From NCBI GenBank assembly GCA_903834135.1, contig CAILHZ010000016.1, forward strand, positions 521,001 through 585,000: a stretch of 64,000 nt of DNA, read 5' to 3'. Origin of the DNA: an uncultured Opitutia bacterium (GTDB lineage Bacteria; Verrucomicrobiota; Verrucomicrobiia; Opitutales; Opitutaceae). Each line of letters starts with the position of its first letter. Within the stretch, counting starts at the first letter, position 1. The translations under genes and the position numbers were made by a program. Below are positions 1 to 64,000 of this stretch, piece after piece. The notes beneath the pieces were generated by a model. The model saw only the letters and a list, made by a program, of their open reading frames with translations. It made no database searches and had not been told where the DNA came from.

Positions 1-2
1 CA

Positions 3-170
3 CTAGATTGGATCAATGAAGATGGCGTGAGCATGAACTTCCAGTTCTTGCGTTACGTACAACCTCTTATCCAGGGTGAAAATACACTTCCTTATGATAA
101 TGGAGTGCCTGTATTCGCTCGCTTAGAAAAGCACCGTGCTGATAAGACGCTTCCTGCTTACGAAGTTTAA
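3..170 (+). CDS. C-terminal end of a possible 6-phosphofructokinase (partial)
   Basis: An open frame enters the window from the left and ends at TAA 168-170, giving 55 residues. The segment reads FLRYVQPLIQGEN, then GVPVFARLEKHRADKTLPAY. The spacing of an aromatic-R-Y..PL.G block followed by an ARL block resembles the C-terminus of the long (about 400-residue) PPi- or ATP-dependent phosphofructokinases of Verrucomicrobiota. This is a weak, from-memory resemblance; the active site lies outside the window. A strong terminator follows at 201-243, so it is the last gene of its transcript. Confidence 0.45.
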   Translation, partial: LDWINEDGVSMNFQFLRYVQPLIQGENTLPYDNGVPVFARLEKHRADKTLPAYEV

Positions 171-200
171 TTCTTTAAGAGTTAAATCCTGACTTTAGCC

Positions 201-243
201 AAAGACCGGATAAGGATGAATTAATCCTCCCGGTCTTTTTTAT
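201..243 (+). terminator. Rho-independent terminator after the first gene
   Basis: AAAGACCGG (201-209) pairs with CCGGTCTTT (230-238). An inner AGGAT/ATCCT stem (213-217 with 224-228) extends the hairpin, and a T-run follows. It separates the partial upstream gene from the cytochrome gene starting at 264. Confidence 0.85.
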
Positions 244-263
244 GTCCTAAAAATCCCCAACGT

Positions 264-1178
264 ATGGAAACTTCAAATAAACATCCAAGTAAAGTACGCC
301 TTTATTTCAGGTTATCGATGTTTTGTTTTTTAGGTCTTTGGCTTTTATCTACAAAGTTTGCGCCCGATGGAATTGAGCGAAATACAACAGCTCAGTTTTT
401 AGGAAGACTCCATCCGCTGTTTCTACATATACCGATTGCACTACTGATTTTAGTTCCAATTTTGGAATTTTTAGGAGCGAGAAATAAGCGCACTCATTTG
501 ACTCAAACAGCTGCGTTTGTTCTTGGGCTAGCTACACTCGCTACTTGTATTACTGCGATCGATGGATGGCTACTGGCATGGAGCGGCGGATACAGTGGCA
601 CAACAGTAACTCGTCATTTATTAGCAGGGACGATCCTAACGGGCCTGTGCATCGCCTCATATTTTCTTCGTAAATTTACTACGGGCCTTCTTTACAAAAG
701 TTTCCTCAGCTTATGCCTTCTTACTTTAGTTTGGACGAGTGATCTAGGAGGAGCACTAACCCATGGTGATACTTTTCTTACTGAATACATGCCAGGCAGC
801 TTACGTTCTATTTTAAGAATACCAGATGCGCCTAAAAAGAAGCTCGCAACAATTACTGCTGCAAATACGCATACCTATTATGCTCAAAAAATAGCTCCCC
901 TCTTCGAAGCCAAGTGCGTTTCTTGCCATGGACCAAAGAAAGAGAAAGGGAAATTACGTTTAGATTCCTATGCAGCTATTATGCAAGGTGGTGAAAATGG
1001 AGCTATACTTACACCTTGGGTTGTTGCTAAAAGTGAACTCTATCGCCGCATTACACTTCCTGCGGATGACGATGACGCAATGCCGGGTGGCGGAAAACCT
1101 CCCCTGAGAGCTGAAGAAATTAAACTAATTGAAACATGGATTGCTGCTGGAGCATCTGCAATTCAGCCTGTTGATTAA
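264..1178 (+). CDS. DUF2231-like membrane protein with C-terminal planctomycete-type cytochrome c domain
   Basis: 304 residues. The N-terminal two thirds hold about five hydrophobic segments (roughly residues 17-32, 50-70, 82-105, 118-135, 147-165) with conserved-looking LHPLFLHIPIALLI and RHLLAGTIL stretches, as in DUF2231-type membrane domains. The last 100 residues carry one haem-binding CVSCH motif (C218, C221, H222) followed by GPKKEKGKLRLDSYAAIMQGGENG, the hallmark of the PSCyt1/planctomycete cytochrome c domain. Such domains are normally exported and associated with large gene sets for polysaccharide or hopanoid-related oxidation in Planctomycetes and Verrucomicrobiota. Its electron partner is unknown. 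ATG 264 has no Shine-Dalgarno sequence. Confidence 0.8.
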   Translation: METSNKHPSKVRLYFRLSMFCFLGLWLLSTKFAPDGIERNTTAQFLGRLHPLFLHIPIALLILVPILEFLGARNKRTHLTQTAAFVLGLATLATCITAIDGWLLAWSGGYSGTTVTRHLLAGTILTGLCIASYFLRKFTTGLLYKSFLSLCLLTLVWTSDLGGALTHGDTFLTEYMPGSLRSILRIPDAPKKKLATITAANTHTYYAQKIAPLFEAKCVSCHGPKKEKGKLRLDSYAAIMQGGENGAILTPWVVAKSELYRRITLPADDDDAMPGGGKPPLRAEEIKLIETWIAAGASAIQPVD

Positions 1179-1207
1179 AAGCTCAATCAAATGCGGCTAA
1201 AAAGGCG

Positions 1208-1264
1208 TTTTTGGGCGTTTTTCGGTAATAAAAGGCCGTTTTTTGGTCAATTTACCCTGTTTTT
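1208..1264. promoter_or_regulatory. Phased A/T tracts (predicted curved DNA) upstream of feo
   Basis: Six short A- or T-tracts (1208-1212, 1218-1222, 1230-1233, 1239-1244, 1249-1253, 1260-1264) are centred about 10-11 bases apart, that is in helical phase. Such phasing bends DNA. The block ends about 45 bases before the feo -35 hexamer, so it may act as an upstream promoter element, or simply be spacer. Confidence 0.5.
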
Positions 1265-1308
1265 AAGCAAATTCATCTTGTTCTTATTTACACGCACTTG
1301 AGGGGTAC

Positions 1309-1337
1309 TTGACAAATGAAACTGAGTCTCATTAACT
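1309..1337 (+). promoter_or_regulatory. Predicted feoAB promoter with Fur-box-like operator in the spacer
   Basis: TTGACA (1309-1314) is a perfect -35 hexamer. With a 17-base spacer a weak -10, TTAACT, lies at 1332-1337. The spacer contains TGAAACT-G-AGTCTCA (1317-1331), a 7-1-7 inverted repeat agreeing with the Fur consensus TGATAAT-N-ATTATCA at the outer TGA/TCA and the inner A.T positions. A repressor bound here would block RNA polymerase, as expected for an iron-repressed Fe2+ uptake operon. The transcript would have a leader of about 100 bases before feoA. Confidence 0.65.
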
Positions 1338-1443
1338 AGTGTTTGCTGGGTATTTTTCTTCCCTCTATAGCCAATCTTAACCCGTTGTTTATATGCAAGA
1401 ACATATATCATAAGTATCTTTTTATAAACGACTTATATTAACA

Positions 1444-1680
1444 GTGGCTCAAGAAATTAAACTCTCTGAATTAGCAATTGGTGCTACTGCTGTGGTGCGC
1501 GCGTATCCGAAAGCGGGGACTGAATTTATTCGTTTACGTGAGATGGGCGTTTTACCTGGGACTTCTATTACTCTTATTCGCACAGCTCCTTTAGGAGATC
1601 CCCTCGAGATTAAAGTAAGGGGATATCGTCTTACGCTTCGCAAAAGTGAAGCGGAGTTCGTGCTCGTGGAAACAACCTAA
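1444..1680 (+). CDS. feoA: Ferrous iron transport protein A
   Basis: 78 residues, the usual size of FeoA, a cytosolic SH3-like protein needed for FeoB activity. Diagnostic stretches are LRLREMGVLPGTSI-like (here FIRLREMGVLPGTSITLIR), a central GDPLEIKVRGYRLTLRK and a C-terminal acidic tail. The start is GTG at 1444, with no Shine-Dalgarno sequence. The gene is eight bases upstream of feoB and shares its promoter and putative Fur operator at 1309-1337. Confidence 0.93.
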   Translation: MAQEIKLSELAIGATAVVRAYPKAGTEFIRLREMGVLPGTSITLIRTAPLGDPLEIKVRGYRLTLRKSEAEFVLVETT

Positions 1681-1688
1681 GGCGTGTC

Positions 1689-3800
1689 ATGGCCCCAAGT
1701 TTAACGAGTGCGCCTCAAAGTCGGTCTTTTGTTTATGCTTTAGTAGGCAATCCAAACTGCGGGAAAAGTACGCTCTTTAATGCCCTGACTGGATTAAAAC
1801 AAAAAGTCGGTAATTACCCAGGTGTAACTGTCGAAAAGAAAATAGGTACCGTTTATTCGCAACATGGTACCGCAATGTCAGTGATAGATCTTCCTGGTTC
1901 TTATTCCCTGGCATCTCGCTCTCCAGATGAAGCCGTAACACGTGATGTACTTTTGGGTAGACGTCCAGACACACCAGCTCCAGACAGAATTCTGTGTGTC
2001 GTTGATGCAACTAGTCTAGAACGCAGTTTATATCTGGTTCATCAAATTTTAGATTTGGGTAGGCCAATGATCCTGATCGTCAACATGATGGATCTTACAT
2101 TTCAAAATGGTCTACAAATTGATATCGAGTTACTGAAACAAACACTAGGAATTCCTGTAATAGCAACCGAGGCTACAAAAGGTAAGGGACTAATAGAGCT
2201 TAAACTCGCAATGAGTCGTTTAGATCTACCTTTATCTAAACATGCTTGGTCAATTCCCCAAGAAATCTCATCTGCAGTTGCACAGCTTCAAGCCTCTCTA
2301 ACTGCAGATTCACAAAAATTATATCTTACAGCGCGCGCCGAGGCTCTTTTATTACTCACGGATCAAGCACCTGTTCATGTTGAAGGATCCAAAGCAATTC
2401 ATCCACGCACTGCAGAAATTTTAAGCTCCTGGCAGAAACGTTGGGAACAAGAAGGTGTGGATTGGGCAGCTGTCCTGATTCAGTCACGCTATGATGCTAT
2501 TTCGAAGCTTTCGGCAAAAGTAATTAATGAATCCGAAACCGGTCCAAGTCTAACAGACCGCATTGATTATGTAGTGACTCATCCAGTATGGGGTTGGTTA
2601 GTACTGGGTATTTCAATGGTGCTTATTTTCTTGAGCATTTTTTCTTTAGCGGAATACCCAATGAATTGGATAGATTCGCATGTAACGCTTTTGGGTAATT
2701 GGGTTAAGGGCTCTCTTAATCCGGGCGATTTAAGAGATCTTATTACAGACGGTGCTATTGCAGGAGTAGGGAGTGTGCTAGTTTTCTTACCTCAAATTTT
2801 AATTTTATTCTTTTTTATAGGTCTTTTAGAAAGTACGGGCTACATGGCGCGTGCTGCATTTATTATGGATCGTTTAATGAATCGTGTGGGTTTAAACGGC
2901 CGCTCATTTATTCCAATGCTTAGCTCATATGCGTGTGCAATTCCTGGAATCATGTCTACGCGCACAATTGAAGATGAGAAAGATCGTTTGATTACAATCT
3001 TAGTGGCACCTCTGATGAGCTGCTCTGCACGCCTTCCTGTGTACTTACTTATGATGGCAGCTCTGGTTCCCTCTGACCGAGTACCACTATTTACTAAAGC
3101 AACACTTATGGTGTTGATGTATACCTTAGGCACTGCAGGAGCATTCGGGTTTGCTTGGCTATTTAAAAAAACACTGCTTAAGGGCTCTCAGCCAAAAATG
3201 ATCATGGAGTTGCCTCCCTATCATTTACCTCATTTAAAACAGATTCTGTTTCAAATGATTGAGAGAGCGTGGATTTTCTTACGCAATGCAGGAAGTGTAA
3301 TTCTTACTATCAGTATTGTTCTTTGGTTTTTGTCGGCATTTCCAAAAGCTCATGACGGTGCTAGTGCACAAGAACAACTTTCTCAAAGTTTTGCTGGCCG
3401 TACAGGACACTTGCTTGAGCCTATTATCAAACCTATAGGATTTGACTGGAGAATAGGTATAGGCCTTATCAGCTCATTTGCAGCACGCGAAGTTTTTGTG
3501 AGTTCTACAGCTGTTGTCTTTAGTGTTAATAATAATACAACACATGCTCAGACAACACCGCTAAGATTGGCTCTTAGAGATGCTCACTGGCCAGATGGCA
3601 GGATGCTTTTTACTCCACTCGTGTGTTTGTGCCTGATGATTTATTATGTCTTTGCCATGCAGTGCATGAGTACAGTTGCTGTTGTTAGACGAGAAACAAA
3701 TTCCTGGAAATGGCCGCTATTTCAAATCGCCTACATGACTGGGACGGCTTGGATTATTACGTTTTTAGTTTATCAAGTTGGTACGTTGTTTGGTTTCTAA
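1689..3800 (+). CDS. feoB: Ferrous iron transporter FeoB (GTPase-coupled Fe2+ permease)
   Basis: 703 residues. The cytosolic G domain shows G1 GNPNCGKS (20-27), G3 DLPG (67-70) and G4 NMMD (132-135). A helical spacer domain follows to about residue 270, then an inner-membrane Fe2+ channel built of two Gate repeats, with Cys-containing stretches SYACAIPGIMSTRTIEDE and MSCSARLPVYLLM typical of FeoB pores. It imports Fe2+ into the cytoplasm with FeoA. It follows feoA by eight bases; a weak AAGG precedes the ATG. The third cistron, a small Cys-rich partner, starts three bases after its stop. Confidence 0.97.
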   Translation: MAPSLTSAPQSRSFVYALVGNPNCGKSTLFNALTGLKQKVGNYPGVTVEKKIGTVYSQHGTAMSVIDLPGSYSLASRSPDEAVTRDVLLGRRPDTPAPDRILCVVDATSLERSLYLVHQILDLGRPMILIVNMMDLTFQNGLQIDIELLKQTLGIPVIATEATKGKGLIELKLAMSRLDLPLSKHAWSIPQEISSAVAQLQASLTADSQKLYLTARAEALLLLTDQAPVHVEGSKAIHPRTAEILSSWQKRWEQEGVDWAAVLIQSRYDAISKLSAKVINESETGPSLTDRIDYVVTHPVWGWLVLGISMVLIFLSIFSLAEYPMNWIDSHVTLLGNWVKGSLNPGDLRDLITDGAIAGVGSVLVFLPQILILFFFIGLLESTGYMARAAFIMDRLMNRVGLNGRSFIPMLSSYACAIPGIMSTRTIEDEKDRLITILVAPLMSCSARLPVYLLMMAALVPSDRVPLFTKATLMVLMYTLGTAGAFGFAWLFKKTLLKGSQPKMIMELPPYHLPHLKQILFQMIERAWIFLRNAGSVILTISIVLWFLSAFPKAHDGASAQEQLSQSFAGRTGHLLEPIIKPIGFDWRIGIGLISSFAAREVFVSSTAVVFSVNNNTTHAQTTPLRLALRDAHWPDGRMLFTPLVCLCLMIYYVFAMQCMSTVAVVRRETNSWKWPLFQIAYMTGTAWIITFLVYQVGTLFGF

Positions 3801-3803
3801 ATC

Positions 3804-3956
3804 ATGACCCCAAACGTACAAACAACTATTGCTTTTATTTGCGTTGGATTAGCGCTAATCGCACTCATACGGCGTTTCTTTTTTAAGAAAGAAAAACACG
3901 GTGAAGGCTGTTGTAGTTGCCCGACGGATCAGTTCAAGGCTAAACTCAAACGCTAA
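3804..3956 (+). CDS. FeoB-associated Cys-rich membrane protein
   Basis: 50 residues: one N-terminal membrane helix (about residues 7-23, AFICVGLALIALI) followed by basic RRFFFKKEK and a Cys cluster GCCSCP (C36, C37, C39), ending in a basic tail. This layout matches the small FeoB-associated Cys-rich membrane proteins found third in feo operons, thought to help the Feo complex. ATG 3804 begins three bases after the feoB stop, so it is almost certainly co-transcribed. Its stop at 3956 is one base from the convergent queE stop. The identification rests on position plus the helix-CCxC layout. Confidence 0.8.
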   Translation: MTPNVQTTIAFICVGLALIALIRRFFFKKEKHGEGCCSCPTDQFKAKLKR

Positions 3957-3957
3957 T

Positions 3958-4656
3958 TTAAGTTCCTCGTTTGTTTCCGTAGAGTTCGATGTGCAACCTG
4001 TTTGCATATCGGTAACCAAATTTTTTGCACTGCTCACTAAGCCAAAGTCCACGTGACTTAATTGCTTCTTGAGTGATACCTTCTGGCATAAGCAGTATTT
4101 TTGAATTTGGTATTTCTCTATCTAGTGATTTTACCATCTGCTGCATCTCCTCAATGTCTGCTATATGTGAGATCACAAATTTAAATTGATAATTATATCC
4201 GTTATCTAACCAGGTTTGTATTACATCAGGCTGCCAGCGAGTCGCTTCGTGCTTCTTACGCCAAGGACCGTGTTTCACAGAATCAGGTGCTGAATTAAGA
4301 AGCTTAGGTGACATAGATACTAAATCACACGCAATAGACTCAGGAGCTATTGTTGCAGCCGTTTCTATAGTAATATGGTAACCCATATCTCTGAGTTCAG
4401 ACGCTAACACTCGAATATCTTTAGCAATCATGGGTTCTCCACCCGTAAGCACGATGTGTTTTGCTATGGGATATGTTTTAACGCGCGCAATGACTGCATC
4501 AATCGTATGCTGATCACCTTCAGGCTCCCATGAGGCATAAGGCGTATCACACCAACTACATCTTAAATTACAGCCACTGGTGCGAATAAACACAGACGGA
4601 ACTCCAGTGAGTTCTCCCTCGCCTTGCACTGAATAGAATAGTTCTGAAATAAGCAC
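3958..4656 (-). CDS. queE: 7-carboxy-7-deazaguanine synthase (radical SAM)
   Basis: 232 residues. The cluster-binding motif is CNLRCSWC (C29, C33, C36), followed by DTPYA; the GGEP motif is in VLTGGEPMIA. QueE converts 6-carboxy-tetrahydropterin to 7-carboxy-7-deazaguanine using SAM and Mg2+, on the route to preQ0 and queuosine. Start is GTG (4654-4656), three bases after the queC stop, so queC-queE form a two-gene operon. QueD and QueF are not in the window. The gene ends one base from the convergent feo operon. Confidence 0.92.
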   Translation of the reverse strand: MLISELFYSVQGEGELTGVPSVFIRTSGCNLRCSWCDTPYASWEPEGDQHTIDAVIARVKTYPIAKHIVLTGGEPMIAKDIRVLASELRDMGYHITIETAATIAPESIACDLVSMSPKLLNSAPDSVKHGPWRKKHEATRWQPDVIQTWLDNGYNYQFKFVISHIADIEEMQQMVKSLDREIPNSKILLMPEGITQEAIKSRGLWLSEQCKKFGYRYANRLHIELYGNKRGT

Positions 4657-4659
4657 AGG

Positions 4660-5349
4660 TTATTTTTTAATTGGAGCAGAAGGTAATGCCTCAGACGATA
4701 AGTAAACAGTTGGGTCTATTACATGGGCATCAAGAAAAGCTTCACGACGCTCGACACACGTTCCGCATTTTCCGCAGTGAACCTCCCCACCTTTATAACA
4801 TGAATACGTTTTACCAAAATCTACGCCATACTTTACTCCCTCTAATACAATCGATCCTTTATTCATAGCGATGAAGGGCCTAAGTAGTTTAACACCAGCA
4901 TATGTACCCTCCTTAATTGCTTCGCCCATTGCTTTCATGAACGCTTCTCTGCAATCGGGATATATCGCATGGTCCCCTGAATGTGCAGCGATGACTAGTC
5001 CTTCAGCTTCTAGGCTTTCTGCCCAGCCAGCAGCAATTGAAAGCATGATCGCATTCCTGAAAGGAACTACGGTTTGTTTCATGTTGTCTGCTTGATAATG
5101 ACCCTCAGGAATATCTCCGCCACTTGCCAGTAATGCTGAGGTAAAAAGTTTATCAATGAAATCGAGATTAATAACCTGATGGCGAATGCCTAACAAATCG
5201 GCGTGAAGCTTGGCGAAGGGGATCTCCCGTGGGTTATGTTTAGAGCCATAGTTAAAACTCAGGGCTGCAACAACCTGATGTTCAGTTTTAGCCCTATAAA
5301 GAGCACTGAGTGAATCCATACCCCCGGAGCATAAAACAACGACTTTCAT
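4660..5349 (-). CDS. queC: 7-cyano-7-deazaguanine synthase
   Basis: 229 residues. The N-terminal PP-loop SGGMDS (8-13) binds ATP; the C-terminal zinc site is the CYKGGEVHCGKCGTC cluster of four Cys near residues 184-198. QueC uses ATP and ammonia to turn the product of QueE (its downstream neighbour) into preQ0. ATG at 5347-5349 has no Shine-Dalgarno sequence. The promoter should lie in the 158-base gap shared with the divergent rnd gene; no preQ1 riboswitch fold was recognised there. Confidence 0.95.
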   Translation of the reverse strand: MKVVVLCSGGMDSLSALYRAKTEHQVVAALSFNYGSKHNPREIPFAKLHADLLGIRHQVINLDFIDKLFTSALLASGGDIPEGHYQADNMKQTVVPFRNAIMLSIAAGWAESLEAEGLVIAAHSGDHAIYPDCREAFMKAMGEAIKEGTYAGVKLLRPFIAMNKGSIVLEGVKYGVDFGKTYSCYKGGEVHCGKCGTCVERREAFLDAHVIDPTVYLSSEALPSAPIKK

Positions 5350-5403
5350 GGCTATAATGGGGACAATTTTGAGGAAAATCGCAAGAGATCACCGATCTAA
5401 GGC

Positions 5404-5461
5404 TTTTAGTCTCTAAAATGCCCAAAAAACAGGCCTCAAAAATGCCTAAAATGCCATATTT
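5404..5461. promoter_or_regulatory. Phased A/T tracts in the queC-rnd divergent promoter region
   Basis: Short tracts at 5404-5407, 5415-5418, 5424-5429, 5438-5442, 5448-5451 and 5459-5461 are centred roughly 10-13 bases apart, predicting curvature. The block lies between queC (leftward) and rnd (rightward). TATAAT at 5461-5466, followed by CGCC and the palindrome GGCTAAGCC (5476-5484), sits just in front of rnd and is a plausible -10 element. Confidence 0.45.
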
Positions 5462-5507
5462 ATAATCGCCCTAAAGGCTAAGCCCTACCACCCTAAAACA
5501 CGTAGAA

Positions 5508-6686
5508 ATGATCTCCCGATTCTTGCCCCAACCAGTACGACGCCTTTTAGGCGTTAAGACAGCTGGACGGCCCCCTTTATATCAACTGATTGATCGGCAA
5601 GAGCAATTCCAAGCGCTTTTAAACGCGTTGGATAAATGTCAGGAAGTCGCTTTAGATACTGAAGCAGATAACATGTATCACTACCGAGTTCGGGTATGTT
5701 TGATGCAGTTTTTAATTGAGGGCGAAGTGTTCCTCTTAGACATGCTTGCGGATATCGATTTTTCGCCAATGTGGCCGAAATTGGCTCAAAAACATATCAT
5801 AATGCATGGCAGTGATTTCGACTTAAGGCTGCTGCATGATTTATGTGAATTTAGAACAAAAAGCATTTTTGATACGATGCTTGCGGCTCAACTACTAGGC
5901 AGACAAAGAATCGGTTTAGCTGCCCTTTTAGAAGATCACTTTGGAGTTCAATTAGATAAAAACGGCCAAAAGGCCAATTGGTCAAAACGTCCTATTGTAC
6001 CCAAACTTCTCGATTATGCGGCATTAGATGTGTGGCATCTTCCTGAACTGCGAGATCTCCTGAATAAAGAGTTGGTTAAACTAAAACGAACAGATTGGTT
6101 ACGCCAACAGTGTGAAGCTCAAATTAAAGCAGGCTCGGAAGGTTTTGGCATACCTGAAGCAAATGATTGGCGAATTGGAAAATCAGAAAAGCTTCGTGGT
6201 AAAGGCCTCACCGTATTGTACTGCGTTTGGCACTGGAGAGATGAACAGGCTAAACGTATTGATACACCGCCTTTTAAGGTGTGCTCTAACGATACGTTAC
6301 TAAAAATTTGTACGTATGCTGAAAGCCATGATACGGCAGATGAAATTCTTGAAGGTTTAAATTTAGGAAAACGTCACGATCGTTTGATTGGATCTTTAAT
6401 TGCAGCTGTCGTTGCTGGTCTTTCTAAGGATCCTAAGACACTTCCGAAGCGTCCAGGCCGTGATCCTAGTCACTCGCCCTTAACTCAGGATGAGATCAAC
6501 CGGATGGAGAAAATCAAAATAGAAAGGGATGCAGTTGCTGCTGGCTTAGGAATTGAGCCAACACTCATAGCAAACCGAGCTTTAATTTCTCAAATTGCAC
6601 GTGATCCTAATAAACTCGATGAGCTGCTACTTCCATGGCAGGCTGCATTGATGCGTGATTTACCATCGCTTGCGAGTAATGCCTGA
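5508..6686 (+). CDS. rnd: Ribonuclease D
   Basis: 392 residues. The DEDD exonuclease fold begins with VALDTEADNMYHYRVRVCLMQF (Asp and Glu of motif I), continues with HGSDFDLRLL (motif II) and ends with DYAALDVWHLPEL (motif III YxxxD). A C-terminal HRDC-type helical domain follows, with RLRGKGLTVLYCVWHWRDEQA-like sequence around residues 230-300. RNase D trims 3' ends of tRNA and other small RNAs. ATG 5508 has no Shine-Dalgarno sequence. The 3' end overlaps the start of oleC by eight bases, suggesting translational coupling. Confidence 0.92.
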   Translation: MISRFLPQPVRRLLGVKTAGRPPLYQLIDRQEQFQALLNALDKCQEVALDTEADNMYHYRVRVCLMQFLIEGEVFLLDMLADIDFSPMWPKLAQKHIIMHGSDFDLRLLHDLCEFRTKSIFDTMLAAQLLGRQRIGLAALLEDHFGVQLDKNGQKANWSKRPIVPKLLDYAALDVWHLPELRDLLNKELVKLKRTDWLRQQCEAQIKAGSEGFGIPEANDWRIGKSEKLRGKGLTVLYCVWHWRDEQAKRIDTPPFKVCSNDTLLKICTYAESHDTADEILEGLNLGKRHDRLIGSLIAAVVAGLSKDPKTLPKRPGRDPSHSPLTQDEINRMEKIKIERDAVAAGLGIEPTLIANRALISQIARDPNKLDELLLPWQAALMRDLPSLASNA

Positions 6687-8316
6687 TTTACATAATGCCA
6701 ATATTGCTCGGTTCTTGAGCATGATGGCTGCCTCTGATCCTCAGGCAGCAGCGATAAAAATTCCACGTGGTCGTCTTGCTGATAAGCAGATTGATTACCT
6801 AAGCCTTTCATTTGCAGAGTTAGATGAAGAAGTCAGTGCCTGGTCTTATCACTTACTTAATTGTGGTGTAAAACGCAGCGATAGAACCTTGGTGATGGTT
6901 AAACCCGGACTACCCCTTATTGCATGTGTATTTGCTTTATTTAGAATTGGATCAATTCCAGTTGTGATTGATCCAGGCATGGGAATAAAAAATTTCTTAA
7001 ACTGCGTTTCCCATACTCAGCCCAGAGCGTTAGTTGGAATTCCAATTGCTCAAATTCTTAGCCGCTTATTTATACCTTCATTTAAGAGTGTTAAAGTGAG
7101 AATAAACGTAAGTGGATCTCTTACGGCGCAATTACGTACAAAAATCTATAAGCGTGCATCCGCTGAAAGTGCCCCAGCGAACAATGCATCATCTGATCTT
7201 GCTGCTATTTTATTTACGAGCGGTTCAACAGGAGCTCCTAAAGGCGTCTCATATGAACACGGTATGTTTGATGCCCAGGTAAAACTATTAAAAAATACCT
7301 ATGGATTTAGACCGGGCGAAGTAGATCTACCTTTATTACCCATTTTTGCTCTCTTTGATCCAGCGCTGGGAATGACTGCAGTTATTCCAGAACTAAATCC
7401 AAGTAAACCAGCTAAAGCAGATCCTGCAAAATTAGTTCAAGCGATACTACAGCAAAAAGTAACTAGTTCTTTTGGTTCTCCTACACTCTGGGGCTTAATT
7501 TCAGAGTACTGTAAAAAAGAAAAGATAACCCTACCTACATTAAAACGAGTACTGTGTGCTGGTGCTCCTGTGCCATCATCTCTTTGGGAAGATTCTGTCT
7601 CTTTTATTCCTAATGGACTAATGCATAGTCCTTATGGTGCAACTGAATCGCTCCCAGTAAGTTCAATTAATCGTATCGATAAATCCACTCTACTTGGTGT
7701 ACGCGGGGCTTGCGTAGGTAAGCCGATTGAAGGTATGCAGGTTAAAATTATTCCCATTGAAGATGGAGCAATTGAAGAGCTCGGTGCAACTCAATCGCTT
7801 GCTACTAATCAGATTGGTGAAATTATTGTGTCTGGGCCTGTCGTGACTAAAGAGTACGACCGAAAACCAGAGGCAACTCGCATGAGTAAAATAAAGGATG
7901 CGGGTAATATTTGGCACCGGATGGGTGATTGTGGATTTATTGATCCTGAAGGAAATTTATGGTTTTGTGGTCGCAAAGTAGAACGTGTAACCAGCATTCA
8001 GGGGCCTTATTTTACAGAACCATGTGAGCGCGTATTTAAACTCCATCCGCGAGTTACACGCTGTGCCTTAATAGGTCTTGGTGAAGCACAGAAGCAAACA
8101 CCTGCACTTGTCGTTGAACTTGAGGTGTCTGATAAAGCAGAGGCCTTAATCTTGGCTAAAGAACTTAAAGCACTTGCTACGACTTATATCCCAGATGTAC
8201 CTATTTCTAAATTTTATTTTAAAAATCACTTTCCTGTAGATGTAAGGCATAACGCCAAAATCCATCGCCTAACATTAGCTCGTTGGGCTAAAGAGCAAAT
8301 TGGTTTTTCTGTATAA
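6679..8316 (+). CDS. oleC: OleC-type AMP-dependent beta-lactone synthetase
   Basis: 545 residues from ATG 6679; a GTG at 6655 would add eight residues but is less likely. ANL-superfamily features: P-loop TSGSTGAPKG (180-189), acceptor loop YGATE, and the hinge region GNLWFCGRKVERV. Long stretches such as LPIFALFDPALGMTAVIP and FPVDVRHNAKIHR match OleC of bacterial hydrocarbon clusters, which uses ATP to close a 2-alkyl-3-hydroxy acid to a beta-lactone. It overlaps rnd by eight bases and lies six bases before oleD. OleA (condensing thiolase) and OleB (decarboxylase) are absent from the window. Confidence 0.88.
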   Translation: MPDLHNANIARFLSMMAASDPQAAAIKIPRGRLADKQIDYLSLSFAELDEEVSAWSYHLLNCGVKRSDRTLVMVKPGLPLIACVFALFRIGSIPVVIDPGMGIKNFLNCVSHTQPRALVGIPIAQILSRLFIPSFKSVKVRINVSGSLTAQLRTKIYKRASAESAPANNASSDLAAILFTSGSTGAPKGVSYEHGMFDAQVKLLKNTYGFRPGEVDLPLLPIFALFDPALGMTAVIPELNPSKPAKADPAKLVQAILQQKVTSSFGSPTLWGLISEYCKKEKITLPTLKRVLCAGAPVPSSLWEDSVSFIPNGLMHSPYGATESLPVSSINRIDKSTLLGVRGACVGKPIEGMQVKIIPIEDGAIEELGATQSLATNQIGEIIVSGPVVTKEYDRKPEATRMSKIKDAGNIWHRMGDCGFIDPEGNLWFCGRKVERVTSIQGPYFTEPCERVFKLHPRVTRCALIGLGEAQKQTPALVVELEVSDKAEALILAKELKALATTYIPDVPISKFYFKNHFPVDVRHNAKIHRLTLARWAKEQIGFSV

Positions 8317-8322
8317 AGGCAT

Positions 8323-9342
8323 ATGAGTCTAAAATCTCACTCGAATTCAACTGTGCTGGTAACTGGAGGTACTGGTTTTTTAGGTCGCGCCTTAGTTAAA
8401 CGCCTGCTCTTAGAAGGAAGATCTGTACGTATTCTTGCACGTAAACCAAGTAAAGATTTTCAGTCTAAGGGAGTTGAGTTTATTCAAGGCTCCCTGACTG
8501 ATACATCGATTATTAATAAAGCATGTGAAAATTGTGACACCGTTTTTCACGTTGCTGCCAAAGTAGGTGTTTTTGGAAAATATACTGAATTTTATCAGAC
8601 CAATGTTGTTGGAACGAATACTGTCATTGAGGCGTGTAAAAGTGCTGGTGTAAAACGACTAGTCTATACGAGTACACCTAGCGTCGTCTATAATGGTCAA
8701 AATATTACTAACGCGGACGAATCTCTTCCTCTGACCAGCGCTTGTCCAAGTCCATACCCTTTAACTAAAGCTATTGCTGAGAAAACTGTCTTAGCGGCTA
8801 ATAGCCCATCCTTGGGAACAGTTGCCCTTAGACCACATTTAATTTGGGGAGTTGGTGACACTCAGCTTATTCCACGCGTTATGGCACGTGCAGATTCTGG
8901 CCGATTAAAAATTATCGGTTCTGGGAAAAATATCGTAGATATGGTTCACGTAGAAAACGTCGTAGATGCACATCTGCTTGCAGAGTCTTCTTCTCGAGCT
9001 CTTGGTAAGGCTTATTTTATTACCAATGATGAACCTATTATCTTATGGGATTGGATTAATGAACTTTTACGCCGACTTGGAAAAAATCAGATTACACAAA
9101 AGATACCGCTTCCTTTAGGCCTAACGCTGGGTTCTATTGCTGAAGTAGTGTGGACTTTATTCTCAGTAAAAGGAGAACCTCCAATTACTCGCTTTATAGC
9201 AGCAGAACTAGCCAAAGATCACTGGTTTAATATTACAGCAGCTAAAACTGATCTTAATTACGTCCCTAAAGTTTCAATGAAAGCGGGAACGGATGCTTTA
9301 GTTACTTGGCTCCTCGCTGACGCACAGCTTCGAACAAAGTAA
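8323..9342 (+). CDS. oleD: OleD-type 2-alkyl-3-oxoalkanoate reductase
   Basis: 339 residues, extended short-chain dehydrogenase fold. The nucleotide-binding motif TGGTGFLG is near residue 14-21; catalytic Tyr/Lys are in YPLTK. LRPHLIWGVGDTQLIPR and NIVDMVHVENVVDAHLLA match OleD, which reduces the beta-keto acid made by OleA so that OleC can act. It follows oleC by six bases; AAAGG upstream of ATG 8323 is one of the few plausible ribosome-binding sites here. Its last 41 bases overlap the 3' end of the opposite-strand methyltransferase gene. A 3-beta-hydroxysteroid dehydrogenase-like role is the alternative. Confidence 0.85.
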   Translation: MSLKSHSNSTVLVTGGTGFLGRALVKRLLLEGRSVRILARKPSKDFQSKGVEFIQGSLTDTSIINKACENCDTVFHVAAKVGVFGKYTEFYQTNVVGTNTVIEACKSAGVKRLVYTSTPSVVYNGQNITNADESLPLTSACPSPYPLTKAIAEKTVLAANSPSLGTVALRPHLIWGVGDTQLIPRVMARADSGRLKIIGSGKNIVDMVHVENVVDAHLLAESSSRALGKAYFITNDEPIILWDWINELLRRLGKNQITQKIPLPLGLTLGSIAEVVWTLFSVKGEPPITRFIAAELAKDHWFNITAAKTDLNYVPKVSMKAGTDALVTWLLADAQLRTK

Positions 9343-10129
9343 TAATTGTAGCCATTGCTACATTAAGTGAATCGGCTTGGCCTGCCATAGGAATACGCAC
9401 AGGCAGATCAGCACCTTTCATCCAGAAATCACTTAAGCCATATTGTTCACTACCCATGACAATAGCTAAAGGACCTGTAAGGTCGGCATCGCAGTAAAGG
9501 GCCTCAGCTGAGGGGGTTGTTGCAACCGTTTTTATTTTGCGCTCATTAAGCCATTGTTTAACAGGCACACTCTCTGCAACAAAACAAGGTACTGAAAATA
9601 AAACTCCTGTTGAAGCACGTACGACATTGGGATTAAATAAATCTGTTACTGGATCACAGACAATCAAAGCATGACATCCTGCAGCATCTGCACTTCTTAA
9701 GATAGTTCCTAAGTTTCCTGGTTTTTCTATTGCCTCTACTACTAAAATAAATGGCGGCTGACCTGCGCTGCGCTCAGCTAAAACGGAATCGAGTTGCTCT
9801 AATGTACGCTTCCACTGTGGTGCTACAGCTAGTAATCCATCTGGTCTTTCTCTGTATGCAACCTTGGCGAAGGCATCTTTAGTTAATTCATACAAACTTG
9901 CTCCAGACGCAGCTGCTTGATCGATTAATTTTTGTTCATTTTCACCTAGAAACCATTCCGGTGAATAATAGAGTTCTGTTAATCGTACCTTTTTTTCAAG
10001 TGCCCTGCGTATTTCGCGATATCCTTCAACTAAAAATACCCCTGCTTCATCGCGGGGTCTACGATCCCGTAGTTTAACTAATTGCTTGATGCGGGGGTTT
10101 TGAAGGCTGGATATATGCTCTACTTCCAT
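9302..10129 (-). CDS. TrmH/SpoU-family RNA 2'-O-methyltransferase
   Basis: 275 residues. An N-terminal RNA-binding segment (IKQLVKLRDRRPRDEAGVFLVEGYREI) is followed by the SPOUT knot domain with motif 1 NLGTILRSADAAG, motif 2 IVMGSEQYGLSDFW and motif 3 IPMAGQADSLNVAMATII. It should methylate a ribose 2'-OH in rRNA or tRNA using SAM; the exact target cannot be told from sequence. The 3' end overlaps oleD antisense by 41 bases. Upstream is a 93-base gap shared with the divergent rlmD-like gene. Confidence 0.9.
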   Translation of the reverse strand: MEVEHISSLQNPRIKQLVKLRDRRPRDEAGVFLVEGYREIRRALEKKVRLTELYYSPEWFLGENEQKLIDQAAASGASLYELTKDAFAKVAYRERPDGLLAVAPQWKRTLEQLDSVLAERSAGQPPFILVVEAIEKPGNLGTILRSADAAGCHALIVCDPVTDLFNPNVVRASTGVLFSVPCFVAESVPVKQWLNERKIKTVATTPSAEALYCDADLTGPLAIVMGSEQYGLSDFWMKGADLPVRIPMAGQADSLNVAMATIITLFEAVRQRGAK

Positions 10130-10222
10130 AAAGAAGTAAGTTGAACACGCTTCTTTAAAATGAGCACGGCGAAAATAGCAGTATCGACTCCTGCCTTAAG
10201 ACCGTGTTGAATAGTCACTTCT

Positions 10223-11557
10223 GTGTATAAAAAACGTAAATTTAACGATACACCCTTCACTTATCACCAAGAAATTGAGTTCGAGATAACGACTCTGACT
10301 AATCTTGGTTCAGGCTTAGGTAGAATTATGCTGCCCAAAGGGCCCGCGGATAACCTCGAAAGTGAAGCAATAGCGAACCAAGGCGGTTGGGTCGTTATGG
10401 TTCCTTTTACTCTCCCAGGAGAGCATATTCGTGCACGCATATTTAGAAATCACAAGAATTACTCGGAAGCTGACTTACTTGAAGTCCTCACACCATCAAA
10501 AGACCGAGTTACACCTATCTGCTCTCTGTTTGGTCGATGCGGTGGCTGCCAGTATCAACACTTAAGCTATTCTGCCCAACTGATGTGGAAAAAACAGCAG
10601 GTAACTGAACTGCTTAAGTACATGGCGGGTCTTGAATTCGCTGTAGAACCAGTAATTGGTTCTCCTAAGGAATTTGGCTATCGTTCTAAAATTACCCCTC
10701 ACTTTGCTGTACCAACAGTTGAGAAAGGATCTGATTTCCCTATTGGCTTTTTGAAGCAAAGTACCCGGTTTGAATTAGTGGATGTACCACAATGCCCAAT
10801 TGCTACAGATCTCATTAATCAAAAGCTTCCAGAAGTTAGAGCACGTATTAAATCTAAAGCCGCTGAGGGTCTTTATAGTAGAGGAGCAACAGTATTACTC
10901 CGCGAAGCAAGTGCTGAAGTTGTAACCGATTACGAAGCCTCTATTACAGAGCACGTATTACTTCCTGCTGTAAAAGGTACGCTACTGCCTGAAGGCTCAA
11001 AACCTATCACAGAATTAAAGTTAAAGTTTCTGGCTCGAGACTTTTTCCAAAATAATCCGTTTATACTTCCTTTATTTATCGACTACGTACGAAGCCAAGC
11101 TGCTGCTAGTGGTGCACACTACTTAGTTGATGCTTACTGTGGGAGTGGTTTATTCGCATTAAGTGCTGCCGCCTTATTTAAAGAAGTCGCAGGCATTGAA
11201 ATTAGTGCAACTAGTGTTGCTTGTGCAAAAGCTAATGCCGTATCCAACGGCATTAATAATGCTCAATTCCAGACCGGTGAAGCATCGGCTATATTTGCAG
11301 GACTTTTATTTCCTGCATCAGACACGGTTGTTGTGATTGATCCTCCTCGTAAGGGTTGTGATGAGAGTTTCTTAAACCAACTCTTCGCCTACAGTCCTAA
11401 GGCTGTTGTTTATGTAAGTTGCGATCCAGCCACTCAGATGCGCGATCTAAAACCGTTTTTAAATTCGGGTTATCGGGTAAAGCGCATTCAGCCTTTTGAT
11501 TTATTTCCTCAAACCAGACATCTTGAGTGTGTTATTACACTAGAGAAAATAATTTAA
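10223..11557 (+). CDS. rlmD: RlmD/TrmA-type 23S rRNA m5U methyltransferase
   Basis: 444 residues. A TRAM-like N-terminal domain (residues 12-95) precedes the Fe-S motif CSLFGRCGGCQYQH, with another Cys (DVPQCPI) completing the cluster. The SAM domain shows YCGSGLFAL, DPPRKGCD and the catalytic-Cys region YVSCDPATQMRDL. Members make 5-methyluridine in 23S rRNA; RlmD versus RlmCD or TrmA specificity is uncertain. GTG 10223 is the start. The stop overlaps the stop of the convergent lipoate ligase-like gene by four bases. Confidence 0.87.
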   Translation: MYKKRKFNDTPFTYHQEIEFEITTLTNLGSGLGRIMLPKGPADNLESEAIANQGGWVVMVPFTLPGEHIRARIFRNHKNYSEADLLEVLTPSKDRVTPICSLFGRCGGCQYQHLSYSAQLMWKKQQVTELLKYMAGLEFAVEPVIGSPKEFGYRSKITPHFAVPTVEKGSDFPIGFLKQSTRFELVDVPQCPIATDLINQKLPEVRARIKSKAAEGLYSRGATVLLREASAEVVTDYEASITEHVLLPAVKGTLLPEGSKPITELKLKFLARDFFQNNPFILPLFIDYVRSQAAASGAHYLVDAYCGSGLFALSAAALFKEVAGIEISATSVACAKANAVSNGINNAQFQTGEASAIFAGLLFPASDTVVVIDPPRKGCDESFLNQLFAYSPKAVVYVSCDPATQMRDLKPFLNSGYRVKRIQPFDLFPQTRHLECVITLEKII

Positions 11558-12267
11558 CGAAACGCTAGCCAATCAGAACTACTGTACTGCTCGATAAGTC
11601 CAGATAGTTCATCCTCATTAAATTCTGGCCATGGTGTTTGCTGTGCAGGTGCACCGAGTAAAATTCCTAGATTCGTTGTGAAGTCTTCGTGAAACAAATC
11701 CCAGTCGATCGAATCCCCAATTACCTGCCTAGAAAGAGAGCCCTGAAACAGTAATCCATGTTTACTTCTTTTTTGCGCTGCTCCCGCAATTTTTTCTCCT
11801 GTATCACTCATCACAACGTCAAATACTTCTGCGCGCCTAAAACAAACACCTGTAATGCCTTCTGCGGGCTGAGTGTCTTCTGCAGCTTGTAGTTTTGCTT
11901 TTATACCCTGCTTTACGAGTGCCTGAATTAAACATTCGTGAATTTCACGGTAACTTTGTGTCGCTCTAATTTCTTCTAAGGGGTGGCCACGCGGTATTAC
12001 TAGTGAAAATGTCCAGTCTTGTCTGTGATCTACAATCCCTCCGCCTGTTGGTCTACGACATACATCAAACGTTTCCTCTTTAGGAAGTTGTTGGATTACC
12101 CAGGCGTACTTCTGACTATAACCAAATGTAAACGCTTGGGTATGCCACGCGTAGTGTCTAAACCGCGGCAACGTAGATTCAGGATAACGCTGTAGAAGTA
12201 GAAAATCGATAGCCATATTTTCTGCAGCTCGAGCAACTCGAGTAGGTAGAATATGTAGTATTTTCAT
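11554..12267 (-). CDS. Lipoate-protein ligase A-like protein
   Basis: 237 residues, consistent with the BPL/LplA/LipB catalytic domain. VCRRPTGGGIVDHRQDWTFSLVIP contains the RRxxGGGxVxH signature; ITGVCFRRAEVFDVVMSDTGEKIAGAAQKRSKHGLLFQGSL supplies the KIxGxAQ motif with the ligand-contacting Lys. Members attach lipoate or octanoate to E2 and GcvH proteins. It lacks the C-terminal LplA domain, so it could be a LipM-like octanoyltransferase or ligase. ATG at 12265-12267 precedes a 28-base gap; no lipoyl synthase is adjacent. Confidence 0.82.
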   Translation of the reverse strand: MKILHILPTRVARAAENMAIDFLLLQRYPESTLPRFRHYAWHTQAFTFGYSQKYAWVIQQLPKEETFDVCRRPTGGGIVDHRQDWTFSLVIPRGHPLEEIRATQSYREIHECLIQALVKQGIKAKLQAAEDTQPAEGITGVCFRRAEVFDVVMSDTGEKIAGAAQKRSKHGLLFQGSLSRQVIGDSIDWDLFHEDFTTNLGILLGAPAQQTPWPEFNEDELSGLIEQYSSSDWLAFR

Positions 12268-12295
12268 CGTGCTAAGTGTTCTACGATTACATTTT

Positions 12296-12772
12296 TTACC
12301 TCATCAGAAGATCTGCATTGATATGCGATATCATAGCCCAGCCACCTAATTCATTTTTTCTAATTTTTCCTAGTACAAGAAAGGAAGCTTTCTCCATAAT
12401 TATAACTTCAGGGGTTGGGGTTCCAGTCGTGAGTACTGTGGCTAAAAATTCAAGATAAGGATTATGCCCCACTACCGCGATGTGCTTGGTTTCTTTTTTT
12501 ATTTTTCGTGCAATAATTAACGGATCATCCTCTGGCCTCAAGTCCTCTGTTTCGACTAATGGAACACTCCAGGCTAAGTGATCGCACAAACCTGAGGCTG
12601 TTTCTTTAGCTCTTAATAACGAACTGTGCCATATTTCGTCTGGCACTAATACTTGAGCTTTTTTTAAATACAGACTCAGTGCTTTTACTTGAGCATGGCC
12701 ATGAGCACTTAGTTGCCGTTTGGCATCTACTGGTCCCGAAACTGCATCGGCATGCCGAATGAGGTAAAGCAT
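12296..12772 (-). CDS. sixA: SixA-type phosphohistidine phosphatase
   Basis: 158 residues, typical for SixA. The histidine phosphatase signature is LIRHADA (R6, H7) and the second catalytic His is in VVGHNPYLEFL. WHSSLLRAKETA adds the conserved Arg. Members dephosphorylate phosphohistidine in phosphorelay or phosphotransferase proteins. It lies 30 bases downstream of pdxH on the same strand and 28 bases before the lipoate ligase-like gene, so the three may be one transcript. Confidence 0.87.
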   Translation of the reverse strand: MLYLIRHADAVSGPVDAKRQLSAHGHAQVKALSLYLKKAQVLVPDEIWHSSLLRAKETASGLCDHLAWSVPLVETEDLRPEDDPLIIARKIKKETKHIAVVGHNPYLEFLATVLTTGTPTPEVIIMEKASFLVLGKIRKNELGGWAMISHINADLLMR

Positions 12773-12802
12773 TCTATATTATAGCAAGTTCTTCGAGATC
12801 TC

Positions 12803-13438
12803 TTATGGAGAAAGGCGTTCGATCGTCCAACCATCACTTATTTTACGGTAGCGCAAACGGTCGTGTAAACGATTTCGTCTTCCCTGCCAAAATTCTACCG
12901 TTTCTGGAGCTAGTCGATAGCCTCCCCAATGTGGCGGTAAAGGTATCTTTTGACCTGCGTACTTTGCTTCAGCCGCCTTCATGTTTTGCTCTAAAACTTC
13001 ACGACTCGAAACAATAGTACTTTGTTGAGATGCCCAAGCCCCTAACTGACTTAAAACAGGTCTACTATGAAAATACGCCTCACTTTCTTCCCTTGCCACC
13101 TTAGTGACTGTACCTTCAACAATAACCTGTCGTTCTAAACCAATCCAATGAAAGAGAAGTGATGCATTAGGGTTATTGTCTAAGTCCCGCGCTTTTTCAC
13201 TTTGATAGTTCGTATAAAATACAAAGCCGCGGCCATCAGCCCCTTTAAGTAACACGGTCCGAGAGCTAGGTTTCTTATCTGCGCCACAGGTTGATAGCAC
13301 CATAGCGTTAGGTTCTGTAATCTTAGCAGCCTCAACCTCTTGAAACCATTTTTCAAATTGCCTAAAAGGATCCCGAGCGAGGTCTTTTTCGAGTAGACCC
13401 GCTAAACTATAATCTTTTCTGAGATCGGCTAGGTTCAT
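12803..13438 (-). CDS. pdxH: Pyridoxamine 5'-phosphate oxidase
   Basis: 211 residues from ATG 13436-13438, which gives the usual start MNLADLRKDY and is preceded by AAGGAA at good distance; an upstream in-frame codon at 13480 is less likely. Family landmarks: FMN-contacting SSRTVLLKGADGRGFVFYTNYQSEKARDL, then LLFHWIGLERQVIVEG, and the C-terminal FWQGRRNRLHDRLRY. PdxH oxidises pyridoxine or pyridoxamine phosphate to pyridoxal 5'-phosphate with FMN and oxygen, implying an aerobic lifestyle. First gene of a probable pdxH-sixA-ligase operon. Confidence 0.94.
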   Translation of the reverse strand: MNLADLRKDYSLAGLLEKDLARDPFRQFEKWFQEVEAAKITEPNAMVLSTCGADKKPSSRTVLLKGADGRGFVFYTNYQSEKARDLDNNPNASLLFHWIGLERQVIVEGTVTKVAREESEAYFHSRPVLSQLGAWASQQSTIVSSREVLEQNMKAAEAKYAGQKIPLPPHWGGYRLAPETVEFWQGRRNRLHDRLRYRKISDGWTIERLSP

Positions 13439-13578
13439 AAAGGATTCCTTAAGATTTTGCCGTCTAAGGCCAAGGCGCAACGAAATTGCTCTATTTTAAC
13501 CTTAAAAAGGCACTCGCCTCACCGCTTCAAGGGCGTGAAACTAATGTTTTCAAGCGATTCCCTCAATTTGTTTTCGCC

Positions 13579-14820
13579 ATGACTCCTTTCGACTACATAG
13601 ACCGTCACTCAAAGCAGATGCTTAAGTTTTTAGGCGATATTATACGCGTTCCTACAGTCAACCCGCCTGGAGATAAGTACGATCAGATGACCGCCTTGCT
13701 GAGCTCCAAACTTACGTCGCTAGGTCTTACCACTAAACGCTACTCTGTTCCTAAGAGCATTTTAAAGGATGCACTTGCTCCAGAATTTCTAAACTATCCC
13801 CGGTTTAATGTATTAGGAAAACTTAAAGGTAAAAACAGTAAACGCACAGTGCATTTCAATGCCCATTATGACGTAGTTCCTGTTTCGGGGGTATGGAAGC
13901 ATGGCGGTGCTTTTAGTGGTAAAGTATCAGGTGGTCATATTTATGGCCGCGGCACAGCAGACATGAAAGGCTCTATAGCTAGTCTAACGCTTGCCTTAGA
14001 ATCGCTCGCAGCTACAAAAATTAAATCAAACTTAAATGTTGAGGTTTCTCTAACCGCAGACGAAGAAACTGATTCAGCACTAGGAACTGGTTGGATGATT
14101 CATAATACACCTATTAATCCAAACTATGCTATTGTTATGGAAGGTGGAGAAAAAGATATGGTCTGCTGTGGGCATGGTGGAGTTATATGGCTTGAAGTTG
14201 CAGTGCATGGAAAACCAGCACATGGCTCAATGCCGCAAAATGGAATCAATGCCTTAGAAAAAATGTCTGCTCTTATACTCGCATTAGAGGATTACAAAAA
14301 ACAATTGCGAAAGACTTCCTTTAAAACACCAAGTGGAGATATACGTTATCCAACGATTAATGTGGGCGGTGTGTTTGAATCAGGCCCCGGTGGAAAAATA
14401 AATACCGTTCCTTCCTACGGCTCATTTAGTATTGATCGTCGGGTTCTCGCCGTAGAAAACCACCCGTCCGCAGAAAAAGATCTGCGTAATTTTTTAATCT
14501 CTGCTGCAAAAAAAATTCCTCAATGTTGTATTACAATTAGGAAAATTTCTGAAAACTACGCCTGTTTTACACCACCTACGCATCCTTTCTTTAAATCAGT
14601 GGGCCAAAGCTTAGAAAAAGTAAGGAAAGAGCCTGCAGTGTTTAGCGTATCTACAGGATTTAATGATATGCAGTTTTTTGCTTCTGAATTGAAAATTCCG
14701 ACAGTGGGCTACGGCCCTGGCGGTGACGATTACCACGCCGTTAATGAAAAAGTGTCCGTAAATGATCTGGTTGATTCGGCAAAAATATATGCTGATATTC
14801 TTACAAGCTTCGAAGGATGA
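13579..14820 (+). CDS. M20-family metallohydrolase (ArgE/DapE-like deacylase)
   Basis: 413 residues from ATG 13579; the frame is open from TTG 13486 but the family-like start is TPFDYIDRHSKQMLKF. Metal site: HFNAHYDVVPV, GRGTADMKG, TADEETDS, MEGGEKD and the C-terminal DDYHAVNE, all expected for a two-zinc M20 enzyme with an inserted dimerisation domain (residues about 200-310). It hydrolyses an amide, but whether the substrate is an N-acyl amino acid, a dipeptide or an acetylated amino sugar cannot be told. Eighteen bases separate it from the GH88 gene, suggesting joint transcription. Confidence 0.85.
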   Translation: MTPFDYIDRHSKQMLKFLGDIIRVPTVNPPGDKYDQMTALLSSKLTSLGLTTKRYSVPKSILKDALAPEFLNYPRFNVLGKLKGKNSKRTVHFNAHYDVVPVSGVWKHGGAFSGKVSGGHIYGRGTADMKGSIASLTLALESLAATKIKSNLNVEVSLTADEETDSALGTGWMIHNTPINPNYAIVMEGGEKDMVCCGHGGVIWLEVAVHGKPAHGSMPQNGINALEKMSALILALEDYKKQLRKTSFKTPSGDIRYPTINVGGVFESGPGGKINTVPSYGSFSIDRRVLAVENHPSAEKDLRNFLISAAKKIPQCCITIRKISENYACFTPPTHPFFKSVGQSLEKVRKEPAVFSVSTGFNDMQFFASELKIPTVGYGPGGDDYHAVNEKVSVNDLVDSAKIYADILTSFEG

Positions 14821-14838
14821 TCTCTAAAAAATTTTATT

Positions 14839-16251
14839 ATGAAAATTAATTTATCAATTACCCCTGAAAAATTATTAAAGAAAACTGAGCATGTTTTTGA
14901 TCTCGCAGGTCAAAAAATAGCTTCTCTTAATAAAAGTTGGGATGCAAACAAGGGAACTCCTGTATTTACCGTTAAAGGAAAATATACTTCTAGGGGCTGG
15001 ACTGAATGGACCCAAGGTTTTCAGTTTGGAATGGCTTTTCTGCATTTCGACGGAACCTCCGACAAGGCCTCGCTTCGTTTAGGACGTGAAAAAACGATCA
15101 AACATATGGCCTCTCATGTTTCTCACATCGGAGTACATGATCATGGGTTTAACAACATTTCGACGTATGGTAATTTACGCAGATTGATTCTTGAGGGAAG
15201 GGCTTCTGAAGAAAAAGGTGAATTACATTTTGCAGAATTAGGCCTAAAGGTTTCCGGAGCTGTTCAAGCAGCTAGACATGTTACAACAAACTGCAAACAA
15301 CCATGGTCTCCAGTTGCAGATGCTGCCGGTGTAATACCAAGTGGATATATTTATTCATTTAACGGACCCCAATCTCTCTTTGCTGATACCATACGCTCAA
15401 TGCGTTCCTTAAGTATCGCACACCAATTAGGGCATGTACTCATGGGCGAGGGAGATAAAAAGATTAATCTACTGCACCGTTCAATTGAGCATGCAGCAAC
15501 TACCGCTCGTTTTAATGTGTTCTTTGGGCAAGAAAGAGATGCTTATGACGTACGTGGTCGTGTGGCACATGAATCTATTTTTAATCGTAATGATGGACAA
15601 TATCGCTGTCCAAGTACGCAACAAGGCTACTCGCCTTTCACCACATGGACTCGGGGTGCAGCATGGATCATTTGCGGTTATGCTGAACAACTTGAATACC
15701 TGGATACTGTTCAAGGTGCAGAATTAGATAGTATGGGTGGAAGACGTGCCGTTACTGATTTATATCTAGAAACAGCTAAGGCTGCGTGTGATTACTATAT
15801 CGATGGCTATTCAGCAAAAGACGGTATCCCTTACTGGGATAATGGCGCAGCAAAACTGCATAACTTAGGCAATTATACAAATAAGGACTCCGATCCTTTT
15901 AATGCCTACGAGCCTGTTGATAGTTCTGCTGCTGCAATCGCTGCACAAGGTTTCTTACGCTTGGGACGATGGCTTTCAGCAAATGATTCTAACGTAGCGG
16001 GAAAACGCTACTTCCAAGCCGGTCTAACCATTGCCTCCACCCTATTTGATGAACCCTATCTATCAACAGATAGTGACCATCAAGGACTGTTATTGCATAG
16101 CGTCTATCACAGACCAAACGGTTGGGACTATATTCCAAAAGGTAAAAAAGTTCCTTGTGGAGAATCTTCCATGTGGGGCGACTATCACGCTCTTGAGCTA
16201 GCACTACTAATTAATCGTCTCGCTCAAGATAAATACTATACGTTTTTTTGA
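14839..16251 (+). CDS. Glycoside hydrolase family 88 (unsaturated glucuronyl hydrolase)
   Basis: 470 residues with an (alpha/alpha)6-barrel pattern. Family landmarks are VHDHGFNNISTYGNL (with a candidate catalytic Asp), FTTWTRGAAWIICGYAE, IPYWDNGA, VDSSAAAIAAQGFLRLG and the C-terminal ESSMWGDYHALELALL. GH88 enzymes add water to the 4,5-unsaturated uronate left at oligosaccharide ends by polysaccharide lyases. No signal peptide is seen, so it should act in the cytoplasm after uptake. Paired with the M20 gene 18 bases upstream. Its last 16 bases overlap the convergent TIGR01777 gene. Confidence 0.88.
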   Translation: MKINLSITPEKLLKKTEHVFDLAGQKIASLNKSWDANKGTPVFTVKGKYTSRGWTEWTQGFQFGMAFLHFDGTSDKASLRLGREKTIKHMASHVSHIGVHDHGFNNISTYGNLRRLILEGRASEEKGELHFAELGLKVSGAVQAARHVTTNCKQPWSPVADAAGVIPSGYIYSFNGPQSLFADTIRSMRSLSIAHQLGHVLMGEGDKKINLLHRSIEHAATTARFNVFFGQERDAYDVRGRVAHESIFNRNDGQYRCPSTQQGYSPFTTWTRGAAWIICGYAEQLEYLDTVQGAELDSMGGRRAVTDLYLETAKAACDYYIDGYSAKDGIPYWDNGAAKLHNLGNYTNKDSDPFNAYEPVDSSAAAIAAQGFLRLGRWLSANDSNVAGKRYFQAGLTIASTLFDEPYLSTDSDHQGLLLHSVYHRPNGWDYIPKGKKVPCGESSMWGDYHALELALLINRLAQDKYYTFF

Positions 16252-17168
16252 GTAATGAGTAGGTCTTTAAAAGTCTCGAGTAATTGCGTGTAGTTAAAAC
16301 TGAAGCCTTCTTTAAGTAAGCGTTCCGGGAGACACGCTCTTCCTTTAAGGGCAAGCTCTGGATTAACTCGCATTACAGTTTTAGAAATTAAAGTCACTGC
16401 CCAAGCAGGTGCTGGTGGTGACCAAGGCCGATTAAGCGCCTGTCTTAACTGCTTCATAAACACCTTGTTTGTAACTGGTGTTGGTGCGCAAGCATTGTAC
16501 TGCCCGCGAGCGGAATCTGTCTGTATTGCCCACTGACACATTCGACAAAAATCGTTAATATGAGCCCAACTAATATACTGCTTACCAGAGCCTGTTGTGC
16601 CCCCTAAAAATAACCGTGTTAATAAGCTTAGCGGGGCGAGTGCACCACCCTTTGCACCTAATATAAATCCTATTCTAAAAGCAACTAAGCGGGGATTGCT
16701 TTTGTACTGAGCTTTAAAAAAAGCATTTTCCCACGCCTTCGTCACCTCTGCAAAAAAATCATCTGCATGAGGACTTTCCTCAGTACATACCACTTCTCCT
16801 TTATTTCCGTATAAAGCTAACGTAGAGGCTTGAATGAGAATCTTAGGTGGATTCGAGCAAGTATTAAGTGCTGCAGTAATTGCATCAACAGCGCTTACCC
16901 GTGATTCGAGTATAGCTTTACGATTAATCTCGTTATCGAGACAAGCGACGCTTCTTCCCGCTAAATTAATTACTGCAGTTGAACCTTCGAGTTCTGCAGC
17001 CCAGCTACCTACTGTTCTGCCATCCCAGTGAACAAAACGCACCAGCCTTTTATCAGGCTTAATAGATCGCGACAAAATAACCACTTCCCAGCCTAAATTG
17101 GCGAAATGTGCAGCAAGGGATGATCCTAAAAATCCAGATCCACCAGGAATAATGACTTTGGGTGTCAT
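16236..17168 (-). CDS. TIGR01777-family NAD-dependent epimerase-like protein
   Basis: 310 residues. N-terminal Rossmann motif GGSGFLGSSLAAHF (about residues 8-21); conserved VHWDGRTVGSW, YGNKGEVVCTEESP and SWAHINDFCRM stretches; C-terminal DUF1731 region with LKGRACLPERLLKEGFSF. This is the YfcH-like group, a short-chain dehydrogenase relative of unknown substrate found widely in bacteria. ATG at 17166-17168. The 3' end overlaps GH88 by 16 bases in convergent orientation. Confidence 0.88.
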   Translation of the reverse strand: MTPKVIIPGGSGFLGSSLAAHFANLGWEVVILSRSIKPDKRLVRFVHWDGRTVGSWAAELEGSTAVINLAGRSVACLDNEINRKAILESRVSAVDAITAALNTCSNPPKILIQASTLALYGNKGEVVCTEESPHADDFFAEVTKAWENAFFKAQYKSNPRLVAFRIGFILGAKGGALAPLSLLTRLFLGGTTGSGKQYISWAHINDFCRMCQWAIQTDSARGQYNACAPTPVTNKVFMKQLRQALNRPWSPPAPAWAVTLISKTVMRVNPELALKGRACLPERLLKEGFSFNYTQLLETFKDLLITQKNV

Positions 17169-17281
17169 AACTAAGACTTTGCTTACTATTTAAGATTTCG
17201 CAACCGCTCTGAGCTAAGGATCTTCTTAAAATGTATGAAAAGTGTTTCATTTGCTCATAATTTAGTGAGAATTTAACCGCA

Positions 17282-18340
17282 ATGAATCCCACCTTAGATC
17301 TTTACAGCCTGCTTCGTGATGAACTCTCGCAGCTGTTTATTTCTTGGGAGTTTAGCCCTGTTCATGCTGCACGCGTTTGGCGTTACCTGTATTGGGAATG
17401 TATCGATTCTTTAGATGGAATGCAGGATTTACCTCCTCGTGTTTTACGTAAACTCAAAGAGGAAGCTTTCTTAGGCTCTTTACCTACAGCATTGGAAACG
17501 CGTTCAAGTGACGGCTTCACGCGTAAATATTTACTTAATCTTCCAGAAGATAGAAAAATTGAGACAGTACTCATGCGCTATACGGGGCGCGTAACTGCAT
17601 GTATAAGCAGTCAAGCAGGCTGTGCTATGGGCTGCGTATTTTGTGCAACAGGCCAGATGGGTTTCTCGCGGCATTTAACAACTGGAGAAATTGTGGCCCA
17701 GGCTGTTCATGTACAACGCATCTTAAGAACCCAACCAGGAGAGCACGGCGATTCACAACGCCTGCGTAATATTGTTTTAATGGGTATGGGTGAGCCACTT
17801 CACAATTATGATGCTGTTATAAAGGCTATAGATATTTTTAGAGATTCCGCAGGTCTATCCCTCTCAGGTGATCGTATTACATTAAGCACGGTGGGAGTTG
17901 TTCCTGGAATTTTACGTTTAGCTAAAGAAAAAAAATTACTTCATCTAGCTGTATCACTACATGCAGCAACCCAGGAGGGGCGAGCCGCTCTAGTACCTGC
18001 TGCAAAAAAATGGCCCTTAAGTGAGTTAATGGCTGCGTGTCAGACTTACAGTGAAGCTACGGGTAAGCGCATTTTTTATGAATGGACACTAATCGAGGGA
18101 AAAAATGATTCCGAAGAAGATGCACGTGCCGTTGGTAGGCTATTGGGTAAAATGCCTGCGCAGGTTAATCTTATCCCTTTAAACCCAACACAAGGCTATG
18201 CCGGAACCGCGTCGAGAAGTGAATCAGCTCGTCGCTTTCAAAATATTTTAGCTGATGAATTTTCTATTCCTAGTACTGTAAGACAACGTAGAGGAATTGA
18301 TATAGCTGCGGGTTGCGGACAACTCGCCGTAAACGCTTAA
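17282..18340 (+). CDS. rlmN: Dual-specificity RNA methyltransferase RlmN
   Basis: 352 residues. The radical SAM motif CAMGCVFC (C114, C118, C121) is followed by ATGQMGFSRHLTTGEIVAQ; ISTVGVVPGI-like LSTVGVVPGIL and the end RRGIDIAAGCGQL contain the second catalytic Cys region. RlmN methylates C2 of A2503 in 23S rRNA and A37 in some tRNAs, by a ping-pong mechanism through a methyl-Cys. ATG 17282 has no Shine-Dalgarno sequence. The stop overlaps the convergent 449-residue gene by four bases. Confidence 0.96.
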   Translation: MNPTLDLYSLLRDELSQLFISWEFSPVHAARVWRYLYWECIDSLDGMQDLPPRVLRKLKEEAFLGSLPTALETRSSDGFTRKYLLNLPEDRKIETVLMRYTGRVTACISSQAGCAMGCVFCATGQMGFSRHLTTGEIVAQAVHVQRILRTQPGEHGDSQRLRNIVLMGMGEPLHNYDAVIKAIDIFRDSAGLSLSGDRITLSTVGVVPGILRLAKEKKLLHLAVSLHAATQEGRAALVPAAKKWPLSELMAACQTYSEATGKRIFYEWTLIEGKNDSEEDARAVGRLLGKMPAQVNLIPLNPTQGYAGTASRSESARRFQNILADEFSIPSTVRQRRGIDIAAGCGQLAVNA

Positions 18341-19686
18341 GTCTGTTTTGCTTCGCTTACTAAAGTAGAATTAAAAAATTTAACGTTTTGCTTTGAAATA
18401 TCTAAAGATAATTGCTGACAGCGTTTTTCGAAATTTATCCACCCCAGTGATGCTGCCTCAGATTCACTTGTAAGTGTTATCATTGCTTTACCTAAAGCAT
18501 CCAGTGCGGGAAGTTTATCTAAAGCTAGTAATTTCTTTTCTGCTAAAAATAAATTAAGTGCTGCCCCAAGACTGTCCAACCAAAGCCGAGGCTTATCAGT
18601 TTGCGTGAGTGCCAAACCTATAGGACTACATTCCATATAGGTGCATAATGTTTGCCTTAGTTTATTTAACTCTTCGTTAGCTGTTGCTGGATTCCACCGT
18701 GCTATAAATTGCTTTCTTTCCCTGTATTTTTTAATTTCCCATACTTTAAGTGTCAGTTCGTAATCCCCAGCACGATGTTTTAATATTCCTGTAACTGCAT
18801 AATCTACATGATCACTGTTTGATTCATTCATCTGTCTAAGTTGTTCAGTAGACCATTCCGCATCAAAGATCATTGGATTTCTTGATCCATCAGCAAATTC
18901 CATAAACGCAATTGCTGTAATAGGAGTGTATGCAGATGAAGATAAAAATCCCTCTGATAACCAAAGTGGAATGGCTTTCGAAAGTTTAGCTAGATCGTCT
19001 TCTGGCTTATTCATTTCTTGCATCACATCAAAATAGGCGCCCGGTAACGCTAGTTGTGTGAATGCAATACGCCGCGTTGGGCCTAATTTAGCTGGTAATA
19101 TTTTTGCCTCAAGTGCTTCTAATCCATAAAACCATATAGGCTTGCTGATTGTAACTATGGCTACCTTAAGTGGGCCATGTTCACTTTGTGCGTCTGCTTG
19201 AACTGGTGCTGGAGCAAAAGCTGTATCACCTCCCAGCATAATCTCTGAGATAGCATTTGAAAATCCGTATAAACGCTCTTCGAGATCTGGCCTGTTTAAA
19301 GAAAACAATAGATCTAAAATATGCTGTGCTGCCTCAGCGTTACGAACTGCGATATAAGCCTGTAACACGTTTATTCCTGTGGCAGGACCGTGCCGAGTAG
19401 CATCATATTTTGGTGCTACAAGTTCTATCACCTTATCGACATTACCAGTTGACCCTAAGTCGCCAGAAATAGTAACTAACACGTCAGCTCTATCACCCGA
19501 TGAATGTAAAACTTCTTCGTATATGGTAATTGCTGCAGGTAAATCCTTATGATCTAGTTTTTCACGTGCCTCGCGTAAGCGCGTTATTATGGGAGACTGA
19601 GCTAGAGTTTGCGGTATCAAAGCCTCTGTTACCGCCGCGGGTTTTGCTGGTTCACTTTTTTTAGATAAACGGTCGAATATTCCCAT
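18337..19686 (-). CDS. Uncharacterised 449-residue TPR-like cytoplasmic protein
   Basis: 449 residues; I do not recognise the family. After a basic-Pro start (GIFDRLSKKSEPAKPAAV), residues about 30-160 look helical and repeat-like (AREKLDHKDLPAAITIYEEVL), compatible with TPR. The centre (residues 175-330) holds beta-like VAIVTISKPIWFYGLEAL and ALPGAYFDVMQEM stretches, and the C-terminus is helical with charged surfaces. No signal peptide or membrane helix is seen. It ends with a four-base overlap to rlmN. The next gene upstream, at 19742, is a DUF2127-like membrane protein 55 bases away. Confidence 0.7.
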   Translation of the reverse strand: MGIFDRLSKKSEPAKPAAVTEALIPQTLAQSPIITRLREAREKLDHKDLPAAITIYEEVLHSSGDRADVLVTISGDLGSTGNVDKVIELVAPKYDATRHGPATGINVLQAYIAVRNAEAAQHILDLLFSLNRPDLEERLYGFSNAISEIMLGGDTAFAPAPVQADAQSEHGPLKVAIVTISKPIWFYGLEALEAKILPAKLGPTRRIAFTQLALPGAYFDVMQEMNKPEDDLAKLSKAIPLWLSEGFLSSSAYTPITAIAFMEFADGSRNPMIFDAEWSTEQLRQMNESNSDHVDYAVTGILKHRAGDYELTLKVWEIKKYRERKQFIARWNPATANEELNKLRQTLCTYMECSPIGLALTQTDKPRLWLDSLGAALNLFLAEKKLLALDKLPALDALGKAMITLTSESEAASLGWINFEKRCQQLSLDISKQNVKFFNSTLVSEAKQT

Positions 19687-19741
19687 AACTTAAAAAATGC
19701 CTGGTTTTGGTTCTATGCGAGAGTCTTTTTTAAATTTAACC

Positions 19742-20239
19742 TTATTTAAAGGCTTTTTGCTTTCGGATAACACGAACAACGAAGGCAACAATCATGATAT
19801 TTCCGATCAATAAAAACCAGGCAGTCAAATTGGGGTGCTTATAGACAAGCCGTATTTCCCAGGGAATAAGTATTCCAGTGCCTATAATAACTAAATATTT
19901 TGCCCAAAAATAGTTAAACCATAAACCAATACTTTCCACATATAAAAAACCTGCGTAGACAAGGATCCCGTATCCGGCTGTTTGAATTGTAGAGGTTTCT
20001 AAGCCAGATAATTTTATTATCATCCACTGAAATATTTTGTTATCGGGATTAATCCTCAACTGATGTGCCAAACTTATCACTGAACTTTCGGCATGATAGT
20101 CTACACCTTTTATAAAACTGTACCAAAGAAAGGTAAGTATAATGGCTTTGGTAAATCGGTAGACTGCAATAAGGCGTAAGCCTACCAAATCTGTTTTGGA
20201 AGATGGCTTAGGATCTACTATTTGGCCCGAGTTGATCAC
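19742..20239 (-). CDS. DUF2127-family membrane protein
   Basis: 165 residues with about four membrane helices (roughly 24-42, 86-105, 112-125 and 138-155). LIAVYRFTKAIILTFLW near the start, AGYGILVYAGFLYVESIGLW in the middle and LVIIGTGILIPWEIRLVYKHPN match the DUF2127 pattern, a small integral membrane family of unknown role. An ATG start is at 20237-20239. The 106-base gap upstream is AT-rich and probably contains its promoter. Confidence 0.75.
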   Translation of the reverse strand: MINSGQIVDPKPSSKTDLVGLRLIAVYRFTKAIILTFLWYSFIKGVDYHAESSVISLAHQLRINPDNKIFQWMIIKLSGLETSTIQTAGYGILVYAGFLYVESIGLWFNYFWAKYLVIIGTGILIPWEIRLVYKHPNLTAWFLLIGNIMIVAFVVRVIRKQKAFK

Positions 20240-20345
20240 TAATAAACACTGATTACTTTACAGCCTAACTGCAAAGAATACCTTCGTTGATTTTGAATTA
20301 TTCTATAATCTTTAATTTTAGAGGAATTAAAAATATCCGCGTTTC

Positions 20346-21221
20346 TTAAGTAGTTAATTCTAACCAATGCCCGTTGGGGTCTTTTACCCTAAAGACCTCA
20401 GTTCCATCCTCTGCCAAAGCAGTATTATTTTCATAGCCAAACTTTTCGGCATTATCTTTAAGTATCTTGAGATGAGTCAGGTCACCTATTTGAATTCGGT
20501 AAGATACAAGGCCCCGAGACTGCTTTGGAAACGGTTCTGCTTCTGACCATACATTTGTAGCAATATGATGATGATATTCACCGGCAGATAAAAATCGTGC
20601 GCCAGTCATTGCGTACATAATTTTCATTCCTAAGAAATTATGATAAAACTTTTCCGCAATATCTATATCCCCAACATGTAAATGAATATGTCCAATATCA
20701 GCACCTTCTGGTGCTGTCGCTGGAGGTATTCCTGGTGTAGCATTAGAAAGTAAATTTTCTATGTTAAGCGCTTTACTATTAATAAGCTGTACTTTTCCGT
20801 CTCGTGTTGGCCACTGCTCAATCGGGCGATCAGCATAAATCTCTACACCGTTTCCCTCTGGATCACTAAAATAAACAGCTTCACTAAAAATGTGATCTGA
20901 CGCTCCTTCGAATGGATATTTTTTAATAGCAACCCGTTTAATCGCATCTGCTAAATCACGTCTAGATGGAAAGCGAAATGCTGTATGATATAATCCCACT
21001 GCATGTTCGGGTTTATCGATTGCATTTGCATCTTCTAAGAGCACCAATTGAACCGGCCCAATTCCCGAAGCAGACATGAATACTGAAGATTCTGTTTTCT
21101 TAACAGTTCTCCATCCTACAATGTCGCGGTAAAAAGGTGCCGTTATGGCAAGACTCCTTACCTTCAAGCAAACCTGCGAGGGATGACTTGTTGGCGGTAA
21201 GGTTGTATGTTTGAAGATCAC
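20346..21221 (-). CDS. Two-domain VOC dioxygenase-like protein (CatE-like)
   Basis: 291 residues, two vicinal-oxygen-chelate modules. Module 1: CLKVRSLAITAPFYRDIVGW, VGLYHTAFRFPSR and FSDPEGNGVEIYADRP. Module 2: IGHIHLHVGDIDIAEKFYHNFLGM, HHHIATNVWSE and VKDPNGHWLELTT. His, His and Glu ligands for a divalent metal are visible in module 2. The layout and length resemble Bacillus CatE-type catechol 2,3-dioxygenase; glyoxalase-like functions are possible. Start is GTG 21219-21221. A terminator hairpin for the upstream nitroreductase lies just in front of its start. Confidence 0.82.
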   Translation of the reverse strand: MIFKHTTLPPTSHPSQVCLKVRSLAITAPFYRDIVGWRTVKKTESSVFMSASGIGPVQLVLLEDANAIDKPEHAVGLYHTAFRFPSRRDLADAIKRVAIKKYPFEGASDHIFSEAVYFSDPEGNGVEIYADRPIEQWPTRDGKVQLINSKALNIENLLSNATPGIPPATAPEGADIGHIHLHVGDIDIAEKFYHNFLGMKIMYAMTGARFLSAGEYHHHIATNVWSEAEPFPKQSRGLVSYRIQIGDLTHLKILKDNAEKFGYENNTALAEDGTEVFRVKDPNGHWLELTT

Positions 21222-21227
21222 AAAATA

Positions 21228-21272
21228 AAAAGCTTCAGCCTTTAGTATTACTAAGGCTGAAGCTTTTTTTTA
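21228..21272 (-). terminator. Terminator after the nitroreductase gene
   Basis: AAAAGCTTCAGCCTT pairs with its complement AAGGCTGAAGCTTTT across the loop TAGTATTACT, with T-runs on both sides. On the minus strand it ends the nitroreductase transcript just before the VOC gene begins. Confidence 0.88.
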
Positions 21273-21280
21273 AAATTATC

Positions 21281-21934
21281 TTATAGGTGAACGATAATTT
21301 GCTCTTTAGGTAAACGCACCTTAGGTAGTTTTGCGTAGCCGTCTGTTTGTGCTCTATAGCCAATTGCTGCAACTACAGTTGCCGCTAGACCTTTGTGTGC
21401 TAAATTTAAAGTTGCATCATAGGCTGCTGGTGAAAACCCTTCAATTGGGCAAACATCTATGTTTAACATTGCTGCGCTAGCCATTAATTGACCTAGGGCG
21501 ATATAGGCTTGTTTAGCAGCCCATGTACGACGTGCGGCGTCATCCATGCCCTTAATAATACTACCGATCATCATACCGCGGTAGCCCTCAAGTGCTTCGG
21601 CTGGTACTCCACGCTTCTCGGAAATTAATTTAATAAAAGCATTAACATCTGCTTCTGTTACATTTGTTTTAATTGAAAAAACAACCAGGTGTGAAGCATC
21701 GGCTACTTGGCGCTGATTATAAGAAGCTGCTACCAGTTTCTCTTTTACTGCAGAATCATTTACAACAACTGCTGCGATGGGCTGGAGACCAAAGCTAGAA
21801 GGTGTTAAAATAATTGATTCTTCTAAAGCAGCCCAATCCTGAGGACTTATTTTGCGTGCAGGATCAAATTGTTTGGTCGCGTAGCGCCAGTTTAAGTTAC
21901 CGATTAATTGTTCACGTGTTATAGCGTGGCTCAT
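21281..21934 (-). CDS. Nitroreductase-family NAD(P)H oxidoreductase
   Basis: 217 residues. FMN-contacting WRYATKQFDPARKIS near the N-terminus, then TPSSFGLQPIAAVVV, AYIALGQLMASAAMLNIDVCPIEGF and the end IGYRAQTDGYAKLPKVRLPKEQII are typical of the NfsB/DrgA/YdgI group. These flavoproteins reduce nitroaromatics or quinones in vitro; the physiological substrate is unknown. ATG 21932-21934 has no Shine-Dalgarno sequence. The transcript ends at the hairpin 21228-21272. The 264 bases upstream, to the divergent tRNA, are AT-rich and hold no convincing gene. Confidence 0.88.
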   Translation of the reverse strand: MSHAITREQLIGNLNWRYATKQFDPARKISPQDWAALEESIILTPSSFGLQPIAAVVVNDSAVKEKLVAASYNQRQVADASHLVVFSIKTNVTEADVNAFIKLISEKRGVPAEALEGYRGMMIGSIIKGMDDAARRTWAAKQAYIALGQLMASAAMLNIDVCPIEGFSPAAYDATLNLAHKGLAATVVAAIGYRAQTDGYAKLPKVRLPKEQIIVHL

Positions 21935-22198
21935 AGATGTATTGTTTTATTCAGTTAGAAATAGAAAGGAGTGTATAAATAACGTTAGCTTTAGCCTTAA
22001 ATCAAACAGCTGTTGCATAGGTTGTATAGGTTAAATGTTATAAGTTGTTTATTAAAAACCATATATGGGATATTTTAAGTCGATATTTTCTTGCAGCAAT
22101 GGATTTAATATATTCTGTTTTTATAGATAGAACGGCTTGTCGCGCAGCAATAGACAGTCCACTCTGTACTCTTTGATAGGATTTAGTCCTTTCTTTTC

Positions 22199-22274
<76 letters not shown>

Positions 22275-22394
22275 TTTATAGTCAAAGTTCTGTAATAGAA
22301 TTTGATCTAAGTGAATATATACAGAAAGAAATGTTTGTTTTTAAATCCTGTCTACGGATTTGTATATCTGTTCCAAAAACACCTGTGTCTGTAA

Positions 22395-22940
22395 TTATTT
22401 CTTATTCAATGCCTGCTCGATTGCCTCAGTAAGCTCTTTTGATTCGGGAGTAATTGATGAATCATACCGCATAATCATTTTACCGTCACGACCGATTAAA
22501 AATTTGTTGAAGTTCCATGTTATATCACCAGCAAAAACTGAGGACTTACCTGCAAGCAAAGTATACAACGGGTGACGGTTAGTTCCATTCACTTCAATTT
22601 TATCGAATAATGGAAATTTAACATTAAACTTAGAAGAACAAAATGCTTTAATCTCTTCGTTTGTCCCAGGTTCTTGTTCACCAAATTGATTGCATGGAAA
22701 ACCAAGCACTACAAAGCCTTGGCTCTTATACTTCTCGTAAATACTTTCCAAGCCATCGTACTGCGGTGTATAGCCACATTGAGAGGCTACGTTTACAACT
22801 AAAATAACTTTATTTTTGTATTCATCTAGTTTAACCGTTTTCGCGTCTATTGTTTTAACTGAAATGTCGTAAATAGACTCAGCGTGCGCAGAAATTCCAA
22901 GGCTCATAATAATTAATAATAATATCTGTTTCATGTTCAT
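22395..22940 (-). CDS. Glutathione peroxidase-family protein, exported
   Basis: 181 residues. An N-terminal signal peptide (residues 1-20, MNMKQILLLIIMSLGISAHA) precedes the thioredoxin-like GPx fold. Peroxidatic Cys55 lies in NVASQCGYTPQYDGL; VVLGFPCNQFGEQEPGTNEEI holds the conserved Gln and the likely resolving Cys; ITWNFNKFLI holds Trp and Asn of the catalytic tetrad. It has Cys rather than selenocysteine, so it probably works as a thioredoxin-dependent peroxidase in the periplasm. It starts two bases after the stop of the amidohydrolase gene. Confidence 0.92.
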   Translation of the reverse strand: MNMKQILLLIIMSLGISAHAESIYDISVKTIDAKTVKLDEYKNKVILVVNVASQCGYTPQYDGLESIYEKYKSQGFVVLGFPCNQFGEQEPGTNEEIKAFCSSKFNVKFPLFDKIEVNGTNRHPLYTLLAGKSSVFAGDITWNFNKFLIGRDGKMIMRYDSSITPESKELTEAIEQALNKK

Positions 22941-22942
22941 TG

Positions 22943-24304
22943 TTATTTTGTTTTACCGAGTAAATCGAGTGCTGCAGCAGTCATTGCTTGTACACCAGTT
23001 TTAATAGTGAGTTCAGGAAGTGGTGCAAACTTACTGGAATGCAAGCTCGGCAATGCCTTCCCTGTTTTAAGGCTTTCTGCATACAGTTGAGGGTCTACCG
23101 CACCCAACCAAAATAAACACGTTGGTACGTGCTCTGCGGTTCTTCCGAATTGTCCGAAGTCTTCGGCTGCCATAACAGGCCCTTCTGTTTTAACCGCCTC
23201 TTTTCCTAACCAGTTTTCAACAGAACTTCTTACTCTACGATTTAATGAAGGTTCATTGTATGTCGATATAGCTCTTTCTTCGGTTACAACTTCTACTGTA
23301 GGAAGTAAGTTGTCTGGTAGTCCTGCAGAAATACCCTGCCCTTTTGCGATTCTCTCTATTGCTGAAATTAAGTGGTCCCGTGTTTCTTGAACATATGATC
23401 TTACCGTTAGTCTCATTTCAACAGAATCGGGAATAACATTAGGTTTATTTCCTCCATGAATCATTCCTACTGTAACGACTGCAGGATCTCCTGGTCTTAC
23501 CTCTCTACTCACAATTGATTGTAAGGCTAAGACTATTTCTGAAGCAAGTACGACTGGATCTTTAGTCATATGCGGATATGCCCCATGACCACCTATACCA
23601 TGTACAGTTATAATCACTGTGTCTGAATTTGCTAAAGCATAACCATCAACAAAGGCCACTTTACCTGCTGGAATCCCAGCATGGTCATGAAGAGCGATTG
23701 CATAATCTGGTTTAGGAAATTTTTGAAATATCCCTGCTAAGATCATCGCACGTGCACCAATTACACGTTCTTCTGCGGGCTGTCCGATTAAAATTAGTGT
23801 TCCTCGCCATGAATCTTTTATAGATGACATAGTTCTTCCCGTTTCTGCTAAAACACTCATGTGAATATCGTGACCACATGCATGCATAACTGGTTGGTCT
23901 TTGCCTGAAAGATCCGTGACATGGATCTTACTCGCATAAGACAGACCTGTTGCTTCTTGTACAGGTAAGCCGTCCATATCGGCGCGTATAAGCAGTGTAG
24001 GACCTGGTCCATTCTTCAATACAGCAACAACACCAAATCCACCAAATTTTTCTGTTACTTCAAAACCTGTTGCGCGTAAATCAGCCGCTAATTTAGCAGA
24101 TGTGTTTTTCTCCATTAATGAAAGCTCGGGATGCGTGTGTAGTTCTTTATAAAACACATCAAGAGCAGGATAATCCGAATCGAGCTTCGAGGTGACACGC
24201 TGTTGAACCTCACTGTTTTGAGCGTATGCGTTTATTGTATTTAAACATACTACCCCAAACAACATCGCCTTAACAAATAACTCCCGAGATTTCATTTGTT
24301 TCAT
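22943..24304 (-). CDS. M20D amidohydrolase (hippurate hydrolase/aminoacylase type), exported
   Basis: 453 residues with a signal peptide over about the first 28 (VKAMLFGVVCLNTINAYAQ). Landmarks: LHTHPELSLMEKNTSAKLA, RADMDGLPVQEATGL, metal-binding MHACGHDIHMSVL, QPAEERVIGARAM, GHGAYPHMTKDPV and AAEDFGQF. These belong to the M20D group that hydrolyses N-acyl amino acids, with a periplasmic location predicted here. It is the first gene of a two-gene unit with glutathione peroxidase, two bases apart. Confidence 0.88.
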   Translation of the reverse strand: MKQMKSRELFVKAMLFGVVCLNTINAYAQNSEVQQRVTSKLDSDYPALDVFYKELHTHPELSLMEKNTSAKLAADLRATGFEVTEKFGGFGVVAVLKNGPGPTLLIRADMDGLPVQEATGLSYASKIHVTDLSGKDQPVMHACGHDIHMSVLAETGRTMSSIKDSWRGTLILIGQPAEERVIGARAMILAGIFQKFPKPDYAIALHDHAGIPAGKVAFVDGYALANSDTVIITVHGIGGHGAYPHMTKDPVVLASEIVLALQSIVSREVRPGDPAVVTVGMIHGGNKPNVIPDSVEMRLTVRSYVQETRDHLISAIERIAKGQGISAGLPDNLLPTVEVVTEERAISTYNEPSLNRRVRSSVENWLGKEAVKTEGPVMAAEDFGQFGRTAEHVPTCLFWLGAVDPQLYAESLKTGKALPSLHSSKFAPLPELTIKTGVQAMTAAALDLLGKTK

Positions 24305-24370
24305 TTGCCCAGAATGTATTTCGGCAAAATCAACGCAAGGCCAAGCCTTAATCTTAAGCTTTTCAAAGGC

Positions 24371-24946
24371 TTACCTAGCCAAGAGCTGTTTTTGCTCTTC
24401 TGCTGTAAGTTCCTGCCATGCACCCGGTTTTAGTTTATAGGTACTTAATTCTAACTTACCTATTCGGCTTCGATACAAGCGAAGTGTGGGATGTCCTACT
24501 GCTGCAGTCATGCGTCTTACTTGCCTATTTTTCCCCTCGGTGAGTGTAAGTGCTATCCATGTATCAGGAATCGATTTCCTCACCCGTATAGGTGGATTGC
24601 GTGGTGGAAGAGAAGGAGCGGGATCAATAAGCCACACGTTACATGGTTTTGTTACATGGTCCCCTATTTTGACTCCATTTCTAAGTAATTCTAAGGCTGT
24701 TTGCTCTGGAATGCCTTCGATTTGAACCCAGTACTGCCTAGGGTGTCCTCGTGTTGGATCAAGCAACTCTGTTACTAGATCATGATTGTCTGATAAAATA
24801 AGCATTCCCTCTGAATCAGCATCAAGTCGACCTGCTGAATAAACACCTTTGGGGAGTCCATATAAAGCTAGGGTTTTCCAATCTGAACCTTTTTCAGGAG
24901 TAAATTGGGATAAAACACCATAAGGCTTATTAAAAATTATAGTCAT
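24371..24946 (-). CDS. rluE: RluE-type 23S rRNA pseudouridine synthase
   Basis: 191 residues, without an S4 domain, as for RluE. FNKPYGVLSQFT begins the fold; catalytic Asp42 is in AGRLDADSEGMLIL; EGKNRQVRRMTAAVGHPTLRLYRSRIG is the conserved C-terminal block. RluE converts one uridine of 23S rRNA (U2457 in E. coli) to pseudouridine. The ATG (24944-24946) follows the T-run of the htrA terminator by no spacer, which leaves almost no room for a promoter or leader. Confidence 0.87.
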   Translation of the reverse strand: MTIIFNKPYGVLSQFTPEKGSDWKTLALYGLPKGVYSAGRLDADSEGMLILSDNHDLVTELLDPTRGHPRQYWVQIEGIPEQTALELLRNGVKIGDHVTKPCNVWLIDPAPSLPPRNPPIRVRKSIPDTWIALTLTEGKNRQVRRMTAAVGHPTLRLYRSRIGKLELSTYKLKPGAWQELTAEEQKQLLAR

Positions 24947-24987
24947 GAAAAAGGGTCTTTAGTGATTTCTATCTCACTAAAGACCCT
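24947..24987 (-). terminator. Terminator after htrA, abutting the rluE start
   Basis: Arms 24952-24965 and 24974-24987 (AGGGTCTTTAGTGA with its complement) form a perfect 14-bp stem with an eight-base loop; on the minus strand a run of five T (24947-24951) follows. It ends the htrA message, and the next base begins the rluE start codon. Confidence 0.88.
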
Positions 24988-25021
24988 CTCTCAACTACCA
25001 TTATTTTAAATTCTTACTGTC

Positions 25022-26509
25022 TTACTTATCTTGAGGAGTTTCATCTACGACAACGAAGCGACTTGCTCCCTCACGCCAGTATCTAACAAGTACCTTAGGT
25101 CCCTTTATGCTTTCGCTGAGTTTCACTGCATCGTCGGCATTATCTACAGGATGTTTATCCAAATCTAAAATAACATCACCCTTAAGTAATCCTGCACGAG
25201 CAGATGCACTCGTAGGGTCTACATCAGTGACAAGCGCACCATTGATATTTGCTGGAACATTTAATTGATCTCTTAATTCTTTGGTCAACTCACCCACCGT
25301 TACACCATTTAAAACACCGTCATCATTAGCTCCGCCTGTTGCGTTTTTCCCCTGAGACTGCGGCATATTTGTTGCACGGTCTCCTAATGTGATCTTTGCC
25401 TTTAATGTTTTTCCTTCTCGCAAGTATTCAATGTTAACGTCCGTGCCTGGTGCAATTTGACTGATTGACATTCTAAGTTGAGCAGGATCATCCACAAGTT
25501 TGTTGTTTAGTTTTGTGATAACATCGCCACTTTTCAGCCCTGCTTTATCCGCAGGAGCTCCTGGAGTTGTTCCTCCAATTAATGCTCCACGCGTCGTACC
25601 AAATTGTTCTGCCAAATCTGGTTTTAACTCTTGCAGGGAAACTCCCATAAAACCACGTGCCACTTTTCCGTGTGCAACTAATTGTTCTACAACAGATTTT
25701 ACTAAATTTATTGGGATGGCAAAACCAACACCATTAGAGCCGCCACCATTACTCATAATCGCTGTATTAATACCAATCACTCGTCCTTTTAAATCTACAA
25801 GAGCACCACCCGAATTACCTGGATTAATAGATGCATCTGTTTGGATAAAATCCTCGAATGCTTCGATATTAAGATTGTTACGTCCAAGTGCACTGACAAT
25901 ACCGTGAGTCACTGTTAGTCCAATACCAAACGGATTTCCTATTGCTAATACTGTGTCTCCTACTTGAACAACGTCACTGTCAGCTAATTTTGCTGGAGTT
26001 AAATCTTTAGCGTCTATTTTTAAAACAGCTAAATCTGCTTCAGCGTCTTTACCTACAAGTGTAGCTTTATATTCCTTTTCTGGTTTTCCGAATTTAATTT
26101 TAATGTCGTCGGCTCCGTTTACTACGTGATTATTCGTTATTATATAGCCATCTGCTGATACAATAATTCCTGAACCTAAACTCTCCTGGTGTTGGTCTTG
26201 AGGCATGCCTTGACCAGGTGCTCCAGGGATTCCAAAAAAATGTTTAAATATAGGATCATTTAAAGCAGGGTTTGCGTTAGCGTGTACCTTTTTGCTGGTT
26301 GCTATGTAAACAACGCTTTGAGACGCATTTTTTATGACTGTTGTGTAACTTGCCCTTAGGAGTGTGTCGGGATCTACTGGGTTTGAATCAGTAGCTAACT
26401 TAAGAGTCGCATGCGACTCTGACTTATCTTTAGCAAAAAGAGTACCGCCTGCAAAGGTACTCAACCCCATTGCAGCCAACAATATTCGTAAAATCAGTTT
26501 TGGATTCAT
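25022..26509 (-). CDS. degP: Periplasmic serine protease DegP/HtrA (Do family)
   Basis: 495 residues from ATG 26507-26509, which puts the signal peptide (residues 1-26, ILRILLAAMGLSTFAGGTLFA) at the start; an in-frame codon at 26533 would add eight residues. Catalytic triad: H128 (IITNNHVV), D159 (AEADLAVLKID) and S233 (GNSGGALVD). Two PDZ domains follow (about 285-375 and 395-490). It degrades or refolds damaged envelope proteins. It is monocistronic, ended by the hairpin 24952-24987, and divergent from glyS across a 164-base gap. Confidence 0.96.
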   Translation of the reverse strand: MNPKLILRILLAAMGLSTFAGGTLFAKDKSESHATLKLATDSNPVDPDTLLRASYTTVIKNASQSVVYIATSKKVHANANPALNDPIFKHFFGIPGAPGQGMPQDQHQESLGSGIIVSADGYIITNNHVVNGADDIKIKFGKPEKEYKATLVGKDAEADLAVLKIDAKDLTPAKLADSDVVQVGDTVLAIGNPFGIGLTVTHGIVSALGRNNLNIEAFEDFIQTDASINPGNSGGALVDLKGRVIGINTAIMSNGGGSNGVGFAIPINLVKSVVEQLVAHGKVARGFMGVSLQELKPDLAEQFGTTRGALIGGTTPGAPADKAGLKSGDVITKLNNKLVDDPAQLRMSISQIAPGTDVNIEYLREGKTLKAKITLGDRATNMPQSQGKNATGGANDDGVLNGVTVGELTKELRDQLNVPANINGALVTDVDPTSASARAGLLKGDVILDLDKHPVDNADDAVKLSESIKGPKVLVRYWREGASRFVVVDETPQDK

Positions 26510-26673
26510 AAAAAGGTGCGACACGGTTAACACGTTTAGGTTTCAGAACAAAACAAGGTTTATACTGCAATCATAAGGTAATTTATCTGCAATCCTTGAA
26601 TTATTGACCAATTAGCCCAAGGTCTGTTCAATCATATATTTAACACCGCAAGAAGCTTAACGTAACGACATCT

Positions 26674-28215
26674 ATGTCTACTGCTCCAGAAATACCTAAC
26701 TTAATGGAAGCTATCGTCTCTTTATCTAAAAGACGCGGCTTTGTATTCCCTTCTTCAGATATTTATGGAGGTTTTAATGGTTTCTTTGATTACGGTCCGC
26801 TTGGTGTGGAACTCAAAAAGAACATACGTGATTGTTGGTGGAACGATATGGTACGCAGGCGTGAAGATATCGTAGGACTTGAAAGTTCTATTATTATGCA
26901 TCCTAAAGTATGGCAGGCTTCTGGACACGTAGCTGGCTTTACAGATCCTTTGGTCGATTGCAAAGCCTCGAAACAACGTTACCGCGCTGATCAACTATTT
27001 TTTTCTGCCGTAGAAGTAGTTAATCCTGAAGATAATTCGAAGCAAATTATTGGTTACGTGTCAGCCTTAGAAAGTGAGAATACAGCAGGAGATCTTCAGG
27101 ATAAGGCGGAATCCATGAAACGCAAAAAGGCAGTGCGTGGAAACCTGGTTACCATTACGCCCCGAGATATGACTGAGGCGAAGCCTGAAGAAATTGCTCT
27201 TATTCCTTCTCCCGCAACAGGAGAGCCTGGAAGTTTAACCGAGCCGCGCGCTTTCAATATGATGTTTGAGACACATGTTGGCGCTCTCAGAGATGAATCA
27301 TCTGTCTCTTATTTACGTCCTGAAACCGCACAGGGTATGTTTGTGGACTTTAAAAATGTGGTGGATACGGGCCGAGTTAAAATACCTTTTGGTATTGCTC
27401 AAATTGGAAAAAGTTTCCGTAACGAAATCACTCCAAGAAACTTTATTTTTCGTTCCAGGGAGTTTGAACAAATGGAAATGGAATATTTTATCCATGAAGA
27501 TGCGGATTGGGCTAAATCGCACCGCGAATGGATTAATTGGTGTAAATCTTGGCTTATTTCAATCGGTTTACCTGAATCCCATCTAACCGAGTATAATCAT
27601 CCTCAAGAGAAACTCGCGTTCTACTCCAAGGGAACTACTGACATCATGTTTAAGTACCCATTTGGTGTACAAGAATTATGGGGTATTGCTGCGCGTGGTA
27701 ATTACGATCTCACGCAGCATGCAAATGCATCGGGTGTTCCACATTTCATTTTCGATGAGGCTACAAAGAAAAGATACATTCCTCACGTCATCGAACCTGC
27801 CGTGGGTGTTGACCGTATTTTCCTTGCGGTTCTTTGTGGAGGCTATGCTGAAGAAGATGTTACTGACGAAAAGGGTAATGTTGAAAAGCGCACCGTGTTA
27901 AGGTTTAATCCACGTATAGCTCCTGTTAAGGTTGCAGTTCTTCCTCTGCTTAAAAATAAGCCTGAGCTTGTTCAGCGAGCGCTGGATATCTACACACGTC
28001 TTAAGCGTCGCTACGCAGTATTCTATGATGAAGGTGGGGCAATAGGCCGTCGTTATCGTCGCCAAGACGAAATAGGTACACCTTGGTGTATCACTATCGA
28101 TTTTGATACGATTGAAAAAGATGGTACCTTTACTCTGCGTGAGCGTGACTCAATGCAACAACGCCGTATTACCGAAGCCGAACTATTCGCCCTTCTTGAA
28201 GAAGCGGTGTATTGA
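26674..28215 (+). CDS. glyS: Glycyl-tRNA synthetase, dimeric (alpha2) type
   Basis: 513 residues. Class II motifs: [19 protein letters not shown] region, the motif 2 arginine in [25 protein letters not shown], and motif 3 in [15 protein letters not shown]. The C-terminal anticodon-binding domain follows ([33 protein letters not shown]). This is the single-chain type shared with archaea, eukaryotes and some bacteria, not the glyQ/glyS tetramer. It charges tRNA-Gly. ATG 26674 lacks a Shine-Dalgarno sequence. A bidirectional terminator follows at 28229-28265. Confidence 0.96.
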
Positions 28216-28228
28216 TTGCACTTTGATT

Positions 28229-28265
28229 AAAAGCGTTCGGTTAATAATACCGAGCGCTTTTACCG
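28229..28265. terminator. Bidirectional terminator after glyS
   Basis: AAAAGCGTTCGGT (28229-28241) pairs with ACCGAGCGCTTTT (28249-28261) with one G-T pair and loop TAATAAT. It serves glyS (+) and contains the last codons and stop of the convergent gene at 28241. Confidence 0.85.
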
Positions 28266-29152
28266 AGATAATTTAGCATCCAAATTTCTTTCCATACTCG
28301 GTATCTACCCTCTTGGGTAATTTTACCGTGATCTTCGCGCTCGTTGTGAGGATGTAAAAAACCAAGCTCTGTGTTGAGCTGCTCTAATTCGTGTTGTACA
28401 GAATTTAAATCCACGGCTGGCTCTGTTTTAAAGGCTACAAGTTCACCAGATTTGGCGAGACGTGCTTTATGCTTAGAAAGAAGCCGTTTGATAGATCTGT
28501 TTCGCGGACGTCTTACTACAAACCAATTTTCAGGATAAAACCCGCCAAATGGAATGTACAAGTTATCCGTTACTATGCGTCTTCCATCTAAGGTTAATGA
28601 ACTAAAGCCGTAGCAAACAACGATGGTGCCACTAGCTTGGGGCAAAAAAGTAATTTGTATTCGTGTAGTAGCCTCTTGGTTTTCATAAACCGATACGCGT
28701 AAATAAATCCCCCCTCCTACTTCTGCTTTAAGCGCCTGTGCTTGATGAAAGCCTTGTTCGCGAAGCCAGGATCTAATTTTAAGCAAGCGTGGTTGTGTTG
28801 GCCATTCCTCGCCACTGTCGTTTGGTACATATTTAGGAAACAATGGCATTGGACTTAAGCTGAGAGCAGAAATCGCAAGCCAGTTATAAAGCGTCTCACC
28901 CAGAAACCAGAGTATAAAAAACAAAGCCACTAACGTCCAATAAGGCCTATCTATCCATTGAAAATTTTCACACATCATTGCAGCACCTAAGGCAAAGCCA
29001 GCCCATCTTAGCCAGCGATCAACGATAGATAGCACTGGAGAGCCTATCCGCACGTTGATCTGTACAATGATCAACGAAGCGACAACTGCTGCTATAATCA
29101 AGTATGTGGTCTGCAAGCTACCTAACTTAATCGAACCGGCATGATTACGCAA
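28241..29152 (-). CDS. Uncharacterised membrane protein downstream of dnaN
   Basis: 303 residues; family not recognised. Three hydrophobic segments lie in the first 120 residues (about 14-31, 45-58, 70-95). The remainder is soluble: [49 protein letters not shown] looks like a small alpha-beta domain, followed by [28 protein letters not shown], which is strongly basic. The frame starts with TTG 29150-29152 and would overlap dnaN by 31 bases; a later TTG is possible, so the start is uncertain. Its stop is inside the glyS terminator. Coupling to dnaN suggests co-transcription, not function. Confidence 0.65.
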
Positions 29153-30246
29153 ATGAAGCTATCGAGTGTTTTAAAAACACCAGGACTTACATCATCTTTT
29201 ACTTCAAAGAATACTTCGTCTTTAGTAAGAGCACGCAGCGGATCCATAATAAAAGCAGGGTTGAAAGCAACCTGCAGTTCTGGCCCGCTATAGCCAATCG
29301 CCATAGATTCATGAGCTTCGCCAAAGTCTGGGCTTTGAGCTGTAATTTCTAGTAAGTTGCTCGAAAGTTTAATGCGAACTGAGTTTGCTTTTTCTGAACA
29401 AACAAGCGCTGCACGATGAACGCACTCTAATAATAATTCTCTTTCGAGTTTAATGCGTTGATGTGTTTCTTTAGGTATAACTTGAAGATAGTTAGGATAG
29501 TTTCCTTCAACAACTTTAGAATATAAATAAACGTTGTCGATCAATCCGCTTGTATCTTTATCTGTTGCGATTTGAAACGCACAGCGACGATCGCTAAAAT
29601 TAATTTTAACTTTCTCTCCTTTATCTAATAAGCGGCTAAGTTCAGAAACTGTTTTTGCAGGTAAAATAATCGCCCCTGCGCTTTCTGCAGGAACATCCAT
29701 TTCTTTGCTCACAACAGCCAAACGTCTTCCATCTGTTGCAACTAAAGAAATTTTTCCGTCACGGAAGTTAAAATAAACACCGTTCAAAATATATCGTGTT
29801 TCATCTGTGGACTGCGCATATGACACATTCTTGAGCATGGAGTTAAGCTCATCTTGTTGAAGTGTATATGCTTTCTCTTCTCCAAATTCTGGTAAGGGCG
29901 GAAAGTCTTCTCTTCCTATTCCCATAATTCTAAAATTAGATCCACCGGAAGAAAGTTTAACCTGATGATTTGGTGAACCATCAAAAGTAACATCAATGTT
30001 TGGTAATTCTCTAACGATGCTTGCCAATCTTTTAACAGGAAGTGTAACAGATCCTGTTTCTTTAACTTCTGCTTTTATTTTACAACGAATACCTAAATCT
30101 AAATTTGTTGTTGTAAGAGAGATTTGATCTTTCTCTGCTTCAATAAGCACGTTGCTTAAAATGGGCATAGTGGACTTAGAGCCTACTACATTGAGAACTT
30201 GTGCAAGGCCGTTTGCGAAATGGTCGCGATTGATTTTAAATTTCAT
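29122..30246 (-). CDS. dnaN: DNA polymerase III beta subunit (sliding clamp)
   Basis: 374 residues, normal length. Three clamp domains of about 120 residues; [37 protein letters not shown] at the N-terminus, [11 protein letters not shown] in the middle and the end [17 protein letters not shown] (the usual MPMRL). The ring tethers DNA polymerase III and other partners to DNA. It is not next to dnaA here. The 282-base upstream gap has one DnaA-box-like TGTGAATAA (30426-30434) and an inverted repeat ATTACT...AGTAAT; no gene was found in it. Confidence 0.97.
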
Positions 30247-30528
30247 GAGGACAAATATCGGATAGCTTTATGGGATAAGACTCGCGGTCGAATGCGCTTG
30301 GCTCAAGGAGAATTAACACACGTCTTATAAGTATAGATCATTACTATATTAAAGCAGTAATAGTATGAGCGGTGAACAAGGGTAATAACTATTCTTTCTG
30401 AGTCTGTAATTTAGGTTAAAAAGGGTGTGAATAACTGACAGGACTTCGGTAATAACAGGGTACTTTTTTAGCCATGAAGGTTATTGGCACTAAAATAGGA
30501 TGTTTTTCACAAAGTTTTAGACATCTAT

Positions 30529-31425
30529 TTAATGGTTTTTTTCCAACTTTGGCTGCTTTGGTTTACGCCAATGTCTAACTAGACCAAAAAAGATGTATGC
30601 AAGGCAGGTACAAACGAACGCAATTTCCTTAAAAAGGATCAAAAAGCCAACACCTATGATAATAAAAACAAAACGCCTCAACTTAGTTTGTGTCTGCAAA
30701 TCTACTTTTTTGCCGCTGGGGTAGCGCACAGTGCTCATCATCAAAAAAGCAATTAAAAGCATCAAAAAAGGCAGGCCTAAAGCATAGCGATTAAGTGATT
30801 TATCAAGGTCGGCTAATTTCAGTAAAAAAAGAACCAAGGCCGCCACAGTCGCAGCAGCAGCAGGCACAGGCAAACCAACGAAATCATTGCTAAGTTCCTT
30901 TTGTTCAGGATGTAACAAAGGATTAGTAATTACATTAAAGCGGGCTAAACGCATGGCCGCACAAAGAAGGTAAATAAAGCCAACAAACCAACCTATATTC
31001 CTAAACCACGGTATTCCTTGGCTAGGAGAAAGGATTAAAAAAAACATCATTAAAGCGGGAGCTAAACCAAACGAAACAACATCCGCTAAAGAATCAAACT
31101 CTGCGCCAAACAGGGATTCTCTTCCTCCAAGACGAGCAAGACGACCATCTAGGGAATCAAAAATAGCGCCGCCAAAGATAAACCACACAGCAGTTCTATA
31201 GTGATCGGGGGCTGTGGCATCCAAATAGGTTCCTAACAAAGACGACTCTGCAAGCCGGGCATGAATGCAGTTTACAATGGCCATAAAGCCACAAAACAGG
31301 TTCCCGGCGGTCATCAAGTTAGGCAGGATATAGATCCTGCTTGCTTGAGCTACATTGTAGGGATCCTGGCGCCTCACAAAATCGGCAGCCTCTGTTTCAT
31401 TAGAAGAATGGCGCGAAAATTTCAT
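30529..31425 (-). CDS. pssA: CDP-diacylglycerol--serine O-phosphatidyltransferase
   Basis: 298 residues. The CDP-alcohol phosphotransferase motif D..DG..AR........G...D...D is complete in FDSLDGRLARLGGRESLFG then AEFDSLADVVSFG (around residues 88-118). About seven membrane helices follow. It makes phosphatidylserine, the precursor of phosphatidylethanolamine, at the inner membrane. The ATG (31423-31425) overlaps the stop of the RelE-like gene as ATGA, so translation is probably coupled. The C-terminus is basic (HWRKPKQPKLEKNH). Confidence 0.94.
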   Translation of the reverse strand: MKFSRHSSNETEAADFVRRQDPYNVAQASRIYILPNLMTAGNLFCGFMAIVNCIHARLAESSLLGTYLDATAPDHYRTAVWFIFGGAIFDSLDGRLARLGGRESLFGAEFDSLADVVSFGLAPALMMFFLILSPSQGIPWFRNIGWFVGFIYLLCAAMRLARFNVITNPLLHPEQKELSNDFVGLPVPAAAATVAALVLFLLKLADLDKSLNRYALGLPFLMLLIAFLMMSTVRYPSGKKVDLQTQTKLRRFVFIIIGVGFLILFKEIAFVCTCLAYIFFGLVRHWRKPKQPKLEKNH

Positions 31426-31772
31426 TTAGTTAAAGTTTCTAAATACTTCCAAAATTTAGAGTCTTGTTCAAAAAGTTGTTGTTCGCTTACAGGCAGGCGA
31501 TTTCTAAGTAAAAAATCTTCTAAACTGTTGCGGTGCAATATGTAATTAACGTGTAAGGTATCGCCAATAGATACAAAATAAAAGCGAAAATCACCCGATC
31601 TTAAACGATAAAAAACATGACCCGTTCGATTAAAACGTCCTAAAGGCTCTCTGGGGTGATCTAGTTGAGCTTGGGTTAATGTACTCATAGGCTCTACAAC
31701 AGTGAGTTGCTGTAGCTTATCTAGGCGGTTCATCTCGTGAAGAGCTTGTTCCGAAAAAGTGACCTGGTACAT
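31422..31772 (-). CDS. RelE/ParE-superfamily toxin-like protein without antitoxin
   Basis: 116 residues, longer than the usual 85-95. FSEQALHEMNRLDKLQQLTVVEPMSTL corresponds to the N-terminal helices, and FNRTGHVFYRLRSGDFRFYFVSIGDTLHVNYILHR to the beta-sheet core of RelE/ParE folds. A C-terminal extension (residues 84-116) is extra. No antitoxin-like gene lies on either side: upstream is the divergent EF-hand gene, downstream pssA, coupled by ATGA. It may be a domesticated RelE fold acting with or on pssA expression rather than a classic toxin; the fold call is by pattern only. Confidence 0.7.
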   Translation of the reverse strand: MYQVTFSEQALHEMNRLDKLQQLTVVEPMSTLTQAQLDHPREPLGRFNRTGHVFYRLRSGDFRFYFVSIGDTLHVNYILHRNSLEDFLLRNRLPVSEQQLFEQDSKFWKYLETLTK

Positions 31773-31859
31773 GCTTTTAAAGTATAGTGAAACAGTCTTT
31801 GTTGGCGAGCGTCTTGCTCGTGTAAGTCTTATTCAAGTCACTCGAAGGTTTTTACTCTA

Positions 31860-32678
31860 ATGAAGGCTAATTTTTTATCCTTACCCCTAGTTACAGCAAT
31901 GCTATTTCTTGGTACATCTTATGGTGTAGAAATAGCAATACAAGCACCCGCTGTAAGCGCTTCACTTTTAGCATCTCCTACACAACCTGCTTTATCGGAA
32001 CAAGATAAAGAAATCCTCAAACGCTATGATAAAAACGCTGATGGAGTACTAGACGAAGAGGAATTAGCTGCCGCCCATGAGTCCATGTATCGCAACCAAA
32101 TTCAAGCAGAGGTGATAGCGCGGCGTATATATGACCAAATGCTTGCAAAGTTCGATGTACGGCATGAGGGCAAACTAGATCTCGCGCAACAAGAGCAGGC
32201 GCTTGAGTATCTAAAAACAGAACACCCAGAGGCATATAAAAAGGCTCTGGCTCGTTTTGCACGTCAAGGAAGTGGTCTTTTTAGTACAGGCGAAAAAAGC
32301 GCCTTCTTTCAGTATCTTTCAAACTTACCTTCAACGTTAGCTAAAAAAGAAATCAAAGCAATAGGCACAGCAGAATATAGTAAAACAGAGAAAAATAAAG
32401 ATACGGTAAATAATCTCGTAACGCCAAAACCAGCACAAAAACTCTATATGGCACTTCTCAAAAACTTTGATGCAGAGCATAAAGGCAAGCTAACACCTAA
32501 ACAAAAACAACAAGCAGTAGAGTTTATACAGAATAACAGACCGCAAGTTTTTGAGACACTAATTAAAAAATACGATTTCAACGGTAACGGCAAACTAGAC
32601 GAAGAAGAAATAACTAAATTCTTCGGCGACCTAGAAAAAACCATTTCCACGAAAGAAGAAAACGAAATGGGAATGTAA
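31860..32678 (+). CDS. Exported EF-hand calcium-binding protein
   Basis: 272 residues. A signal peptide covers about residues 1-22 (SLPLVTAMLFLGTSYG). Two canonical 12-residue EF loops are DKNADGVLDEEE (57-68) and DFNGNGKLDEEE (239-250). Degenerate loops occur at 99-110 and 204-215. The block 97-150 resembles 202-256, an internal duplication in which different loops kept their calcium ligands. A periplasmic or surface calcium-binding role is likely; the partner is unknown. Divergent from the RelE-like gene over 87 bases; a terminator starts at its stop codon. Confidence 0.8.
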   Translation: MKANFLSLPLVTAMLFLGTSYGVEIAIQAPAVSASLLASPTQPALSEQDKEILKRYDKNADGVLDEEELAAAHESMYRNQIQAEVIARRIYDQMLAKFDVRHEGKLDLAQQEQALEYLKTEHPEAYKKALARFARQGSGLFSTGEKSAFFQYLSNLPSTLAKKEIKAIGTAEYSKTEKNKDTVNNLVTPKPAQKLYMALLKNFDAEHKGKLTPKQKQQAVEFIQNNRPQVFETLIKKYDFNGNGKLDEEEITKFFGDLEKTISTKEENEMGM

Positions 32679-32707
32679 GCTGTCTTATAAAGACGGCTAG
32701 ATTTTTA
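32678..32707 (+). terminator. Terminator after the EF-hand gene
   Basis: AGCTGTCT (32678-32685) pairs with AGACGGCT (32691-32698) including one wobble, loop TATAA, followed by AGATTTTT. It starts within the stop codon and faces the convergent moaA end at 32705. Confidence 0.7.
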
Positions 32708-33721
32708 TCCGCCAATATAACTCATTTCAATTTTTGCTCGAGCTTCTCCTGAAGCAAGTAATTCAGCTCTATCATCACTATATTTATCAAGACGACCTTT
32801 CCAGATACGGGAAACAAAAGCAGTTAATTCTTTAGGGTCAGCACCTGCTCGCAAGCAGGCGAGCACATCCCAACCAAACGATGCAAAAAGGCAGGTGTAG
32901 AATTTACCATCTGCAGATAAGCGAGCGCGGTGACAGTCTTTACAAAAAGGTTCTGTAACAGAACTGATTAATCCAACCTCTCCTGCTCCATCACTATAAC
33001 TATACCGCGAAGCCACTTCACCACGATAAGCAGGCCCTACGGGTATTAGTGGCCACTGAGCATTTATTAGTTCTACAATAGCTTTAGCGGACACTACTTT
33101 GGACGCATTCCAGTGATTGGTGTTTCCTACATCCATAAATTCAATAAAGCGGATAGGAATTTTTCTTTTTCTAAAATAATCACACAGCTCTATAATTTGG
33201 TGATCATTAACTCCTTTTTGAATCACACAGTTTATTTTCACAGGTATTGCTGCATCACATGCAGCATCTATGGCGCTTAGGACTCGACTGATTTTAAATC
33301 CCAAGCCGTTTAATCTACCCGCTGTATTATCATCGAGTGAATCTACAGAGACGTTTAAACGATTTAACCCAGCAATTTTTAATGCAGGGACAGCTTTTTC
33401 TAGAAGCCAACCATTTGTGGTAATTGCGACATCTGGAACCAAAAGTTTATTTTTAAGTATGCTTACAAGTTCTGGAATATCCTGTCTTAATAAAGGCTCT
33501 CCACCTGTTAATCTTATTTTTTGAACACCAAGCTTAACGAAACTTTCAGCGATCCGCCCAATCTCTTCTAAAGTCATTAGCTGGGGATCTTTTAAAAACG
33601 AATATCCAGCACCAAAAACTTCTTTAGGCATGCAGTAGGGACACCGAAAGTTACATCTATCGGTTACAGATATCCTTAAGTCATGTAGACTTCTATTAAA
33701 CTGGTCAGCAGTGGTGTTCAA
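32705..33721 (-). CDS. moaA: GTP 3',8-cyclase (radical SAM)
   Basis: 338 residues. N-terminal cluster CNFRCPYC (C23, C27, C30); GGEPLL in the SAM site; C-terminal cluster with CKDCHRARLSADGKFYTC; the protein ends in GG (YIGG), as needed in MoaA. It converts GTP to the cyclic precursor of molybdopterin together with MoaC, which is encoded on the opposite strand 1.4 kb away. ATG 33719-33721. It is divergent from moeA with an 85-base shared promoter gap, too short for a Moco riboswitch. Confidence 0.96.
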   Translation of the reverse strand: MNTTADQFNRSLHDLRISVTDRCNFRCPYCMPKEVFGAGYSFLKDPQLMTLEEIGRIAESFVKLGVQKIRLTGGEPLLRQDIPELVSILKNKLLVPDVAITTNGWLLEKAVPALKIAGLNRLNVSVDSLDDNTAGRLNGLGFKISRVLSAIDAACDAAIPVKINCVIQKGVNDHQIIELCDYFRKRKIPIRFIEFMDVGNTNHWNASKVVSAKAIVELINAQWPLIPVGPAYRGEVASRYSYSDGAGEVGLISSVTEPFCKDCHRARLSADGKFYTCLFASFGWDVLACLRAGADPKELTAFVSRIWKGRLDKYSDDRAELLASGEARAKIEMSYIGG

Positions 33722-33806
33722 AACAGGCAGTAGTGGTATGCCTAATCTTTAATGAGGTAAACCTCCGAATTTAAAGACAGGATATAATTTACAACGAAAA
33801 GAGTCT

Positions 33807-35048
33807 ATGGTTGCCGAGTTTAAAAGCAAAAGATGGAATATGGCTATGTTAACTCCCGGCCAGGCACAGGACATTATTTTTAAAGTAATAAAATCCAGGC
33901 CATGCGAACGCGTTGATTTATTGCGAGCACACGGGCGTGTTTTACAAGAAGACTTAATTGCTGATCGTGATCTTCCTCCTTTTAATCGATCTACGATGGA
34001 TGGTTTTGCACTGCGCGCCGAAGCTTGCAGTGAATCTCAAAAAAGTTTTGTTTCTCACGGAGTTCAAGCAGCAGGTTTAGCTGCGACAACGCTTCACGGT
34101 GATACAAATGCGTGTTTAGAAATTATGACAGGAGCAGTGGTTCCGGCGGGTGCCAACGCCGTTGTTCCATATGAAGAGGTTGATGTTTCAGACAAAGTAA
34201 CGATTAAGCCAGGAGTGAATGTTCTAGCTGGGCAGAATATTCATCTGCAAGGAAGTGATGCAAAAAAAAGTAGCACCTTGGTTAAGAAAGGAATCAAGCT
34301 TTCTGCTAGAGAAATCGCAGTGGCGGCTTCCTGTGGTTATGAATCACTTAATATAAGTACTCAGCCACGCATCGCGCTCATTTCAACAGGGGATGAGCTC
34401 GTCGATGTTTCTTCTGTGCCATTACCTCACCAAATAAGAAAAAGTAACAGTTATGCATTACACGCTGCATTAAATGCAGCTGGTTATACTCAAGTCGTAA
34501 CACATCACTTTTTTGATAATGAGATGGAAGTAGAAAAAGGATTAAGACATGCACTACTTAACAACGATGTATTGATTTTAACCGGTGGTGTATCCAAAGG
34601 GAAATTTGATTATTTACCTAAGCAGCTTTCAAAGCAGGGTGTTAATAATCTTATTCATGGAGTAAAACAAAAACCAGGTAAACCGTTTTGGTTTGGTGTA
34701 AGTGCAACAAATATCCCAGTATTCGCTTTACCGGGAAACCCAGTATCATCGTATATTTGTTTACACCGCTATGTAATACCTGCACTGCGTCTATCAAGTG
34801 GACTTCTGGCACAGTCTACGCGTTATGTATCTTTAAAGAGCGAACTTACCGTAAACGCGAAAACAACACACTTTGTGCCGGTGAGACTTTTTTACACCGA
34901 GCAGGGACATGCGCTAGCAGAACCTCTTTTAAGCAACACCTCGGGTGATTTTATAGGTCTTGTAGAATCGCACGGCTTTATAGAACTAAAAGAAGGCAAG
35001 GCGCAGTGGCAGTCTGGATCTTTTGTACCCTTTACTGCTTGGGCTTAA
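33807..35048 (+). CDS. moeA: Molybdopterin molybdenumtransferase
   Basis: 413 residues from ATG 33807; starts at 33840 or 33846 (before LTPGQAQDIIFKV) are also possible. Landmarks: DLPPFNRSTMDGFALRA, MTGAVVPAGANAVVPYEEV, ISTGDELVDV, LTGGVSKGKFDYLP and ALPGNPVSSYICL. MoeA inserts molybdate into adenylylated molybdopterin. TATAAT occurs about 20 bases upstream of the start and is a plausible -10. First gene of moeA-moaC-moaD-moaE; no mogA/moaB adenylyltransferase was found here. Confidence 0.95.
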   Translation: MVAEFKSKRWNMAMLTPGQAQDIIFKVIKSRPCERVDLLRAHGRVLQEDLIADRDLPPFNRSTMDGFALRAEACSESQKSFVSHGVQAAGLAATTLHGDTNACLEIMTGAVVPAGANAVVPYEEVDVSDKVTIKPGVNVLAGQNIHLQGSDAKKSSTLVKKGIKLSAREIAVAASCGYESLNISTQPRIALISTGDELVDVSSVPLPHQIRKSNSYALHAALNAAGYTQVVTHHFFDNEMEVEKGLRHALLNNDVLILTGGVSKGKFDYLPKQLSKQGVNNLIHGVKQKPGKPFWFGVSATNIPVFALPGNPVSSYICLHRYVIPALRLSSGLLAQSTRYVSLKSELTVNAKTTHFVPVRLFYTEQGHALAEPLLSNTSGDFIGLVESHGFIELKEGKAQWQSGSFVPFTAWA

Positions 35049-35099
35049 TTATTTGAGGAGTCTCATTGAAAGCTAACGAGACTTCTGTATTTCTCTATC

Positions 35100-35585
35100 A
35101 TGCTTACGCATCTCGATTCGAAAGATAGACCAGTGATGGTGAATGTTTCAGAGAAAACACCCAGTCATCGTACCGCACATGCCATAGCTTGTGTATGGCT
35201 ACCGCAAGTTATAGCAGAGCTGTTTAAAGAAGGAGAGATTTCAACAAAGAAGGGACCTGTTTTCCAAACAGCTATTTTAGCAGGTATTATGGCGACAAAA
35301 AAAACAAGCGAGCTTATACCCCTCTGCCATCCCCTGCCTCTAGAGAATAGTAAAATTGATATTTCGTCTTTAACACCAGCACCGGAAGGTGGAGCAACAG
35401 TAGAGATTCATTGCTTTGTGCATACACACGCAAAAACAGGAGTCGAAATGGAAGCACTCACAGGAGTAACGATTGCTGCGTTAACTCTCTATGATATGTG
35501 CAAAGCGCTATCGCATGGTATATTGATCAAGGATGTGCGCTTAATCGAAAAGACCGGTGGAAAAAGTAATTATCAAACACAGTGA
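35100..35585 (+). CDS. moaC: Cyclic pyranopterin monophosphate synthase
   Basis: 161 residues, normal length. PVMVNVSEKTPSHRTAHA (the usual MVDVSxKxxTxRxAxA), IMATKKTSELIPLCHPLPL and GVEMEALTGVTIAALTLYDMCKAL cover the active site, including the His of CHPL and the Lys near the end (IKDVRLIEKTGGKS). It rearranges the MoaA product to cyclic pyranopterin monophosphate. It starts 51 bases after moeA; its stop overlaps the moaD start as TGATG. Confidence 0.96.
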   Translation: MLTHLDSKDRPVMVNVSEKTPSHRTAHAIACVWLPQVIAELFKEGEISTKKGPVFQTAILAGIMATKKTSELIPLCHPLPLENSKIDISSLTPAPEGGATVEIHCFVHTHAKTGVEMEALTGVTIAALTLYDMCKALSHGILIKDVRLIEKTGGKSNYQTQ

Positions 35586-35827
35586 TGATAAAAGTTCGTA
35601 TTAAATATTTTGCTATACTGCGTGAACAGCGTGGTTTAGATGAAGAAATCGTTTCTACACGAGCAATTAATCCAATTCAGCTCTACTTAGAAATCGCAAC
35701 TAAACATAAATTCACTTTAGCTCCCGATAGAATTAGAGCCGCAGTTAACGATGAATTCGTAACTCAGGATTACGCACTCGTTGATGGAGATTCGATTGTT
35801 TTTCTTCCCCCTATGGCTGGTGGCTAA
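35585..35827 (+). CDS. moaD: Molybdopterin synthase sulfur carrier subunit
   Basis: 80 residues, beta-grasp fold ending in the essential Gly-Gly (PPMAGG), which is converted to a thiocarboxylate and donates sulfur to MoaE. ATG 35585 overlaps the moaC stop by one base; a GTG three bases earlier is less likely. IKYFAILREQRGLDEE at the start and DGDSIVFLPPMAGG at the end are typical. Confidence 0.94.
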   Translation: MIKVRIKYFAILREQRGLDEEIVSTRAINPIQLYLEIATKHKFTLAPDRIRAAVNDEFVTQDYALVDGDSIVFLPPMAGG

Positions 35828-35846
35828 CAAATATTTAATAAGAAGT

Positions 35847-36287
35847 ATGTTTAAAATACTAAATACACCACTTCAGGTTTCTGATTTAAAACAAACACTG
35901 CATAATCACCAAGCCGGTGCTTGCATCACGTTTGAAGGCTGGGTGCGCGATATCAACGAAGGTAAAAAGGTATTACGTTTAGAATATGAAGCTTATGCTC
36001 AGTTAGCGGAAAAAGAAGGAGCTAAAATTTTAGCAGAAGCTCGCGAAAGATATTCTATCATTAACACACTTGCATGTCACAGAGTTGGATTACTTGATTT
36101 AGGAGAGCTAGCTGTATGGGTGGGAGTTGTTGCAGAACACCGAGGTTCTGCTTTTGACGCATGCCGCTATATTATTGATGAAACTAAAGCACGTGTACCT
36201 ATTTGGAAACGTGAACACTACAGTGACGGAGCTAGGGCATGGATTAATTGCGCCAACCGCGGCGATCATAAAAACGTAACTCGTTAA
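35847..36287 (+). CDS. moaE: Molybdopterin synthase catalytic subunit
   Basis: 146 residues from ATG 35847, preceded by AGAAG; the frame is open further upstream inside moaD but that part is not MoaE-like. Landmarks: ACITFEGWVRDINEGKKVLRLEYEAYAQLA, HRVGLLDLGELAVWVGVVAEHRGSAFDACRYIID and the catalytic Lys region VPIWKREHYSDG. With MoaD it adds the dithiolene sulfurs. It lies 19 bases after moaD and is the last gene of the moco operon. Confidence 0.95.
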   Translation: MFKILNTPLQVSDLKQTLHNHQAGACITFEGWVRDINEGKKVLRLEYEAYAQLAEKEGAKILAEARERYSIINTLACHRVGLLDLGELAVWVGVVAEHRGSAFDACRYIIDETKARVPIWKREHYSDGARAWINCANRGDHKNVTR

Positions 36288-36384
36288 ACAAGATACAGAT
36301 ATATATTTAGCGTTTCTGATTCACTCTAGAAACTGAAAAACGAATTGGAATTTAGCTCTAGGTTACCTACGGTCTTAGTTCTCT

Positions 36385-37887
36385 ATGGCCAAAGAACTTT
36401 CAGATATCGGACTCATTGGACTAGCAGTCATGGGTCAAAACCTTGCCCTCAACATAGCCGATCACGGCTTTAAGATTTCGGTATATAACCGAACTACCGA
36501 AAAAACAGATAAGTTTGTAGCCGAGAATCCAAATACACCAGGTGGTGTAGTAGGTTCTAAGACGCTTGAAGAATTTGTTCAAAGTATAGCGAAGCCGCGC
36601 AAGATTATAATCTTGGTTCAGGCTGGTAAAGGTACCGACGCAGTGATTGATAGCTTAATTCCTCTGCTTGATTCAAACGATATCGTTATTGATGGAGGCA
36701 ATGCTCTTTGGACTGACACAATTCGTCGCGAGAAGAATTTACGTGATAAAGGACTACGCTTTATCGGAAGTGGCGTTTCTGGTGGTGAAGAAGGTGCGCG
36801 TTTCGGTCCTTCACTCATGCCAGGCGGCGAATTTAATGCATGGAAAGAATTAAAACCAATATGGCAGGCAGTTGCCGCCAAGGTTGATGCTAAAACAGGA
36901 AAGCCAATTGAAGGCGCAACACCAGGTCACCCTGTTAAAGGCGGCGTACCTTGTACCTCATACATTGGCGAAAATGGTGCAGGGCATTACGTAAAAATGG
37001 TGCATAACGGCATCGAATACGGAGACATGCAGATGATCTGTGAAGCTTATGCATTAATGCAGGGCTTACTAGGTCTTAAGGCTCATGAAATGGGCGATAT
37101 ATTCTCCAAGTGGAATGATGGTATTCTCGATAGTTTCTTAATTGAAATTACAGCAGACATCCTTCACCAAAAAGATCCAACTTCCAAAAAAGCCTTTGTT
37201 GATGTTGTACTTGATACAGCAGGACAAAAAGGAACAGGTAAGTGGACTTCAGCAAGCGCACTCGATATGGGAGTTCCTGCTCCAACCGTTGCAGAAGCTG
37301 TTTTTGCACGCTGTTTATCAGCAGTGAAGAATGAACGTGTTGCTGCTTCCAAGATTCTTAAAGGACCAAAAAAGAAATATAAGGGTAAGAAGAAAGCGCT
37401 CATCAAAGCTATTCATGACGCTCTTTATTGCTCTAAGATTTGCTCCTATGCTCAAGGCTTTCAATTAATGCGTGAAGCACAGAAAGAATTTAACTGGAAG
37501 TTAAATTTTGGTGAGATTGCTCAAATCTGGCGCGGTGGTTGTATCATCCGTGCAGTATTCTTACAGAAGATCACTGATGCATTTACCCGTAAGCCCGATT
37601 TAGCAAATCTGTTCTTAGATCCTTACTTCAATAAAACAGTAAAGAAGGCACAAGCTAACTGGCGTAAGGTGATCTCGCTTGCGGTAGAATGTGGCGTACC
37701 TGTACCTACATTCAGTTCAGCACTCGCTTATTATGACGGTTATCGCTCAGCACGACTACCAGCTAACTTGCTACAAGCGCAGCGTGATTACTTTGGTGCA
37801 CATACTTACGAGCGCGTAGATAAGCCACGTGGCAAGTTCTTCCATATCGACTGGCCAGAAAAGAATCGTCCACAAATTTCAGTATAA
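36385..37887 (+). CDS. gnd: 6-phosphogluconate dehydrogenase, decarboxylating
   Basis: 500 residues, long-chain type. NADP-binding [17 protein letters not shown] (G-x-A-x-M-G), [33 protein letters not shown], the catalytic Lys/His region [19 protein letters not shown] and [18 protein letters not shown] are all present. It oxidises 6-phosphogluconate to ribulose 5-phosphate and CO2 in the cytosol (pentose phosphate pathway). ATG 36385 has no Shine-Dalgarno sequence. It stands alone, ended by a strong bidirectional terminator. Confidence 0.97.
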
Positions 37888-37905
37888 GCTAAAATTTGTT
37901 TCATT

Positions 37906-37940
37906 AAAAAAGCTGAACTTTATGAGTTCAGCTTTTTTTG
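37906..37940. terminator. Bidirectional terminator between gnd and the sulfatase
   Basis: A 14-bp perfect stem, AAAAAAGCTGAACT (37906-37919) with AGTTCAGCTTTTTT (37925-37938), loop TTATG, with an A-run on one side and a T-run on the other. It serves both convergent genes. Confidence 0.92.
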
Positions 37941-37956
37941 TTGATTCAGACTTAAG

Positions 37957-39453
37957 TTAGTCTCCTGCAGTAGGAAGTGGTCCTGGGTGTAAATCTTCTT
38001 CGCAGACAGCATTTGGAAACGGATCTTTTTCGTTCAGCAACCACGTATCAAGTATTTTACGATGATTTTGTAGCACCTCGAGATGAGTGTTGCTAATAGA
38101 TAAATCATTCAGTTCTCCTGGATCTAGCATTTCGTCGAAGAGCTGTTCTTTATGAGCTCCTTTTGAGAAGCGAATATATTTATAGCGTGATGTACGCAGC
38201 ATGCGGCCGTATACTTTTCCGCTTCGGCCAGAGATTGGTGCTAAGTCATTTTGACTTACCACATAAGCATGACCTTTTGCATTAGCCTTTCTTTCAACAA
38301 GTGGTCTTACGCTTTGACCTGGGAGGCCTTCAGGTTTTTGTATTCCTGCATAATCGAACACGGTAGGGAAGAAATCCGTATTCATACACACTAGGTTGGA
38401 TTTATCTCTAGTTCCTGCGTGAGCACACTTAGGTGGACGAACAATGACGGGAACGCCTACAATTTCTTCATAAAAAATAGTCTTTTGATTCCAACGATGT
38501 GAACCACCACCGTCGCCATGATCACTCGAGAAAATGATCACCGTGTTCTCGTCTTGTCCGCTATCCTTAAGGGCTTTTAGTATTTCACCAATTCTTGCAT
38601 CTACTTTTTCTATTAAGCGGTAATAGGCCCATAGGTATTGTCTCCAATTAGCCTCAGGCCATCTAACCGTAGGGTATGTAGGTATGGAGCCCGCCTGCAA
38701 TTGTCGGATTACCTCTGGTTCTCCTTCAGGAATTGCGAAATTGGCAGGTAAAGGTGGGCATTGCTCTGGGGGCGGAGGTGCAGGAATAGAGCCATTTTTA
38801 AAATCATCTTTTATTCCCGACTGCATGCGTGCCCATTCACAAATATCATGCGGGTCAACAAAGGATGAAACTAAAAAGAATGGTTTGTTGCGCGGCTTAG
38901 TAATAAACTCAATAGAATCTCCCGCAACGAAAGGATCTGTTTTATTTGCTTTAGCATGACGAATAAAATCAAAGCCATGCCATGCTGTATCCTCAGCGGG
39001 ATGAGGTATGTGCCACTTTCCAGAATAACCAGTATCATAACCAGCTTCTTTCATTAACCTACTAACAGGAGCAACAGCTATGGTATGTTTAGGTGAATTA
39101 AAGGTTACGGTTGTTTTGTGCGGCATCTGAGCTGTAATCCAGCTTGTCCTAGCAGGAACACACAAAGGGTTGCTTGTATATGCACAATCAAAGGTAACTC
39201 CTTCACGGGCAAGAGAATCGATTGCGGGTGTATTTAAGTGTATATTACCCGCATGGCTCATCGCCGAACGAGTTAACTGATCAGTCCAGATAAATAAGAT
39301 ATTAGGTCTTGGGTCAGCTTGTCGTTCAGCAGAAATTTTAGATACAGGCGATGTCTCTGCCGAGGCCTTTGAACTCATCAAGGCTGCAGCTAATCCAGCT
39401 CCACTGAGTTTTAAGAAGTCGCGTCTATCCACTTGATTTTGCGGTGATAACAT
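37957..39453 (-). CDS. Tat-exported type I sulfatase
   Basis: 498 residues. A Tat signal DRRDFLK (9-15) followed by LSGAGLAAALMSSKASA directs folded export. The active-site motif CVPAR (C98-x-P100-x-R102) should be converted to formylglycine; metal ligands are in ILFIWTDQLTRS and IIFSSDHGDGGG. It should hydrolyse sulfate esters, probably on an algal or other marine polysaccharide; the substrate cannot be told. No formylglycine-generating enzyme is in the window. It is divergent from the OppA-like gene across about 140 AT-rich bases. Confidence 0.92.
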   Translation of the reverse strand: MLSPQNQVDRRDFLKLSGAGLAAALMSSKASAETSPVSKISAERQADPRPNILFIWTDQLTRSAMSHAGNIHLNTPAIDSLAREGVTFDCAYTSNPLCVPARTSWITAQMPHKTTVTFNSPKHTIAVAPVSRLMKEAGYDTGYSGKWHIPHPAEDTAWHGFDFIRHAKANKTDPFVAGDSIEFITKPRNKPFFLVSSFVDPHDICEWARMQSGIKDDFKNGSIPAPPPPEQCPPLPANFAIPEGEPEVIRQLQAGSIPTYPTVRWPEANWRQYLWAYYRLIEKVDARIGEILKALKDSGQDENTVIIFSSDHGDGGGSHRWNQKTIFYEEIVGVPVIVRPPKCAHAGTRDKSNLVCMNTDFFPTVFDYAGIQKPEGLPGQSVRPLVERKANAKGHAYVVSQNDLAPISGRSGKVYGRMLRTSRYKYIRFSKGAHKEQLFDEMLDPGELNDLSISNTHLEVLQNHRKILDTWLLNEKDPFPNAVCEEDLHPGPLPTAGD

Positions 39454-39592
39454 ATGAGTAGAATTAAATAAGGGGTAATGCTTTATTCGCTATACTAGTG
39501 ACTGGTTTATAAATATATATCGAGGTGTATTTCGTCATATTTTCATACTAGGCATTTCAAAGTAGCTTTTTTAATTAACACACTTGTCTTCG

Positions 39593-41212
39593 ATGTTTTC
39601 CCCTAAAGCCGTTTATTTAAGTTTAGGCATTACAGTAGCGATTTGTTTATTTGGCTGTGGCCGACGTGAGAGCCAAGCAGATATAGCACGCAGAGATAAA
39701 ATTCTTCTATTAGGTAATGTTGCTGAACCAGCTGATCTCGATCCCCATACTATTTACGCATGGACTGATAGTAATATAGCTTATGCCTTATTTGAAGGAT
39801 TAACTTCGATTGACGAGGCAACCACGCAGCCCGTGCCTGCAGCAGCATCTAGCTGGGATGTGTCTAAAGATGGGCTTGTTTATATATTCCATCTCAGACC
39901 AGAAGGAAGATGGTCTAATGGCGATTCTGTAACAGCAAACGACTTTGTTTTTTCGTTTAAACGCATTTTAACACCCACTCTCGCAGCATCATATTCATAC
40001 ATGCTTTGGCCGATCAAAAATGCGGAAGCTTATAATGCAGGTAAAATTACAGACTTTTCAAAAGTCGGCGTGAAAGCACTCGATGCACTCACCCTGCAAA
40101 TTACTTTAGATAAACCAACGAGCTATCTACCTTCACTTGCTTCTCATACAACATGGCTTCCTGTTAATCAAAAGTGTATAGAAACCTACGGAAAATTTGA
40201 TCACAAAGGTAGTGCTTGGACTAAACCAAGTAATCTGATTGGAAACGGACCATTTATCTTAAAAGAATGGATTCCTAATGGAAGAATCGTTGTGGAAAAA
40301 AGCGCTACCTATTGGGACAACAAAAATGTTTTTTTGAATGGAATACGATTTTTCCCCATTGAAAATACAGAAACTGAAGAAGCAGCTTTTCGGGCAGGAC
40401 AACTCCAGGTCACATATAGTTTACCTATCTCAAAGGTTAAGCCCTACCAGAAGAATCATCCTGAGTTACTCAGAATCGATCCTCGTTTAGCAAGTTACTA
40501 TCTTTTTATTAATGTAAATAAAGCCCCATTAAATAATCCTAAACTACGCAAGGCGCTCGCAATGGCTATTAATCGCGATTCCCTAGCGCGAGATATTTTA
40601 AACAATACGCGTACACCTGCGCATGCATTTTCACCTCCTGGCTGTGCAGGATACACTCCACAAGCAGGAATCGTTGATAATATTGTCCAAGCAAAACAAT
40701 TACTTGCAGAAGCGGGTTATCCTGAAGGCAAAGGATTACCTTCGTTTGAAGTTCAGTCTTATAATAATGATTCTTCTATTAAAACACTCGAAGCGATTCA
40801 GGCACTATGGTCGCGTGAACTTGGAGTGCACATTGTTATAGCGCCACTCGAGCAGAAAATGCTTTTCCAAAATCAGCAGAGTCAGAATTACACGATCGGC
40901 TTCTCTGCCTGGATAGCCGATTATGCAGATCCTTCTACTTTTCTTAACATGATGGTTACTTCAGGAGGTAATAATTGGGCGGGCTGGAGTAATAAATCAT
41001 ACGATGCTCTAATTGAAGCTGCTGCAAGTTCGCCTAATCAGACAGAACGCTATGAACTGTTTCAAAAAGCAGAACGAATCTTGTTGGATGAAGTTCCGCT
41101 TATTCCATTATATTACGGGCAACAGCCCTATCTTAAGCAACCCTGGGTAAAGGGATGGCCTCCATCTCAATTAGGATTTGAACGTTTTAAGAATGTATCG
41201 TTCGAGCCTTGA
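39593..41212 (+). CDS. oppA: Peptide/oligopeptide ABC transporter substrate-binding lipoprotein
   Basis: 539 residues from ATG 39593; an in-frame TTG at 39584 is less likely. A lipobox LFGC (near residue 22) follows a hydrophobic stretch. SBP family 5 features: NVAEPADLDPHTIYAWTDSNI, LRPEGRWSNGDSVTANDFVFSFKRIL, IGNGPFILKEWIPN, RKALAMAINRDSLA and the C-terminal DEVPLIPLYYGQQPYL. It binds oligopeptides or similar ligands for import. Permease and ATPase genes are not adjacent, so it is an orphan binding protein. A near-perfect 22-base palindrome covers its stop codon. Confidence 0.9.
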   Translation: MFSPKAVYLSLGITVAICLFGCGRRESQADIARRDKILLLGNVAEPADLDPHTIYAWTDSNIAYALFEGLTSIDEATTQPVPAAASSWDVSKDGLVYIFHLRPEGRWSNGDSVTANDFVFSFKRILTPTLAASYSYMLWPIKNAEAYNAGKITDFSKVGVKALDALTLQITLDKPTSYLPSLASHTTWLPVNQKCIETYGKFDHKGSAWTKPSNLIGNGPFILKEWIPNGRIVVEKSATYWDNKNVFLNGIRFFPIENTETEEAAFRAGQLQVTYSLPISKVKPYQKNHPELLRIDPRLASYYLFINVNKAPLNNPKLRKALAMAINRDSLARDILNNTRTPAHAFSPPGCAGYTPQAGIVDNIVQAKQLLAEAGYPEGKGLPSFEVQSYNNDSSIKTLEAIQALWSRELGVHIVIAPLEQKMLFQNQQSQNYTIGFSAWIADYADPSTFLNMMVTSGGNNWAGWSNKSYDALIEAAASSPNQTERYELFQKAERILLDEVPLIPLYYGQQPYLKQPWVKGWPPSQLGFERFKNVSFEP

Positions 41213-41226
41213 GCTAGCTTAAGGCT
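41205..41226. repeat. 22-base near-perfect palindrome spanning two convergent stop codons
   Basis: AGCCTTGAGCT and AGCTTAAGGCT are complementary with a single G-T mismatch. It covers the oppA TGA (41210-41212) and the TAA of the minus-strand esterase (41219-41221). There is no T-run, so it is not a standard terminator. Confidence 0.7.
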
Positions 41227-42154
41227 TAGTAATCCAGCCGTTGGCGCTTAGCCAAATTTCACATAGCTTAGGCCACTCCGAAGTAGATCCCAGGTTTTTT
41301 CCAAAGCCAAATCCATGAGCACCTCTTTCAAAGATATGTAATTCTGCTGGTACTTTTTGATTACGAAGCGCCCGGTAAAATAGGATACTGTTTTCCATAG
41401 GCACAGATTTATCTTCAAGGGTGGAAAAGATAAAACAAGGTGGTGTATCTTTAGTTACATTAAGTTCAGCCGAATAACGCTTTTTCATTTCTTCGGTTGG
41501 ATTCTTTCCAAGCAAAGCATTGCGAGAACCCTTATGGACATAAGGTTCCTGCATTGTGATAACAGGATATTGAAGAATTAGGAAATTAGGTTTCGCATCT
41601 ACTATATCAATAGGTGCACCTGTTTTTCCTTCTATATCATTATACATTGTACCAGCAACAGCAGCGAGATGGCCTCCAGCAGAACCACCAAAGATACCGA
41701 TCTTATCTGGATTGATTTTAAATTCAGTTGCACGCGAGCGTACAAGACGAACAGCCCTTAGGACATCTTGAAGAGGTGCAGGTTGTCCATAATCACCTAA
41801 ACGGTATTTTAGAATAAATACGGATACCCCAAGTTTATTTAACCAACCTGTTGACCCTCCCCCATCCATACCTACGGCAAGTCTTACATAGCCGCCGCCT
41901 GGACAAATAATAATTGCAGTTCCACATGCTTTGTCTGGATCTGCAGAAAAATAGGTCAGTGTTGGATTTTGTATATTGTAATACCTACCATCTACATGTT
42001 TTTCGGGGCCGGCATTTACATGAGCACCAGGAACTCCTTCTGGCCATATTGGAATCACTAAGCCTTCTTTAGCATTAGCATAACTTAAACACATTAGCCC
42101 TAAAGCTATAGATGCTAGGTAGGATCTTAGGGATTTTAATAAATTCATTTTCAT
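41219..42154 (-). CDS. BD-FAE/acetylxylan esterase-like alpha/beta hydrolase, exported (downstream copy)
   Basis: 311 residues from ATG 42152-42154, overlapping the stop of the upstream copy as ATGA. Signal peptide about residues 1-28 (LASIALGLMCLSYANA). PIWPEGVPGAH is the family start; IIICPGGGYVRLAVG forms the oxyanion hole; nucleophile S158 is in FGGSAGGHLAA; Asp and His are near the C-terminus (EDKSVPMENS, FERGAHGFGFG). Such enzymes remove acetyl or similar esters from plant or algal polysaccharides. It is a tandem paralogue of the next gene upstream. Confidence 0.88.
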   Translation of the reverse strand: MKMNLLKSLRSYLASIALGLMCLSYANAKEGLVIPIWPEGVPGAHVNAGPEKHVDGRYYNIQNPTLTYFSADPDKACGTAIIICPGGGYVRLAVGMDGGGSTGWLNKLGVSVFILKYRLGDYGQPAPLQDVLRAVRLVRSRATEFKINPDKIGIFGGSAGGHLAAVAGTMYNDIEGKTGAPIDIVDAKPNFLILQYPVITMQEPYVHKGSRNALLGKNPTEEMKKRYSAELNVTKDTPPCFIFSTLEDKSVPMENSILFYRALRNQKVPAELHIFERGAHGFGFGKNLGSTSEWPKLCEIWLSANGWITKP

Positions 42155-43083
42155 TGCGCCTTTGTTAGCCATCCATGTGAATTCATCCATGAGGCTAAGC
42201 GGTCCGGCCATTCAGAGGTAGGTCCTAGATTAGGCTTCATTCCAAATCCGTGTGGGCCTTTAGCATAAAGGTGTAATTCAGACATAACTCCTGATTTTCG
42301 AAGTGCTTGGTAAAACATAATACTATTTTCAACAGGAACTGTTTTATCTTCTTCTGTTTGTACAATAAATGTAGGTGGTGTCGCTTTCGTCACTTGTTCA
42401 TCAAGGCTTAAATGATGCACCATTTCATCTGTTGGATTTAAACCAATTAAGTTGCTGCGAGAACCACCGTGTGCGTATGGCTTCTGTAATGTAATGACAG
42501 GATAAAGTAGCATTAGAAAATCAGGCCTAGCACTTACCGAATCAAGTGCAGCACCTGTTTTTCCTTCGGGAGCATCGAAGAGAGTTCCTGCGCTTGCTGC
42601 TAAATGACCGCCAGCCGAAAAGCCAAGAACACCGATACGGTCTGCTTTAATGTTAAACTCTGCTGCTCTCGATCTTACAAGGCGTATTGCTCTTAAGATA
42701 TCCTGCAATGGTGCTGGATGACCATATTCCTTAAGTCTATATTTTATGATGAACGCTGTAACACCGTGAGCATTATACCATTTTGCTGGAACTATGCCTT
42801 CATGATCAAAAGCTAAGCGAGCGTAGCCACCACCTGGGCAAACAATAACTGCAGTACCATTGGCTAGTTTAGGGTCAGCTGGGTATACAGTGAGTGTAGG
42901 TGTATGGATATTTGAAACCCTCCCCCCTTCTTCATCTACTTCTGCAGTTGCATTGGCCTTAATGCCAGGAACACCCTCTGGCCAAAGAGTGATGATTTGA
43001 TGGGTGTCTTTTTGGGCAAATACGTGGGCGGTCATAAGTAAGAAAGTAATGCTTAAAGCCGTTATACTGGGTTTAACATGCAT
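42151..43083 (-). CDS. BD-FAE/acetylxylan esterase-like alpha/beta hydrolase, exported (upstream copy)
   Basis: 310 residues from ATG 43081-43083, which puts the signal peptide (SITALSITFLLMTAHVFA) at the start; the frame is open for 28 codons upstream. ITLWPEGVPGIKANA, VCPGGGYARLAFDHEG, nucleophile S156 in GFSAGGHLAA, and TEEDKTVPVENSIMFYQAL then YAKGPHGFGM match the neighbouring copy throughout. The two are joined by ATGA and were made by tandem duplication. The copies differ in GFSAG versus GGSAG and in the lid region, so substrates may have diverged. Confidence 0.88.
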   Translation of the reverse strand: MHVKPSITALSITFLLMTAHVFAQKDTHQIITLWPEGVPGIKANATAEVDEEGGRVSNIHTPTLTVYPADPKLANGTAVIVCPGGGYARLAFDHEGIVPAKWYNAHGVTAFIIKYRLKEYGHPAPLQDILRAIRLVRSRAAEFNIKADRIGVLGFSAGGHLAASAGTLFDAPEGKTGAALDSVSARPDFLMLLYPVITLQKPYAHGGSRSNLIGLNPTDEMVHHLSLDEQVTKATPPTFIVQTEEDKTVPVENSIMFYQALRKSGVMSELHLYAKGPHGFGMKPNLGPTSEWPDRLASWMNSHGWLTKAQ

Positions 43084-43196
43084 AGTGAGAAAGAAACTGA
43101 CTTTGGGGTTAATAGTAAGCAGGAGCCGTCTTTTAATTAAAGAAACCAAAATCTTTAATAAAGCCAATCAAACTTAAGTATCTGATATAAAAATTA

Positions 43197-43790
43197 CTAC
43201 ATCCGAGCTTTACGCTCGCGATCAGTAATCGATGTTAAGGCAGCAAAGTCTTCATCTCTAGTGTTACTGTGTATACGGTAATCAAACTTATCTTGTTCTT
43301 TAAGTTCTTTTTCCGCTGTTTTCATGCGGTTCGCAATTTCAACTTCATCATCTTTTCCTCGAAGACGCATGCGATTCAAAAGGCGTTCGTGATCTATCAC
43401 TATAAAGATAGTGACGATCGCTTTTTTAATTAATTCACTCTGGGATGCAAATTTGCGAAAGCTTTCTACCCCTTGTACATCTACACTCATTACAAGGTCC
43501 TGCCCGTTTTTAAGAGGATCTAGAACACTTGATTTAAGTGTTCCGTATTTCTTGTGACCATGTACCCATGCCCACTCAAGAAATTCTTCTTTTTGAATAC
43601 GAGTATCAAAATCCTCGTGACTAAAAAAATGATAATCTATGCCGTTTATTTCACCTTCACGGGGTGCTCGTGTTGTAGTTGTAACAACGCGTGAAAAACC
43701 TATATTTTGATCTACTAAGCGATCACAGAGCGTGCTTTTCCCCGAGCCAGCAGGTCCAGCGAGTATCAAAAGCAGCGGTTGGCGTGGCAT
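43197..43790 (-). CDS. gmk: Guanylate kinase
   Basis: 197 residues from ATG 43788-43790. P-loop GPAGSGKST (12-20), TTTRAPREGEINGIDYHF (GMP-binding), and FLEWAWVHGHKKYGTLKSSV are diagnostic. It phosphorylates GMP to GDP with ATP in the cytosol. It begins five bases after the stop of a membrane protein gene and is the last gene of a probable miaB-membrane protein-gmk unit. The end (SITDRERKARM) is normal. Confidence 0.94.
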   Translation of the reverse strand: MPRQPLLLILAGPAGSGKSTLCDRLVDQNIGFSRVVTTTTRAPREGEINGIDYHFFSHEDFDTRIQKEEFLEWAWVHGHKKYGTLKSSVLDPLKNGQDLVMSVDVQGVESFRKFASQSELIKKAIVTIFIVIDHERLLNRMRLRGKDDEVEIANRMKTAEKELKEQDKFDYRIHSNTRDEDFAALTSITDRERKARM

Positions 43791-43795
43791 TCCGT

Positions 43796-44335
43796 TTAAT
43801 AAATAAAAGAAACAATTATAAGCCAAAAACCATAGCCTAAAGATGCTGCACCGAGCATCACTGTTCGGTTTGGTTTTGCAGAGATAAATTCTAGAAAATT
43901 ACGTAATCGATAAGGTTGTGCACCAAGCCAAATTGCTAAAGAAATACAGAGATAAACAAAACCCTTTTGAAAATAGATTAACGGGTGTTCATAATTCATA
44001 TACCCCGCCATAAGTAGTGGCATTGCTGCCAGTAGGATAAGAATCGATAATCCACGAACTGCCAAGAAGTCGGGTACGCTCTTAAAGGCAAACAATGCAA
44101 TGGCTGCAAAACCAACTAAAAGAATATTTTTGTAGTCGCCAAAATCTGCCGCTGAAAGATGCCAAATATTATATAAAAACCAGACAGTTGCGCCGCCAAA
44201 GAATATGACGGTAGCTATTTTAGATCTAGGGAACGCACGCAAAATACCCAGTGCTGCAGAGCGAGCTAAAAGAAGCGCTAGGCCTAACAGTGCTAAGACA
44301 ATACCAGGTAATAGAATGGCTAGTGTGAGTGTCAC
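43796..44335 (-). CDS. Uncharacterised membrane protein between miaB and gmk
   Basis: 179 residues; family not recognised. About five or six membrane helices (residues 3-25, 38-58, 70-84, 92-112, 120-140, 158-175) connected by short loops, some with positive charge (LARSAALGILRAFPRSK). No motif suggesting transport or catalysis is visible. It lies 61 bases after miaB and five bases before gmk on the same strand. Confidence 0.7.
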   Translation of the reverse strand: MTLTLAILLPGIVLALLGLALLLARSAALGILRAFPRSKIATVIFFGGATVWFLYNIWHLSAADFGDYKNILLVGFAAIALFAFKSVPDFLAVRGLSILILLAAMPLLMAGYMNYEHPLIYFQKGFVYLCISLAIWLGAQPYRLRNFLEFISAKPNRTVMLGAASLGYGFWLIIVSFIY

Positions 44336-44396
44336 GTAAGTATGCTATGATTGATGGAGATCTATTGCTTTGAGACGAGTTTAATAAAAACCAATA

Positions 44397-45749
44397 TTAT
44401 AGGCTTACATCAAGATCGCCATAAAGAGTGCTTACTGAAGCTCTTGTGATCTTTAGGGGCACTAATGATCCAATTAAACGTGGAGCTGCAGTAAATATAG
44501 CTACTCGGTTACCACGCGTACGTCCTGTATAGAGACGACCTGTTTTATCTAAACCCTCTACTAAGACCTCTTCAGTTTTACCGATAAGTGCAGCATTTCG
44601 TCTTACAGAGTTTGCTTCTAATATTGAAAGTAGAACTTGGTTTCGTTGCTCTTTTATATCCTCTGCTACTTGTGGCAGTAGGGCAGCTGGTGTACCTGTA
44701 CGAATTGAATATTTGAAAACATACGCCATATCGTAGTTTGCAGTTTCAAATAGCGCGCGCGTATCTTCAAAGTCTTGATCTGTTTCTCCAGGGAAGCCCA
44801 CAATCACATCTGTAGAAAAATACATATCCGGCTTAACTTTACGTAGCGCTTCAATTATTTCGAAATATCGCTCACGTGTATACGGACGATTCATCGCCTT
44901 TAGAATATTAGTACTACCTGATTGTAGAGGTAGATGTACGTATTCGCATAGTTTCGGTAAGCGGCCATATGCCTGCACTAAATCATCTTTAAATCCACGT
45001 GGATGTGGAGATGTAAAGCGGATACGCTCGAGCCCGTCGATTGCATGTATTTTTTCCAACAACTGGACAAATGGCGTTATCCCATTTGTATGCGGATAAT
45101 CACGACGACCATAACTGGTAACAATCTGACCTAAAAGCGTAATTTCTTTAACCCCTTTTTCGACTAAGGTGCGTGTCTCAGAAACGATATCTTCCATAGG
45201 TCTGGAACGTTCATCTCCACGTGTTTTAGGAACAATGCAGAAAGCGCAATCCATATTGCAGCCTTGCTGAATTGATACAAAAGCACTGACTTGTTTTTCC
45301 TCAGGCTCGATATGGTCTCGAATTGTATTTTGAGAACCTACCTCTTCTTCTGTATCAATGATTGTTTCACCAATTGGAACACCTGAATCTTTAGCTGCCC
45401 TTAAGTTATCGAGATAATCTGGAACGCGGTGAAATTTTTGAGTTCCTACAATTAAATCAACATCCGGTAATTGATCTAGTAGTGAGGCTCCACGGTTTTG
45501 TGCCATGCAGCCAAGAATACCTAAAACAAAGTCAGGATTCTTTTTTCGTTTATTTAATACGTTAGCAGCTTTTCCTATAGCCTTTTGTTCGGCCGCATCT
45601 CTAACGCTGCAGGTATTAAGCAGTAGCACATCGCACTGATCTTCAGAATTAACGATACGGTAACCCCTAGAGCGTAACATAGCGGCTACAGCCTCGCTAT
45701 CTCGCTCATTCATCTGACAACCGTAGGTTTTGATATGAACTCTATTCAC
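44397..45749 (-). CDS. miaB: tRNA-2-methylthio-N6-dimethylallyladenosine synthase
   Basis: 450 residues. N-terminal MTTase domain with three cluster Cys (TYGCQMNERDSEAV, LNTCSVRDAAEQ, LGCMAQ), radical SAM motif CNMDCAFC with IVPKTRGDERSRP, and a C-terminal TRAM domain (VLVEGLDKTGRLYTGRTRGNRVAIF). MiaB adds methylthio to i6A37 of tRNAs reading UNN codons. Start is GTG 45747-45749. The 12-mer GAACGTTCTTAA (45756-45767), which recurs twice elsewhere, lies just upstream. Confidence 0.96.
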   Translation of the reverse strand: MNRVHIKTYGCQMNERDSEAVAAMLRSRGYRIVNSEDQCDVLLLNTCSVRDAAEQKAIGKAANVLNKRKKNPDFVLGILGCMAQNRGASLLDQLPDVDLIVGTQKFHRVPDYLDNLRAAKDSGVPIGETIIDTEEEVGSQNTIRDHIEPEEKQVSAFVSIQQGCNMDCAFCIVPKTRGDERSRPMEDIVSETRTLVEKGVKEITLLGQIVTSYGRRDYPHTNGITPFVQLLEKIHAIDGLERIRFTSPHPRGFKDDLVQAYGRLPKLCEYVHLPLQSGSTNILKAMNRPYTRERYFEIIEALRKVKPDMYFSTDVIVGFPGETDQDFEDTRALFETANYDMAYVFKYSIRTGTPAALLPQVAEDIKEQRNQVLLSILEANSVRRNAALIGKTEEVLVEGLDKTGRLYTGRTRGNRVAIFTAAPRLIGSLVPLKITRASVSTLYGDLDVSL

Positions 45750-45871
45750 AACGTAGAACGTTCTTAATTAAACACCTGTGGCCTAGCGTCAAACCTTCCC
45801 CAATGGCACAAAGAGGCTCGTGTTTGGTCTAGTATAAGAACAATACCCTTATTAGCTCATTGTTTAGCCTT

Positions 45872-46837
45872 ATGAAACCTTTTGTAGCCATATTGACCGT
45901 CTTAGGGGTCTCAACTAGCTTAGTAGCTTCTGAACCCAACAAGTCGTCAACAGACGACCTCTATCAGCTTGGTAAGCAATTGTTTGATCAGTACGCCCCA
46001 GCGGAGGTTAAGGCTCAGTATGACTTTCCATCAAGAGAAGAGGCAGATAAGACCTTGGTAAAGCTACAAGAGGCTTTAGACGGAGGCTCTTTTAAAGAGT
46101 TAGCACAGTATGAATCACAAGCTCAACTAATTCTTACTTTTCTTAAAACTATACCAGAACAGGCAGATACAACTGATTGGCTAGAATCTCGAATGGATGA
46201 AATTGAAGAGGCTAAAGCAGCAACGCTTGCCCCTGCAGTGATTGCTCCGCAAAAACAAGCTCGACTTGAATCGCCTGTTATATCTGCTGTTCCCAGCAAA
46301 CCACTACGAGGTACCGAACAAATACCTTATTATGCGCAGTGGCTTGTTCGTGCTAAAAATAAAACTAGGACTAATGTTGATCCAAGTTTAATTAAAACAT
46401 TACAGAAAGCATTTGAAGCTGAAGGTGTACCACCCCAACTCATATGGATAGCAGAAGCAGAATCCTCAATGAATCCCTCTGCGCGTAGTCCTTCTGGAGC
46501 ACGCGGTTTATTTCAACTCAAATCAGATACAGCTAAGGAATTTGGCTTAAGCACTTTTTTACCCGATGATCGCACTGATCCTTCTAAGTCTGCTCGTGCT
46601 GCAGCGCGCTATCTTAAACAATTAGGAAACGATCTAGGTTCGTGGCCACTAGCTTTAGCAGGCTACAATGCAGGTGAAAGTCGTGTTAAAAAATTACTCG
46701 AATCTCGCCATGCAAAAACGTATGCACAAATTGCAGATTCTTTGCCTGCAGGAACGCGCATGTATGTTCCCAAAGTGTTTTCAATTGTGGAAGTGCGCAC
46801 AGGCACTTCACTAGACCATATACCTCGACCTAATTAA
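45872..46837 (+). CDS. Exported lytic transglycosylase (SLT family)
   Basis: 321 residues from ATG 45872; an in-frame TTG at 45860 is less likely. Signal peptide about residues 1-19. Residues 25-130 are helical and probably interact with the wall. The SLT domain follows: IWIAEAESSMNPSARSPSGARGLFQL (catalytic Glu in AEAESS), DDRTDPSKSARAAARYL and ALAGYNAGESRV. It cleaves peptidoglycan to anhydro-muropeptides. It converges on atpC; a dyad (46834-46867) spans both stops. Confidence 0.9.
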   Translation: MKPFVAILTVLGVSTSLVASEPNKSSTDDLYQLGKQLFDQYAPAEVKAQYDFPSREEADKTLVKLQEALDGGSFKELAQYESQAQLILTFLKTIPEQADTTDWLESRMDEIEEAKAATLAPAVIAPQKQARLESPVISAVPSKPLRGTEQIPYYAQWLVRAKNKTRTNVDPSLIKTLQKAFEAEGVPPQLIWIAEAESSMNPSARSPSGARGLFQLKSDTAKEFGLSTFLPDDRTDPSKSARAAARYLKQLGNDLGSWPLALAGYNAGESRVKKLLESRHAKTYAQIADSLPAGTRMYVPKVFSIVEVRTGTSLDHIPRPN

Positions 46838-46867
46838 GCGTTTTGGCTTATTTGCCGCGACGCTTAA
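46834..46867. terminator. Inverted repeat between the transglycosylase gene and atpC
   Basis: TTAAGCG (46834-46840) and CGCTTAA (46861-46867) with an inner GGC/GCC pair form a weak hairpin over the two convergent stop codons. It may end the atp operon or the opposite gene, but lacks a good T-run. Confidence 0.4.
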
Positions 46868-47255
46868 GGCCTAGCTGTGCTACTGAATAACGAACAATAC
46901 TTTCGTTATGTTCAACTTCTGCAGGATTTAAAGTGGCTGCAGCAGCTAAAGCATCTTGAGCTCTTTTGAGCGCATCTTCTACTGCAGATTCATCAATCTT
47001 TTCTTCTTCAATCGCTCTTTGAGCTAGTACAGATACGCGGTCACCGATGACTTGGGCAAATCCATCACCAACAACAATTGCAATTGATTTACCGTCTTTA
47101 GTGATGCGCAGTTCTCCGCTTTGTACCTGGGTGATTAAAGGTATATGCCCAGGTAGAATTCCTACTTCGCCTTCCTTGGTAGGAAGCACGACAGTGTCGA
47201 TCGTATCTGAGTAGACACGAGCATAAGGAGTGACGATGTCTAACTTGAGGAGCAT
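46848..47255 (-). CDS. atpC: ATP synthase epsilon subunit
   Basis: 135 residues. Beta-sandwich LKLDIVTPYARVYSDTIDTVVLPTKEGEVGILPGHIPLITQVQSGELRI is diagnostic; a C-terminal helical hairpin follows (AVEDALKRAQDALAAA). It belongs to the F1 central stalk, couples rotation and can inhibit ATP hydrolysis. Last gene of the atp operon; it begins three bases after the atpD stop. Confidence 0.96.
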   Translation of the reverse strand: MLLKLDIVTPYARVYSDTIDTVVLPTKEGEVGILPGHIPLITQVQSGELRITKDGKSIAIVVGDGFAQVIGDRVSVLAQRAIEEEKIDESAVEDALKRAQDALAAAATLNPAEVEHNESIVRYSVAQLGLKRRGK

Positions 47256-47258
47256 CGG

Positions 47259-49575
<2,317 letters not shown>

Positions 49576-49595
49576 GAGCTTAAGCGGTGGGTTTC

Positions 49596-51122
49596 TTAGG
49601 CTGAGAAGGTTGACTGCCAGCTATCACAAGCTGTCTTTAGTTCTGCTTCAATTTCAGCATCCACTGCTGCTTTAGTACGAATCTTGGTTAACAACGTGTC
49701 ATGACGTGTTGTCATGAACGTTCTTAAGGAAGCCGCTGCACTCATCACTTTAGAAATAGTAAGGTTTTCGTAGTAGCCCTTTTGCATAGCCCAAAGTGTT
49801 ACGACCTGTAGCTCAATAGAGATTGGATCGAAAGCAGGCTGCTTGAAGAGTTCTACTACACGAGCACCACGATCAAGTTGTGATTTAGTTTTAGCATCTA
49901 AATCAGAACCGAATTGGGAGAATGCGGCTAGTTCACGGAATTGAGCGAGTTCACCCTTCAACTTACCAGCAACTTGTTTTGTAGCTTTTAATTGTGCAGC
50001 AGATCCTACACGTGATACGGATAGACCTACGGATACCGCTGGACGAATACCTTGATTGAATAAATCAGTTTCAAGGAAGATCTGTCCATCAGTGATCGAA
50101 ATTACGTTTGTAGGAATGTAAGCAGATACGTCGCCAGCAAGCGTTTCAATAATAGGCAGTGCTGTAAGAGATCCTTTACCATCAAGACGGGCTGAACGTT
50201 CAAGGAGGCGGCTATGTAAATAAAATACATCTCCTGGATATGCTTCACGACCAGAAGGACGCTTTAAAATTAATGAGATCTGACGATACGCTACAGCGTG
50301 CTTAGAAAGATCATCATACACGATCAAGGAATCCATGTTGTTTTCCATGAACCACTCGCCCATTGATGCACCGGAGTAAGGAGCGATGTATTGATTAGCT
50401 GCATTGTCAGCTGCAGGTGCTGCTACGATAATAGTGTATTCTAATGCACCTGCATTTTCTAAAGCAGCAATTGTACGAACAATGTTTGAATTCTTCTGAC
50501 CAATTGCTACGTAAATTGAATATACAGGACGGAACTTTGGATCGCCAGATGCGAGGCCAACTTTATTGATCTTTGCTTGGTTGATTATCGTATCAACGGC
50601 AATGGTAGTTTTTCCTGTACCACGGTCACCAATAATTAATTCACGCTGACCACGTCCGATTGGAATCATGGAATCAATTGCCATAATACCAGTTAGGAGT
50701 GGTTGGGTTACCGATTTACGTTCGATAATACCAGGGGCAATTTTTTCTACAGGATAAGTTTCTTTGGCATCAATCGGACCTTTGCCATCGATAGGTTGTC
50801 CAAGCGCATCTACTGCGCGGCCAAGAAGTGCTTTACCAACAGGAACAGACAATAGCTTGCCAGTTGTTTTAACTTCATCGCCTTCTTTAAGCTGAGATAC
50901 GTCACCTAAGATAACACAGCCTACTTCGTTTTCTTCTAAGTTAAGTGCGATACCAATAGCTCCGCCAGGGAACTGTACCATCTCATTATACATCACATCC
51001 GAGAGGCCGTCGATTTTAGCGACGCCGTCGGCAAGAGTGCGGATAGTACCGGTGTTCTTGCGTACCGCTTTGGCTGATAGCTTAGCAATTTGCTGTTCGA
51101 TTTGTTCTAGGACTGTGCTCAT
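49596..51122 (-). CDS. atpA: ATP synthase alpha subunit
   Basis: 508 residues. Walker A GDRGTGKT, then [12 protein letters not shown] and the signature [17 protein letters not shown]. Non-catalytic nucleotide-binding subunit of the F1 hexamer. ATG 51120-51122; 28 bases after atpH. Near its 3' end it carries one copy of the 13-mer GAACGTTCTTAAG (49716-49728). Confidence 0.98.
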
Positions 51123-51150
51123 TCGCGTGGGAGAGTTAGACTGAAAGGGT

Positions 51151-51546
51151 TTATACGTTTTCCGCTAAGCTTGTTAATTGGCTTGAGAGGGATGATTCAA
51201 AAATATCATCGCCAAGACGTACACGGATACCAGCTAGTAAGTCTGGATTTGATTTAACCGTTGTAGTGATTGTGCGTTTAAATTTTGCTGTGAGTGTTGC
51301 TGCAATTGATTTTTGAATCGCATCAGAAATTGGGCCAGCATGTTCAATGATTGCTGCACTGCGACTAAGCTCTGCAGAGACTAAACGTTTGTATGCATTT
51401 AATACCATCACTGCATTAGCTGGTTTGTGCGCTTCAACATATTCTAATACACCAGCCACTTGACTTGGTGATACTGAGCCATCAACTACACTCAGCTTTA
51501 GGAGCTGACGTGCAAATTGTTCTGCAGCTTTAGATTGAACGGACAT
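51151..51546 (-). CDS. atpH: ATP synthase delta subunit, short form
   Basis: 131 residues, against about 175-185 in most bacteria. Position between atpF and atpA and the C-terminal [31 protein letters not shown], the delta signature, identify it. The start cannot be extended because atpF ends six bases upstream. The missing part is from the N-terminal helical bundle that grips the alpha subunit, so the peripheral-stalk contact must be reduced. It may be a lineage trait. Confidence 0.88.
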
Positions 51547-51552
51547 TTTATA

Positions 51553-52110
51553 TTAGACGTTAGTTAGCTCTTTAGCAGCAGCATCGTTATAGCGTGAGCG
51601 GTCAGCATCTGATAGTTCACGTGCGAGTACTTTTTGTGTTGTAGCAACAACCAAGCGGGAAATTTCAGAGCGTGCCTCTGCAAGCATTTTTTTCTTTTCC
51701 AGTTCGATAGCAGCTTGGGCTTTAGCGAGAATCGCATTTGCTTTCTCGATAGCCTCCTGTTGCTGCTTATCTGCGAAATCCTTGGAGGATTTCTGAGTAT
51801 CAGCAACGAATTGAGCTGCTTTATTCTGAGCGTCTTTAAACTGCTGATCGTTTATTTGTTTAGCAGATTCTAATTCTGCTTTCATCTGCTCTGAGTATTT
51901 CAGACCAGCTTCAATTTGTTTTTGGCGCTCGTGTATCGTCCCCATGATTGGCTTGAACGCAAATTTCCAAAGAACAAATGCGACGATCGAGAAGTTGACG
52001 ACCTGGGCCAACAGACGTGGAAGATCGACACCGAAATCAGTACTGATTTTGGTTATCGTCTCGGTAAGTCCGCCGGACGCTTCTGCTAATAAAAACAGCG
52101 GATAGCTCAT
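51553..52110 (-). CDS. atpF: ATP synthase b subunit
   Basis: 185 residues. One membrane helix (LLAQVVNFSIVAFVLWKFAF, about 34-53) followed by a long charged coiled coil (residues 60-165) forming the peripheral stalk. ATG 52108-52110. It is separated from atpE by 69 bases that contain a perfect 13-bp stem-loop (52131-52161). Confidence 0.95.
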   Translation of the reverse strand: MSYPLFLLAEASGGLTETITKISTDFGVDLPRLLAQVVNFSIVAFVLWKFAFKPIMGTIHERQKQIEAGLKYSEQMKAELESAKQINDQQFKDAQNKAAQFVADTQKSSKDFADKQQQEAIEKANAILAKAQAAIELEKKKMLAEARSEISRLVVATTQKVLARELSDADRSRYNDAAAKELTNV

Positions 52111-52130
52111 GGGATTTTAAAAAAGGGAAG

Positions 52131-52161
52131 TGGTGGATTAAAACAGAATTTTAATCCACCA
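52131..52161 (-). promoter_or_regulatory. Intercistronic stem-loop between atpE and atpF
   Basis: TGGTGGATTAAAA (52131-52143) pairs perfectly with TTTTAATCCACCA (52149-52161), loop of five. On the minus strand CTTCCC and then six T follow, before atpF. It could protect the atpE message end or act as a partial terminator, raising c-subunit expression relative to b. Confidence 0.7.
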
Positions 52162-52179
52162 TGATCTAATTACGGTGAA

Positions 52180-52386
52180 TTATTTACCTAAGAACAAGGA
52201 GTAGAAGGCAACTGCTTCTGCAAGGGCCATTCCAAGAATGCCCTGAACAAGGATTTTACCTGATGCTGCTGGATTGCGGCCTACTGCTTCAACAGCCTTA
52301 GTACCAACGAATCCTACGCCAAGTGCGGCTCCGAGACAGCCTAGTGCGCCTTGTATGCTACCTGTGATTTCAGCGATGATGCTCAT
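52180..52386 (-). CDS. atpE: ATP synthase c subunit
   Basis: 68 residues: two membrane helices joined by the polar loop RNPAAS (R37, N38, P39). The ion-binding carboxylate is E57 in GMALAEAVAFY. The Gln and Ser ligands seen next to the Glu of sodium-dependent c-rings are missing at the expected places (E57 is followed by Ala), so a proton-driven ring is predicted. The AT-rich leader (AAATATATATATAAC) has no Shine-Dalgarno sequence. Confidence 0.96.
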   Translation of the reverse strand: MSIIAEITGSIQGALGCLGAALGVGFVGTKAVEAVGRNPAASGKILVQGILGMALAEAVAFYSLFLGK

Positions 52387-52474
52387 GTTATATATATATT
52401 TTATTGGTTTTTTGTTTCACTGTCCGCACGCATAGGCACGGTCCCAGTGTAAAGAGTGTGAGATTCTTGGAAGC

Positions 52475-53353
52475 TCAGTGGCTACCGTGATCCTCCTCGG
52501 CGTGATCGTCGCCGTGATTACAAATTAGTCCGATATAAACGCTCACTAATAATGTGAAGACTAAGGCTTGTACAAATCCGATTAACATTTCTAAGAAATA
52601 GAAAGGAATTGGTAGACCCCACTTCGATATCTCTGACATCGAGTGCATTAGGTTTTCGCCACCGTATACATTCCCAAATAAACGGAAGGATAAAGAAATT
52701 GGACGAAAGAGAATCGAAACGATTTCAATGATACCAACCAAGAAGAATACAACGTAAAGAAACAGATACAAAAGAAATGGAACTTCAGAACGCTCTGCCT
52801 TATTGCCGAATAGATCTTTATAGATCGCACCAAAACCTGCGTATCGAATAATAAAATATAACCATGCTATGAAAGAGACGATCGCAAGTGCGAAAGTCAT
52901 ATTCAAATCTGCATTTCCTGGACGAATAAATTCAAGCCAGCTGTTGGTTGCGTGGTCACGCACTAATAATGTACCAACGCCTGGAAATAAACCGCTCCAG
53001 TTTTGAATTAAAATAAATGTAAAAAGTGTGACTAGAACTGGAAATGTAGCCTTAGCTACTTTGTTTCCTACAATCGGTGAGGTTAGATCCAGGATTCCTT
53101 GTACCAAAGTTTCTACAACAATTTGGCCACCTGTTGGTTTTAATTTAGGTGTTCCAGCTGCTAGCCTAATCACTAAAATAATAACCAATGCAACTACCCA
53201 GCTAGTTACTATACTATTAGATACTGGAAGCGGTCCAATATTGAATAGGTTCTCAGCACTTTGGGATACCCCACTCTCTGCGGCATGAGCCTGCAGAGCT
53301 GCCATAAAAGGCAACGCGAGAAATGTTAGGTTTTTGATGCTGGAAAGGCGCAC
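52475..53353 (-). CDS. atpB: ATP synthase a subunit
   Basis: 292 residues. A hydrophobic N-terminal signal-like stretch (ITFLALPFMAALQAHA type) precedes about five or six membrane helices. The essential Arg lies in SLSFRLFGNVYGGENLM. The His-rich acidic tail GDDHAEEDHGSH is unusual but not unique. It forms the proton half-channels next to the c-ring. Start is GTG 53351-53353. First gene of atpBEFHAGDC; no atpI precedes it. Confidence 0.95.
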   Translation of the reverse strand: MRLSSIKNLTFLALPFMAALQAHAAESGVSQSAENLFNIGPLPVSNSIVTSWVVALVIILVIRLAAGTPKLKPTGGQIVVETLVQGILDLTSPIVGNKVAKATFPVLVTLFTFILIQNWSGLFPGVGTLLVRDHATNSWLEFIRPGNADLNMTFALAIVSFIAWLYFIIRYAGFGAIYKDLFGNKAERSEVPFLLYLFLYVVFFLVGIIEIVSILFRPISLSFRLFGNVYGGENLMHSMSEISKWGLPIPFYFLEMLIGFVQALVFTLLVSVYIGLICNHGDDHAEEDHGSH

Positions 53354-53798
53354 GCGAGGTTCGGTCGTTGTGTTTAAAGGTTAAACGAAGCCGGAGCTAC
53401 CTAGTTCAGTCAACCTTGGAAAAGACCAATTTGATGGAAACTTTAATATAATTAGGTAATTCGTTCACTAAAAAACGCCTTCTAATACTGAGGCCTAAAA
53501 CTTGAGTAAAAATTGCTACATTCAATAAATCATAAATAATTGATAATCAGTATATTACAATATATTAACCACTCGGTAGCGTGCAATTAAGGGTCTGTTT
53601 TTGGTGCTTTCGTTTATATAATCATATGAATAGTAATTATTTATGTAATTTAAAAGCCGTTACAATCGTTACTTTAACTTTAATTAGCCGCGAATGTCCG
53701 TTGAGTGACAGTATAGCTTCTACAGTGAGATCCGTTACAAACTGCGTTCTGTATCACTTAAGCTTACAGATAAGGCAATTTAAGGTAAATTGCCTACC
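53354..53798. other. Gene-free AT-rich leader upstream of atpB
   Basis: 445 bases with no convincing gene. It should hold the atp operon promoter. Visible structure: the palindrome TATATTACAATATA (53551-53564), and a 10-bp perfect hairpin AGGCAATTTA/TAAATTGCCT (53773-53795) three bases after the end of the decayed frame described next. No DnaA boxes matching TTATNCACA were seen. Confidence 0.55.
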
Positions 53799-54215
53799 TT
53801 ACTTAGCTGCCTTACTTATCAGGCTAAGACCTCGTAACTGACTTAGTACATTAGGATCACCATCAATCCCGAGAAATGCACTTTCTTACGTCATCAACCA
53901 TAAACTCACGCACTGAGGATAAACTGCCTGGTTCTATTACAATAGGGCTATCTAAAAATCGCTGCACAAACTATGGAGTGAACGTTCTTAAGCCTGTAAA
54001 CAAAACACGATCACAATAAGATTTAGTGATCGCGATTGGTGGACTTCAGGGAAGAAACTTTTTAGACAAAACATCTAGCATCCCTTGTTAAACGCTAACT
54101 AGAACTAAAAGTCCGTTTCAACTTGTAAGTGTATTTCATATATAAATACACCTTGTTTTTTAATTTCCGCAGCAAATTCGAATTTTAATTATCGAATTAT
54201 TTCTAAAATACTCAT
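53799..54215 (-). pseudogene. Decayed reading frame downstream of trmB
   Basis: An ATG (54213-54215) overlaps the trmB stop as ATGA, the layout of a coupled gene, but reading breaks at codon 9 (TAA 54189-54191) and again at TAG 54105-54107. After a frameshift there, protein-like sequence continues with three in-frame stops (MLDVLSKKFLP, then SPPIAITKSYCDRVLFTGL, then DSPIVIEPGSLSSVREFMV), and after another one-base shift ends with GIDGDPNVLSQLRGLSL and TAA 53799-53801. A hairpin follows directly. About 139 codons in all. I do not recognise the family; it could also be chance. Confidence 0.4.
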
Positions 54216-54808
54216 TTCACTTTTATTGCATTCAAAGAGTTGTGACCTTTTGAGCGAGCTTGGAAAACAGTTTCTTTATCAAATGGCCACGGATCATTTG
54301 TTATATTTAATTGTTTTTCCATAGTAACGTTTTTGTATACCGAATCAAAATATGGTTTATGATCGGTTCTAAAATACATTCGACCTGACAGCATTACTTT
54401 TTTGGATACAACTTCGATAAATTCTGGCTGCATGATGCGATTCTTGTGATGCCTACGTTTCGGCCACGGATCTGGAAACAGTACATAGACAGAGCTAAAT
54501 TTTATTTGCTCCGGCAGTGCAGCTATGAAGTCTAAAGCGTCTGCTCGCAAAAAATGTAGATTAGTTAGTTTAGCACGCTTCTTCTTTTTGTCTGCTCTAG
54601 TTATGCGGTCTTTTTCAATATCTAATCCAATGCAAAGTGCATTTGGGTGTGCCGCTGCATAAGCCGTTAAAAAATGTCCGTGTCCGCAGCCTACCTCCCA
54701 TACGATTTCCTTAGTGTCGATAAGTTCTTTTGAAATCCATTCGGCGAGTGCAAGGCGTCTAGATTTAACTAAATCAAAATAATCAGTCGTTCGGCTCAGT
54801 GTTTCCAT
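54212..54808 (-). CDS. trmB: tRNA (guanine-N7)-methyltransferase
   Basis: 198 residues. SAM-binding [16 protein letters not shown] and the signature [21 protein letters not shown] identify TrmB, which makes m7G46 in the tRNA variable loop. It overlaps mnmG by 26 bases (start 54806-54808), suggesting coupling. The stop is shared as ATGA with the start of a decayed frame. Confidence 0.94.
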
Positions 54809-56678
54809 CGCTTTTCTTTCCTCCCCTACTCGATTCTATGTAGATCATTAAAATGCTTACATCCGCAGGATTTACACCACTTATGCGGCTAGCTTGGCCT
54901 AGATTCTGGGGTTTAAATTCAGTTAATTTAAGGGCGCTTTCTTTGCGAAGGCCTTTAATGGTTTTATAGTCTATATCAGCTGGAAGCTTAATGTTTTCTA
55001 TATGATCGAGCTTAAGAATCTGCCTCTGTTCGCGTTCTAGATATCCTTGATAAACAACACGATATATAACTTCGGAACGAATTGCATCAGTTTCAGCTAA
55101 AAACTCTGCAGGAAGCTCAACTTTATCGTCTTGTCGACGCATATGAGCTGCCCACTTACCGCCTTTAGTGCTCTTCTCTTCGAAGAAGGAAATCCATTTT
55201 TGTATCTTTTGTTGTTTTGCCTCTATCCGACTTATTCTGCTTTCTGACAACAATTTAAAAGATTTTGCATAGTGCAATAAACGCAATTCAGCGCTTCCGT
55301 GATTAAATAATAGTCTATGCTCTGCCCTACTAGTAAACATACGGTAAGGTTCGTTGGTTCCTTTCGTTACTAGGTCATCAATCAGAACGCCGATATAAGA
55401 TTCATGGCGTTTCATAACCAGTGGCTCAAGGCCTCTAACTTTTTGTACTGCGTTTACTCCTGCTACTAATCCTTGCGAAGCTGCTTCTTCATAGCCTGAG
55501 GTTCCATTAATCTGCCCTGCTAAAAACAAATTTTCTACCTTCCTAGATTCCAGAGATGGATATAGCTGTGTAGGCTGCGCAAAGTCGTATTCAACAGCAT
55601 ATGCAGGTCTTAGTAAGACTGCATCTTCAAGACCTGGTATGCTATGGACCATATCCAGCTGCACGTCGAATGGTAGAGACGTAGATAAACCATTTATGTA
55701 GTATTCGTTCGTAGAACGTCCTTCAGGCTCTAGAAATAGCATATGCCTGGATTTATCTGCAAAACGTACAAATTTATCCTCTATGCTAGGGCAATAGCGT
55801 GGTCCTATTCCTTCTATCTCGCCACTATACATTGCTGACTTATGCAGGTTATCTCGAACTATTTTTGCCGTTTCAGGTGCTGTATACGTTATCCAGCACG
55901 AGATTTGTTCACTGCCCGGTTTCCATCCTAGACGAGTTTCTGTCGAATGTTCCACGTGGAACATATCTTCAACATCACGCGTATCATGGAATGCAAATAG
56001 TGTTGGGCTGCTATCACCTTTTTGTTCCTCTAGCTTGGTAAAGTTAATACTGCGACCTAGAATGCGTGGTGGTGTGCCTGTCTTTAAGCGTTCTAATTTG
56101 ATTCCTGCTTCGAGTAGACTTGATGAAAGGGATTTAGCGCTAAAGTCCCCCAGGCGACCCCCTTCATTCTTATTACTGCCTATATGCATTAGTCCTCTTA
56201 AGAAAGTTCCTGTGGTGATCACTACAGTCTTACCCATGAAATCAATATCTAGATTAGTGCGACATCCGATAACTTTACCGTCTTTGAATATCAAACCTGT
56301 GACCGTTGCTTGGAAAATTTGAAGGTTCTGCTGTAACTCTAAGGTATGTTTTAATCTGAACTGGTAAGCCTTTTTATCGCATTGAGCACGAGGGGATTGT
56401 ACTGCTGGACCTTTCGATTCGTTTAGTAATCTAAACTGTATTCCTGTTAGATCTGTATTGATTGCCATCTCACCGCCTAAAGCGTCTATCTCTCTTACCA
56501 TTTGTCCTTTAGCTTGACCGCCAATAGCTGGATTACAGCTCATCTGGGCAATGGTATCAATATTACCAGATAGAAGTAGGGTAGAGGCTCCCATGCGCGC
56601 TGCAGCAAGTGCAGCCTCAACACCCGCGTGTCCAGCTCCACAAACAATTACATCGAATGGTAAGTTATTGTATATCAA
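54783..56678 (-). CDS. mnmG: tRNA uridine 5-carboxymethylaminomethyl modification enzyme MnmG
   Basis: 631 residues. FAD-binding GAGHAG (14-19), then [40 protein letters not shown], and the C-terminal [15 protein letters not shown]-like [16 protein letters not shown]. With MnmE it modifies U34 of several tRNAs. Start appears to be TTG 56676-56678. The gene contains a perfect parS sequence at 55948-55963, which encodes the MFHVEH peptide near residue 239. The 197-base upstream gap holds the direct repeats ACTATAAGCC. Confidence 0.96.
55948..55963. promoter_or_regulatory. parS centromere site (ParB-binding) within mnmG
   Basis: TGTTCCACGTGGAACA is a perfect 16-base palindrome, matching the bacterial parS consensus TGTTNCACGTGNAACA. 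ParB binds it and spreads, directing chromosome segregation together with ParA. Being read as MFHVEH inside a conserved gene is typical of embedded parS. No other full match was seen in the window. Confidence 0.9.
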
Positions 56679-56847
56679 CGTATTATGAATTTTTAATGTG
56701 TTTATTAGCGTAGACGATTAAGCGCTCCAGAAAAGGCTGTATTCTACAGGACTAAATAAACCTTAATATCGAATACAATTAGTAGCCATTCTTGCAACAC
56801 CAACACCAAAACGAATTTTTAGGCTAAGCCCAGGGTAGGCGATAATA

Positions 56848-56873
56848 ACTATAAGCCCACAGTACTATAAGCC
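56848..56873. repeat. Tandem direct repeat in the mnmG upstream region
   Basis: ACTATAAGCC occurs at 56848-56857 and 56864-56873, a 16-base period, between the mnmE stop and the mnmG start. GGCTAAGCC (56822-56830) lies beside it. A possible operator for mnmG. Confidence 0.5.
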
Positions 56874-56875
56874 TA

Positions 56876-58234
56876 CTATTTACCTATGCAGAAGGACGCG
56901 AATAAACGGTCTAAGATTTGTTCGTTATCAATATGTCCGGAAATCTCTCCAAGAAAATTTAAAGCAGAACGCAAGTCACTGGCTAAAAGTTCTGTTGGTG
57001 CATTTGTATCCAACTTAACAAGCCCTTCACGTAAACATGTTTGCGCTTGGGATAAGGCATGTGCGTGACGCGCATTAATAAAAACAGCATCCTCTTCGGA
57101 CGCGGGTTTTAAGCTATCTGCTTTTTTTATTATCCACTCTTTGAGTAAATCTACATCTGTTCCATTATATGCAGAAATAAGTACAGTGTTAATTTGATTA
57201 GGGATTAAAGCAGTGGGAGTAGAGACCGTTAAAAGATCTGACTTATTAAGTACAGTGAGTGTATTTGAAGAAGTAATATGTTCTGTAATACGCGAATCTG
57301 TTACCGGTGCTTTTTTAGTTGAATCAACAACGAGCAAAATAATATCTGCTGATTGAATGCATTCGACAGTTTTATCTATGCCTAGTTTTTCGATTGGATC
57401 TGGATTGATGTTAAGTCCTGCAGTGTCAACTAAACGAATACAGTGAGGACCTATGATTATCCTCTCCTCGAGAAAATCTCGTGTTGTGCCTGCTTGAGGA
57501 CTAACTATAGCGCGATCTCTTCCAATTAAGCGATTGAGTAGGGAACTCTTACCTGCATTTGGTTCTCCAATAATAACTGTTCTTATTCCATCTCTTAATA
57601 AATCGCCGTAGCGCTGTGTAGCTAGCAATTGTATCGATCCGTCGAGTACGCGATTTATATATCCCTTAATTTTATTTTTATCTTCTTCGGGGAGATCTTC
57701 TTCTGGAAAGTCTATATATGCTTCAACAGTAGCTACTGCACTTATCAGCTCGTTGATAATCGGTTTCATGTGAAGCGCTAAGCCGCCTCTTAATTGGCGA
57801 TTCGCTGCAGCTAAAGCTCTTTCACTACGCGCAGAAATTAAATCCATCACTGCTTCAGCTTGGCTTAAATCGATTCGGCCATTTAAAAAACTGCGACGTG
57901 TAAATTCTCCCGGTTCCGCTAAGCGACATCCGCGCTCGAGAAGATCGCTTAAGATGCGCTGCGTGATGTATGGGTTTCCGTGACAGGATATTTCAAGAAC
58001 ATGTTCTCCTGTTGATGAATGCTTTTCTGGATAATAAGTAAAAATGACATCATCTACTGTGATGCCAGTTTTGTCTTTATAATCGGCATATTTCGCTAAA
58101 CGAGGGCGGGGTTCTTCTGCTTGAAATATTTCAGCTAGTACGAGCGCACCAGGGCCTGATATGCGTACAATGGCCAAAGCGCCACTTCCCGAAGGTGTGG
58201 CTAATGCCGCGATAGTATCGAACGATTGAGCCAT
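56876..58234 (-). CDS. mnmE: tRNA modification GTPase MnmE
   Basis: 452 residues. N-terminal formyl-tetrahydrofolate-binding domain (TIAALATPSGSGALAIVRISG), helical domain with inserted Ras-like G domain (EPNAGKSSLLNRLIG, DTAGL, LNKSDL), and the terminal CIGK motif with catalytic Cys. Partner of MnmG in making cmnm5U34. It lies 43 bases after recA; the gap contains a stem of about seven base pairs, GCTAACC/GGTTAGC. Confidence 0.97.
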   Translation of the reverse strand: MAQSFDTIAALATPSGSGALAIVRISGPGALVLAEIFQAEEPRPRLAKYADYKDKTGITVDDVIFTYYPEKHSSTGEHVLEISCHGNPYITQRILSDLLERGCRLAEPGEFTRRSFLNGRIDLSQAEAVMDLISARSERALAAANRQLRGGLALHMKPIINELISAVATVEAYIDFPEEDLPEEDKNKIKGYINRVLDGSIQLLATQRYGDLLRDGIRTVIIGEPNAGKSSLLNRLIGRDRAIVSPQAGTTRDFLEERIIIGPHCIRLVDTAGLNINPDPIEKLGIDKTVECIQSADIILLVVDSTKKAPVTDSRITEHITSSNTLTVLNKSDLLTVSTPTALIPNQINTVLISAYNGTDVDLLKEWIIKKADSLKPASEEDAVFINARHAHALSQAQTCLREGLVKLDTNAPTELLASDLRSALNFLGEISGHIDNEQILDRLFASFCIGK

Positions 58235-58240
58235 ACGTTA

Positions 58241-58266
58241 GCTAACCAGGCTTTAACCCGGTTAGC
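58241..58266. repeat. Inverted repeat in the recA-mnmE gap
   Basis: GCTAACC (58241-58247) and GGTTAGC (58260-58266) flank a 12-base loop. There is no T-run; it could trim or protect the recA message end. Confidence 0.5.
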
Positions 58267-58277
58267 TTAGAGACCGA

Positions 58278-59360
58278 TTACTCTGTAGTGCTCGCAGCAA
58301 TTGTTTTTCCTGGGGTGACCGTAACCTTCGCCAAGATTTCCTTAGTCAGCTTAGCAGCTAGCTCGGGTTTTTCTCTTAAGGTTAACTTAGCAGCGTCACG
58401 ACCTTGGCCAATGAGTTCGCCTTGGTAAGCGATCCATGAACCCTTCTTATCCAACACTTTATGTTCAACTCCGAGATCGATAATTGAGCCTGTACGTGAG
58501 ATTCCTTCATCGTACATGATATCGAATTCGCATTCAGTGAAAGGAGGAGCAACCTTGTTTTTAACGACTTTGATCTTGGTGCGATTACCAATGACTTTTC
58601 CCTCAGGGGTCTTGATTTGATCCTTACGGCGGATGTCTATACGTATGCTAGAGAAGAACTTAAGTGCTCTTCCACCAGGGGTTGTCTCAGGACTACCGAA
58701 CATTACGCCTATTTTTTCACGTATCTGATTGGTAAAGATACAGATACATTTTGTTTTGCTTACTACAGCAGTGAGGCGGCGCATAGCCTGACTCATTAAA
58801 CGTGCTTGTGAGCCAACCGTTGCATCTCCCATTTGACCATCGAGCTCTTGTTTTGAAATTAAGGCTGCAACTGAGTCTAAAACGATCACATCAATAGCAT
58901 CTGAACGAATTAGGGTCTCAGTGATGTTTAGAGCATCTTCGCCGCTGTCTGGTTGAGAGACCAAGAGGTCGTCTAGGTTAACGCCAACGATTTTAGCATA
59001 CTTAGGATCTAATGCATGCTCAACATCGATAAAGGCAGCTAGGCCGCCGTTACGCTGAGCTTCTGCAATAACACTTAAACAAAATGTTGTTTTACCGGAA
59101 GATTCTGGGCCGTAAATTTCCATTATACGACCACGTGGTAAACCACCTACACCTAGAGCTAGATCGATTGCGAGTGAACCTGTCGACAGAGTATCGACTT
59201 TCATTTTATGCGCGTCGCCCATACGCATGATTGTACCTTCACCAAATTGTTTTGTGATGGCGCTTAGCGCGAGATCTACACTTTTACGTGCGGATTGATC
59301 TACAACTGGTGCTGCTTTTTTTTCTGCAGCTTCTTTAGATGATGCGGAGGATTTTGACAT
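58278..59360 (-). CDS. recA: Recombinase RecA
   Basis: 360 residues. Walker A GPESSGKT (84-91), [16 protein letters not shown], and [15 protein letters not shown] are diagnostic. It catalyses strand exchange and activates LexA cleavage. ATG 59358-59360 lacks a Shine-Dalgarno sequence. Two AAACGTTT palindromes lie upstream (59421-59428, 59465-59472), 44 bases apart; between them TTGACG (minus strand, 59458-59463) is a possible -35. Confidence 0.98.
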
Positions 59361-59522
59361 AGAGAAAACAGTTTAAGGGTGATGTTAGCGGATTTATACT
59401 AGGAAGTAACAGATTTAATAAAACGTTTGATTGAATCCGGCCTTAAGCAAGGCAAGGCGTCAAGAAACGTTTATAATCTATAATAGCAAGTGAGTGAACA
59501 CCCACCCTGAAATATGGTCTAT

Positions 59523-60506
59523 TTAAACTTTGTAATAATCTTTATACCAAGTAACGAAACGGGACAAACCAGTCTCTAAGGATACTTTGGGTGTATAGTG
59601 AATATGTTGCTTAACTCGTTCAAGATCAGCGCATGTTTCGAACATGTCTCCGGGTTGGGGTGGTAGGAGCTCCAGCTGAGCTGTTTTGCCTAGCATTTGC
59701 TCGAGCATTTTTACAAAAAGTAGGGTTTCAACAGGGCGATTATGGCCCAAATTGAAGATGCGGGAAGGTCCGAGTGGCAGAGCCCTAGCTTCATCAATAG
59801 GGTAGAGTAACGCTCTAACAACTCCGTCTACAATATCATCAATATAGGTGAAATCTCGCAGGTTTTTACCTTCGTTAAAAAGACGCACCGGTTTTCCCTC
59901 TGAAATTGCCTTAGAAAATAGGCTAGGGGCCATGTCAGGTCTGCCCCAAGGACCATAAACGGTAAAAAACCTAAGCCCTGTTATCTTTAAGCCATGGGTA
60001 AGTGCGTAACTATGAGCCATAAGCTCATTACTTTTCTTTGTGGCACCGTAAAATGATGTAGGTTGATTGGTATCACTATCCTCTCTGTAGGGGGCTTTCG
60101 CTCCTGAGCCATAAACGCTGCTACTTGAAGCATAAACTATATGCTTTGGCGGTGTTTTGCGGCAGGCCTCCAGGACACTTGCAAATCCAACAAGGTTGCT
60201 GTGAACGTAGGCTTCAGGATGATCCACACTGTAGCGAACGCCTGGTTGTGCCCCTAAATGAGCTACATAGTCCGGCTTAAAATGATCTACTAAACCCGCA
60301 AATTTAGCAGTGTCTGCAAAATCAGCCTGTATGAACCGAAAGTCCTCAAATTGCTCGAGTTTTGTCAGACGTGCCTTCTTGAGACTGACGTCGTAGTAAT
60401 CCCCAAGATTATCTACACCAAGAACTTCACACCGATTCGTTTCAGCGAGGCGGTGTACAACCTGGTGGCCGATGAAACCGGCTGCACCGGTGACGAGGAC
60501 TTTCAT
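59523..60506 (-). CDS. NAD-dependent epimerase, UDP-glucuronate 4-epimerase type
   Basis: 327 residues. GAAGFIG (7-13) binds NAD; YASSSSVYGSGAKAPYREDS, FYGATKKSNELMAHSYA (YxxxK-type catalytic pair) and FFTVYGPWGRPDMAPSLFSKAI match UDP-glucuronate/UDP-galacturonate epimerases rather than GalE. It should supply galacturonate for surface polysaccharide. ATG 60504-60506. No adjacent glycosyltransferase. The 162 bases to recA hold recA's promoter region. Confidence 0.85.
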   Translation of the reverse strand: MKVLVTGAAGFIGHQVVHRLAETNRCEVLGVDNLGDYYDVSLKKARLTKLEQFEDFRFIQADFADTAKFAGLVDHFKPDYVAHLGAQPGVRYSVDHPEAYVHSNLVGFASVLEACRKTPPKHIVYASSSSVYGSGAKAPYREDSDTNQPTSFYGATKKSNELMAHSYALTHGLKITGLRFFTVYGPWGRPDMAPSLFSKAISEGKPVRLFNEGKNLRDFTYIDDIVDGVVRALLYPIDEARALPLGPSRIFNLGHNRPVETLLFVKMLEQMLGKTAQLELLPPQPGDMFETCADLERVKQHIHYTPKVSLETGLSRFVTWYKDYYKV

Positions 60507-60719
60507 AGAAGGTTGATAAAGAATACTCAGCAGATGTGCTAGGATAAAAGCCTGATCAAAAGATACATTATTTTGCTGAATTGGTATGGCTCAGGCTATA
60601 GCTAATAAAGAATCGCCCAAACTCATTCGCCAAATCACCAAAATTAACAAGACAGTACTTGCACCTAAGTTAATCAACCTTATAGATTAAAACGATTTTT
60701 CGTCTGCTTATATACGTCT

Positions 60720-61055
60720 ATGAAGATCAAGGCATATCTTAAACCCTCCTGTGGCTGGTCAAACGGCGTTCGCGCTATCTTACGCAAGCATGGCTTGGAG
60801 TTTGAGGATATTGATATTATCAATAACCGCGAAAATTATGCCGAGATGGTGAAGAAGTCCGGACAGCCACTTTCACCATGTGTTGAAATCGATGGCGTTA
60901 TGCTTGCCGACATATCAGGTGAAGAAGTGGAAAACTATTTACTCAGTAATGATCTCGTTAAACCAACTGCTGAAGCAGTTAACGTCCCGACCAATGCGGG
61001 ATGTTCTGATGAGGAACATGCTAAAATGGCCACTAAAACAGTTCGCTTCTTTTGA
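60720..61055 (+). CDS. Glutaredoxin-like protein with CGWS active site
   Basis: 111 residues. AYLKPSCGWSNGVRAILRKHGLEFEDIDIINN starts a thioredoxin-fold protein; the active site is C11-G-W-S, with a single Cys in place of CPYC. The cis-Pro region is SPCVEIDGVMLAD. An extra C-terminal segment holds another Cys (GCSDEEHAKM). It likely uses a monothiol mechanism. A terminator follows at 61087-61122, before gltB. Confidence 0.85.
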   Translation: MKIKAYLKPSCGWSNGVRAILRKHGLEFEDIDIINNRENYAEMVKKSGQPLSPCVEIDGVMLADISGEEVENYLLSNDLVKPTAEAVNVPTNAGCSDEEHAKMATKTVRFF

Positions 61056-61086
61056 AGGTGCGGAATCTTTCAACTAACAATTTTTG

Positions 61087-61122
61087 AAAGTCCGGCCCTT
61101 TAAGAGTCGCCGGACTTTTTTG
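61087..61122 (+). terminator. Terminator between the glutaredoxin gene and gltB
   Basis: AAAGTCCGGC (61087-61096) pairs with GCCGGACTTT (61109-61118), followed by a T-run. It is 14 bases before the gltB start codon. Confidence 0.88.
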
Positions 61123-61135
61123 CGTATTTAAACAG

Positions 61136-64000
61136 ATGCACACGAGTACAGAAAATTCCAACCAGTTATCTAAGGGCTTAGGTCTTCCAGCTAAACAGGG
61201 TCTTTATGATCCTCAGTTTGAGCATGACGCCTGTGGCGTTGGCTTTGTTGCGGATATCAAGGGCCGTAAATCCAATGCGATTCTTAAACAGGCTATTCAA
61301 ATTTTAAAAAATTTGGATCACCGCGGTGCAGCGGGTTGCGAAGTAAATACTGGTGATGGAGCTGGAGTTCTTATGCAGATGCCACACAGCTTTTTTAAGC
61401 AGGTGTGTACAAAAGCACGTATCACTCTACCTGAACCAGAGTGGTATGGTAGCGGAATTGTTTTTTTACCAAAAGACCGCATCAAGCGTCGCCGCTTAGA
61501 AGAGTTGTTTGAACAAATTGTTCAATCTGAAGGACAAACCTTTTTAGGTTGGAGAACAATTCCAACAGACAATAAATCACTCGGTGAAACAGCGAAATCA
61601 AGTGAGCCGTTTGCACGACAAGTATTTATTGGCCGTAATCCTGATTTAAAAGATGCTATGGCATTTGAGCGTAAGCTTTACGTCATACGTAAAAGAGCAT
61701 ACCGCGAAATTCGCACTTCCACAGCAGACGGCGCAGAATATTGGTATTCAGTAAGTCTTTCTTATAAAACATTTATTTATAAAGGCATGCTCTTAACAGA
61801 GCAGCTTGATAGCTACTTCACAGATTTGTTGGATCCAGGTCTTGAAACAGCGCTAGCGATTGTACATTCCCGTTTCAGTACAAATACATTCCCAAGCTGG
61901 GAACGTGCACATCCATATCGGTACATCGCACACAATGGTGAAATTAACACCGTACGCGGAAACGTTAACTGGATGCGTGCTCGTGAAGCGCTATTTGAAT
62001 CCGAATTATTTGGAGAGGATATCAAAAAAATTCTTCCAATCGTAAATCCAAACAGTAGTGACTCGGGCATGTTCGATAACACACTCGAACTACTTGTTTT
62101 AGCAGGACGTCCGTTATCACATGCGATGATGATGATGATTCCTGAACCATGGTCGAACAACGAATCCATGGATGATGAACGTAAAGCGTTCTATCAGTAT
62201 CACTCCTGTTTAATGGAACCATGGGATGGACCTGCTTCAATTGTGTTCACAGATGGTGATCAAATCGGCGCTATTCTTGATCGCAATGGACTTCGTCCTT
62301 CACGTTACTATGTAACCAAAGACGATCGTATTATTATGGCTTCCGAAGCTGGTGTACTTGATGTTGCTCCAGAAGACGTTGTTCAAAAAGGACGCTTACA
62401 GCCAGGGCGTATGTTTTTGGTCGATACAGTTCTTGGAAGAATTGTAGATGATGTTGAGCTTAAGAAACAATTCACATCAGAGAGACCTTACCGTCAGTGG
62501 TTGAATGATCATCTTGTTCATCTCGATGATATCGATGATGCACCGGAAGTGCCTGCTCCTGATCACAAGACTTTACTGCAACGCCAAGTTGCGTTCGGCT
62601 ACACCTTTGAAGATGAGCGCACAATCTTAGCGCCTATGGCTAAAGACGGTGCGGAAGCAATCGGCTCGATGGGCCATGATGCAGCACTTGCCGTACTTTC
62701 AAATAAGCCACGTTTACTCTACGATTATTTTAAACAATTATTCGCACAGGTAACAAATCCTCCAATCGATTGTATTCGTGAAGAAATTGTTATCGCATCG
62801 GAAACGCGTTTAGGTTCAGAAGGTAACTTACTTAACCCTCAGCCTTCGGCATGCCGTCGCGTTGAACTTAAATGGCCAATCCTAACGAACGAAGAATTTG
62901 CAAAACTACGCCGTCAACATTTGCCGGGCCTAAAAGTTGGAATCCTTCCTATTTTATTCCGTGTAAGCCGTGGTGAAAAAGGACTAGCTAAATCGCTCGA
63001 AGAAATTTGTTCAATGGCTCGTCGCATGATCGAAGAAGAAGACATTAATGTACTTATTCTTTCAGATCGTGGTGTTAATAGTGAATATGCACCAGTACCA
63101 GCGCTGCTCGCAATTGCAGGACTACATCATTATTTAATACGTGAAGGTCTACGCACACGCGCTAGTCTTGTGCTCGAAACAGGTGAAGCACGTGAAGTAC
63201 ATCACTTCGCATTATTAATTGGATACGGCTGTAGCGCTATTAACCCTTACGTCGCTTTCGAAACAATCGATGGCATGATTCGTGACGGTCTTGTTACCGG
63301 AGTCGATCATAAGACAGCATGTAAAAACATGGTTAAAGCCGCCGCTAAGGGTGTGATCAAAGTCATGTCCAAGATGGGCATTTCTTCTATTCAAAGTTAC
63401 CGCGGAGCTCAAGTATTCGAAGCGCTTGGTTTACGCCGTGATGTTATCGATCATTACTTTACGGGAACTGCATCTCGTGTAGGTGGTATTGGCTTGGATG
63501 TAATCGCACAAGAAGTACTTGTGCGTCATCATAATGCTTTTGCCCCGAGACTTGCTAACGCAAACGGTACTGTTCTAGAGTCTGGTGGCTTGTATCAGTG
63601 GAGAAATGATGGTGAGGCGCATTTGTTTACGCCTGAATCCATCCATAAGCTTCATAAAGCAGTGCGTACAGGTAGTACACTTGCCTATAAAGACTACGCC
63701 AATCAAATTAATGATCAGGCTAAGAAACTATGTACACTACGTAGCTTACTTGAGTTTAAAGATAGTACTGCGATCCCAATCGAAGAAGTAGAGTCAGCAG
63801 AGGCTATCATGAAGCGCTTTAAAACAGGCGCTATGTCCTATGGATCTATTTCTAAGGAAGCGCATGAGAATATCGCTATCGCGATGAATCGTATCGGAGG
63901 TAAGAGCAATACGGGCGAAGGTGGTGAAGAATCGGAACGCTATAAGCCAATGGCTAATGGCGACTCAAAAAATTCTGCTATCAAGCAAGTAGCTTCAGGC
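61136..64000 (+). CDS. gltB: Glutamate synthase large subunit (partial, 955 codons)
   Basis: The frame opens at ATG 61136 and leaves the window. [13 protein letters not shown] contains the catalytic Cys33, which would become the N-terminus after removal of a 32-residue propeptide (class II glutamine amidotransferase). [15 protein letters not shown] and [11 protein letters not shown] confirm GltB. The central domain ([23 protein letters not shown]) and the start of the FMN barrel ([32 protein letters not shown]) follow. It makes glutamate from glutamine and 2-oxoglutarate. Confidence 0.97.

What the first reader, a model, noticed from the sequence alone, without database searches (positions are those of the whole stretch)
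31422..31772. RelE-like gene without antitoxin, coupled by ATGA to pssA
A RelE/ParE-like fold with a 33-residue C-terminal extension is placed directly before the phosphatidylserine synthase gene with a four-base overlap. Toxins without antitoxins are normally lost, so this may be a domesticated RNA-binding or RNase protein regulating phospholipid synthesis.
Basis: inference. Interest (0 to 1): 0.55.

Follow-up and report, generated by a model that had tools for sequence, protein, structure and literature searches.

The report
Domesticated antitoxin-less RelE-like core gene
A small gene that looks like a bacterial self-poisoning toxin has, in one whole class of bacteria, become an ordinary, always-present gene with no antidote beside it, probably kept as an RNA- or ribosome-binding housekeeping protein rather than as a regulator of the membrane-lipid gene next door.

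Summary
It overlaps pssA (30529-31425) by ATGA and has no antitoxin beside it. It has the RelE/ParE fold. It is not an orphan toxin in decay. It is a vertically inherited core gene of its class of Verrucomicrobiota: 374 of 384 genomes, usually one copy, under purifying selection (median dN/dS 0.144), and kept in the 0.92-Mb endosymbiont Xiphinematobacter. It was not found in plasmid, phage or viral collections. Outside the class only short ordinary RelE domains match.

The pssA link is limited to the order: 66 of 72 order loci, but 0 of 38 class loci outside it. So control of pssA cannot be the family's general function. The RelE catalytic pair (Arg81 plus Tyr87) occurs together in 0 of 90 members, while the RNA-facing arginines and a C-terminal E...FW motif are conserved.

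Best reading: a domesticated, probably non-cleaving RNA- or ribosome-binding housekeeping protein. The fold, lack of antitoxin and loss of the pair are shown; binding and lack of cleavage are inferred. The window's own protein keeps Arg81, so weak cleavage is not excluded. I found no description of it in the searches run.

The parts
31422..31772 (-). RelE-fold core gene without antitoxin, 116 aa
   Evidence: ORF; fold; family
31605..31607 (-). Arg56 codon (aligns with RelE K52), 90 of 90 members Arg
   Evidence: the E. coli RelE numbering is mapped by motif from recall, the region is anchored by the 3bpq alignment
31584..31586 (-). Arg63 codon (aligns with RelE R61), 90 of 90 members Arg
31530..31532 (-). 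position 81 (aligns with RelE general-acid Arg81): Arg in the window protein, Arg in 17 of 90 members, Lys in 55
   Evidence: alignment to 3bpq
31512..31514 (-). position 87 (aligns with RelE Tyr87): Phe in 83 of 90, Tyr in 0 of 90
   Evidence: alignment to 3bpq
31425..31502 (-). C-terminal extension, residues 91-116, with conserved E97 and FW (107-108)
   Evidence: low model confidence here
31422..31425 (-). ATGA stop/start overlap with pssA
30529..31425 (-). pssA, next gene downstream in the order
   Evidence: TIGR00473
29122..30246 (-). dnaN, third gene of the order-level cluster

Best explanation
The gene is a toxin-derived RelE homologue domesticated near the origin of its class of Verrucomicrobiota and now a vertically inherited, antitoxin-free housekeeping gene. 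Shown: RelE fold, near-universal single-copy presence in the class, purifying selection, no conserved antitoxin, catalytic Arg81/Tyr87 pair absent, conserved basic residues and a conserved C-terminal motif. Inferred: the protein still docks on RNA, most likely the 30S decoding site/mRNA channel that RelE uses, through Arg49, Arg56, Arg58, Arg63 and Arg90. It does so without efficient cleavage, and the C-terminal segment (E97, F107-W108) binds a partner. In Opitutales it is co-transcribed with pssA and dnaN because of operon organisation, not because it regulates pssA.
For: Presence: 55 of 57 relatives; 374 of 384 class genomes and 174 of 178 genera; by my eye count of that table, 33 of 33 single-contig genomes. 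Sharp boundary: class matches score 109 bits or more, outside the class at most 33 bits and mostly only the RelE domain. Retained in G090, whose single contig is 915,884 bp, the length PMC4607532 gives for the 817-protein endosymbiont Xiphinematobacter. Selection: median dN/dS 0.144 over 1166 of 2415 pairs. Vertical descent: distances track PssA (r 0.80, 50 taxa) and DnaN (r 0.66, 13 taxa), 0 of 499 permutations reaching either; it diverges less than PssA (0.38 against 0.44). Not mobile: no match in plasmids, phages or viral contigs. Control: ordinary PF05016 toxins in relatives are patchy (33 of 54 genomes, 0-17 copies, none in the window's genome) and 12 of 17 have a small upstream ORF ending close to or overlapping the toxin start. 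Catalysis: Tyr87 in 0 of 90, Arg81 in 17 of 90, both in 0 of 90. In PMC2807027 (passages) the R81A/Y87F double mutant of E. coli RelE is almost inactive, while Y87F alone is not significantly reduced. Fold: including RelE on the 70S ribosome (4v7j, Z 7.5).
Against: The window's own protein has Arg81 and Phe87, the combination that kept activity in E. coli RelE, so cleavage is not excluded for it. Arg61, the transition-state residue, is kept (Arg63). Lys at position 81 could replace Arg. No binding data exist here. The extension is missing in the Methylacidiphilum-like genus g66 (L067, L070; the genus name is recalled, from no call). The extension is modelled with low confidence (50-66), so the partner idea rests on conservation alone.
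Confidence: 0.5

Rival explanations
1. Self-restrained RNase: the C-terminal extension acts as a built-in antitoxin that covers the active site, and release of the segment turns on cleavage.
For: The extension is conserved together with the core in almost all members seen; Arg63 and, in the window protein, Arg81 are kept. Fused toxin-antitoxin genes of this superfamily are known (PMC11980606, passages).
Against: Tyr87 in 0 of 90 and position 81 variable. Genus g66 lacks the extension yet keeps the gene. The extension is short and not confidently packed on the core.
Confidence: 0.17
2. ParE-like protein acting on gyrase or another DNA-replication partner, without RNase activity.
For: The Pfam hit is PF05016 ParE_toxin; ParE chains are among the structural matches (3kxe Z 8.1); dnaN is nearby in the order; loss of RNase residues fits.
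Against: RelE chains rank at least as high (2khe Z 9.4), though Z values within 1 are ties. The profile's best solved relative is RelE3. PF05016 mixes RelE and ParE. dnaN is not near it outside the order, 0 of 38.
Confidence: 0.12
3. A specific regulator of pssA mRNA.
For: pssA is next in 80 of 80 named Opitutaceae loci, with a possible 4-base overlap in 45 of 80, and in 66 of 72 order loci.
Against: 0 of 38 class loci outside the order have pssA within about 3 kb on each side, yet the gene is as regularly present there. Six order loci keep the gene without pssA beside it. Co-transcription explains the pair.
Confidence: 0.06
4. An ordinary toxin whose antitoxin is encoded elsewhere.
For: RelE fold; a distant antitoxin cannot be excluded by sequence.
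Against: No PF02604 antitoxin and no PF05016 toxin in the window's genome (the PF04221 search is uninformative because its control rang nowhere). Core-gene distribution, catalytic pair lost, no mobility.
Confidence: 0.06

Closest known systems
Archaeal RelE3 (PDB 3bpq) and bacterial RelE toxins (2khe, 9g12 RelE1, 4fxe/4v7j E. coli RelE)
   Same: Fold (Z 7.5-9.4 for the chains named); conserved basic residues at the RelE K52/K54/R61 places.
   Different: No antitoxin; Tyr87 never present and Arg81 mostly replaced; conserved C-terminal E...FW extension; near-universal single-copy distribution in one class.
ParE_toxin family PF05016
   Same: 18 of 36 members match at E <= 0.01, best 2.5e-6; one family member (G017) passes the curated cut-off in the genome search (27.2 bits against 23).
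   Different: The window protein itself does not match; not in a toxin-antitoxin pair.
Cami1 (PDB 8phb/8phj), a RelE-domain ribosome-bound effector
   Same: RelE domain fold (Z 8.8). That it is an antitoxin-free, ligand-controlled RelE nuclease is recalled.
   Different: Cami1 chains are 372-384 residues; this protein is 116 residues with no added domain of known fold.
PfiT (PDB 9w3a), a ParE/RelE toxin with a C-terminal extension helix
   Same: C-terminal helical extension on a RelE/ParE fold (PMC13048266, passages; Z 7.7).
   Different: PfiT has its antitoxin PfiA and sits in a prophage; its extension builds the toxin-antitoxin complex.

Membership tests
RelE/ParE (BECR-fold) superfamily | Shared fold | tested here: met
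   AlphaFold2 model, core pLDDT about 90; Z up to 9.4 to RelE chains, list filled by RelE/ParE/YoeB/HigB entries
RelE/ParE (BECR-fold) superfamily | Significant sequence-profile match | tested here: met
   Profile A1 against 3bpq, E 2e-6; PF05016 in 18 of 36 members; not for the window protein alone
Type II toxin-antitoxin toxin | Cognate antitoxin gene adjacent | tested here: not met
   No antitoxin-like gene in the window. 24 of 90 family loci have some small adjacent same-strand ORF, but by eye the 26 ORFs printed are dissimilar; 12 of 17 ordinary toxins have a small upstream ORF
Type II toxin-antitoxin toxin | Patchy, mobile distribution (usual, not strictly defining) | tested here: not met
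   374 of 384 class genomes; no plasmid, phage or viral match
Type II toxin-antitoxin toxin | Toxic when expressed, relieved by antitoxin | not testable with these tools
   needs expression
RelE ribosome-dependent mRNase | Arg61 equivalent | tested here: met
   Arg63 in 90 of 90
RelE ribosome-dependent mRNase | Catalytic Arg81 and Tyr87 together | tested here: not met
   0 of 90 have both; the double loss nearly abolishes E. coli RelE (PMC2807027). The window protein keeps Arg81
RelE ribosome-dependent mRNase | Binds the ribosomal A site and cleaves mRNA | not testable with these tools
   needs ribosome binding and cleavage assays
ParE gyrase inhibitor | Inhibits DNA gyrase | not testable with these tools
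   needs biochemistry; the fold alone does not decide

The most novel reading that the evidence does not exclude
A whole bacterial class has turned a RelE toxin into a permanent, non-cleaving translation factor that sits in the decoding site or mRNA channel of the 30S subunit and helps a ribosome that relies little on Shine-Dalgarno pairing.
Probability: 0.12. Interest if true: 0.9.

Novelty: new variant of a known kind. Interest (0 to 1): 0.6.

Why it matters
Toxin-antitoxin toxins are thought of as selfish or defensive parts that come and go. A RelE-fold protein that is antitoxin-free, catalytically eroded, nearly universal in a bacterial class and kept in an 817-protein endosymbiont would be a clear case of a toxin becoming a housekeeping protein. 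It would also give a defined target for asking what Verrucomicrobiota ribosomes or RNA metabolism do differently. It matters for annotation too: a name such as toxin would mislead.

Tried and rejected

Leaderless or conserved promoter upstream of the gene: information content over 81 upstream regions shows only C-rich positions at -2 and -1 and no fixed -10 box; dropped.

Shine-Dalgarno link: first count suggestive. Sister classes without the gene 57/215 starts against 14 background; order 26/240 against 16; class outside the order 24/212 against 23. Larger samples weakened it: G051, with the full-length gene, 15/58 against 0; Xiphinematobacter 11/65 against 2; the truncated-gene genus 0.14-0.27 against 0.09-0.14. 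One clade contrast, crude start calls; kept only as a lead. Two fetched stretches had no usable ORFs (L220, which reads 0 G+C, and L234, 2015 bases).

16S 3' end: exact anti-SD pattern in 31 of 40 genomes, in 23 of 23 class genomes outside the order but only 3 of 10 in the order. A conserved 16S stretch was not found in 21 order genomes, nor convincingly with 2 mismatches in 16, so rRNA seems not to be held for them; inconclusive.

RelB search in the own genome: its control rang in no genome, so uninformative. Rfam around the gene: nothing at gathering scores. Papers: searches gave listings only and no description of this family; one search matched unrelated words. PMC3444138 was searched for RelE/toxin (passages); 'toxin' occurs 0 times and the one 'rele' match was not among the passages I could recognise as relevant. 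PMC11980606 says solitary toxins were removed from its survey (passages). Considered and not pursued: coevolution of the extension with the core (too few diverse sequences).

Full report
What is there. The gene lies on the minus strand, 31422-31772, 116 codons. Its stop TGA overlaps the pssA start ATG by the four bases ATGA. pssA (30529-31425) passes the TIGR00473 cut-off; dnaN follows at 29122-30246. Upstream, 87 bases away, a divergent EF-hand protein starts at 31860. No antitoxin-like gene adjoins it.

Fold and sequence. Alone, the protein matches no Pfam, NCBIfam or PADLOC family, and its best solved relative is RelE3, 3bpq, at E 0.047. A profile of 36 relatives (A1) finds 3bpq at 2e-6, and 18 of 36 members match PF05016. 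An AlphaFold2 model from 56 Opitutaceae-like sequences has a well-predicted core (about 90) and a poorly predicted end (50-66 from residue 91). Its nearest structures are RelE, ParE, YoeB and HigB chains, with 2khe RelE at Z 9.4 and ribosome-bound RelE 4v7j at Z 7.5.

Distribution. 55 of 57 relatives have the gene. With the profile, 374 of 384 class genomes of at least 90% completeness have it; counting that table by eye, all 33 single-contig genomes do and the ten misses are fragmented assemblies. In a phylum draw of 288 genomes, 93 class members score 109 bits or more, and eight genomes outside the class match at 33 bits or less, mostly over residues 2-85 only, that is, as ordinary RelE domains. 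Named relatives are Opitutaceae; NCBI places that family in Opitutia, Opitutales, Verrucomicrobiota. The 'class' of the genome searches is the tool's own grouping, which holds Xiphinematobacter as well and so is wider than NCBI's Opitutia. Genome G090 has a single contig of 915,884 bases, the size given for Xiphinematobacter with 817 proteins (PMC4607532, passages), and it keeps the gene. The gene was not found in plasmids, phages or viral contigs.

Selection and descent. Median dN/dS is 0.144 over 1166 of 2415 pairs of 70 sequences; 11 of the 80 named loci were dropped from this count. Distances follow PssA (r 0.80, 50 taxa) and DnaN (r 0.66, 13 taxa), and the protein changes less than PssA.

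Comparison with real toxins. PF05016 toxins in the same relatives occur in 33 of 54 genomes, 0-17 per genome, none in the window's genome. Of 17 examined, 12 have a small upstream ORF ending close to or overlapping the toxin start; three of the 20 fetched were dropped for internal stops or a contig edge. In the family, 24 of 90 loci have some small adjacent ORF, and the 26 such ORFs printed look unrelated to each other by eye.

Active site. Over 90 members (72 order, 18 other; the window's duplicate L001 and the ordinary RelE L072 were left out), Arg56, Arg63, Tyr65, Asp86 and Arg90 are invariant. FW 107-108 is present in all members that keep the extension, 88 of 90. Position 81 is Lys in 55, Arg in 17 and other in 18; position 87 is Phe in 83 and never Tyr. 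The alignment to 3bpq pairs these positions with its Arg and Tyr. In E. coli RelE, R61A, R81A and Y87A lower cleavage, Y87F does not significantly, and R81A/Y87F almost abolishes it (PMC2807027, passages). So the family as a whole has lost the catalytic pair but kept the phosphate-facing arginines. The window's own protein, with Arg81 and Phe87, resembles the tolerated single mutant, so weak activity cannot be excluded for it.

Neighbourhood. pssA follows the gene in 80 of 80 named Opitutaceae loci, in 45 with a possible 4-base overlap, and in 66 of 72 order loci. In four of the other six, dnaN follows directly. In 38 class loci outside the order neither pssA nor dnaN occurs within the roughly 3 kb fetched on each side (a few of these stretches were shorter because the contig ended). 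There the recurrent neighbours are an aminotransferase class V gene downstream (12 of 38) and alanine racemase (8 of 38, six of them directly upstream on the same strand) (one representative of each was identified by Pfam). No neighbour is shared across the class.

Interpretation. The most economical account is a domesticated RelE whose retained arginines still engage RNA, probably on the ribosome, without efficient cleavage, and whose conserved tail binds a partner. The last two steps are inference. The literature searches gave no description of such a family, and the 2025 survey of the superfamily states that it set solitary toxins aside (PMC11980606, passages).

Noticed in passing
window; L213-L272; L283-L322: Shine-Dalgarno-like motifs at ORF starts are near background in the window (3/47, background 5) and in much of the class, but frequent in sister classes (57/215 against 14); some class members do use them (G051 15/58 against 0).
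   Followed up: partly
L067 and L070 (genus g66): Relatives in one genus end before the E...FW extension, while other members of their family (L054, L056) keep it; the downstream frame shows no remnant of it.
   Followed up: partly
L195:3459-3701, L197:2813-3082: A small membrane-like protein of unknown family (0 Pfam hits for L195) overlaps the gene's stop in two related loci outside the order.
   Followed up: no
L060, L209: In one family the gene lies between a nucleoside-recognition (Gate) membrane protein and a conserved gene of about 340-370 aa that was not identified.
   Followed up: no
window 31860-32678 (+): Divergent EF-hand protein with two EF-hand matches, starting 87 bases from the RelE-like gene.
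   Followed up: no
genomes G072, G032, G169 and others of the order: A conserved 16S rRNA stretch was not found even in single-contig genomes of the order; rRNA seems withheld or diverged there.
   Followed up: partly
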